Under the pieces are notes generated by a model. The model was not told the DNA's origin. It ran no database searches and saw only the letters and a program-made list of their open reading frames with translations. A program made the position numbers and the translations under genes. From a virus, in IMG/VR virus record IMGVR_UViG_3300023174_000450, positions 1-32,067 of that record: DNA of 32,067 bases; one strand, given 5' to 3'. Below, piece after piece: positions 1 through 32,067 of this stretch. The stretch's first letter is position 1, and every line of letters begins with the position of its first letter.

Positions 1-97
1 GGTCGTTAAGTGTGAGCCTAATATCCGTCTCACTTGGATTCTCGCCTCTCTCAATAAAGTAAGAGGCCGTTTCTCTGATTGCGTCTTTTGTTGTCAT
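1..97 (-). CDS. 5' part of an unknown minus-strand gene
   Basis: An ATG at 97..95 on the minus strand opens a reading frame that stays open for 32 codons to the window edge. The peptide begins MTTKDAIRETASYFIERGEN and looks like ordinary helical, charged protein. A Shine-Dalgarno-like AAAGGAAA lies just upstream, and the start overlaps the stop of the small ORF 94..165 as ATGA, which suggests coupled translation. It is the only convincing coding on the minus strand and points away from the head operon. Function is unknown; only the first 32 residues are visible. Confidence 0.6.
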   Translation of the reverse strand, partial: MTTKDAIRETASYFIERGENPSETDIRLTLND

Positions 98-165
98 TGT
101 CTGTTTCCTTTCTTTGGGTTTACTGATACTATTTCGGTGGCGAGTAGTTTTTGTATGTCTGTCAT
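94..165 (-). CDS. 23-residue peptide ahead of the minus-strand gene
   Basis: A minus-strand ORF from ATG 165..163 to TGA 96..94 encodes MTDIQKLLATEIVSVNPKKG followed by NRQ. The stop overlaps the next start (ATGA), an operon-like junction, and the leader before it is A/C-rich and unstructured, like the leader of the capsid gene. A promoter-like pair lies at 229-256. It may be a true small protein or a leader peptide controlling the gene at 1..97. No family is recognised. Confidence 0.45.
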   Translation of the reverse strand: MTDIQKLLATEIVSVNPKKGNRQ

Positions 166-198
166 TGTGTTGGTTCTTTCTTGGTTGGTTGTTTGTTT

Positions 199-220
199 GT
201 GAGAGGGATTCCTCCCTCAC
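199..220 (-). promoter_or_regulatory. 5' hairpin of the minus-strand transcript
   Basis: A near-perfect inverted repeat (GAGGGA at 203-208 against TCCCTC at 213-218, loop TTCC, flanked by GTGA/TCAC) sits where the transcript from the 229-256 promoter would begin. There is no T-run, so it is unlikely to be a terminator. A hairpin at the very 5' end followed by an A/C-rich single-stranded leader (198-166) resembles mRNA-stabilising leaders; that role is inferred. Confidence 0.4.
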
Positions 221-228
221 ACCCCCAC

Positions 229-256
229 ACTCTAACCCATCTGATAGGATTGTCAA
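229..256 (-). promoter_or_regulatory. sigma70-like promoter, minus strand
   Basis: On the minus strand a perfect -35 TTGACA (256..251) is followed after 16 bp by TAGAGT (234..229), which matches four of six bases of TATAAT. It is correctly placed to transcribe the two minus-strand ORFs 94..165 and 1..97, with a predicted start near 222. Confidence 0.45.
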
Positions 257-259
257 GGG

Positions 260-690
260 GTAAAGTGAAAATAATTTCGGGGGGTAGGTTGGGACGATTT
301 GGGGGCGGCTTATGCGTTGCCAATTCAGCAAGGTGGGGAGCAGGGCAACGCACCCACGGCCACACCCCCCACGGCTCAAAGCGAGCAAGGAAGATAGGCA
401 GGGGCGAGGAATAGGATAGGATATAAGATACCCACAATGGCGGGAGGATGGGCAGGGCAAGCAAGGTGACAAGGTAGGCAGGGAATGGACATCCTAACGC
501 AAGGCGGGGAGACGCACCCCGCATCCGGTGACAGACAGCCAGCCCCACCAACCCCGCCAACCCACCACACCCTATCGGCTAACGCACCCCAAGCCAGCCA
601 GCCCAACCCCAACGCACCCACCCGCCAAGCCAGTCAAGGAATGCACACCCCAACCAAGGCAGGGGGGGTATAGGCTAGGATAAGGCAGAC
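260..690. other. gene-free GC-rich, strand-skewed island (candidate packaging or origin region)
   Basis: This stretch differs sharply from the rest of the window. The + strand is very G-rich up to about 500 (many GGCAGGG-like units), then very C-rich from about 510 to 660. The octamer ACGCACCC occurs at 348, 512, 582 and 612. ORFs here encode only low-complexity Pro/Gly-rich translations with no supporting ribosome sites, so I do not call genes. In lambda the cos site lies just upstream of the terminase genes, the same position as this island. GGGCGGC at 303-309 matches the first seven bases of the lambda cohesive end, which may be chance. Role unproven. Confidence 0.4.
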
Positions 691-747
691 AGCGTGAACG
701 ATAAGCCTATCTAATTAAACCATAAAACAGAGTAAACCGAAAACACT

Positions 748-853
748 CACTTACAAAAGCACGCTCTTTGACAGATAACAACTTACAGAGAATCTATAAG
801 TATGAGTATAATCAAGCACTTACAAATGAGTCATAATGGCACACTATGTAAGT
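748..853. repeat. ACTTACA heptamer repeats (possible operator or iterons)
   Basis: ACTTACA occurs in direct orientation at 749-755, 781-787 and 818-824, and inverted (TGTAAGT) at 847-853, with spacings of about 30 bp. Two copies extend to CACTTACAAA. The block is AT-rich and gene-free and surrounds a TTGACA at 768 and a TATAAT at 807. The same heptamer recurs at 28429, just before another TTGACA at 28455. This fits binding sites for a phage regulator or replication protein, but the ligand is unknown. Confidence 0.4.
783..812 (+). promoter_or_regulatory. candidate promoter for the packaging/head operon
   Basis: A perfect -10 TATAAT lies at 807-812, with a weak -35 TTACAG at 783-788 (18 bp spacer). 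The better -35 hexamer TTGACA at 768-773 is too far upstream (33 bp). The ACTTACA repeats overlap this promoter, which suggests regulated transcription of the genes starting at 1014. The long leader to 1014 also holds a small CCCT/AGGG dyad near 918-931. Confidence 0.3.
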
Positions 854-1013
854 CATTGATCTTATCCATACATATACCACGGCATACGCAAGTTATTGAT
901 AATAGGAGACTTCTACACCCTTTTTCTAGGGCAAGCTGGTTCCGCACCGCAAATTTCTTGTACGAGTTGTAACTTGAACATTTACATCAACATAGATAAG
1001 TTAAGAAAATAAA

Positions 1014-1478
1014 ATGAAATACCCTTGTCTGCTAACCAAGCCACTATCCGAGCTTTTTCCGTCATCGTACAATCCAAGAAAAATTACTAGCGATGCGTTG
1101 GGTCGATTGACCAAGAGCCTTGCAGAGCTTGGCAATCTCCAACCTATCACTTGGAATGCAAAAACTGGGAATATCGTTGGAGGCCATCAGCGGTTAAAGT
1201 GCTATTCAGCACTTGGGAAAGAAGAGGTGGAGGTATGGGCAGTATGGTTGGACGATCAGAAAGAAAGGGCGGCCAACATCGCATTAAACAAGTTGAGTGG
1301 TGAGTTCGATATTCCGTTATTAAAAGATATTTTTGAAGGATTGGATACTGGCGAGATTGATCTGGACATAACCGGGTTCGGAGAGCTAGAAATAGCCGAG
1401 ATGATGGAAGCAACTGCACCAGAGGAGGAGAGCAAAGCCAGCGGAGAAAAGTGTGAGGCTTGTGGCAAACCTCTATAA
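1014..1478 (+). CDS. ParB/sulfiredoxin-like nuclease-domain protein
   Basis: The 154-residue product has the ParB N-terminal-domain signature: an N-terminal NPRKI motif (about residues 21-25), then LGNLQPITWN, then the GGHQR box near residue 57 that carries the family's phosphate-binding/catalytic residues. Short ParB-fold proteins of this kind are common at the left end of phage packaging operons, often beside DNA methyltransferases, but none follows here. The tail ends in a CxxC (CEAC). The ribosome site is weak (AAGAAAAT before ATG). The gene opens the rightward operon, directly before the terminase small subunit. A role in DNA marking or packaging is inferred from position only. Confidence 0.75.
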   Translation: MKYPCLLTKPLSELFPSSYNPRKITSDALGRLTKSLAELGNLQPITWNAKTGNIVGGHQRLKCYSALGKEEVEVWAVWLDDQKERAANIALNKLSGEFDIPLLKDIFEGLDTGEIDLDITGFGELEIAEMMEATAPEEESKASGEKCEACGKPL

Positions 1479-1481
1479 TGA

Positions 1482-2081
1482 ATGATACGGCAAATAGATT
1501 TAGTTCAGAAGTGGGGAATGGACAAAGGCCAAATTTCAAAAATGGTAAAGGCAGGAATGCCACTTACAAGCGTAAGCGATGCCGAGCGTTGGAAACTAGC
1601 AAATCAAAAGAATCCAAGCAGACTTCAGCCAATCTTGTCAGCATCGGAGAACTCCTCCGAGACATCAGAGGACTTGGACATAGAGTCACTCAAGTCGCAA
1701 ACGCCACTTGGGAGATTACATCGTGCGAAGAGGGCAGAAATGGTTGCCTACTCATTGGTGATGCGGTCTTACAAAGAGAACTCGCCAGTAGCTATGCGAG
1801 CCGCCGTGCAAGGATGGGGCGAAGCAAAAAAGCGAGTCGCAGAAGCAGAAATGGAACACGCACGATGGGAAGAAACAAACAGAATAACCTTACGAATGGA
1901 AGAAGTGCGAGAAGTGTTCGGCAAATGGCTAGGAGCAATTAGAAACTTAATGGATGCTATGCCTTCGAGCTTGGCGGCCAGAGCAAATCCTAGCGACCCA
2001 GAGTGTGCTAAAAGGGCTATCCAAGAGGGCATCGATCAAATCTTTGTGACCATTCAGAAGGCAGAAGGAGCGTTCAAATGA
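1482..2081 (+). CDS. terminase small subunit (Nu1-like, putative)
   Basis: The 199-residue protein begins with a helix-turn-helix-like segment (DLVQKWGMDKGQISKMVKAG, about residues 6-25), as in lambda Nu1-type small subunits that bind the packaging site. The remainder is highly charged and helical, including a region rich in Glu, Arg and Ala near residues 110-150. Its position, four small genes before a GpA-type large subunit, supports the call. The lambda Nu1 protein is of similar length (181 residues). Its stop overlaps the next start as ATGA. The ATG at 1478 is in another frame and is not favoured. Confidence 0.65.
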   Translation: MIRQIDLVQKWGMDKGQISKMVKAGMPLTSVSDAERWKLANQKNPSRLQPILSASENSSETSEDLDIESLKSQTPLGRLHRAKRAEMVAYSLVMRSYKENSPVAMRAAVQGWGEAKKRVAEAEMEHARWEETNRITLRMEEVREVFGKWLGAIRNLMDAMPSSLAARANPSDPECAKRAIQEGIDQIFVTIQKAEGAFK

Positions 2082-2152
2082 ACGAGTGCTTCATTGTTTT
2101 GCTGGTAGCAATCGCAATCCTTGGCATAGTGCTTCCATTCTTTGACCGATGA
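2078..2152 (+). CDS. 24-residue membrane peptide
   Basis: This short ORF encodes MNECFIVLLVAIAILGIVLP followed by FFDR, essentially one transmembrane segment. It overlaps the upstream stop (ATGA at 2078) and the downstream start (ATGA at 2149), so it sits seamlessly in the translational chain between the terminase small subunit and the next gene. That arrangement favours a real gene over chance. Function unknown; single-span peptides of this size in phages can be membrane-active. Confidence 0.5.
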   Translation: MNECFIVLLVAIAILGIVLPFFDR

Positions 2153-2457
2153 AAACCACAAAGCCTACAAGAATAGCCTTGGCATACTGCCCCAGAACTA
2201 GCCACTCTACTCTTTATGTTCCGGGTCGTGGACAACTCAAAAACTTTGAAGAAAAATATGGATTCGCTATGTGCGTAGGATGTTGCTCTAAAGAATACCC
2301 AAAGACAAGGCAGGGAGTGGGAAGATACTGGATGGTTCACTTTCACCACGCAGTTGTTAGGGACAAAGCAGACCCAATCGCACTTCACAAAACACTTATG
2401 CAGATACCAGAGTTTAGGGATTTATGTGCCCACGATGTTCCATTCTTCGATCAATGA
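2149..2457 (+). CDS. hypothetical 102-residue protein
   Basis: Coupled at both ends by ATGA overlaps, between the membrane peptide and the HNH gene. The product has a C-x2-CC motif (CVGCC, about residues 42-46), several His residues (HFHH, about 64-67) and a C-terminal PEFRDLCAHD segment. The Cys/His content would allow metal binding, but I recognise no family. It is coded in the same style as its neighbours. Confidence 0.6.
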   Translation: MKTTKPTRIALAYCPRTSHSTLYVPGRGQLKNFEEKYGFAMCVGCCSKEYPKTRQGVGRYWMVHFHHAVVRDKADPIALHKTLMQIPEFRDLCAHDVPFFDQ

Positions 2458-2759
2458 AACGCACACCACTTAAACGCAAGACCCCACTCAAGCGAGGCGG
2501 GAAACTACGCCGAGTATCTGCAAAGAGGAAAGGGCAGAACGAAGTCTATAAAGATGTGCGAGAGAAGTTTCTAACCAACAATCCAGTCTGCCAAGTATGC
2601 AAGTGCAAGATGGCGAGCCAAGTTCACCATAGGCGAGGAAGGTTTGGGGATAGGCTCAACGAGGTAGAGTTTTTCTTGGCGGTGTGCTTCGAGTGCCATC
2701 ATCAAATCCATATGAACCCAGCTTGGGCGTATGCCAAAGATTATCTGGTTAAGAGATGA
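2454..2759 (+). CDS. HNH endonuclease
   Basis: The 101-residue product has a very basic N-terminus (MKRTPLKRKTPLKRGGKLRR) followed by a compact HNH fold: CQVC (about 45-48), the HH pair of VHHRRGR (about 57-58), an Asn in RLNE, and CFECHHQIH (about 78-86), giving two Cys pairs for zinc plus the catalytic His residues. HNH nucleases next to the terminase large subunit take part in genome packaging in HK97-type phages, and this gene occupies that place. ATG 2454 is chosen because it overlaps the previous stop as ATGA; an upstream in-frame ATG at 2424 would overlap more deeply. The end overlaps the large-subunit start. Confidence 0.85.
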   Translation: MKRTPLKRKTPLKRGGKLRRVSAKRKGQNEVYKDVREKFLTNNPVCQVCKCKMASQVHHRRGRFGDRLNEVEFFLAVCFECHHQIHMNPAWAYAKDYLVKR

Positions 2760-4543
2760 ATCAGATTGATGAGGCCAAGAACTTCGCTCGCCTTTTGTTT
2801 GAGCCAAGGGAACAACTTTCAATCCCAGAATGGGCAGAGAAAAACCTAACACTTTCAGCTAGGGTAACGAACATACCCGGTGCTTATTCGACAACGCTCA
2901 CGCCCTATGTCCGTGAACCCCTAGAGGCTTTTGGCGATGATTCGATTCGTAGGGTGGTGTTGGTATGGGGGGCACAAACAAGCAAGACCACAACGATTCT
3001 AGCTGGCCTAGCGTACCGAATAGCAGAGAGACCTTGTCCCGCCTTGTGGGTTATGCCTAGCGAGCATTTAGCCAGATCATTCACAGAAACTAGGTGGTTG
3101 CCAATGATTGATGATTGCCCAGCACTCGCTAAGGAAAAACCCGACAATACAGATAAAATAAAGATACTCGAACAGCACTTCAAACGATGCTCGGTATGGT
3201 GGGCTGGCACAAGCCCTTCGGCTCTTTCTAGTCGCTCGATAGCCTTGCTCTGTATGGATGAGGTGGACAAGTTCCCAGAGCAAGCGGGGTCGGGGCGAGA
3301 GGCGAACCCAGTTCAATTAGCAGAGGCACGAGTCAGCACCTACCCAAACCATCTCATCATAGCAACCAGCACCCCGACAACTGCCGACTCAATTATTTGG
3401 AGTGAGTGGCAAAAGGGCGATATGCGTTTCTACTTTGTTCCTTGTCCTCATTGTGGACATAAGCAGAAGCTGGTCTGGGGACAAGTGAAGTGGGATGAGG
3501 CCGCCAAGATTGAGGATGGGGTTTATGACTATAAGCTAGTGAAATCCTCGACCTACTACGAGTGCGAGGGATGCAAGGAAAAGATTACAGACGGACAGAA
3601 AACCAAGATGCTTCGAGAGGGCGAGTGGAGGGCAACCAACCTCAAGGGCGAACCAGCCAGACGCTCCTATCATCTTAACGGCCTATATGCCCCTTGGGTA
3701 TCCTTTGGAAGTTTAGCGGTGAAGTTTCTGCAAGATAAGCACAATGGAATCATCGGGCTACAAGACTTCGTGAACCGAGTTCTAGCAGAGCCTTGGATGG
3801 AACACGAAAGCGAGAAGATGGAAATTGTGGCTGGCGACTATAAGATGGGTGAAGTCAGAGTTAATGAGAAGCTGATTATGGCTTGCGACATCCAAGAGGC
3901 GGGGGGCTTTCACGCTTGGTGCGTTGTTCGGGCTTGGGACATTGAGGGCAGATCACGGCTTGTATGGGCTGGAAGGCTAGAAACTTGGGGAGATATTCAA
4001 TCGAAGGCAGAAGAATTTGGAGTTGAGAGCAAGTGTGTATTCTGCGATTCGGGCGATCAAACCAGAGATGTTTATTTGAATTGTTGCAAAAATGGATGGA
4101 TAGCATTAGTTGGTTCAGATCGTACCAGCTTTTCTGAAATAGTCGGAGAACACAAATTACAACGCCCTTATTCACGAATTGCAAACGGAGACCCATTCAG
4201 CGGTAAAGCAGTTCAATCGAAGGCAGGGTGGAAGTGGAAGTTCTGCCCAGTTTGGAGATGGTCGAACCCATCCATCAAGGACATTCTAGCAAATCTATTG
4301 AAAGAACCGGGCTACATCGCTCTCGACACTCCCGATGTTTGGCGTGTGCATATTGAAGCAGAGGTGAAGGTGCGGGTGAAAAACCCTATGACTGGGAGGG
4401 AAAGGCTTGTGTGGAAACAAGTGGGGAAGCATAATCATTTGATGGACTGTGAATGTATGAACATCGTTGGTGCGGCCTTATATGGTCGATTGAAAGTCTC
4501 TCCTGCAAGTTTGACAGAGGAGGTTGAGAATGGCGAAGGGTGA
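2756..4543 (+). CDS. terminase large subunit, GpA family
   Basis: The 595-residue protein is the DNA-packaging motor ATPase and nuclease. A Walker A-like loop GAQTSKTT is at residues 72-79 and a Walker B with catalytic acid (LLCMDEVD) at about 164-171, both in the form seen in lambda gpA relatives. A zinc-binding insert with CPHC and CEGC pairs lies in about residues 225-275. The C-terminal nuclease region contains conserved acids (MACDIQEAG and VFCDSGDQT, about 370-435; DLxxxxH-like HNHLMDCEC near the end). Length is near the usual 600-640. It overlaps the HNH gene at the start and the gpW-like gene at the end. GpA-type enzymes usually cut at cos sites. Confidence 0.93.
   Translation: MNQIDEAKNFARLLFEPREQLSIPEWAEKNLTLSARVTNIPGAYSTTLTPYVREPLEAFGDDSIRRVVLVWGAQTSKTTTILAGLAYRIAERPCPALWVMPSEHLARSFTETRWLPMIDDCPALAKEKPDNTDKIKILEQHFKRCSVWWAGTSPSALSSRSIALLCMDEVDKFPEQAGSGREANPVQLAEARVSTYPNHLIIATSTPTTADSIIWSEWQKGDMRFYFVPCPHCGHKQKLVWGQVKWDEAAKIEDGVYDYKLVKSSTYYECEGCKEKITDGQKTKMLREGEWRATNLKGEPARRSYHLNGLYAPWVSFGSLAVKFLQDKHNGIIGLQDFVNRVLAEPWMEHESEKMEIVAGDYKMGEVRVNEKLIMACDIQEAGGFHAWCVVRAWDIEGRSRLVWAGRLETWGDIQSKAEEFGVESKCVFCDSGDQTRDVYLNCCKNGWIALVGSDRTSFSEIVGEHKLQRPYSRIANGDPFSGKAVQSKAGWKWKFCPVWRWSNPSIKDILANLLKEPGYIALDTPDVWRVHIEAEVKVRVKNPMTGRERLVWKQVGKHNHLMDCECMNIVGAALYGRLKVSPASLTEEVENGEG
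4511..4516 (+). promoter_or_regulatory. TTGACA start-proximal motif, site 1
   Basis: TTGACA begins 19 nt before ATG 4530, inside the end of the terminase gene, followed by a GAGGAGG ribosome site. It is too close to the start to act as a -35 box for that gene. Confidence 0.4.
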
Positions 4544-4787
4544 TTTTATTGGGCTACCCCTCACCACCCTAACTTCTCTGCGTGATAAATATATCACTTG
4601 CCTCGAAGCAATAGCGGTGGCGGGTTCAAGCTATTCGATAGCTGGACGCTCTTTTTCAAGAGCGAATCTCGGTGAGGTGAGAGATACGATTGCGGAACTT
4701 ACCCTAGCCATTCAGCAGGCGACTGGTGGAAGAGTTCGCACCACCTACGCAAAGTTCGGCCCTTCTCGCTCTCTTGGAATGGCGTAA
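4530..4787 (+). CDS. gpW-like head-tail joining protein
   Basis: The 85-residue product lies exactly where lambda W lies, between terminase large subunit and portal. Its C-terminal half (SYSIAGRSFSRANLGEVRDT and on) follows the gpW pattern: a beta hairpin derived from a modified side-chain-like strand followed by a helix with IAEL. gpW-type proteins plug the portal after packaging and join head to tail. I place the start at ATG 4530 because GAGGAGG lies 7 nt upstream; a TTG at 4524 is a weaker alternative. It ends immediately before the portal GTG. Confidence 0.7.
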   Translation: MAKGDFIGLPLTTLTSLRDKYITCLEAIAVAGSSYSIAGRSFSRANLGEVRDTIAELTLAIQQATGGRVRTTYAKFGPSRSLGMA

Positions 4788-7241
4788 GTGAAGAAGGTTG
4801 AATTAAACTTAATTGATAAGGCGATTGCCTTTGTTAATCCGCAAGCCGCAGTTGAGCGTTTGGCATCTAGGGCAAAGCTCACAGCGTTTGAATATGACGC
4901 AGTTCAATATAATAGACAACGCCGTGGGCCGTCCTCATTGTCTGGTGCAGAGGGTTTTCGATCTAACTATGATAGAGTAGAATTGCTCAAGCGTTCTAGG
5001 GACTTGGCAGAGAATGTTGGGTTGGTGCGTGGCCTATTGATGAAGTTTGCAAGCCATTGTGCAGGGAATATCTCTTACCAAGCCAGAACAGAAAGCCCAA
5101 AGGTCAATAGTGATATTGAGGCATATTGGAATGAATGGTGGGATAAATGCGATTTGTCTGGAAGAAATACTGGCTCATTCCTAATGCAAATTGCTATGAT
5201 GTCTATGTTGCGAGACGGAGACTTTTTGTTTGCGTTAGTGCGAGATCAGCAGGGCAATCTAAGGTTACAAGGAATTGAGGCAGATAGAGTTGGAGACCCA
5301 AACAGAACTTATACAAGCCTTAATTTAATCAGCGGTATTCATATAGATCAAGAAACTGGTGCTCCTACTGGATACGACATTTATCTTCGCACATTTGGCA
5401 ACGCCTACATTTTCCAAACCACGATTCCTGCAAGCCAAGCGTTTCATCTCTATGACCCACTTCGCATTGACCAGTATAGGGGAGTCTCTGCTTTTCATAC
5501 GGCAATCAATGACTGCGTGGATATTTACGAGATTATAGCTTCAGAGAAGATGGCCGCTAAATACGCCAGTTCACAAGCTGGAATTGTAAAGCGGAATAAT
5601 AATAACGCCTCTGATCTTTCCGCATTGACTAACGACCTAAACGCCGACAATCAAGGAATCAAACTAGAAACGATTGAACCGGGTAAGGTTAGTTATCTTG
5701 AGGTAAATGAAGATATTATTTTCCCAGATGGGCCGAGCCGTCCCTCTGGTGCGTTTGCAGAATTTCACAAGATTCTTCTGCGAAACATTTGTATGGGTGT
5801 TGGCATCCCTTATAGCTTTGCTGTAGACCCTTCTTCAATGTCTGGCCCGACAGCTAGACTTGAAATGCAACAAGCTGGACGCACTTTCCGCAGATACCAA
5901 AAGCTACTAGAGGATAAGGTTCTTCGTCCACTAAAGAACATTGTAATTGCAGACGGAGTGACGAGGGGATTGATTGCAAATAATCTTGGAAGCAAAAGCA
6001 CCAAGGGAATTTTCAATTTTGGTGCAAATGTTTCTATCGACCTTGGCCGTGAATCAGTAGCAAATATCGCAGAGTTTAGGGCTGGATTAACAACGGCAAG
6101 TTCAATTTACGCAGAGAAGGGATTGGACTTTGAGAGTTCGATGAGGCAGAGGGCATTGGAGGCCAAGCTAGTTAAAGACCTAGCAGAACAATATGGAGTA
6201 AGCCCAGATACAATTTCTGACATTAACAAACCAATTCAAGCCCCCGCATTTGGCTCGCCAGCACCAGAGCAAATGCAAGATGAGGCACAAGACGAGAACG
6301 CAGTTGTTGTTATCCCTCCAATTAAAGAACAAGATACGGCAAGTCGAACAACTGGTGGGGATGGCGATATTGATGTTGGCGAAGAGCGTGAGCCTACCGA
6401 AAAAGGGGAAACCGAGGACACAAGCAAGATTGGTGGGAAACAGATTGATAACAATTTAGAGGAACTTTCTAGGCTAGATTCTAAAGGTGTGGATATGGTT
6501 GTTAAGGGAATGTTGAATGCTTGTGAACTAGGCAAGTATTCGGACATCGACTTCACCCCGCCACAAGGAGCTAGAGATGCGGCTAAACGAGCCTTAAAAG
6601 TCCGAGGCGAGAAACCAGCAAGCCAGCGAGGAATGACCTCTGTGGGTATCGCTAGGGCTAGAGATTTGATTGCTGGGAAATCTTTGTCGCCAGACACAAT
6701 CAGAAGAATGCACTCTTTCTTTAGCCGTCACGAAGTCGATAAGAAGGGTGCTGGCTGGGACGATCAAGGCAAGGGATGGCAAGCGTGGAATGGTTGGGGT
6801 GGAGACGCTGGATTTTCTTGGGTCAAGAAGCTCATTAAGCAGATGGACAGCCGAGATGAAAAGCTCGAAGAACCGGCCTCTTGTCCAATCGCAACGCAAG
6901 ACATCAAAACCAATTTAGCGAACAGACAGAACGCCGTGGACGATGCAAATTATGGCCCTGCTAATCCAAATGAACCCAACGAAGATTACTGGAAAGCAAA
7001 GGCAAATGAATTTCAAGGCGATGTAGCAACGGCAAAAAAGATGGTATGTGGTAATTGTGCGGCATTTAATCAAACCAACAAGCTCCTTGGTTGCATTAAG
7101 AAGGGCATTGGTGAAGATGCAAACGAAGTTGCGGTTGGCGGGAATCTTGGATACTGTGAGATTTTTGATTTTAAGTGTGCATCCAAAAGAACTTGTGATG
7201 CTTGGATTGTCGGTGGCCCGATTAAAGATAAGAGCAAGTAA
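4788..7241 (+). CDS. portal protein with two extra C-terminal modules
   Basis: The 817-residue product starts with a lambda gpB-type portal (about residues 1-490): an N-terminal DRVELLKRSRDLAENVGLVR segment, a central LFALVRDQQG and QAFHLYDPLRIDQYRGVSAF region, and IPYSFAVDPSSMSGPTARLE, a strong family signature. An acidic linker (about 490-580) leads to a module with GIARARDLIAGKSLS and FSRHEVDKKG (about 610-690), and then a cysteine-rich end (about 755-805: CGNCAAF, LGCIKK, YCEIF, CASKRTCDAW) that probably binds metal. Usual portals of this family are about 500-550 residues, so it is a fusion. GTG is the start, directly after the gpW-like stop. Confidence 0.9.
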   Translation: MKKVELNLIDKAIAFVNPQAAVERLASRAKLTAFEYDAVQYNRQRRGPSSLSGAEGFRSNYDRVELLKRSRDLAENVGLVRGLLMKFASHCAGNISYQARTESPKVNSDIEAYWNEWWDKCDLSGRNTGSFLMQIAMMSMLRDGDFLFALVRDQQGNLRLQGIEADRVGDPNRTYTSLNLISGIHIDQETGAPTGYDIYLRTFGNAYIFQTTIPASQAFHLYDPLRIDQYRGVSAFHTAINDCVDIYEIIASEKMAAKYASSQAGIVKRNNNNASDLSALTNDLNADNQGIKLETIEPGKVSYLEVNEDIIFPDGPSRPSGAFAEFHKILLRNICMGVGIPYSFAVDPSSMSGPTARLEMQQAGRTFRRYQKLLEDKVLRPLKNIVIADGVTRGLIANNLGSKSTKGIFNFGANVSIDLGRESVANIAEFRAGLTTASSIYAEKGLDFESSMRQRALEAKLVKDLAEQYGVSPDTISDINKPIQAPAFGSPAPEQMQDEAQDENAVVVIPPIKEQDTASRTTGGDGDIDVGEEREPTEKGETEDTSKIGGKQIDNNLEELSRLDSKGVDMVVKGMLNACELGKYSDIDFTPPQGARDAAKRALKVRGEKPASQRGMTSVGIARARDLIAGKSLSPDTIRRMHSFFSRHEVDKKGAGWDDQGKGWQAWNGWGGDAGFSWVKKLIKQMDSRDEKLEEPASCPIATQDIKTNLANRQNAVDDANYGPANPNEPNEDYWKAKANEFQGDVATAKKMVCGNCAAFNQTNKLLGCIKKGIGEDANEVAVGGNLGYCEIFDFKCASKRTCDAWIVGGPIKDKSK

Positions 7242-7247
7242 TTGACA
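7242..7247 (+). promoter_or_regulatory. TTGACA start-proximal motif, site 2
   Basis: TTGACA directly follows the portal TAA stop and begins 22 nt before ATG 7264. AGGAAGG follows it as the ribosome site. Confidence 0.4.
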
Positions 7248-7263
7248 AACTAGGAAGGTGATT

Positions 7264-7641
7264 ATGGAAAACGCCAACGGCGAGACAATTCTCACAACGC
7301 TTCTTACCTACCAGAATCAATATAAGATATTTCATTGGCAGACAAGGAGTTATAGCCAACACAAGAGCTTTGGAGAAATCTATGAGTCTCTTACTGAGAA
7401 CATTGATGAGTTTGTGGAAACCTTTATGGGCAAGTATGGCAGAATTATCTCTGCTTCCACCTTTGACTTTAGTCTTGATAACTATTCGGAAGGCTTTGGG
7501 GAATACAATGATGAGTTTATTTCGTTCCTTTCTGATGAGCTACCGGGCTATTTGAACGAGGGTGACACGGACTTGCTAAATATCCGAGATGAGATTCTTG
7601 GAAGCGTGAACCAACTTAAATACCTCTTAACCCTAGTTTAA
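7264..7641 (+). CDS. ferritin-like/DUF5856-type small protein
   Basis: The 125-residue product matches a pattern I associate with a ferritin-like phage family (DUF5856): YQNQYKIFHWQTRSYSQHKS near the start, then IYESLTENIDEFVETFMGKY. These give His and Glu residues spaced on two helices, as in Dps-like folds. Whether it binds metal is not shown. ATG 7264 is chosen over GTG 7258 because the AGGAAGG ribosome site overlaps the GTG. It lies between portal and protease genes, which suggests a virion-linked or assembly-linked role. Confidence 0.6.
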   Translation: MENANGETILTTLLTYQNQYKIFHWQTRSYSQHKSFGEIYESLTENIDEFVETFMGKYGRIISASTFDFSLDNYSEGFGEYNDEFISFLSDELPGYLNEGDTDLLNIRDEILGSVNQLKYLLTLV

Positions 7642-7645
7642 TAAT

Positions 7646-8845
7646 ATGCCCCTAATTACACCCAAAAAAGGCGAGAAAACAAAGGACTTCGTTGGCCGTT
7701 TTATGGGCAACGAGACAGCCGTAAAAGACTTCCCAGACACAAAGCAAAGGGCGGCAGTTGCCTATCAAACATATCGTGATGCAAAGAAGAAGCAACGCAA
7801 AGAGGCTAGGCTTGAAGAGGATTCTACGATTATCCCTAATGTGTATATCTTGAGCCAAGGCGAAGCACGAGGCCACGACCTATTCATTGATAAGACCTCG
7901 ATTGAGAAGGCTTACGAGCTAATGTCTCAAGCACCCAATGGCGTGAAGGTTAAGATGAATCACGGCTCTGGATTAGAGGCAGTTCTAGGCTTTGCTCGAA
8001 ACCCTCGGATTGAAGGGGACAAGCTATTGGCCGACCTTCACTTGCTCAAAAGCTCCCCTCATTATGGCCTAGTTAAAGAAATGGCAAATGAAGCCCCAGA
8101 TCAGTTTGGGGTAAGCCTTGCCTTCTTAAACGAATCTGAAACTATTGGAGGCAAGGACTACATTCGCCCCAAAAGGATTGAATCTGCCGATCTAGTTTCT
8201 AGCCCTGCAAGTAACGAGAAGTTTAGGGATTTTCAAATCAAAGATGTTGAGATGCTTGTTTTCGCAGTTGGAACAAAGTTCCGATGCTGGGAAGGTTACA
8301 AACCAGCAAAGGGAGTTCCGGCATACGAATCTGGTTCTTGCGTAAAGGCAGAATCAAAATTGGCATATAATGCGGGAGGCGTGAGCATCCCTGCCGATAC
8401 ACAAGCCGTTGTGGAACACGACCCAATACTTGACAACAAGGAGAATAAAAATATGGATAAGAAATATATGGACGAATTGAGCGAACTTAAAGCTCGCCTA
8501 GAGGCTCTCGAAGCCGCTATGAAACCCGCAGACGAAGCCGCAGACCAAGCAGAGGACAAAGCCGAAGCACCAGTCGCCCCAGAAGCACCCAAGGATGAGG
8601 TGAAGAAGGATGAGACGCAGATGGCCGAGAAGCTCAAAGCAGTTCTCACCGAGTTTGGTATTAAGCCTATCTCTGCTTCACCAGTTGTTGAAGCCCCCAC
8701 AAAGGTTGAACCCAAAACTTTTGAAGAACTTGTAGCCGCCCATAGCGATTACGGAACTTCAAAGCTCAAGGCTATGCAAGCCGTGATGCTGTCTAACCCC
8801 ACAGAATATGCCGAGGCAAAAAGCCGTGGCATTATCAAAATCTAA
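7646..8845 (+). CDS. prohead maturation protease fused to scaffold
   Basis: The 399-residue product has three parts. Residues 1-50 are a small basic module (FPDTKQRAAVAYQTYRDAKK). Residues 55-210 look like a prohead protease: VKMNHGSGLEAVLGFARNPR with candidate catalytic His near 110, and QFGVSLAFL with candidate Ser near 156, a His/Ser arrangement like S78-type enzymes. Residues 270-399 are a charged, Ala/Glu/Lys-rich coiled-coil scaffold. Its place before decoration and capsid genes parallels lambda C/Nu3. Protease class is inferred. A short KFRCWEGYKP...GSC segment near 212-232 is unexplained. Confidence 0.75.
   Translation: MPLITPKKGEKTKDFVGRFMGNETAVKDFPDTKQRAAVAYQTYRDAKKKQRKEARLEEDSTIIPNVYILSQGEARGHDLFIDKTSIEKAYELMSQAPNGVKVKMNHGSGLEAVLGFARNPRIEGDKLLADLHLLKSSPHYGLVKEMANEAPDQFGVSLAFLNESETIGGKDYIRPKRIESADLVSSPASNEKFRDFQIKDVEMLVFAVGTKFRCWEGYKPAKGVPAYESGSCVKAESKLAYNAGGVSIPADTQAVVEHDPILDNKENKNMDKKYMDELSELKARLEALEAAMKPADEAADQAEDKAEAPVAPEAPKDEVKKDETQMAEKLKAVLTEFGIKPISASPVVEAPTKVEPKTFEELVAAHSDYGTSKLKAMQAVMLSNPTEYAEAKSRGIIKI
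8430..8435 (+). promoter_or_regulatory. TTGACA start-proximal motif, site 3 (inside the protease gene)
   Basis: TTGACA begins 23 nt before the internal ATG 8453 and is followed by a strong AAGGAG. It lies within coding sequence, so its presence before an internal start is notable. Confidence 0.4.
8453..8845 (+). CDS. nested scaffold protein from an internal start
   Basis: An in-frame ATG at 8453, preceded by AAGGAG (8438-8443, 9 nt away), would yield only the last 130 residues of the protease ORF: MDKKYMDELSELKARLEALE and on, a helical, acidic, Ala/Pro/Glu/Lys-rich chain that is typical of capsid scaffolds. Lambda makes its scaffold Nu3 from an internal start in gene C in the same way. The ribosome site is better than that of the full-length gene, so more scaffold than protease would be expected. 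Inferred, but well supported by position and composition. Confidence 0.65.
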   Translation: MDKKYMDELSELKARLEALEAAMKPADEAADQAEDKAEAPVAPEAPKDEVKKDETQMAEKLKAVLTEFGIKPISASPVVEAPTKVEPKTFEELVAAHSDYGTSKLKAMQAVMLSNPTEYAEAKSRGIIKI

Positions 8846-8862
8846 CAAAAGGATAAAAGAAA

Positions 8863-9225
8863 ATGTCTACTCAAGTTGATGGTAATTTTCGCACATTCGG
8901 TTCGGCTTCTGCCATTTCGGCGTTCCGATTCGTTCAGCCCGACACCACCACGGCTGGCTTCGTTAATGTTGCGGTAACTGGTGCAACCAAAGCTATCGGC
9001 GTAACTCAAGAAGATGTTGCCGCTGGTGGTTTCGTGGCAGTTAAATTGTTCCACCCAACCTTCTTTGCAACCGTCTCTGGCGTTGCGGCAGTTGGTGATA
9101 CTTTGAAATTCGACGCTACTGGTTTGGTGACCACATTGGCCGCCAATCTTGTGACGGCTGGTGTTGCACTCGAAGCGGCCACAAGTTCATCGGCTGTTAT
9201 CGAAATCGCAATTCCGATGTTCTAA
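8863..9225 (+). CDS. head decoration/stabilising protein (putative)
   Basis: The 120-residue product is rich in Ala, Val, Thr and Gly with alternating beta-type pattern (FVNVAVTGATKAIGVTQEDV, then LKFDATGLVTTL) and ends in a hydrophobic strand. It resembles small capsid-cementing proteins (DUF2190 or gpD-like), which sit directly before the major capsid gene as this one does. The A-rich GGATAAAAGAAA before ATG serves as ribosome site. The exact family is uncertain. Confidence 0.6.
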   Translation: MSTQVDGNFRTFGSASAISAFRFVQPDTTTAGFVNVAVTGATKAIGVTQEDVAAGGFVAVKLFHPTFFATVSGVAAVGDTLKFDATGLVTTLAANLVTAGVALEAATSSSAVIEIAIPMF

Positions 9226-9262
9226 ACAACAACAACAACAAACAAAGAAAGAATAATATAAA
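9226..9262 (+). promoter_or_regulatory. (AAC)n A/C-rich leader of the capsid gene
   Basis: Five AAC triplets followed by AAACAAAGAAAG and an A/T stretch separate the decoration stop from the capsid ATG. The leader contains no G/C pairing potential and no good Shine-Dalgarno. Unstructured CAA-type leaders can promote high translation; that fits the most abundant virion protein but is inference. A similar A/C-rich leader precedes the minus-strand ORF at 165. Confidence 0.35.
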
Positions 9263-10225
9263 ATGAGCTTTATTTCTGGTGGCACGACCATTCGTGCTGA
9301 TATTAACCAAGCCTTGATCGAAGCCCCCGCCGAGATCGGTTTGATCGGTGCGGAAGTTCTCCCTCTCTTGCCAGTATCGGCAAAGAGCGGTCAGTATCTC
9401 AAGGTGCAGACGGCTGATGCTGACCTCTTGAATGCTGATGCGGCAAAGAGGAATGCTGGTTCTGAATACGCTCGTGCGGTTCGGAAATTCACCTCTGATA
9501 CCTACGATTGCCAAGAGACCGGCCTAGAGGAGCTAATTGATGATAGTTTCAAAAGTGATGCGAACAGGTTTTTTTCGCTGGAAAGCGAAACTGCCAAGTT
9601 CTTGCTCCGCCAAGTCAAGCTCTCCCACGAAAAGCGGGTGGCTGACTTGCTCTGGGCGACAACGACCCCATTCACCACGGCTGATTTAAGCCCTACGGCT
9701 AACTACACCGAAGCTAACTTGGCAACCATCAACGCCCCTGCGGATGTTGCGGCTGGCAAATTGGCTCTTAATAAATTAGGTTATGCGGCCAATGCCGTCA
9801 TAATGAGTGCAAATGTGTATGAGCGAGTTCGCCGTACCACCCTCTTGCAAAATCAATTCTACGGAGTTGTTTCCAATACTGGTGGTCGCTTGCTTGATGA
9901 GAAGCAGATTGCCGAAGCGTTCGGTGTGGATAATGTCTACATCGGTCGTGCGGCCTACAACACAGCGAACAAGAACAAGAGCTATTCTGGCTCGTTCATT
10001 GTTCCCGACACCAAGATTGTTGTTGCTAATGTTGCTGGCGGTCAGTTCACCGCTGGTGGATTGGGACGCACCTTGGTCTGGTCGGAAGATGCCCCCGGTG
10101 GCTTCGTCTCCGAGAGCTATCGTGACGAGGCTCGTCGCTCAAATGTTCTCCGTGTTCGTATGAACACAGCAGAGAAAGTCATTGATGCGAACGCCGCCGT
10201 CCGTATCACCACGACCTACAGCTAA
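9263..10225 (+). CDS. major capsid protein (lambda gpE-like)
   Basis: The 320-residue product is placed after protease/scaffold and decoration genes and ends at a strong terminator, as expected for the capsid gene. Visible features are an N-terminal arm (residues 1-60), YDCQETGLEELIDDSFKSDA near 80-100 followed by a long helix (ESETAKFLLRQVKLSHEKRV), then VIMSANVYERVRRTTLLQNQ and DEKQIAEAFGVDNVYIGRA, typical of the spine/A-domain of this capsid group, and VWSEDAPGGFVSESYRDEAR near the end. Length fits gpE-like capsids (about 340). Codon choice is regular, consistent with high expression. Confidence 0.88.
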   Translation: MSFISGGTTIRADINQALIEAPAEIGLIGAEVLPLLPVSAKSGQYLKVQTADADLLNADAAKRNAGSEYARAVRKFTSDTYDCQETGLEELIDDSFKSDANRFFSLESETAKFLLRQVKLSHEKRVADLLWATTTPFTTADLSPTANYTEANLATINAPADVAAGKLALNKLGYAANAVIMSANVYERVRRTTLLQNQFYGVVSNTGGRLLDEKQIAEAFGVDNVYIGRAAYNTANKNKSYSGSFIVPDTKIVVANVAGGQFTAGGLGRTLVWSEDAPGGFVSESYRDEARRSNVLRVRMNTAEKVIDANAAVRITTTYS

Positions 10226-10251
10226 AGATTGGTTGGTTGTTTCCTCCGAAG

Positions 10252-10290
10252 AAGGGGGAGTGGGTGAATAACCTGCTCCCCCTTTTTCTT
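10252..10290 (+). terminator. strong intrinsic terminator after the capsid gene
   Basis: AAGGGGGAG (10252-10260) pairs perfectly with CTCCCCCTT (10276-10284). An inner GGT/ACC helix extends the stem, and the stem runs into TTTTTCTTTT. It ends or attenuates head-gene transcription and separates the glycosyltransferase cassette from the head genes. Confidence 0.85.
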
Positions 10291-10328
10291 TTAATTGACA
10301 TCCTCTAGCAGAAAGAAATCCTATCTAA

Positions 10329-11981
10329 ATGAAATATCCTATTTCAGTCTATCTCATCTCTGGAAATGAAGAAGAGTATATCGCCAGATGCCTTGAGTCG
10401 TTTAAGCCCATTTCAGCGGAGCTTGTTGTTTGCATCGCTAGGGGGAACGCTGTCCCAGATAAAACAGAGGAGATTGCGAGGGGGTTGGGTGCAAAGATTG
10501 TCCACTATACCAATAAAAATGATTGGCCTCATATTGACGATTTTGCAACGGCAAGGAACACGGCGTTAGAGGCTTGCTCAAATGAGTGGTGTTTATGGGT
10601 CGATGCAGACGATGTAATGGTCGAGGACGGAGCGAAGGTTGTCGAGGAGGCCATTGACCTTGCCATTCAAAAAGATGCTCACCTAGTGGCGTTAAAATAC
10701 AATGTGGACAACGCTGGACTCATCCCACTCCGAGAAGAAATCTCCAAGAAGGGGACTTGTAGCTGGAAGAACCGGGTTCACGAAATGCTTGTTTGCAAAG
10801 AGCCAAACAAGACGATTGGCGTAGACAAGATTTTCCGAATCCACAAGCCCCACGGATACAAGCCAAGGAGTGCGGAGAGGAACTTGAACATCTTGGCCGA
10901 TACGCTTGCCCCAGCCGCCAACTCGCTTTACTATCAAGCCCAAGAGTATTTTCTATCTGGTCAGAACGAAAAGTGCATTGATTCGAGTATGCGAGCGTTG
11001 TCTTTCCCAGACCTAGAGGACACGCTTCGCTACGATGTGCTTTGCAACTTGGGGAGAATAGTTCCAGAAAACGAGAGGCTTTCTTATCTCGGACAAGCCG
11101 TAGCCCTACAACCAGACCGCCGAGAGGCTTACTTCTATATCGCAAATCATTGGTCTGGTAAAGGCAACTGGATAAAGGCTTATGGGGCAGTTCGTTCTTG
11201 TCTGACTTTGCATCGCCCTAAAGCCCACTACTGGAATCTTGTCGAAGCGATCTATAACTGGCAAGCGATGGACTTATACGAGACGGCTTCTGTTTGCGTT
11301 GGGGAAGCTGGTGAGGCCGAAAAGATTAAGAAGATGCGACCAGCCCCCAAGATTAGCATTGTTCACGCTACAAGGGGAAGGCCACAGATTGCTTGGCAGA
11401 GGCGATGGATGTGGCTTTCCTTGGCTGAGAAGCCCCTAGAAATTGAGTGGCTCTTTATGGTAGATCATAACGACCCCATAGATTACACCCCCCACCAAGC
11501 GATTAGATGTAATCCGGGCGGGATGATTAACGCTTGGAACGCAGGGGCAAAAATAGCCAAAGGGGACATTATTATTCAAATGAGCGATGACTGGACACCC
11601 CCCCGCCATTGGGATGCCCTAATTTCGACCGCCATTGGGGATACAACGCAAGAGAAGGTGCTGGCAGTATCAGATGGCCTACGGCAAGACAAGCTCCTCT
11701 GTATGGCGATTCTGACGCAATCTAGGCTCAAGAAGCAGGGGCATCTATTCCACCCAGATTACCAAGACTCGGACGGCATCTATTCCGATAACGAGTTCAC
11801 GGATAGAGCCTACGCAGAACAAATTGTAATTGAGGCTAGACATATCCAATTCAAGCACGATAATCCTATGTTTAATGGCGGGCAACCAGACGAACAGTTA
11901 AAGAACCATAACAAGCCAGAATTTTATGAAAAGGGGAAGGCCATCTATGAAAAACGCAAAAGCCAAAACTGGCAATCGTAA
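10329..11981 (+). CDS. two-domain glycosyltransferase (GT2-TPR-GT2)
   Basis: The 550-residue product has an N-terminal GT2/GT-A fold (about 1-190) starting ISVYLISGNEEEYIARCLES and carrying a DAD motif (VDADD, 91-95) for sugar-nucleotide/metal binding. A helical TPR-like region (about 195-330; YYQAQEYFLSGQNEKCIDSS) follows. A second GT-A domain (about 341-530) has KISIVHATRGRP, NAWNAGAKIAKGD and MSDDW (418-422). It probably transfers sugars to a virion or cell-surface target; the substrate is unknown. A TTGACA lies 34 nt upstream (10295), and the capsid terminator lies between it and the head genes. It opens a six-gene cassette. Confidence 0.8.
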   Translation: MKYPISVYLISGNEEEYIARCLESFKPISAELVVCIARGNAVPDKTEEIARGLGAKIVHYTNKNDWPHIDDFATARNTALEACSNEWCLWVDADDVMVEDGAKVVEEAIDLAIQKDAHLVALKYNVDNAGLIPLREEISKKGTCSWKNRVHEMLVCKEPNKTIGVDKIFRIHKPHGYKPRSAERNLNILADTLAPAANSLYYQAQEYFLSGQNEKCIDSSMRALSFPDLEDTLRYDVLCNLGRIVPENERLSYLGQAVALQPDRREAYFYIANHWSGKGNWIKAYGAVRSCLTLHRPKAHYWNLVEAIYNWQAMDLYETASVCVGEAGEAEKIKKMRPAPKISIVHATRGRPQIAWQRRWMWLSLAEKPLEIEWLFMVDHNDPIDYTPHQAIRCNPGGMINAWNAGAKIAKGDIIIQMSDDWTPPRHWDALISTAIGDTTQEKVLAVSDGLRQDKLLCMAILTQSRLKKQGHLFHPDYQDSDGIYSDNEFTDRAYAEQIVIEARHIQFKHDNPMFNGGQPDEQLKNHNKPEFYEKGKAIYEKRKSQNWQS

Positions 11982-12171
11982 GTCTGGAATCATTCGCTTT
12001 GGAGAGGCTAGACCAGTTCCTCCGATGGTCGAGGTGGATGTGAGCTATGATGAGAAGGCAGAGAAAGATTTATACAAAGCTGGGATGCTCGCATTGAAGC
12101 ACGATAAGGAAGCTGTGATTTCTTATGTAATTCGCAAGGCTTTAGAGGAGAAATTGAAATGCAAGAGATAA
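11947..12171 (+). CDS. small hypothetical protein, RHH-like C-terminus
   Basis: The 74-residue product is basic at the start (MKNAKAKTGNRKSGIIRFGE) and ends in a helical part (YKAGMLALKHDKEAVISYVI, then RKALEEKL) that could form a ribbon-helix-helix or similar small DNA-binding fold. The start at 11947 is preceded by GGGGAAGG; an in-frame ATG at 11926 is possible. It overlaps both the end of the glycosyltransferase and the start of the next gene, so it is read as part of one operon. Confidence 0.5.
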   Translation: MKNAKAKTGNRKSGIIRFGEARPVPPMVEVDVSYDEKAEKDLYKAGMLALKHDKEAVISYVIRKALEEKLKCKR

Positions 12172-12767
12172 CTATTAACGACTCATTTGGGAAAGCCCTC
12201 GCAAAGTACAGCGAGGGATTAGATGTTGGCCTAGAGATTGGGGGAGGAACTGGGGATGGCTCAACTCAATGTATTAGGACAAAAAGGCTATTCAGCATTG
12301 AGAACCACCCAGACCGCATTGGTAGGCATTCGATGAACCTATCGGCAAGGGGTGGCGTTGCCATCAACGGCACGGCAACTCTACCGAAGCTATGGATGAA
12401 CCAGTTGGATATAGCAGAGTTTTACGGAACAAATAAAACCACCATTAACCAATATCCCCTAGATCAAGTTCTTGGCTGGTATCACGAATGTGTTGAATTT
12501 GCCCAACCTTATAGCACCAACGCAATCGAGGACATTCATATTGAGCATAAGATGAATTTTGATTTTGTGTTGATAGATGGTTGCGAGTTCTCCGGGGAAG
12601 CCGAACTTCGATGCGTAAGGCCATTCTTGGCAGAGAAAGCGATCATCGCCCTAGACGATATTAACGCTATGAAGAATTTGGCTAACTACCACAAGCTCAA
12701 GGGATTTGGGAAACTGCTTTGGGAGGATTGGTCTGTTCGTAATGGTGCGGCCATATTTCAGTTATGA
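12159..12767 (+). CDS. SAM-methyltransferase-like protein
   Basis: The 202-residue protein contains GLEIGGGTGDGSTQ at about 24-37, which fits the glycine-rich SAM loop of class I methyltransferases, FSIENHPDR (about 45-53) as the acidic strand-2 end, and FDFVLIDGCEF (about 134-144) plus AIIALDDI (161-168), like Methyltransf_24 relatives. The segment between about 70 and 130 is unusual and contains no motif I know. Likely a small-molecule or sugar methyltransferase working with the neighbouring glycosyltransferases. Target unknown. Confidence 0.55.
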   Translation: MQEITINDSFGKALAKYSEGLDVGLEIGGGTGDGSTQCIRTKRLFSIENHPDRIGRHSMNLSARGGVAINGTATLPKLWMNQLDIAEFYGTNKTTINQYPLDQVLGWYHECVEFAQPYSTNAIEDIHIEHKMNFDFVLIDGCEFSGEAELRCVRPFLAEKAIIALDDINAMKNLANYHKLKGFGKLLWEDWSVRNGAAIFQL

Positions 12768-13312
12768 AGCATATATATGAGGATGAATGCTTTGGAGAAC
12801 AATGGTTCACTTATCCTAGCGTATATCGTCTAATGGTTGATAAATGTGAGCCAAAAGGAACTATCGCAGAACTTGGGGCTTGGAAGGGAAGAAGCTCTGC
12901 ATTCCTTGTGGTTGAAGCAAAAAACAAAAGCCCAGACATCAACATTCACATTGTAGATACTTGGTTAGGCTCGGAAGAGCATACCGAGGAAATGAAGGAC
13001 AATCTATATCAAAAGTTCAAATCCAATATGGCTAGGCTGGATGGACTCTATAAAGAACACAGAATGACAACCAATGAGGCAGTTCATCTTTTTAAGGATG
13101 AATCTTTGGATGGGGTTTTTATAGATGCAGACCATAGCTATGAGGCAGTAAAGAGAGATATTGCTAACTGGAAGCCCAAGATTCGTAAGGGTGGAATCTT
13201 GGCTGGTCACGATTATATACAAACATTTAGTGGGGTTGTTCAAGCAGTAAATGAATCGTTCCCAAATATGGATTTTATGCTTGGAGAACAATGCTGGATA
13301 AAACAATGCTGA
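12764..13312 (+). CDS. class I SAM-dependent methyltransferase (Methyltransf_24-like)
   Basis: The 182-residue product shows a clear class I methyltransferase: GTIAELGAWKGRSS (32-45, SAM loop), IHIVDTW (61-67, acidic strand end), LDGVFIDADHSYEAVKRDI (115-133) and GGILAGHDY (143-151). The VFIDADHSYE box is characteristic of Methyltransf_24 enzymes, which in sugar clusters methylate glycan hydroxyls. It overlaps the previous gene by ATGA and its own end overlaps the following glycosyltransferase. The substrate is inferred from context. Confidence 0.8.
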   Translation: MKHIYEDECFGEQWFTYPSVYRLMVDKCEPKGTIAELGAWKGRSSAFLVVEAKNKSPDINIHIVDTWLGSEEHTEEMKDNLYQKFKSNMARLDGLYKEHRMTTNEAVHLFKDESLDGVFIDADHSYEAVKRDIANWKPKIRKGGILAGHDYIQTFSGVVQAVNESFPNMDFMLGEQCWIKQC

Positions 13313-14073
13313 CCATCTTCACTATTGTACTCAACGGAATGCCATACATTGAGAGGCATCTAGCAGAGCTTCAAAAGCTAAAGATTCCTTGGGAGTGGAG
13401 GATTGTCGAGGGAGTGACCGAGCCTCTAGGATGCACTCGATGGTGTAGGCAAGTTCCCGACAAGTGGCACAAGGACTTCAAGAGCATAGACGGAACACAC
13501 GAATACCTTGAGAGCATCCGAGGTGGAAATGTGGCAGTCTATTCGCAAGACAAGGCATTCAACGGAAAGCTAGAGATGATTAAGCAAGCCCTACAAGGAG
13601 TCGATTCTGGGGTTGTTATGGAGGTGGACGCTGACGAGATGTGGAGGGCAGATCAGATCGAAAAGATTTACGAATGTCTCAATGGGGCAGAGGATGGGGC
13701 AACGATGCAATTCCATTGTAACTTCTTTGTTGGGGATAATAAAAAGATAATTACTAGGGAAGGATATAGTTCTAGTTGGTATGAATGGATGAGGGCTTGG
13801 AAGTGGGGAAAGAATGTCTGCTTCACTAGCCACGAACCACCACGGCTAAATATCCAGTCAAGGCTAGTCCCAAGGGGAGTCACAGAAACTTGGGGGCTGG
13901 TATTCAATCACTATGCCTACACAACCCTTAAGCAAGTCGAGTTTAAGGAAGATTTCTATGGCTACAAGGGGCTAGTGGATGGGTGGAAAGAATTACAAAA
14001 GACAATCGGGCCAGTACGGCTAAACCAATTCTTTAATCATATTCAAGACAAGAGCGTTGCCGATGACGCATAA
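13291..14073 (+). CDS. glycosyltransferase-like protein
   Basis: The 260-residue product starts with a Rossmann-like strand (MLTIFTIVLNGMPYIERHLA) and has VVMEVDADEMW (109-118) with a DxD-type motif for nucleotide-sugar binding. The second half is rich in Trp/Tyr (SSSWYEWMRAWKWGKNVC), consistent with acceptor binding. The start at 13291 has GGAG 5 nt upstream; ATG 13306, nearer the previous stop, is an alternative. It lies between a methyltransferase and another glycosyltransferase, all overlapping. Confidence 0.65.
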   Translation: MLDKTMLTIFTIVLNGMPYIERHLAELQKLKIPWEWRIVEGVTEPLGCTRWCRQVPDKWHKDFKSIDGTHEYLESIRGGNVAVYSQDKAFNGKLEMIKQALQGVDSGVVMEVDADEMWRADQIEKIYECLNGAEDGATMQFHCNFFVGDNKKIITREGYSSSWYEWMRAWKWGKNVCFTSHEPPRLNIQSRLVPRGVTETWGLVFNHYAYTTLKQVEFKEDFYGYKGLVDGWKELQKTIGPVRLNQFFNHIQDKSVADDA

Positions 14074-14797
14074 GCCTAAACTTTTCTTGTGCGGGTTGGC
14101 TAGGAATTGTGCAAGATCGCTCCTATCGAATATCCCATCTATTTTGTCATTGAGGCAGAATTGGGATTTGTCTGGGGTAATACTAGAAAACGATAGCACA
14201 GACGATACGCCAAAGATTCTGCAAGCCATAACAAAGCTATGCCCATCTATTCAAATCTATAACCCAAGCCCAACAGAGGAAATGACTAGATACGAGAGAA
14301 TGGCCTATCTCCGAAACGAAGCTCTTATAGCCGCAGAGGCACAGCAACCAGACTGGGTGTGCGTTGCTGACCTAGACTTGTTTCAGTTTATTGGACTAGA
14401 AACCTATGCCCCAAAAAACAACGCCGAGGCAATTATGGGGCTTATGCCAAAGAAGTATGTTCCGTGGCATCCCGGTGAGCCGATTCATTATATGGATAGA
14501 GAGTGGGTATATTACGACCTATTAGCAGTAGAGTTCAAGGATGGAACAAGACCTCATTGGATTGGTGATATGGAATATCCAGACACAAAAGATGAGTTCA
14601 AGAAGGCAACCAAAAGCTCTGTTAGTGGGGCGATGTTTGCTAATTCAGCTTTTGGAGGGATGGCTTTCTATAAGGCCGACAAGATAAGGGGAATTAGATA
14701 TACTGGAACAGATTGCGAGCATATTGCATTTCATAAGCAGATTGGTGGCATATATATAACGGACAAGATAAAAGGCATATACTTTCCTCAAGATTGA
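14063..14797 (+). CDS. glycosyltransferase-like protein (CAP59/GT69-like pattern)
   Basis: The 244-residue product begins with LFLCGLARNCARSLLSNIPS and then VILENDSTDDTPKIL (about 39-53), followed by WVCVADLDLF (98-107), the DxD equivalent. The ARN...NDSTDDT pattern is like CAP59/GT69-type glycosyltransferases. Later SGAMFANSAFGGMAFYKADK resembles the acceptor-side loops of that group. ATG 14063 is chosen over an upstream in-frame TTG at 14057. Last gene of the cassette. Confidence 0.65.
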   Translation: MTHKPKLFLCGLARNCARSLLSNIPSILSLRQNWDLSGVILENDSTDDTPKILQAITKLCPSIQIYNPSPTEEMTRYERMAYLRNEALIAAEAQQPDWVCVADLDLFQFIGLETYAPKNNAEAIMGLMPKKYVPWHPGEPIHYMDREWVYYDLLAVEFKDGTRPHWIGDMEYPDTKDEFKKATKSSVSGAMFANSAFGGMAFYKADKIRGIRYTGTDCEHIAFHKQIGGIYITDKIKGIYFPQD

Positions 14798-14799
14798 CA
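14794..14799 (+). promoter_or_regulatory. TTGACA start-proximal motif, site 4
   Basis: TTGACA includes the TGA stop of the glycosyltransferase gene and begins 20 nt before ATG 14814; AGAGGTGG follows as the ribosome site. Confidence 0.4.
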
Positions 14800-14813
14800 T
14801 AAGAGGTGGTTTT

Positions 14814-15131
14814 ATGGCTGGCAGTATCCCCACCTCCTACTTCGCAACTGACCTCTCTTATATGATTGAGGACTTATATCAATCTGTGACTGGCTTGGGT
14901 TCTTCGACTGTTTCTGCTTCCGTAACAGACCTAACAACAGCAAGCGAGTTAGAGATAGGCGGTGAGGTGTTTAGGGTGACGCAAAGCCTAGTTGTTTTGG
15001 CTTCTGGAATCTCTGCCCCAGTTATCGGCTCTCTTTGCACAGTTAGCGGGGTGGAGCGTATGATAGGAGGATTTTCGCAAAGCACAGATGGCCTTTCCTT
15101 TACCATCGAACTTGCGGAGATTACGACCTAA
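14814..15131 (+). CDS. putative head-tail connector protein
   Basis: The 105-residue product resumes the structural genes after the cassette. It has a short helical start (YFATDLSYMIEDLYQSVTG) and then beta-type Ser/Thr/Val-rich sequence with an EIGGEVFRVTQSLVVLASG segment. Small proteins in this place in lambda-like phages are head-completion factors (FII-like). I recognise no precise family. Its stop overlaps the next ATG (TAATG). Confidence 0.5.
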   Translation: MAGSIPTSYFATDLSYMIEDLYQSVTGLGSSTVSASVTDLTTASELEIGGEVFRVTQSLVVLASGISAPVIGSLCTVSGVERMIGGFSQSTDGLSFTIELAEITT

Positions 15132-15547
15132 TGGCTTCGATAGAGAGGGAGGTGGAGAACGCCCTCCTTAATGTGGTTTCTGGTGTTACCGGGGTGAACT
15201 TCTTTACAAGCGAGAGAGGCACAGCTAGGACGATGCCGAGCGTAACAGTTCAAGCCCAGATTGGGTCAGAGGAGCTTGTGCCTTTTTCTGGTGTATTCAA
15301 AACCCCAGCTTCGATAACCTATGTGGCAAGAGCCGATACGACTGCAAGAGCAGACTTTGATGCCAAGTTTTACGACATCCTAGAACAACTCTATCGCGAC
15401 CCAGACCTAGCGAGCTACCTTACGGCCAATTCCAACATAACATTCTATGTGGCAAAGGTGACTGGTGATAGTCCCGCCGTCATAAGTCAAAACCGCACTT
15501 GGTCAAGGGCTATGACTTTAGACATCACGGCAACTGCAAAGAAATGA
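15131..15547 (+). CDS. tail-completion-like protein, copy 1 of a tandem pair
   Basis: The 138-residue protein aligns along its length with the next gene: both have a VENALLNV/VEDALDNI start, a MPSVTVQAQIG/FPFATISASVG strand, an ADFDAKFYDILEQLY/ADFDAEYCSIFEAFY helix and a closing TWSRAMTLDITAT/AWQRGLKMSLICT strand. The fold pattern and position fit tail terminator or completion proteins (gpU/gpZ-like). The Asp residues of ADFDA are shared. Overlaps both neighbours. Confidence 0.55.
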   Translation: MASIEREVENALLNVVSGVTGVNFFTSERGTARTMPSVTVQAQIGSEELVPFSGVFKTPASITYVARADTTARADFDAKFYDILEQLYRDPDLASYLTANSNITFYVAKVTGDSPAVISQNRTWSRAMTLDITATAKK

Positions 15548-16035
15548 ACAACAGCGTTCAAATCAATGTGGAGGATGCGTTAGACAACATTCTGGCTAAT
15601 GTATCTGGCCTCAATGTCTATAAGACCAATCGGGTAGGGGCAAAGCTATTCCCCTTCGCTACAATCTCTGCATCTGTGGGGGGTCAGCTTCTTGGAAATT
15701 ATACTGGGGTCTATGAAGTGGCCGTTACAATCGACTACTCCGACACAGCAGCTAAGATTAGCCAAGCCGACTTTGACGCTGAATACTGCTCAATCTTTGA
15801 GGCGTTCTACTCTGAAACTCCACCTCTCTTTACCAAGATTCAAAGTAATATAGTCGATACAAAGGTTTATACGGCACGAATTATCGGACAAACCCCGACG
15901 ATTAGGACAGCGAAAAGGGCTTGGCAGAGGGGCTTGAAGATGAGCCTAATTTGCACCCCATCAGAACTAGACGATGGCTTGCGATCTTTGAACTTCTCAC
16001 AGAGACAAAACTCAATGTATGTGGCAGTCATTTAA
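15544..16035 (+). CDS. tail-completion-like protein, copy 2 of a tandem pair
   Basis: The 163-residue paralogue of the preceding gene; about 138 residues align, and the last 25 (SELDDGLRSLNFSQRQNSMY and on) are an added tail. Start at ATG 15544 overlaps the stop of copy 1. Divergence is substantial, so the duplication is old. Two related ring-forming proteins could act as separate completion factors for the connector and the tail tube; this is inference. Confidence 0.55.
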   Translation: MNNSVQINVEDALDNILANVSGLNVYKTNRVGAKLFPFATISASVGGQLLGNYTGVYEVAVTIDYSDTAAKISQADFDAEYCSIFEAFYSETPPLFTKIQSNIVDTKVYTARIIGQTPTIRTAKRAWQRGLKMSLICTPSELDDGLRSLNFSQRQNSMYVAVI

Positions 16036-16051
16036 CAAGGGATAAGGCTAT

Positions 16052-17326
16052 ATGGCACTTTCTATTTTAGACGGCAACCAATCAGCAACTACGCTTTCAA
16101 CCATCCTTTCTAGTGGGCAACATATCACCGCCCACACGGTTGTTAGCCTTGGCACACAAGCGATTACAGATATAGTCAATGCGACTTCGGCTAATCTAAC
16201 CAACACCCAACTCCGAGCAAGTGCTGTAACCATTGGCGGGACGGTGACTATTGGAAACAGCGTCACCATCAGCTCCCTTCCCGCCATCTCTGGGACGGTG
16301 ACGGCAAATGTATTTGGTCAAAGTGTAAATGGTCTTACTATTTTTCCGATACCCATAATTAATTATGACGAGGACATAAGCTCGGCAGACTTTCAAATTA
16401 CAGTCCCAGTTCAAATAAATAATATCAATGGAGCAATCGGGGGTGTAAATCCTCTCCCCATCTCTGGCACAGTCACCATCGGCTCTGCTCTCCCCGCCGG
16501 CACAAACCGCATTGGCGTGGTGACGATTGGAGCAGGCACAGTCACCATCGGAGCAGGAACGGCACAGATTGGAAGCGTCACAGTTGGCAATTCGGTGACC
16601 ATCGGCTCGCTCCCCGCGATTAGCGGGACGGTGACGGCAGTATTATCAGGCACATCCTATGTGGAAATAGCGGGTGGGATACAAAATTATGTATTTGATT
16701 ACACTTCTTTCCCCATCTCTGGCACAGTAACAGCCAACCCAACTGGCACACAGACGATTGCGGGTTCAGTCACCATCGGAGCAGGAACGGCACAGATTGG
16801 AAGCGTCACGGCGAGCATATCTAACTTCCCAGCCACGCAGGCTGTTTCACTAACTACGCTACCAGCGTTAGTCGCAGGCACGGCACAGATTGGCTCTGTC
16901 ACCGCATCAATCAGCGGGACGGTTCCCATCAGCATCTCCTCCGTTACGGTAGGTAACAGCGTCACTATTGGCTCGCTTCCTGCTTTGGCGGCTGGCACGA
17001 ATCAGATCGGCTCTGTCACAGCATCTATCTCAAATACAGCTATAACAATTTATTCAGCTCAAGGAACGACTGTAACTAATAGCAATTTTACCAGCACAGC
17101 CTCTACCACGCTTGTCTCAGCAGTAGCAGGCAGAGATGTGCTGACAGTATTTAATGAGGGAGCGGGCAATCTTTTCATCTCTCCGGGTGCAACTGCAACC
17201 ACCATCAGTTACCAAGTGCGTCTATCAGCGGGTGATTATTGGGAATGCCCAGAGGGACAGCGTTCGCTTATTCATACAGCAGTATTCGCTACGGCTGGCA
17301 CGGCTAGGGTGACGGAAGTTAGCTAG
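16052..17326 (+). CDS. repeat-built fibrous structural protein
   Basis: The 424-residue product is dominated by short imperfect repeats of SGTVTIG, NSVTIGSLPAISGTVTA, AGTAQIGSVTAS and similar between about residues 60 and 330, giving beta-strand runs with Gly turns as in beta-solenoid or fibre proteins. Aromatic and charged residues are scarce until a globular C-terminus (about 340-424: DVLTVFNEGAGNLFISPGAT, then RLSAGDYWECPEGQ) that resembles a small beta-sandwich seen in phage virion proteins. TTAACA lies 20 nt before ATG 16052. Location among connector and tail genes suggests a head or tail decoration fibre. Receptor or sugar binding is unproven. Confidence 0.6.
   Translation: MALSILDGNQSATTLSTILSSGQHITAHTVVSLGTQAITDIVNATSANLTNTQLRASAVTIGGTVTIGNSVTISSLPAISGTVTANVFGQSVNGLTIFPIPIINYDEDISSADFQITVPVQINNINGAIGGVNPLPISGTVTIGSALPAGTNRIGVVTIGAGTVTIGAGTAQIGSVTVGNSVTIGSLPAISGTVTAVLSGTSYVEIAGGIQNYVFDYTSFPISGTVTANPTGTQTIAGSVTIGAGTAQIGSVTASISNFPATQAVSLTTLPALVAGTAQIGSVTASISGTVPISISSVTVGNSVTIGSLPALAAGTNQIGSVTASISNTAITIYSAQGTTVTNSNFTSTASTTLVSAVAGRDVLTVFNEGAGNLFISPGATATTISYQVRLSAGDYWECPEGQRSLIHTAVFATAGTARVTEVS
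16539..16809 (+). repeat. exact 43-bp direct repeat in the fibre gene
   Basis: Positions 16539-16581 and 16767-16809 are identical over 43 bp and in the same frame, encoding a VTIGAGTAQIGSVT unit twice. Other shorter repeats (GGGACGGTGACGGCA-like) occur around 16293, 16625 and 16916. Such identity suggests recent duplication or recombination within the gene. Confidence 0.85.
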
Positions 17327-17335
17327 GAGCAGGCG

Positions 17336-18103
17336 ATGCCTCTCACAAAAAACCCAAGCAACATCGATAGCTTTCTTTTTGCCTCTGGGCGAATGAAAAT
17401 GTATCGGGTTGGATTAGCCGGCTCCTATACAAAAGTAACTGGCACTGGTGGCGTGGCTTCAATAGGAAATACTGGTGGTTATAATATCAATCTTAATGCT
17501 GGTAGTGCCGCAAATGGGACATCAAAAATTGGATATTATGACCCAACTGCCGCACTTATGACGGCAAGTGCTGGCAAAATTGACTATTCAAAAAGGATAA
17601 GATTCTCGATTGGTGGAATGATGTATTTAGCCAGCACAAACTCTGTCATCCGAATGGTGTTCGGCGGCACTGGAAATGCTACTGACGCTCCATTAGCAGG
17701 GGTTGATGGACTTACAATTAAAGGATTTGGCGTGGAATTTGCTCTGCAATCTAGCGTTATTCAAGCTAGGTTGATTGGTTATAATGCGTCATATCTAACT
17801 CCAACTTCTTACACAACGCTAACAAATGGATTTGGGCTTTCCGCATCTGATAATCGTTTTTTTGGAGTTGTAATTGAATCTGATGGACTCGGAAACATCA
17901 ATCTCTACGGAGCAGAATCACAAACCAACCCATCGATAAATATAGGGCAGACTCCTTTGCTAACCCTAACTGGTGGGCCAACCAACGACACCAGTACAAA
18001 TCGATTCGGGCCAGAGATTCATTGTTCAAACTCTTCTTCTACTCCAAGCGCAACCCCTTCAGCTATTCTACAATCGACGCATTGGCTGTTGGATGTCCAG
18101 TAA
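17336..18103 (+). CDS. putative virion structural protein, jelly-roll-like
   Basis: The 255-residue product is Gly/Ser/Thr/Asn-rich with regular beta pattern: KMYRVGLAGSYTKVTGTGGV, RIRFSIGGMMYLASTNSVIR, FFGVVIESDGLGNINLYGAE, ending STHWLLDVQ. The arrangement resembles a concanavalin-like beta sandwich, which would fit a surface-binding virion protein next to the fibre gene. Weak ribosome site (TAGGAGCAGGCG). Its stop overlaps the lipoprotein start (TAATG). Family not recognised. Confidence 0.5.
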   Translation: MPLTKNPSNIDSFLFASGRMKMYRVGLAGSYTKVTGTGGVASIGNTGGYNINLNAGSAANGTSKIGYYDPTAALMTASAGKIDYSKRIRFSIGGMMYLASTNSVIRMVFGGTGNATDAPLAGVDGLTIKGFGVEFALQSSVIQARLIGYNASYLTPTSYTTLTNGFGLSASDNRFFGVVIESDGLGNINLYGAESQTNPSINIGQTPLLTLTGGPTNDTSTNRFGPEIHCSNSSSTPSATPSAILQSTHWLLDVQ

Positions 18104-18228
18104 TGCCCCTACTCCTCATCGCCCTACTGCTCTCCTCCTGCTCGCCACGGCCAGCCGAGAACATTGGCTTGCCGAACTATGATATGATGCAAGCCGCCGA
18201 GGACGCAGGGCAAACGCCCAGCAAGTAG
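18103..18228 (+). CDS. 41-residue lipoprotein
   Basis: The product begins MPLLLIALLLSSC, a minimal signal with lipobox LSSC, so Cys13 is probably lipidated, followed by a 28-residue acidic/polar tail. Start at ATG 18103 overlaps the preceding stop as TAATG. Size and form resemble o-spanins such as lambda Rz1, but it lies in the tail operon rather than the lysis block. Together with 18373..18627 it may form a second membrane-acting pair. Confidence 0.6.
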   Translation: MPLLLIALLLSSCSPRPAENIGLPNYDMMQAAEDAGQTPSK

Positions 18229-18235
18229 AGCCAAT

Positions 18236-18376
18236 ATGACGCATCAATACACTTATGAGGATTTTATGTCCTCTCTCAAATGGCTTGAGGCCGAGGGCTA
18301 CATAGAGAAGTTCTACGATAACAACGGCGAGCTATGCGTCCGAATCTGCGAAGGGGCAGAGGATTGTGAGGTATGA
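18236..18376 (+). CDS. 46-residue hypothetical protein
   Basis: The short ORF encodes an acidic protein (MTHQYTYEDFMSSLKWLEAE and on) with three Cys in the second half (ELCVRICEGAEDCEV). Its stop overlaps the next start as ATGA, so it is in the translational chain. The first half reads as one amphipathic helix. Function unknown. Confidence 0.5.
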   Translation: MTHQYTYEDFMSSLKWLEAEGYIEKFYDNNGELCVRICEGAEDCEV

Positions 18377-18627
18377 GCGCAGACCAAGTAGCGGATTTGA
18401 GGGAGAGGCTCGCAAGAATCGAGGAGAGGCAGGTAGGGTTGATTTCAATTTTAGAGCGTCACACTAGCGAACTTGCTCAATGGACAAATAAAATTAACAC
18501 CAAGGTAGATACCCTTGAAAGGGATGCACACACCATCAAAACTAAGCTATGGTTGGTTGCCCTTGTGTCGGGGGCGGTATTTTCTACAATCTGGGAACTA
18601 ATCAAGGTGCGAGTGTTCCCACGATAA
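18373..18627 (+). CDS. XhlA-like coiled-coil membrane protein
   Basis: The 84-residue product has an N-terminal heptad-repeat coiled coil (VADLRERLARIEERQVGLIS, and TLERDAHTIKTKL) followed by one transmembrane helix (LWLVALVSGAVFSTIWELI, about 59-77) and a short basic tail. This order is that of haemolysin XhlA-type proteins, which in phages accompany holins and lysins. Here it sits between structural genes; a role in lysis or in membrane anchoring during entry is possible. Confidence 0.55.
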   Translation: MSADQVADLRERLARIEERQVGLISILERHTSELAQWTNKINTKVDTLERDAHTIKTKLWLVALVSGAVFSTIWELIKVRVFPR

Positions 18628-18628
18628 T

Positions 18629-18634
18629 TTGACA
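18629..18634 (+). promoter_or_regulatory. TTGACA start-proximal motif, site 5
   Basis: TTGACA follows the TAA stop of the XhlA-like gene and begins 21 nt before ATG 18650; AAGGAG follows. Confidence 0.4.
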
Positions 18635-18649
18635 CAAGCAAAGGAGATT

Positions 18650-18685
18650 ATGCAAAACACACTTTCTAACGAGGTTTCAATCTAA
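18650..18685 (+). CDS. 11-residue ORF coupled to the tail tube gene
   Basis: ATG 18650 has one of the best ribosome sites of the window (AAGGAG, 6 nt upstream) and opens MQNTLSNEVSI, whose TAA stop overlaps the ATG of the next gene (TAATG at 18683-18687). The next gene has no good ribosome site of its own, so ribosomes probably load at the mini-ORF and reinitiate. It may be a translational leader rather than a functional peptide. Confidence 0.5.
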   Translation: MQNTLSNEVSI

Positions 18686-19041
18686 TGGCCGCCGTCACAA
18701 TCGGAACTTCTAATTTGACCTTCGCAACGGTTTCCGAAGGTAGCATTGGATTGGTTCAGAGCTTTTCAGAGGCTCGCAATATCGAGAAAAACGAAGTCCG
18801 AAATAACGCTGGCGATATTGTTGCCGTTGGATATTATAACGCCACAACCTCCTATTCACTCTCGGTTGCCCTTATTGGTGCTTACGCCGTAACCGCAGGA
18901 GCGGCTCTTGCGGCCTTGAACAATGCAACTACGGCCATTGGAACTGGCTCTCTTCGCATCGATTCCATCACGATTAACAAGTCTAACGATGCGTTTGTGA
19001 CCCTCGACATCTCGGCTACTGGCTATCCGAACGTAAGTTAA
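18685..19041 (+). CDS. putative major tail (tube) protein
   Basis: The 118-residue product is beta-rich and Ala/Thr-rich (MAAVTIGTSNLTFATVSEGS; YYNATTSYSLSVALIGAYAV; GSLRIDSITINKSNDAFVTL), consistent with small tail tube proteins. It lies two genes before the chaperone frameshift site and before the tape measure, the standard tube position. Coupled to the 11-codon ORF upstream. At 118 residues it is shorter than most tube proteins (about 140-250), so the call is made on context. Confidence 0.55.
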   Translation: MAAVTIGTSNLTFATVSEGSIGLVQSFSEARNIEKNEVRNNAGDIVAVGYYNATTSYSLSVALIGAYAVTAGAALAALNNATTAIGTGSLRIDSITINKSNDAFVTLDISATGYPNVS

Positions 19042-19060
19042 TAGAGGTTCTAATCCTCTA
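19042..19060 (+). other. perfect hairpin after the tail tube stop, T-arm-like
   Basis: TAGAGG/CCTCTA form a 6-bp stem around the 7-nt loop TTCTAAT, directly after the stop at 19039-19041. No T-run follows, so it is a poor terminator. It could protect or process the 3' end of the tube mRNA. Stem and loop mimic a tRNA T-arm (TTCRANY) except for the purine position. Confidence 0.5.
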
Positions 19061-19076
19061 ATGAAATCCTAAACTT

Positions 19077-19451
19077 ATGACCGAAGCCTACTGGGGAACG
19101 ACTAACATAAAAGTGGCTAGTGCCGTTGCTTCGTTTGGGGCAAAGCCAAGATCGATTGACCCGGTAACAAGGACAATCAAAGAGGACGGAAGCACCCAAG
19201 CTACATTCTGGTTCGAGGCTGGGGCAGGGGCAGAGGCCAAGGCAGAAATGGAACGAACTTGGGCTGAAATGAAGAGCGACCCAGAAAGCCCAATCCGCTA
19301 TGTCCGAGCCGCCCTAGAGAACCGAGAAACCTTCCTAGGACTGCTTAAAAGGGCAGTTCCAGTTCGTGTGATACAAAGGGGCGGTCAGACCTTACTCATA
19401 TCAGAAAACGCAACCTCGGAGCAAAGAAGGGCAATCCTAAAGCATCTATGA
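19077..19451 (+). CDS. hypothetical tail-assembly protein
   Basis: The 124-residue product sits between the tube-like gene and the frameshifting chaperone. It begins MTEAYWGTTNIKVASAVASF, continues with an acidic helical part (AGAEAKAEMERTWAEMKSDP) and ends ENATSEQRRAILKHL. The pattern resembles a small alpha/beta protein. No family recognised; position suggests a tail-assembly factor. The stop overlaps the chaperone start (ATGA). Confidence 0.5.
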   Translation: MTEAYWGTTNIKVASAVASFGAKPRSIDPVTRTIKEDGSTQATFWFEAGAGAEAKAEMERTWAEMKSDPESPIRYVRAALENRETFLGLLKRAVPVRVIQRGGQTLLISENATSEQRRAILKHL

Positions 19452-19831
19452 GCATATCCCTAGAAGAAGAACTAAACTCGGCATTCATATCCCCGGAAAG
19501 GGAGTTTATGACTGAGAAACTAGCACCCTACACGGAGGGGTCTCGCCTACTTATGTTGCAAGTATACGATGAGGCAGACAGCCCAATTTTCTTTGTTTGG
19601 GCTTTTGTATATATGCACATACAACTACATAAAAATCGCAAAGAAGCTATTAAGATGGCTTGGAACAAGGATTTATTTAGAGACAAAGTTTTGACTTGGG
19701 CAGACTCAAGAACAGAGATGGATAGGGAAGTTGCAACAACTCTTGTGTCCTCAATAATTTCAGAGGCAAATAAAGGTCAAGTCGAGGTTATCCCCACCGC
19801 TGGAAGCTCTGGGCAAGTGGGAAACGAATAA
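19448..19831 (+). CDS. tail assembly chaperone, short form (gpG-like)
   Basis: The 127-residue zero-frame product is helical and acidic (MSISLEEELNSAFISPEREF; EAIKMAWNKDLFRDKVLTWA) and ends two codons after a canonical slip site. In siphoviruses the gene between tube and tape measure encodes the chaperone that coats the tape measure, with a longer form made by -1 frameshifting; this ORF shows that organisation. The last 20 or so residues (EVIPTAGSSGQVGNE) are a flexible tail that is replaced in the long form. Confidence 0.75.
   Translation: MSISLEEELNSAFISPEREFMTEKLAPYTEGSRLLMLQVYDEADSPIFFVWAFVYMHIQLHKNRKEAIKMAWNKDLFRDKVLTWADSRTEMDREVATTLVSSIISEANKGQVEVIPTAGSSGQVGNE
19819..19825 (+). promoter_or_regulatory. 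-1 programmed ribosomal frameshift slip site GGGAAAC
   Basis: G GGA AAC fits X XXY YYZ with GGA and AAC being zero-frame codons of the chaperone ORF. It lies two codons before the zero-frame stop (GAA TAA). The -1 frame is open from 19774 to 20034. Lambda G-T uses GGGAAAG. No clear downstream pseudoknot is obvious; the sequence after the stop is G/C-rich (19831-19855). Confidence 0.85.
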
Positions 19832-20034
19832 CGCCAGCGGGGGTTGCCTCTGTGGTATTCTCGTTGGCTGAAAAGACTGGCTGGGACATCAACTACATAC
19901 TATGGGAAATTCCAATGGCGATACTGCACCAAGCCAGCCATACATTTATGTGGCTTTCTGGCGTTAGGGTTAGAATGAGAATACCTATGAAACAAGACGA
20001 GTACGACAACATTTCAAAACTAATCGGCCTTTAA
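19825..20034 (+). CDS. tail assembly chaperone -1 frame extension (gpT-like)
   Basis: Read after slipping at 19819-19825, the -1 frame adds RITPAGVASVVFSLAEKTGW, then DINYILWEIPMAILHQASH and on, to the short chaperone, giving a fusion of about 195 residues. No ATG or ribosome site explains independent translation; a GTG at 19852 would be the only start and cuts the conserved-looking beginning. Helical, hydrophobic composition fits a gpT-type domain that recruits tail tube subunits. Confidence 0.75.
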   Translation, partial: RITPAGVASVVFSLAEKTGWDINYILWEIPMAILHQASHTFMWLSGVRVRMRIPMKQDEYDNISKLIGL

Positions 20035-20049
20035 CAATAGGCAGTTATT

Positions 20050-20766
20050 ATGGCGTTCATATTAGATACCAGACAATTCAATAGGCAACTTACGAAATAT
20101 CTTAATTTCACGCAGAAGAATGTTGCGTCTCAAGTAAATAAGAGAAGTGCCAATATAATAATGAAATGTATGCAATACACAAAAAGGGCAAATGCCGGTG
20201 CGATCAATGCGTTTATGCGAAGAGAAGTTCTTGCTTCTGAAGTTATTAAATATCCTAAAGCCGGTAGGTCTGGCAAATATAGAAAATTGCAAGCAAAAGC
20301 ACCAAAAGTAACAAGACACGCAACCTTGGCGGCCTATAAGATATATAACTATTGGCGTAAAAGAAGAGGTCTAAAAACTCTTGGCGGGAAGCAAATGAGT
20401 GGGATGGTTAAGAAATTCATTGATTCCATTGTGCAATCAACTGGCTATATAGCATCTGGGTGGTATCCAGCCTTAAATTTGTTTAAGTCGGCTAATTCTG
20501 GTATGTTTGGGGTTAAGCCACCAAGAAACCCAAAGGGAACAGCAAGCGGGGGTGGTGGCATAGTAGCTAAACCGGGTCTGGTTGTTAGGTCTTATTTCTA
20601 TAATACTGCGAACCCGCAATCTAGGTCTGACAATAGGCTTATGAGTGTAAGCGATATAGCTGGAAAGCCATTAAGTTTGGCTATGCGATTGGAAGAACAA
20701 GATATGCAAAAATGGCTAGAGGACGAGATGAAGAAATCGGCTGACAAGGTTTTTAGTAATATATGA
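20050..20766 (+). CDS. basic minor tail-type protein (unknown family)
   Basis: The 238-residue product is strongly basic (KYLNFTQKNVASQVNKRSAN; NYWRKRRGLKTLGGKQ) with a Gly-rich linker near residues 165-178. It lies between the chaperone and tape measure, so a minor tail or tape-measure-associated role is likely. TTAACA begins 19 nt before ATG 20050. The stop overlaps the tape-measure start as ATGA. I do not recognise a family. Confidence 0.45.
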   Translation: MAFILDTRQFNRQLTKYLNFTQKNVASQVNKRSANIIMKCMQYTKRANAGAINAFMRREVLASEVIKYPKAGRSGKYRKLQAKAPKVTRHATLAAYKIYNYWRKRRGLKTLGGKQMSGMVKKFIDSIVQSTGYIASGWYPALNLFKSANSGMFGVKPPRNPKGTASGGGGIVAKPGLVVRSYFYNTANPQSRSDNRLMSVSDIAGKPLSLAMRLEEQDMQKWLEDEMKKSADKVFSNI

Positions 20767-22145
20767 GCGTTAGGGTAGCAGAGGGAGAGATTGTCATTAA
20801 GACGCAGGGTGCGTCTAGGAATACCAATAGACTAACAAAGGACTTGGACGGCCTTTCTAGGCAATCGAAGGAAACTGGTAGGCAATTATCACATTCTGAA
20901 AAAGAGATTCAAAGGTTTGGATTGGGGATGGTTTCAGCTACTAGCAACGCCGCCGCCCTCTCCGCTTCATTAAGATTTGCTGGTAAAACTGGTGGGGTTG
21001 CTTTGGGGTTTGCGGTTCTTGCTAGGGGAACGATTGCATTCGTTCAACAAATGCAGGATTTAAGGCTTGAATCAGAAAGAACAAGCAAGAGCCTTTCGGA
21101 TACATTTAAGGCTGGAATGTTGTCCAAGTCATCGGATGAGGCAAGGGCTTCAGCAAAAAGCATAGGAGACCAGATTTTTGATTTAGAGCAAAAGACGCAA
21201 CGACTTGATGTGTGGAAAGAGGTTAGAAAATTCATTGAGTCAGCAGGAAAGCAACTTGGGATTACCTTAGACTTACAAACAAATTTAGACGAAAAAGCCA
21301 TTGAAAATGCAAAATTAAAGAAAGCTGATTTAGAGGTTTTACAGAAAACTCTAAAAACAATGGAGCGAGAGGTTTTGGCTGGCAATTCGCTTACAAAGGC
21401 ATCAGAAGAAACATTTGCAATAGAAGAGGCATCGACGCAATTAAGCAAAGAAAAAAGCAAATATATTAAGGTAGGAAACTCAATTCTCTTAAAAGACTCT
21501 ATTGGTTTGGCACAGAAAGAATATGATTTACAATTAAACATATTAGATGTAAGACAAAGAGAACTTGCAGAAGTAGAAAAACTTGCTACACGAAATCAAG
21601 ATTTAGCAACCCTTGAGTCAGTAAGAACCGATAGGAATAAAGCTAGGATTGTGGCTCTAAATTCAGAACTTACTTTAATTAAAACAATTAGGTCAGAGCA
21701 AGGAAGAATTTTGGCTGGTGGTGGAATGGGTGGCAGACAAGCATTGAGTCAAGCCGAAAAGACAAAAGCTCGTGTAGATAAAACTGCCGCCTTTAAGACG
21801 GAGGAGACCGCAGTTCTCGCTCGGCAAAAGATAGAGAACGCAAAACCCGGACGACAAAATGCCCCAGCAAGTATGGATGTAATTCGCAGAATGATGGCAG
21901 AGGAGGCGGTTGGGTTGAGAACCCCAGAAATACAAGGGGCTGGCCTTGGAGTCCCAACTGCTCCTAGCGGAGTTGGTGGTGCTGGTGGATTGAAAACTTC
22001 AATCACACCCACAAAACTACCTTCGGCTAGTGGTGCGTCTGTTCCAAGTGGAGCTAGTGGCGGTAGCGAAACTCCAACCGAAAAACTTATTAAAACCGTT
22101 CAATCCCTAGTAGACAAAATGAAATCTGGAACGATGGTATCATAA
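20763..22145 (+). CDS. tape measure protein, short
   Basis: The 460-residue protein follows the chaperone block, the standard place. It begins with the common tape-measure N-terminal pattern (EIVIKTQGASRNTNRLTKDL), has a hydrophobic segment (about residues 75-95: GGVALGFAVLARGTIAFV), then long helical, charged stretches (about 100-340), and a Gly/Ser/Pro-rich C-terminus (about 390-440). At roughly 1.5 angstrom per residue a short tail of about 70 nm is predicted. Cleavage or lytic domains are not visible. Confidence 0.75.
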   Translation: MSVRVAEGEIVIKTQGASRNTNRLTKDLDGLSRQSKETGRQLSHSEKEIQRFGLGMVSATSNAAALSASLRFAGKTGGVALGFAVLARGTIAFVQQMQDLRLESERTSKSLSDTFKAGMLSKSSDEARASAKSIGDQIFDLEQKTQRLDVWKEVRKFIESAGKQLGITLDLQTNLDEKAIENAKLKKADLEVLQKTLKTMEREVLAGNSLTKASEETFAIEEASTQLSKEKSKYIKVGNSILLKDSIGLAQKEYDLQLNILDVRQRELAEVEKLATRNQDLATLESVRTDRNKARIVALNSELTLIKTIRSEQGRILAGGGMGGRQALSQAEKTKARVDKTAAFKTEETAVLARQKIENAKPGRQNAPASMDVIRRMMAEEAVGLRTPEIQGAGLGVPTAPSGVGGAGGLKTSITPTKLPSASGASVPSGASGGSETPTEKLIKTVQSLVDKMKSGTMVS

Positions 22146-22146
22146 T

Positions 22147-22806
22147 ATGGCAAGCGAAATTATTGGCTCATCAATCAACTCAAAGGTTTTACAGAGGCAG
22201 AACTTTAGCAAAGAGCCTAATGGCCTAGAAACCATAATCGAGGCTTATGCAATTAAGACTGTAAATAGGGACACAATAGTTCCAGAGAGATTTACGCTTC
22301 ATTCTTCGTTCTCATCTTCTGCAAAGAAATATGCAAGAATGGCGGTAGATTCAGTTGTAACAGAAGAACAAGATGGCGGGATTACTCAAATGCTTGTTAC
22401 CTTTGTTGGCTTGACTACTTCAACTGGTCTCCCGCCACCCATCATAAGGCTTATCCCCACGGCTGGCGAGGGAGTCTACGGCCCACCATTGGTTATTGAG
22501 GCAGAGTATGTAACCGATGTGAGTGAGACAGAGTTTATGGCTGGGCAACTTTCACAAAATAATGGTGCAATTCCAGTATCAACATTCACGCCAACAATAA
22601 AAATGCCAACAATTATTAACGGAACGACAATGCCCAGAGACCCAAGAGAGCCTTTCTTTCAAGAAGGTGTTGGCCTTTTGGCTCAATACGGTGGCTATTG
22701 CTACTTGTCTATGTCTTGTGAAAGGCGCGGGCTTTTCTTGGTTGCTAGAAACACCTTTCACGAGGTACAAGAGCTTGCCACAATTTCGAGGGGAACATTA
22801 CGATAA
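22147..22806 (+). CDS. putative distal tail protein
   Basis: The 219-residue product directly follows the tape measure, where distal tail/baseplate hub proteins normally lie. It is beta-rich with a Pro/Thr-rich middle (PVSTFTPTIKMPTIINGTTM) and a C-terminal globular part with two Cys (GGYCYLSMSCERRGLF). No family signature is clear. Its stop overlaps the next start (TAATG). Confidence 0.45.
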   Translation: MASEIIGSSINSKVLQRQNFSKEPNGLETIIEAYAIKTVNRDTIVPERFTLHSSFSSSAKKYARMAVDSVVTEEQDGGITQMLVTFVGLTTSTGLPPPIIRLIPTAGEGVYGPPLVIEAEYVTDVSETEFMAGQLSQNNGAIPVSTFTPTIKMPTIINGTTMPRDPREPFFQEGVGLLAQYGGYCYLSMSCERRGLFLVARNTFHEVQELATISRGTLR

Positions 22807-23072
22807 TGAGAGAAAACAAGCTAAATGAATTGGGGGGTGTATCAATTCTTACAAAAGGGTTTTTTAATAGACTCATAAGAAGGATTGAATGCACAAAGCC
22901 TTTGGCTGGAAGCGGAATTACTATATCAGAAAAAGAGAATGGGTTTGAAATTTCTAGTAGTGGTGGAGGCGGTGGAGGTGGTGGAAGTATCGATGGATAT
23001 TCTGAAATATCGCTCAATGTTTGCTCAGGTGGAGAGTCGGTTGAAATTATTGTGCTTGGTAAGGTAGCTTAG
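22806..23072 (+). CDS. small tail-tip protein with an eight-glycine linker
   Basis: The 88-residue product has a helical start (NKLNELGGVSILTKGFFNRL), a GSGITISEKENGFEI segment of the kind repeated in virion tail proteins, a run of eight Gly (encoded at about 22964-22987), and a beta-type end. The GSGI...ENGFEIS motif is common in tail fibre trimerisation or joining segments. Probably a tip or fibre adaptor. Function inferred from place. Confidence 0.45.
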   Translation: MRENKLNELGGVSILTKGFFNRLIRRIECTKPLAGSGITISEKENGFEISSSGGGGGGGGSIDGYSEISLNVCSGGESVEIIVLGKVA

Positions 23073-23078
23073 GAGTAA

Positions 23079-23084
23079 TTGACA
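23079..23084 (+). promoter_or_regulatory. TTGACA start-proximal motif, site 6
   Basis: TTGACA follows a TAA (23076-23078) and begins 21 nt before ATG 23100. Confidence 0.4.
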
Positions 23085-23099
23085 CAATAGGACACTTAA

Positions 23100-24602
23100 A
23101 TGGCTCAAAGTTTAGACATTTACATCGACACAACCAACGGAAACCTTGTGGCCGCTGGGTCGGCTAGGAATGGCTTACTCCCCACCCTTACACGCAACGA
23201 CTCCTATAACCTTCGGGTTCGCTTGCAAGAAAGAGACCAGAGTGGACTTTTGCGAGATTTAGATTTAACTGGTTCTTCTGTTAAGCTGGGTATTGGTGGG
23301 ATTGATGGAGACCCAACGGACGGACAATTTAAGCTGGTTCTGAATAGCGTCACATCAAACGCTATTTCTTTCAACGCAACGACCACTCAAGTCTATAACG
23401 CCATTTCTGGAATTGCTGGTGCTGGTGTTAGCGTCACAACTTACGGCCAAGAACTATTTGCCTATCTTATCACATCTGCAACAGCGAATACGGCTATGTC
23501 GTTTGGTGGTTCTGCCTTTACCCTTTTCCCAACCAGTTCAGTTCTTGTAAGCACTCGCAGATTCCCCGCTTCTTCGGTTGCCGCCCAGCAAGTTATTCGC
23601 CTTGTTCGTAATCCCGCCGTATTTGCAGACACATTTGTTCCCTCTCCTACTGCTGGGGTTGTGTCGCTTACAAAAGTTCAAGATGGTTCTTCCACACAAA
23701 ACGAAACTTACAATCTTGCAGTAGGGGCAGATGCAGAAGGTGGCTCGGTTGTTCTTAATTTTGGGGCTAATTCGACTACGGCTATTGCCATCGGGGCAAA
23801 TGCAGTCTGCTTTGCAGAAGCCTTGAGTTCGGTTACCGGCGTTGGTAGTGGGAATGTAAGCGTGGATATTGGCAACAATGCTGGCAACTATTCTATTTCC
23901 TTTGTTCGTAGCCTTGGCTTAACTAATATCACAACTTCACTAACGCTTGATGCAAGCGGAGTTGTCTTTGGAAATTTCTTGCAGACTACGGTAACAATGG
24001 CAACTGCCGAGCTTGAGGAATTGTTTTCCGAAACTGGTTCAGACACAATCACCCCCAAGATTGAGGTTGAGCTAACGCAGAATGGAACACCAAAGACGGT
24101 TCTTCAAACTGATGTTATAGTTCGCCGAGATTTGCTCACGACTGGTTCTGCCGTTCCAGCCCCACAAGCGAGCTACCTGACAGCCACCGAGAGCTATGCC
24201 GCCTTTGTTAGCAGTCAGAATAATGTTGGCTTTTATGGCACAGCACCTACCGTCAGGCCATCTAACATAAATGTTGTCTCCGGCCTAATCAATGTTGGGC
24301 TAATTGCAAATGGGGCAACTTATGGTGTGATGCCACAAAGCATACAAACTATAACACTTCTTGCCTCAGTCACTTTTGGAACTATAAATGCAAACGATCA
24401 GCACTATCGCGATGTAGTGGTTACCGGTGCGGCAGTGAATGATATTGTGCTTATTGGACTGCCTACCGCCATTTCAGCAGGGGCAATAATTCAAGGAGTG
24501 GCATATAAAGCAAATACTGTCTGTCTGAGTTGCACAAACGCAGATAATGCTTCAATCAATGTAAATACCGCAACCTACCGAGTCACCGTCATAGGCTATT
24601 AA
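23100..24602 (+). CDS. large tail-tip/baseplate structural protein
   Basis: The 500-residue product is beta-rich and Thr/Val/Ala-rich throughout. The first part (LPTLTRNDSYNLRVRLQERD) resembles N-terminal anchoring domains of upper-baseplate or fibre proteins. A central pair of similar units (DGQFKLVLNSVTSNAISFNA and EGGSVVLNFGANSTTAIAIG), each ending near AGVSVTTY/GNVSVDIG, suggests internal duplication. The C-terminal 100 residues (DQHYRDVVVTGAAVNDIVLI) form a separate beta domain. As the largest protein downstream of the tape measure, it is a candidate receptor-binding or tip protein. Family unknown. Confidence 0.5.
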   Translation: MAQSLDIYIDTTNGNLVAAGSARNGLLPTLTRNDSYNLRVRLQERDQSGLLRDLDLTGSSVKLGIGGIDGDPTDGQFKLVLNSVTSNAISFNATTTQVYNAISGIAGAGVSVTTYGQELFAYLITSATANTAMSFGGSAFTLFPTSSVLVSTRRFPASSVAAQQVIRLVRNPAVFADTFVPSPTAGVVSLTKVQDGSSTQNETYNLAVGADAEGGSVVLNFGANSTTAIAIGANAVCFAEALSSVTGVGSGNVSVDIGNNAGNYSISFVRSLGLTNITTSLTLDASGVVFGNFLQTTVTMATAELEELFSETGSDTITPKIEVELTQNGTPKTVLQTDVIVRRDLLTTGSAVPAPQASYLTATESYAAFVSSQNNVGFYGTAPTVRPSNINVVSGLINVGLIANGATYGVMPQSIQTITLLASVTFGTINANDQHYRDVVVTGAAVNDIVLIGLPTAISAGAIIQGVAYKANTVCLSCTNADNASINVNTATYRVTVIGY

Positions 24603-24606
24603 CGCA

Positions 24607-24618
24607 GGGCAGTTGCCC
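24607..24618 (+). other. small hairpin in the 24603-24658 spacer
   Basis: GGGCAGTTGCCC folds as a short stem with no T-run. AGTTGC is repeated at 24628. It may separate transcripts or only be a chance dyad. Nothing else is seen in the spacer. Confidence 0.25.
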
Positions 24619-24658
24619 ATAATTATAGTTGCTCTGGGTGACTAACTAAAATTTAACT

Positions 24659-25375
24659 ATGGCTTTAAGGTTAATCACAAACTTGTGTGATGGTGGAACT
24701 GGATGTTGCGATTGTGATTGTGAAAGAGTAACCAGTATTCCGGGTGGGTGTGATGGCTGTAAATACACGGTAACCGTAGATATTTCTGGAAGTTACGCAT
24801 ATGTGGCCGAGGACTACGAGTGTGGATTAAAATACCTTAATCAATATGGGTATATACAGAAAACTGGTGATTTGATATTTTCTCCAAATGGTTCGCTAGA
24901 GTTAATTCAAAATTGTGCTGGCACATATTCTTACAGAGACGAAGATTGCAACCCAGACGGAGGGTCGGCATATTGTTGTTGCCAAGCAGAAGATTGCTCA
25001 CCGCAGAATGAATGTTATAGGCATATTTTTATGTCTGGAACTTGCGGTCAAGAACCTTCTTGTTCATTCACAACAGAAGGTTCGCCTCCATTCCAAGTAA
25101 AAGTAGATACATTTCTTGAATCACCAAAAGATTGCTCATTTATCATATCAGGCAGACTTGAAGCAAATAAACAGATTGTTATAACTGGGGTGGATATAGA
25201 TTTGGGCTTTCCTCCGCTTGGGTTTGAAGGACCGAGCGATTACGGAACATATCCAGTAACTATTCAATTTCCAGAGGGGTCTCCAGTAGAGTCTCAAACA
25301 GTAAATTTATATAGCACCTCGTATAACCTTCCCGGTGAAGTTAAAAATTTATCTGCATCTATAATTATATCTTAA
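24659..25375 (+). CDS. cysteine-rich secreted- or virion-type protein
   Basis: The 238-residue product has an exceptional number of Cys (over twenty) concentrated in the first 135 residues: CCDCDCE, GGCDGCKY, CGLKYL, YCCCQAEDC, NECYRH, TCGQEPSC. The last 100 residues form a Cys-poor beta region (QIVITGVDIDLGFPPLGFEG and on). There is no clear signal peptide. The Cys pattern is knottin- or zinc-cluster-like. It could be a disulfide- or metal-stabilised tip protein. Family not recognised. Placed after the tail-tip gene. Confidence 0.5.
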   Translation: MALRLITNLCDGGTGCCDCDCERVTSIPGGCDGCKYTVTVDISGSYAYVAEDYECGLKYLNQYGYIQKTGDLIFSPNGSLELIQNCAGTYSYRDEDCNPDGGSAYCCCQAEDCSPQNECYRHIFMSGTCGQEPSCSFTTEGSPPFQVKVDTFLESPKDCSFIISGRLEANKQIVITGVDIDLGFPPLGFEGPSDYGTYPVTIQFPEGSPVESQTVNLYSTSYNLPGEVKNLSASIIIS

Positions 25376-25380
25376 TCTTT

Positions 25381-25779
25381 ATGATTTTTTCTAAACAACA
25401 ATTCGACAGCATATCAGAAGAATACAGAAAAAAAATAATTGAGTCTGGTGGGATAATTACAAAATCTGGTGGTGTTGTTTTTGACGAAAGCCAAATAGTT
25501 AGAGAGCAACACAACCCGAATCTACCAAAGAAAATTAAAAACTTTGCTGGCTCTATGACCAGATGGGCTTGTGGGGGATTTAGGAAAGTCGGACAAGATG
25601 TTTATGATAAGCGAATGGGTATCTGTAATGACTGCCAGTTCTGGGACAAGGATGGAAACTTGAGAATGGGAAAGTGCTTAAAGTGTGGATGTAGTGGTGT
25701 AAAGCTATGGTTAGGCCACGAAAAATGTCCTATTGATAAATGGGATATAGAACCCTTGACACCCTCCCAATCAGTATGA
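25381..25779 (+). CDS. zinc-ribbon phage protein
   Basis: The 132-residue product carries a C-terminal cysteine array: ICNDCQFWDKDG, GKCLKCGCSGVKLWL and EKCPIDKW (about residues 82-120). Three pairs of this kind form a zinc-ribbon-like site. The pattern matches short proteins common in marine and freshwater phages. It lies at the border of tail and lysis genes and follows another Cys-rich gene. Function unknown. Confidence 0.55.
   Translation: MIFSKQQFDSISEEYRKKIIESGGIITKSGGVVFDESQIVREQHNPNLPKKIKNFAGSMTRWACGGFRKVGQDVYDKRMGICNDCQFWDKDGNLRMGKCLKCGCSGVKLWLGHEKCPIDKWDIEPLTPSQSV
25756..25761 (+). promoter_or_regulatory. TTGACA start-proximal motif, site 7
   Basis: TTGACA lies inside the end of the zinc-ribbon gene and begins 20 nt before ATG 25776. 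No obvious Shine-Dalgarno follows. Confidence 0.35.
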
Positions 25780-25946
25780 ATCAACTACTAGCCTTTGTTC
25801 AGTCGCAGGACATCTTTGCTTGGGTCGGAGCTTTGGTTGCACTTCTCTCTGCCGTCATCGCCGTTGCTTCTTTGATTCCCGGTGACGAGCCAGAGACCAC
25901 ACTCCGCAAGGTTGTTGATTTCCTCTCGAAGTTTTCTAGGAAATAA
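25776..25946 (+). CDS. holin-like small membrane protein
   Basis: The 56-residue product has one transmembrane segment (FAWVGALVALLSAVIAVASL, about 14-33), then an acidic turn and a basic C-terminal tail ending SKFSRK. Short one-span proteins with a basic end directly before spanin and lysin genes are typical holins or pinholins. Start at 25776 overlaps the zinc-ribbon gene end (ATGA); an in-frame upstream ATG (25740) would place it deep in that gene. Confidence 0.6.
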   Translation: MNQLLAFVQSQDIFAWVGALVALLSAVIAVASLIPGDEPETTLRKVVDFLSKFSRK

Positions 25947-25949
25947 AAG

Positions 25950-26111
25950 ATGTGGGAGGCCATTCTCGCCTCGCTTGCTGGTGTGATAGGAATTATTGCT
26001 TGGTGGACAAAGAACAGAGCCAAGACTCGCAAGGAAAGAGACGATGAAGAAATTGCCTACAAACGCCGTCTCCGTGATACGGAAGTCGATTCTTGGATTC
26101 ATCGTCGCTAG
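25950..26111 (+). CDS. inner-membrane spanin-like protein, very short
   Basis: The 53-residue product has an N-terminal membrane helix (WEAILASLAGVIGIIAWW, residues 2-19) followed by a highly charged stretch (NRAKTRKERDDEEIAYKRRL) ending DSWIHRR. That is the i-spanin plan. It overlaps, in another frame, the lipoprotein gene 26044..26322, as Rz/Rz1 genes do. It is much shorter than lambda Rz (153 residues), so it could instead be a second holin-type protein. Confidence 0.5.
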   Translation: MWEAILASLAGVIGIIAWWTKNRAKTRKERDDEEIAYKRRLRDTEVDSWIHRR

Positions 26112-26322
26112 TTTGATTTGTGGGTGTGCGACCACCCGCCCTTACGACATTGGCGAAGTCCCGAACCAAGATTCGATTACCGATTACATTATGCGGTGGG
26201 ACAAGCTCGACCGAACAAAAGCAACACCAGAAGAATACAGACAGCTTTTTGGGCAATCGCTCAAAACGATTTCTCGACTTGTGGAGGAAAATGAAAAACT
26301 CCGAAAAAGGCTTGACCAGTAA
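26044..26322 (+). CDS. o-spanin-like lipoprotein
   Basis: The 92-residue product has a signal segment (VIRKSILGFIVASLICGC) with a lipobox ICGC, then a soluble helical part with a C-terminal coiled coil (LFGQSLKTISRLVEENEKLR). It would be an outer-membrane lipoprotein that partners the short inner-membrane protein 25950..26111 for outer-membrane disruption. ATG 26044 follows AAGGAAAGAG; the longer upstream reading is less likely. Its stop overlaps the lysin start (TAATG). Confidence 0.65.
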   Translation: MKKLPTNAVSVIRKSILGFIVASLICGCATTRPYDIGEVPNQDSITDYIMRWDKLDRTKATPEEYRQLFGQSLKTISRLVEENEKLRKRLDQ

Positions 26323-26828
26323 TGACGATTCGAGAGGCGGTGGAGAGGTCAAGAAGCCACATCGAAAAGTGTGAGCCTAGTTTTGGGAAGAGGGTGGCGG
26401 CTTGGTACTCCGAGTTGATGAGCAAAAAGATTCCAGTTTTGATCTACTGCTCAACCAGAACGCCCCAAGAGCAAGAGGAGCTATACGCCCAAGGACGGAC
26501 AAAGGCAGGGAGGAAAGTCACAAACGCTCGTGGAATACCGCCACAATCGCTCCACATTGACCTAGGCAAGGGGGCACACGCCATTGACTATGTTCCCCTT
26601 GCTCGTACTCCGACTAACGATTTAATCCCATCTTGGGACGATGACCAAACATATTCGATCTGCCAGAAGATCGCACAGAAACACCAGCTACGGCATTTAG
26701 ATTGGGAGCAACCCCACCTTGAGGATGCAACAATTTCTGGGTGGAGGGAATTAGTATCCCCACAAAAGCAACAAGTGAATAATCAAAAAGTTTCTCTAGT
26801 CTCCAAACGCCCTTGGTCTAGCAGATAA
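26322..26828 (+). CDS. endolysin, M15-family peptidase
   Basis: The 168-residue product shows the M15 zinc peptidase signature: SLHIDLGKGAHAIDY (76-90) giving zinc ligands His78 and Asp89, and WEQPHLE (128-134) giving His132. The preceding STRTPQEQEELYAQGRTKAG is also typical of VanY/L-Ala-D-Glu peptidases of phages. It cleaves peptide cross-links or stems of peptidoglycan. The spacing between His78 and Asp89 is longer than usual (inserted DLGKG). The last 20 residues are a basic tail. Follows holin- and spanin-like genes. Confidence 0.85.
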   Translation: MTIREAVERSRSHIEKCEPSFGKRVAAWYSELMSKKIPVLIYCSTRTPQEQEELYAQGRTKAGRKVTNARGIPPQSLHIDLGKGAHAIDYVPLARTPTNDLIPSWDDDQTYSICQKIAQKHQLRHLDWEQPHLEDATISGWRELVSPQKQQVNNQKVSLVSKRPWSSR

Positions 26829-26832
26829 AAGG

Positions 26833-27192
26833 ATGACATCTGAACAGAGCGTGGAGAAAACCCAAAAGCATTTTACAAAAAAACACGAACTTCATTTAAC
26901 GACCTTGCAAGTTGCGGCGGTCGAATCGATGGAGAAGAAATACAAGCGGGGAGTTGAGGAACACGGCGGGACAAAACTTTGGGAGATGCCAGCGGTAAAA
27001 CTCGTTGAGAATGCAATCGAGGAAGCAACCGATCAGCTAACCTATCTGCTCACCCTTCGCTCCCAAATGCACATCGTTATGGAATTAGCTAGGGACGGAT
27101 GCACGGATGAAACATTGACAAATCCTAGAGCTAGAGAGTGTTGTCACCTTATTTACACAACATTGACTGGTCAATCTAAACCCCCTTTATGA
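26833..27192 (+). CDS. MazG-like/NTP-pyrophosphohydrolase-related protein (putative)
   Basis: The 119-residue product has MEKKYKRGVEEHGGTKLWEM (about 34-53) and LVENAIEEATDQLTYLLTLR (about 57-76), resembling the EExxE/D-type helices of all-alpha NTP pyrophosphatases. The family match is not certain. First gene after lysis; its end overlaps the phosphoesterase start (ATGA). A nucleotide-pool role would suit the early genes downstream. Confidence 0.45.
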   Translation: MTSEQSVEKTQKHFTKKHELHLTTLQVAAVESMEKKYKRGVEEHGGTKLWEMPAVKLVENAIEEATDQLTYLLTLRSQMHIVMELARDGCTDETLTNPRARECCHLIYTTLTGQSKPPL

Positions 27193-27938
27193 AGCCCATT
27201 AAATTCGTTGCTTGTGGGGATGTCCACGGCGACGAGCAAGATGCTCCTTCGGTAAAGGCTCTACTCTCTTTTACCAAGGAATACATCGGCAAGGATGGGG
27301 GGCTTGTGGTGTGCATCGGTGACCTCTGGGACTTCCGAGCTATTCGCAAAGGAGCAGGGGACGAGGAGCAAGCATCCAGCTTGCAGAAGGATTGGGATGC
27401 GGGGGAAGATTTTATTCGGGAGTTTTTTTCCTACGGAGATGAGAGGGTGTTCCTTCGAGGCAACCACGATGAACGAATCTATGACTTGAGCCGTAACTCT
27501 CGAAGCGGAATAGCGAGGGACTATGCCAACGATGGGATTGAAAACATCGAGGCCATTATGAAAGAGACAAGGGGAAGAATGTTCCCCTATGATTCTGTTG
27601 CTGGTATCTACAAGTGCGGGACGCTCTCATTCGCACACGGCTATGGCCACGCTATGCACTCGGCAAAGCAACACGCCGATGCTTACGGAGATGTTATCTT
27701 CGGTCATACCCACGCTATTGATTATTTCCGTAGCGTCTCCATTGACCCTCGAACCGGGTATAACATCGGATGCCTATGCAACAAAACTCCCGAATACAAT
27801 CGAGGCCAGTTGCGTAGATTAAGATGGCAACACGGCTGGGCTTATGGAATGATTCACCCCGACAAGACCCACGATGTATTCCAAGCACGACAACGAGGAA
27901 ACAAGTTCCACCTACCCACAAACATAAAATCCTTCTAA
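27189..27938 (+). CDS. calcineurin-like metallophosphoesterase
   Basis: The 249-residue protein has the full set of metallophosphoesterase motifs: GDVHG (10-14), GDLWD (about 44-48), GNHDER (about 90-95) and GHTH (about 172-175), with the Asp/His/Asn residues for two metals in place. Phage members act on nucleotides, polynucleotide ends or phosphoproteins; the substrate is not evident. The stop overlaps the next start (TAATG). Confidence 0.88.
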   Translation: MKPIKFVACGDVHGDEQDAPSVKALLSFTKEYIGKDGGLVVCIGDLWDFRAIRKGAGDEEQASSLQKDWDAGEDFIREFFSYGDERVFLRGNHDERIYDLSRNSRSGIARDYANDGIENIEAIMKETRGRMFPYDSVAGIYKCGTLSFAHGYGHAMHSAKQHADAYGDVIFGHTHAIDYFRSVSIDPRTGYNIGCLCNKTPEYNRGQLRRLRWQHGWAYGMIHPDKTHDVFQARQRGNKFHLPTNIKSF

Positions 27939-28204
27939 TGAAATCCCAACGAAATCCTTGGCAGAAACTTCTCGAAGAACACATCCAAAATAAAGAATGC
28001 CCTCCACGACCAGAGGGATTTAAGACAAGGGCAGAGATAATGGAATTGAGTGGGAAAAAATCTAGTTCCATCGACCGCCTACTCCGTGAACTCCTAGAAA
28101 AAAAGAAATTGGAGGTTATGAAAATTAAGGTTGTCCTTTCAAATAAGAAGGGACACACATTCTTTCGGTGGATAAAAGCCTACAAAATGCTAGACAAAAA
28201 ATAA
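27938..28204 (+). CDS. small winged-helix-like protein
   Basis: The 88-residue product has RAEIMELSGKKSSSIDRLLR (about 31-50), which reads like a helix-turn-helix/winged-helix DNA-binding core, followed by a two-strand wing (KKLEVMKIKVVLSNKKGHTF) and a basic end. Start 27938 overlaps the phosphoesterase stop. Could be a regulator of early genes. Inference from pattern. Confidence 0.5.
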   Translation: MKSQRNPWQKLLEEHIQNKECPPRPEGFKTRAEIMELSGKKSSSIDRLLRELLEKKKLEVMKIKVVLSNKKGHTFFRWIKAYKMLDKK

Positions 28205-28241
28205 ACTTGTGTTGCTTGTTTGGTTGTGAGACTTGTTCTGA

Positions 28242-28415
28242 ATGAACTGCATTTGCCCACATTGTAAAAAAGAAATCCCAGCATCTAGTTTTACTGGACA
28301 GATTGGGAAAATTAAAACCGAAGCCAAAAGACTTGCCTCTATCGTGAATGGCAAGAAAGGTGGCAGACCCAAGCTAAAGAAGCTACTAGACCCAATTTTA
28401 GCTAAAAGTATTTAA
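28242..28415 (+). CDS. 57-residue Cys-containing basic protein
   Basis: The product begins MNCICPHCKKEIPA (three clustered Cys, one zinc-knuckle half) and continues with AKRLASIVNGKKGGRPKLKK. NGKKGGRPK-type segments recur in small bacterial and phage DNA-associated proteins, and GRPK is AT-hook-like. A nucleic-acid-binding role is plausible. Weak ribosome site. Confidence 0.5.
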   Translation: MNCICPHCKKEIPASSFTGQIGKIKTEAKRLASIVNGKKGGRPKLKKLLDPILAKSI

Positions 28416-28428
28416 CTACACATTAACT

Positions 28429-28482
28429 ACTTACAAACAATCGTAAATAAACCATTGACAAGTTGTGGGGGTGTGATAGGGT
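28429..28482 (+). promoter_or_regulatory. candidate promoter for the small early genes
   Basis: ACTTACA (28429-28435) precedes TTGACA (28455-28460), followed after 16 bp by TAGGGT (28477-28482). The -10 matches only three bases of consensus. The preceding 28416-28454 spacer is AT-rich. The repeat shared with 749-853 suggests a common regulator. Confidence 0.35.
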
Positions 28483-28488
28483 CGTCGT

Positions 28489-28575
28489 ATGAACAAAATC
28501 CTAGTCGGTTATATAGTTGGGCTAATCGTGGGTGCTGGCCTAACCCTTGTCATTGTCGAGAAGTTTTTGAATTAA
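28489..28575 (+). CDS. 28-residue membrane peptide
   Basis: The ORF encodes MNKILVGYIVGLIVGAGLTL, then VIVEKFLN, one transmembrane helix with Lys3 and Gly repeats. It lies directly behind a promoter-like sequence and before another small secreted/membrane gene. No strong ribosome site. Function unknown. Confidence 0.4.
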   Translation: MNKILVGYIVGLIVGAGLTLVIVEKFLN

Positions 28576-28579
28576 ATTT

Positions 28580-28861
28580 ATGAAGCAAAATTTATTATCT
28601 CTATTTCTAGCGATGCTACTTCTTGTTGGTGGAGAATATGAGATTACTCATACATCTGGCAGGGTGAGTTACTGCAAGATTGTGGACATCCTTTCAGATG
28701 GTGACTATGTGATAAACCACCCAACTAAAATCTATGGCTTTAATTCTGGAAGAATCCCTATTGTTAAATGGTCAAATGAACAAATCCTATTGTCCTATAT
28801 TGATATTAGTGAGGCCAGAATCCTTCGTCTGCCTAGAAAACAATCTTTACAATCAAACTAA
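28580..28861 (+). CDS. small secreted hypothetical protein
   Basis: The 93-residue product begins with a hydrophobic signal-like segment (MKQNLLSLFLAMLLLVGG) followed by a beta-type domain (YEITHTSGRVSYCKIVDILS; YVINHPTKIYGFNSGRIPIV). The domain looks like a small beta barrel. Probably exported or membrane anchored. No family recognised. Confidence 0.5.
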   Translation: MKQNLLSLFLAMLLLVGGEYEITHTSGRVSYCKIVDILSDGDYVINHPTKIYGFNSGRIPIVKWSNEQILLSYIDISEARILRLPRKQSLQSN

Positions 28862-28881
28862 AAATCCTACAATAAGTAAAT

Positions 28882-29448
28882 ATGAAATCCTTAATCCCAC
28901 TACCAGCAAAACCAATGGGTTCATCTGCACCAGCTTCACACGAAGGTTTTGCGAAACGATCTGCCATTGAAGGCAAATTAAATGGATGGCGAGGCTTATT
29001 TAATCAAAAGACTGGCATCGGATATAACCGCCACGGAAAGATTGCATCCAACCATAATTTAATGGTAGAGCGTCTCTCCAATGCTGGCATAAAAGCCCCT
29101 TATATTGATTGTGAAATTATGGGACAACGCACCAAGACCGGCAAGGGAACGATAGTAGTTATGGACGCATTCGACCCAGCCAATCCAAAGCCCTACGAAG
29201 AACGAATGAAAGAGATAGAGCATTTGGAGGCCGTCACCTTTGATGTGCAAGATAATAAACTCCTACGCTTTGTTCGCCTTGCCCATCATAAAATAAACTC
29301 CATTTGGGAAGAAATGAACTATCAGAACAATAAAGCAGGGGAAATAATATGGGAGGGATTTGTGATGAAATCTCTTGGGAAATATCCATTTATTACAAAC
29401 CCAAACTATGTGTCACCAGAATGGCAAAAACAGAGGATACGCTGGTGA
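28882..29448 (+). CDS. minimal ATP-dependent DNA ligase-like nucleotidyltransferase
   Basis: The 188-residue product carries ligase/capping-type motifs: motif I EGKLNGWRG (30-38, Lys32 as likely adenylated residue; KLNG in place of the usual KxDG), YIDCEIMG (74-81, motif III/IIIa region), WEGFVMKS (157-164, motif IV), and a motif V-like YVSPEWQKQRI near the end. It lacks an OB-fold domain, so it is near the smallest size for this superfamily. The Asp-to-Asn change in motif I is notable. It may seal nicks, or act in a different nucleotidyl transfer. Confidence 0.7.
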   Translation: MKSLIPLPAKPMGSSAPASHEGFAKRSAIEGKLNGWRGLFNQKTGIGYNRHGKIASNHNLMVERLSNAGIKAPYIDCEIMGQRTKTGKGTIVVMDAFDPANPKPYEERMKEIEHLEAVTFDVQDNKLLRFVRLAHHKINSIWEEMNYQNNKAGEIIWEGFVMKSLGKYPFITNPNYVSPEWQKQRIRW

Positions 29449-29666
29449 TCTTTGCGGTACTTATTATTATTGGTTTTTTGGTCTGCCGAGGGCTTTTTGC
29501 TTTAGCCAAACATATCGACCAGCAAAGTTATGAAAAGCGAAGGTTTTACTTAATGGTGTCAGCAGACTTAGACCGTATGGATAAAATTATTCAAGAAAAC
29601 AAAATACTTAAATCTAAACAGCCAGAGTTAATTTTGCCCACAAAGAACTGGGTGGGGCGTAACTAA
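29421..29666 (+). CDS. 81-residue membrane protein with coiled-coil tail
   Basis: One transmembrane helix (LVIFAVLIIIGFLVCRGLFA, about 8-27) followed by a helical charged tail (LDRMDKIIQENKILKSKQPE). Start at 29421 overlaps the ligase-like gene end by 28 nt in another frame. Spanin- or anchor-like architecture, but located among early genes. Function unknown. Confidence 0.5.
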   Translation: MAKTEDTLVIFAVLIIIGFLVCRGLFALAKHIDQQSYEKRRFYLMVSADLDRMDKIIQENKILKSKQPELILPTKNWVGRN

Positions 29667-29667
29667 A

Positions 29668-29979
29668 ATGAAGCTCTCTCCATCAGCCAAGTTTGAGATT
29701 CTTTGGAAGAGTCTTGGTGGTGCGGAGCTAAAAAAGGAATACAAATTTGCAGAAGGCAGAAGGTTTCGGTTTGATTATTATTCTTTTGGAATAGCTATCG
29801 AGCTAGAGGGCGGGGTTTGGACAAGAGGCAGACACACCAGACCCTCCGGGTTCTTGAACGATATGGAGAAATACAACCTCGCCGCCTCTATGGGCATCCT
29901 AGTTTTCCGAGTGCCATCTCACGACATCAGTGCCAAATGGGTTTCCCCGATAGTTAAAACAATAATGGAAAGGTATTAA
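29668..29979 (+). CDS. DUF559/PD-(D/E)xK-type endonuclease
   Basis: The 103-residue product has the compact restriction-like nuclease core: RFRFDYYSFGIAIELEGGVW (about 32-51) with Asp36 and the ELE acidic pair, then TRGRHTRPSGFLNDMEKYN and GILVFRV. The GGxWxxGRHxRxxGFxxDxEKYN signature is widespread in phage endonuclease-domain proteins linked to recombination or repair. It lies just before an annealing-type gene, supporting a role in DNA processing. Confidence 0.82.
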   Translation: MKLSPSAKFEILWKSLGGAELKKEYKFAEGRRFRFDYYSFGIAIELEGGVWTRGRHTRPSGFLNDMEKYNLAASMGILVFRVPSHDISAKWVSPIVKTIMERY

Positions 29980-29982
29980 ATT

Positions 29983-30195
29983 ATGAGTGATTGTGTGCCA
30001 AGGTATCCAAAACGCCTCGAAGGAGAAACCCTAGAAGAATGGGTGACGAGAGTTGATGGCCCGATTCCAGACACGCTCTACGACCAGACTCACGATTTAA
30101 GATGTTTGAATCTTCCAATCAGAGGAAGCAGAGAAGATCGTGAGTCGCTGGGTGACTACGACTACAACCAACAACCAATAAGGAGAATGAAATAA
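29983..30195 (+). CDS. 70-residue hypothetical protein
   Basis: A charged, Arg/Asp/Pro-rich product (MSDCVPRYPKRLEGETLEEW, later REDRESLGDYDYNQQPIRRM). The stop overlaps the start of the following gene (TAATG), so it is translated in series with it. A GETLEEWVTRVD helix is the only visible secondary structure. Function unknown. Confidence 0.5.
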   Translation: MSDCVPRYPKRLEGETLEEWVTRVDGPIPDTLYDQTHDLRCLNLPIRGSREDRESLGDYDYNQQPIRRMK

Positions 30196-31028
30196 TGAGT
30201 GATAACCAATTAGTAGTTCAGAACGGCAACGGAGTCTCAACCCACATTCGGCAAGCGACTGATGTGGCTGGGGCTTGTCGTGCCATCGTTAAGGAAACTT
30301 GCCAACGCATAGGCCAGAAGGACTATGTGAGAGTTGAGGGCTGGCAAGCAATCGCAGTAGCTCACGGATGCGTGGCCTCTGCAAGAGATGTTGAGCGTCT
30401 TGAAGATGGCTATCGTTGTATCGGTGAGGTCAAGAGGATGGACAACGGACAAGTAATCTCTCAAGCCGAGGGGTTCTTGGGTGATGACGAGCCGATGTGG
30501 GAGAAGCGTCCGACCTATGCCAAGCGAGCGATGTGCCAGACCAGAGCAATCAGTCGAGCTTGTCGCTCTGCCTTCGCTCATATCGTAGTGTTGATTGATA
30601 AGAGTCTATCGACCACGCCAGCCGAGGAAGTTCCTCACGGCGGGTTCGAGGATATAAACACGGACAAATACGAATTAGCACCAAATCCAGTTAGGTTAGA
30701 TACAGTAAAGGCAGACTTCATTAGCAAGGCTGACCTTGCCGACATCACGGCCAAGCTCAACGGAGTTGCAGTCAAGACGAATGGTGGCGAGCCGAGAGAT
30801 ATGGAATTGAAGTTCGGCAAGCACAAAGGCTCGACCCTTCGCCAGATAGCCGCCTTCGGAAACAAAGGATTGGATTATTTGGAGTGGTTGAGCAAGCAAG
30901 ACCTCAAGCCCGGTGCAGATGGTAAGCCCTACAAGAACGACATAATTAGAAATGAAATCATCGCAGAGATTCTTGCTGAAGCTGATGCGATAGCGAAAGG
31001 AAATCCCAACGATGAAATCCCATTCTGA
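30195..31028 (+). CDS. ssDNA-annealing-type protein with ExoX-like C-terminal domain
   Basis: The 277-residue protein has an N-terminal domain (about 15-140) with YAKRAMCQTRAISRACRSAF (108-127), the Arg-rich helix typical of phage recombination/annealing-type proteins, and a C-terminal small domain (about 204-245) with LKFGKHKGSTLRQIAAFGNK followed by YLEWLSKQ, as found at the end of exodeoxyribonuclease X-like proteins (DUF3820). Such proteins act in phage recombination or replication. The exact family of the N-terminus is uncertain. Overlaps genes on both sides. Confidence 0.6.
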   Translation: MSDNQLVVQNGNGVSTHIRQATDVAGACRAIVKETCQRIGQKDYVRVEGWQAIAVAHGCVASARDVERLEDGYRCIGEVKRMDNGQVISQAEGFLGDDEPMWEKRPTYAKRAMCQTRAISRACRSAFAHIVVLIDKSLSTTPAEEVPHGGFEDINTDKYELAPNPVRLDTVKADFISKADLADITAKLNGVAVKTNGGEPRDMELKFGKHKGSTLRQIAAFGNKGLDYLEWLSKQDLKPGADGKPYKNDIIRNEIIAEILAEADAIAKGNPNDEIPF

Positions 31029-31188
31029 CCTAATCCAAGACATCATCAACGATGCGATGAGTAAGGCCGCCGCCCTCGAAAGAGAACGGTGTGCCGAGCT
31101 TGTCCAACGACTAGCAGACGGAACAGAAGATCAGGTCATTCAAGACATTCTCAATGAGGTTGTCGTAGCCCTTCGGAGGCTTGGATGA
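31012..31188 (+). CDS. 58-residue helical protein
   Basis: The ORF at ATG 31012 encodes MKSHSDLIQDIINDAMSKAA then ALERERCAEL and on, almost wholly helical and acidic, ending VVVALRRLG. It starts 17 nt inside the previous gene and its stop overlaps the next start (ATGA), fitting the operon style. Function unknown. Confidence 0.5.
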   Translation: MKSHSDLIQDIINDAMSKAAALERERCAELVQRLADGTEDQVIQDILNEVVVALRRLG

Positions 31189-31403
31189 GCGTTGATGTCG
31201 ATGTTCCAAAACTCAAGTGGTCAATGCTTGAATGGCATTCAACAAAGGAGAGTCCCCAAAAAGATGAAAGAATACTTATGGAATCTGGCGGTGTGGTCTT
31301 TAGCGGTAGGTATCTCGATGGTCGCTTTGTGTGTGCGTTTGGCGAGGTGCTTAAAAAGGACATTCGGCTATGGTCAAGCTGGCCGACTGCACCCAAATGG
31401 TAG
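31185..31403 (+). CDS. DUF551-like small protein
   Basis: The 72-residue product has WHSTKESPQKDERILMESGG, then FSGRYLDGRFVCAFG and a closing LWSSWPTAPKW. The order of W...SP..DERIL, G-Y-DG-F and a W-x-P at the end resembles DUF551-type phage proteins. Coupled to genes on both sides by overlaps. Function unknown. Confidence 0.5.
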   Translation: MSVDVDVPKLKWSMLEWHSTKESPQKDERILMESGGVVFSGRYLDGRFVCAFGEVLKKDIRLWSSWPTAPKW

Positions 31404-31549
31404 CTTTCCTTTCATCCATCGGGAAAGTTTTGTGGGACTTGTTCGTCATCGGTTTAGGGTGCTTGAGTCTCTATCTGCTAATTCTATTCGTGAGCGGAGC
31501 ATTGTGGGATTTGGGAAAAGATATTTTGGAAAGGATTAAAAAGAAATGA
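31397..31549 (+). CDS. 50-residue membrane protein, overlapping frame
   Basis: ATG 31397 lies within the last codons of the previous gene and opens a frame encoding MVAFLSSIGKVLWDLFVIGL, then GCLSLYLLILFVSGALWDLG and a basic end (ILERIKKK). The TGA stop overlaps the next ATG (ATGA at 31546). One or two membrane segments. The competing frame 31192-31539 lacks such junctions and is rejected. Confidence 0.55.
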   Translation: MVAFLSSIGKVLWDLFVIGLGCLSLYLLILFVSGALWDLGKDILERIKKK

Positions 31550-31755
31550 GCGTAAAAAGATTGAAACTTGTGGACGAGTTCCACGCAATCGTGTCGAAGC
31601 GTTTGAAAGAATTGTTCAAGGACTTCGACCACGCAAAGCGGGAGAATTACAAAGACATCATCAGTCACCTAGATTATAGCCATCGTATCACTAAAGAGCT
31701 ATTAGAGCGAGCGAAGAAATATCAAAAGATAGATATGGAAAAGGCCAAGAAGTGA
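31546..31755 (+). CDS. 69-residue basic helical protein
   Basis: The product (MSVKRLKLVDEFHAIVSKRL and on) is charged, Lys-rich and helical, likely coiled coil (ELLERAKKYQKIDMEKAKK). Coupled to the next gene by a GTGA overlap. Function unknown; perhaps a replisome-associated or regulatory small protein. Confidence 0.5.
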   Translation: MSVKRLKLVDEFHAIVSKRLKELFKDFDHAKRENYKDIISHLDYSHRITKELLERAKKYQKIDMEKAKK

Positions 31756-32067
31756 AGTTGCCTTGGATTAAATTCTTTGTGGCTGATTGGCTTTCCGATG
31801 AGGCTCTACGGTCTTGTTCCGTAGAGGCTAGGGGTCTTTGGGCTGATATGATTTGCTTAATGGCAAAGTCAGATCGACACGGATATTTGCTTATCGGTGG
31901 CAATCCAGCCCGAAGCGAACAGCTTGCCAGAATTTGTGGCCTAACCCCACAACGGACATCAGAACTGATGGACGAGTTACACGCATCTGGCGTGTTCAGC
32001 TTCGACAAAGAGACCATCATTTCACGCCGAATGGTTAAGGATGAGCAGTTGCGTAAGTCTGACGCTA
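31752..32067 (+). CDS. replication-initiator-like protein, 5' part
   Basis: Starting at GTG 31752 and open to the window end (105 codons), the product begins VKLPWIKFFVADWLSDEALR and continues with SVEARGLWADMICLMAKSDR, GYLLIGGN and LARICGLTPQRTSELMDELH. This is the N-terminal pattern of phage replisome-organiser/helicase-loader proteins (winged helix with W...DW...D..L...S..ARGLW.D....M). Continues beyond the window; the C-terminus is not visible. GTG overlaps the previous stop as GTGA. Confidence 0.65.
   Translation, partial: MKLPWIKFFVADWLSDEALRSCSVEARGLWADMICLMAKSDRHGYLLIGGNPARSEQLARICGLTPQRTSELMDELHASGVFSFDKETIISRRMVKDEQLRKSDA

Follow-up and report, generated by a model that had tools for sequence, protein, structure and literature searches.

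The 32,067-nucleotide stretch of viral DNA that we analyzed (positions 1 to 32,067 of IMG/VR record IMGVR_UViG_3300023174_000450; hereafter the window) carries a conserved locus in which a glycosyltransferase (GT)-like protein, GTA, anchors a set of exchangeable enzyme slots downstream of the capsid gene and the terminator that follows it. This arrangement is a widespread, conserved locus and not an oddity. We consider it probable, with a real margin for error, that it is a late, modular virion-glycosylation cassette that equips one of the particle's proteins with a methylated glycan, for which we infer both the acceptor and the enzyme activities.

Organization of the locus

Six co-directional, mostly overlapping genes fill the interval from the major capsid gene and terminator to the first connector gene, in the order GTA, a small protein, two methyltransferases (MT1, MT2), and two further GT2-type proteins (GTB, GTC). 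All features given here with both a start and an end lie on the plus strand. The left border is formed by the major capsid gene (9263..10225; phrog_1005 'major head protein', E=8.5e-33) and, 3' of it, a rho-independent terminator-like hairpin (10248..10288; 18 pairs, 9 of them G-C, then a T-rich stretch) that recurs in all 79 distinct flanks of the family. An initial annotation had described a GT/methyltransferase cassette between capsid and connector genes behind a terminator, and the ORFs, their families, and the hairpin bear this out; its start at 10252, however, falls inside the hairpin, and the cassette proper spans 10329-14797. Immediately 3' of the terminator is a conserved TTGACA element (10295..10300), found in 87 of 93 distinct flanks versus approximately 4 expected. 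We rejected this element as a promoter because it has no -10 box and lies ~10-35 nt ahead of start codons. On the right, con1 (14814..15131) begins 16 nt past the end of GTC; it was named connector/head-closure-like from its position and size and had no family match in Pfam or PHROGs. Successive cassette ORFs overlap by 56, 13, 4, 22, and 17 (or 11) nt, which fits the single transcription unit proposed earlier, although overlaps alone fall short of proof.

The anchor enzyme GTA

GTA (10329..11981; 550 aa) comprises a GT2 domain (residues 1 to ~175), TPR-like helices (~180-336), and a second GT2-like domain (~341-530), with acidic motifs VDADD (91-95) in the first domain and MSDD (418-421) in the second. 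PF00535 matched in two stretches (E=5.7e-15), and PHROGs matches fell on residues 5-321 (phrog_13126) and 341-528 (phrog_14945). The GTA profile matched GmaR, the flagellin GlcNAc transferase (E=1.3e-12), SunS (E=8e-10), and, over residues ~200-310, TPR proteins. Structure prediction, which had been suggested for this two-domain enzyme, yielded an AF2 model with helices at 180-336 and low confidence in its second half. Its best structural matches were ThuS and SunS (VIA Z 16-17, ~262 residues), with the ThuS alignment covering model residues 1..282. Structural neighbors of this SunS-like fold include TarS and TarP, which glycosylate cell-wall teichoic acid and so count against a virion target. 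The W-x-D-x-DD of GTA was invariant down to a relative of 34% identity, as were the catalytic-type motifs among relatives.

A GT2 catalytic domain with an acidic metal/nucleotide-sugar motif at the N-terminus and a helical TPR part directly after it are features of the SunS/ThuS/GmaR type. Like GTA, the SunS/ThuS S-glycosyltransferases and GmaR have an N-terminal GT2 domain with a DXD-like motif followed by a TPR/helical domain, and their established acceptors are peptides or proteins. Unlike them, GTA has an extra C-terminal GT2-like domain and sits in the structural operon of virulent-looking phages. From its sequence and its model, GTA is a putative protein-directed glycosyltransferase and the conserved anchor of the cassette.

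Companion genes and exchangeable slots

The small basic protein (11926..12171; 81 aa) had no Pfam match, no relevant PDB match, and a weak match (E=0.069) to a PHROGs family of unknown function; a plausible beta-alpha-alpha pattern is the sole basis for its earlier designation as ribbon-helix-helix (RHH)-like. Its ORF is missing from 5 of 79 loci, leaving a gap of 7-9 nt. MT1 (12159..12767; 202 aa) is a SAM-dependent methyltransferase-like protein (Methyltransf_24, E=0.005) with an invariant motif I, EIGGGTGDGS. MT2 (12764..13312; 182 aa), a Methyltransf_24 methyltransferase (E=8.5e-19), occupies exchangeable slot B, and its profile was made by domain to keep GTA-methyltransferase fusions out. 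GTB (13291..14073; 260 aa) is GT2-like (PF00535, E=1.3e-4; VDADE motif) and conserved across the family, with a further in-frame ATG at 13306 that is the start in many relatives. GTC (14057..14797), GT-A-like (PF13704, E=5.9e-4; ADLDL), occupies exchangeable slot C and starts with TTG, with an in-frame ATG at 14063. The earlier count of three GT-like proteins, one a GT2-TPR-GT2 fusion, and two methyltransferase-like proteins thus agrees with the family, profile, and AF2 evidence, the matches of MT1, GTB, and GTC all being below the curated cut-off. Profile searches of PDB sequences with MT1, GTB, GTC, and a GT9-fold protein from related loci gave nothing or weak matches. None of the six cassette proteins has a hydrophobic segment of transmembrane strength. 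The dN/dS ratios were low for GTA (0.07), GTB (0.06), MT1 (0.09), and the capsid gene (0.12).

Around the conserved GTA, slots are swapped among Methyltransf_24, FkbM, GT7, GT2, or GT9-fold genes, or are empty. Slot B elsewhere holds FkbM, another methyltransferase-like gene (170 aa), GT7, GT2, or nothing, and slot C in most relatives holds a GT9-fold gene; replacements in the two slots are GT-like or methyltransferase-like. Exchange of the small ORF, of MT1, and of the slot genes is independent of GTA, and some slots hold a remnant, for example 63 aa of FkbM in locus L025. The GT9-fold alternative, absent from the window, is predicted to bear the GT9 GT-B fold (AF2 pLDDT 92.6). Foldseek placed TibC, a protein heptosyltransferase, and a GT9 entry on top. 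Matches to the LPS heptosyltransferases WaaF/WaaC (VIA Z 14-15) count against a virion target.

Conservation among related phages

GTA has relatives in some 586 viral contig stretches. A search for the same cassette at the same site, as the initial annotation had recommended, recovered GTA-MT1-GTB in identical order on 79 distinct contigs; of the 135 distinct loci that we retrieved with GTA and that had enough upstream DNA, 133 have a capsid gene just before GTA, with a median gap of ~107 bp. The set had been called unusual in this position, a view that this conservation in many phages overturns, and the many syntenic contigs likewise led us to reject a chimeric assembly or host contamination. 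The upstream capsid genes belong to two families. Conversely, GTA was found in all 40 capsid-fetched loci with enough downstream DNA. Distant relatives have GTA fused to a Methyltransf_24 domain (GT-TPR-GT-methyltransferase), and others have a sugar nucleotidyltransferase and a HAD hydrolase added at the GTA site. We found no description of this cassette in the open-access papers searched.

Among 84,980 genomes, matches came from two phage-like contigs, one binned with a Betaproteobacteria MAG and the other with a Chthoniobacteraceae MAG. With only these two loci recovered, nothing points to a lysogenic lifestyle. We found neither a tRNA nor a prophage with this capsid gene. A lipoprotein-like ORF at 25996 offers a hint that the host is Gram-negative.

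Co-variation with structural genes

The allele class of GTA tracks the genes for the tail tube and neck (r about 0.8) and not the capsid gene (r about 0.27), even though the latter adjoins GTA, and co-varies also with the slot C genes. This linkage holds at the level of classes and reflects few independent events; the correlation for the tube gene was -0.17 when only the largest GTA class was considered. The first set for these Mantel tests was picked via capsid and GTB scans, and the tests were rerun with GTA-fetched loci added. The putative tail-tube protein (18685..19041) lies outside the cassette, was assigned by position and sequence character, and had no family match; it is a strongly co-varying candidate for the structural acceptor. 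In their variation the glycosyltransferases follow the tail and neck genes and not the capsid gene, which makes modification of the capsid just one of two possibilities; the tail tube or neck appears at least as likely as the capsid to be the acceptor.

Proposed function and alternative explanations

Glycan building and methylation had been proposed to modify the virion or the host surface. The pairing of these two activities in a late structural operon is supported, and our evidence favors the virion because GTA is kin to protein and peptide glycosyltransferases, the cassette encodes no membrane-spanning protein, and GTA lies beside the capsid gene across two capsid families; the emphasis on the capsid is reduced by the co-variation. 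The most likely acceptor is a tail-tube/neck protein and/or the capsid protein. In our model, the N-terminal GT2 and TPR part of GTA would dock on a phage structural protein and start the glycan in the cytoplasm by linking a first sugar to a side chain of that protein. The second GT domain of GTA, GTB, and GTC (or its GT9-fold replacement) would extend the glycan, and MT1 and MT2 (or FkbM and other alternatives) would O-methylate it. Slot exchange would then alter the type of glycan shown on the particle.

We judge it unlikely that the cassette acts late in infection to remodel an envelope glycan such as LPS or capsule, for instance to prevent superinfection or re-adsorption to debris. Phage seroconversion enzymes are a well-known precedent for such remodeling, structural neighbors include teichoic-acid GTs for GTA and LPS heptosyltransferases for the GT9-fold gene of slot C, and the slot diversity is like that of bacterial surface-glycan loci. 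However, the cassette lacks a flippase, a lipid-carrier GT, and a membrane segment, its position is fixed 3' of the capsid gene in two capsid families, the enzymes nearest to GTA in profile and fold have peptide or protein substrates, and the genome search, with two loci of which one is a known viral contig, points to no lysogenic lifestyle. It is less probable still that these are accessory genes which simply accumulated at the terminator junction, forming no unified pathway and leaving the virion unaffected. The independent shuffling and the slot remnants speak for this, but GTA was present in all 40 testable capsid-fetched loci and lies nearly always at this site, every enzyme tested is under purifying selection, GTA-methyltransferase fusions exist, and the slot replacements keep to the same enzyme types.

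DNA modification, in which hypermodified bases would be the target of the GTs and DNA that of the methyltransferases, is the most remote of these alternatives. PHROGs labels the MT2 family 'DNA methyltransferase', a distant relative of 56.8 kb encodes a Tet_JBP dioxygenase, and phage GTs that act on DNA exist (Pyle, 2024, as cited in PMC12619734). We nevertheless rejected this reading, as companion genes and DNA-methylase motifs are absent: no Tet_JBP or thymidylate-synthase homolog was found in 14 records (the window and 13 relatives of 35-39 kb, which may be fragments), neither MT1 nor MT2 has a (D/N/S)PPY motif, and the cassette sits in the structural module, away from replication genes.

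Returning to virion glycosylation, we tentatively propose a broader reading, which may well prove wrong: a locus that is widespread in phages, though so far undescribed, would generate virion 'glycotypes' combinatorially. In it, a conserved GT2-TPR-GT2 protein glycosyltransferase, fixed behind capsid genes of two families, would start a glycan on proteins of the tail tube/neck and/or the capsid, and exchangeable GT/methyltransferase slots, together with exchangeable lectin-like proteins in an adjoining slot, would vary the sugar surface as in bacterial serotype loci. If so, hundreds of uncultured phages would have a dedicated, position-conserved, modular glycan-writing locus and particles with exchangeable sugar coats, bearing on adsorption, particle protection, and host range. 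A defined enzyme (GTA) and a few candidate acceptors (capsid, tail tube, con1) would be available for direct tests, and GTs adjoining capsid genes need not be taken as host-surface or DNA enzymes.

Comparison with known systems

The gtrABC-type seroconversion clusters of temperate phages likewise use phage GTs to alter glycans, and their hallmarks are the membrane flippase GtrA and the bactoprenol glucosyltransferase GtrB. Our cassette differs in having no GtrA-like flippase or membrane GT, no such Pfam match, and a place in the structural operon. With no membrane proteins among the six, we rejected a seroconversion cluster.

To our knowledge, virion glycosylation in tailed phages is known from a few mycobacteriophage cases; work by Freeman in 2023 reportedly implicated Che8 gp110 and Corndog gp38. 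In mycobacteriophages, phage-encoded GTs modify capsid and tail-tube proteins (PMC12363180, PMC12619734), and we infer an equivalent role for our cassette, which, unlike theirs, is multi-gene, includes methyltransferases, and adjoins the capsid gene. Named tblastn matches at E<=1e-5, with GTA or its relatives as queries, included no mycobacteriophage.

The metagenomic podovirus ctKR88 (MW202524, Manatee Spring) has a longer cassette, annotated in the order MCP, hypothetical, beta4glucosyltransferase, gtA, yqgM-like, hypothetical, methyltransferase, has synthase, methyltransferase; we found no discussion of it in the open-access papers searched. Its GT matches the N-terminal half of GTA, at only 27-29% identity over about half of the protein. 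The chlorovirus PBCV-1 is an unrelated eukaryotic virus, and the likeness is one of logic that does not imply homology. Its A064R (PMC7019647), a GT-GT-methyltransferase, serves to build the O-methylated glycan of the major capsid protein, and the GT-TPR-GT-methyltransferase fusions among distant GTA relatives follow the same virus-encoded design.

Organization of the cassette locus

The window (32,067 bp) covers one IMG/VR virus record from end to end. Its structural module runs from terminase, portal, a DUF5856 gene, a scaffold/protease-like gene and cement to the major capsid protein (phrog_1005; 9263-10225), an 18-pair terminator hairpin 3' of the capsid gene (10248-10288), the cassette and the connector-like gene con1 (14814-15131), followed by more neck and tail genes. 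The cassette reads GTA (a GT2-TPR-GT2 protein, 10329-11981), a small ORF (81 aa, 11926-12171), two methyltransferase-like genes (MT1, 12159-12767; MT2, 12764-13312) and two GT2-type/GT-A-like genes (GTB, 13291-14073; GTC, 14057-14797), with overlaps of 4-56 nt between neighbouring genes. All elements described in the initial annotation were found, but its RHH assignment for the 81-aa protein was without support.

A TTGACA element, often appearing as AATTGACA, lies at gene junctions (7242-7247, 10295-10300, 14794-14799, 18629-18634, 23079-23084), and 11 of the 12 copies in the window are on the + strand. The copy behind the capsid terminator is kept in 87/93 loci and the one before con1, which takes in the stop codon of the upstream gene, in 71/73. 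No -10 box was found for this element.

The DUF5856 protein (7258-7641; PF19174, E=4e-17; also phrog_858 starvation-inducible regulator) is encoded between the portal and scaffold genes, a position kept in many family members. Two adjoining connector/tail-completion-like genes (15131-15547 and 15499-16035) resemble diverged paralogues, and con2 and con3 match each other at 27-34% in relatives. Directly 3' of the connector genes, a Ser/Thr-rich repeat protein (16052-17326; repeats GTVTIGNSVTI..., IGSVTASIS) has a conserved N-terminus (MAL.ILDGNQS..TLSTI, also in the relative L158) and is otherwise highly variable; it is a possible fibre. A lipoprotein-like ORF (SLICGCATT; 25996-26322) just 5' of the endolysin gene (26322) may encode an outer spanin, and that would hint at a Gram-negative host.

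Conservation and exchangeable slots

The cassette had been considered unusual in this position; it is not rare, as a scan with the GTA alignment found 586 stretches encoding GTA relatives. The proposed search for the same cassette at the same site bore this placement out: of the 135 distinct GTA-fetched loci with sufficient upstream DNA, 133 had a capsid gene just upstream of GTA (median gap about 107 bp), and GTA was present in all 40 of the loci fetched through the capsid protein that extended 4.5 kb or more downstream. Viral contigs scanned with the capsid protein and GTB gave 79 distinct contigs sharing the order GTA-MT1-GTB, which rules out a chimera. A wider scan, led by two distant relatives from MAG bins, reached phages with different portals and a second capsid family (phrog_283). 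Many distant loci encode GTA as a fusion with a Methyltransf_24 domain, ahead of a GT2 and a con1-sized gene. At the same site, L158 encodes GTA, a small GT-like ORF, a HAD hydrolase, a sugar nucleotidyltransferase and a GTC homologue, then con1. L158 (RFYV01000066.1) and L159 (JAQTMF010000254.1) are phage contigs binned in bacterial MAGs (Betaproteobacteria, Chthoniobacteraceae); the L158 phage is also represented by a 56.8-kb viral contig, part of which is near-identical to L158 and which carries a Tet_JBP gene near 54.5 kb.

Around a core of GTA, MT1 and GTB, three intervals vary. The MT1-GTB interval holds nothing, MT2, an FkbM methyltransferase, FkbM plus MT2, a 170-aa methyltransferase-like gene, a GT7 galactosyltransferase or a GT2. 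A 63-aa FkbM remnant with joined N- and C-terminal ends (L025:4924-5115) is an internal deletion caught en route to an empty slot. Between GTB and con1, GTC is found in 8 loci versus a ~223-aa protein in 60; the AF2 model of the latter has a GT9 fold (pLDDT 92.6), for which Foldseek ranks TibC and a GT9 entry at the top and VIA gives WaaF/WaaC as matches. The terminator-GTA interval, empty in the window, holds one or more small proteins in many loci (e.g., L066:9370-10170, L005:2083-2853, L034:5825-8177). These share N-terminal anchors (MARYGYG..SVSGSRT or M.IKGGI.IGG) ahead of variable LamG, leucine-rich-repeat-like, glycine-rich or other domains, and are candidate particle-displayed adhesins; a conserved 96-aa protein and, in one case, a sulfotransferase also occur there.

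Linkage of GTA to tail genes

Pairwise-distance correlations were computed over 114 distinct family loci, picked by similarity to window proteins. Cement and capsid correlated at 0.86, while capsid and GTA reached only 0.27 despite their adjacency. GTA correlated with con1 (0.81), the putative tail-tube gene (tube, 18685-19041; 0.80) and the GT9 alternative (0.87), and at 0.26 and 0.30 with the overlapping small ORF and MT1; zero lies outside the bootstrapped differences between correlations. The two main GTA classes track tube classes (22/23 and 16/16 loci) but occur with both capsid classes. Together these sequence comparisons indicate that one module ends and another begins at the terminator, which puts the GTs with the tail genes. 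In the largest GTA class the GTA-tube correlation is absent (-0.17), so the linkage signal comes from few independent events.

Proposed function and comparison with known systems

Locus structure, conservation, purifying selection and slot exchange are established, with median dN/dS of 0.06-0.14 across tested cassette genes and GTA and GTB below the capsid gene. Enzyme folds are established for the first half of GTA and the GT9 alternative. GTA has profile matches to GmaR, SunS and TPR proteins; GmaR is a flagellin GlcNAc transferase whose TPR has been proposed to recognise flagellin (PMC9638930). The AF2 model of GTA has a mean pLDDT of 67.5, with good confidence in its GT2 and TPR parts, and aligns best with ThuS/SunS at VIA Z 16-17 across roughly 262 residues. 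In its second half GTA resembles GT2 enzymes and carries an MSDDW motif that does not vary. No membrane segments were found in any cassette protein. Virion glycosylation with methylation, of putative acceptor and chemistry, best fits this real, well-conserved, modular locus: GTA would prime a glycan on a structural protein, its second domain, GTB and GTC would lengthen it, and MT1 and MT2 would methylate it.

Linkage makes the tail tube or neck a candidate acceptor; position and mycobacteriophage precedent, where glycans are located at capsid and tail-tube C-termini (PMC12619734), suggest the capsid as another. In this family Ser/Thr occurs at the C-terminal end of tube in 49/50 and con1 in 82/85, and capsids have C-terminal tails rich in Ser/Thr/Tyr; as glycan sites, these residues are a lead only.

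Virion glycosylation encoded by phages is already known. The literature searched contained no description of a multi-enzyme cassette of this design fixed in position. The complete two-GT protein was not found in the phage collection, GTA being covered only in part among the matches listed. The metagenomic phage ctKR88 in GenBank has an annotated layout that is the same as the cassette's.
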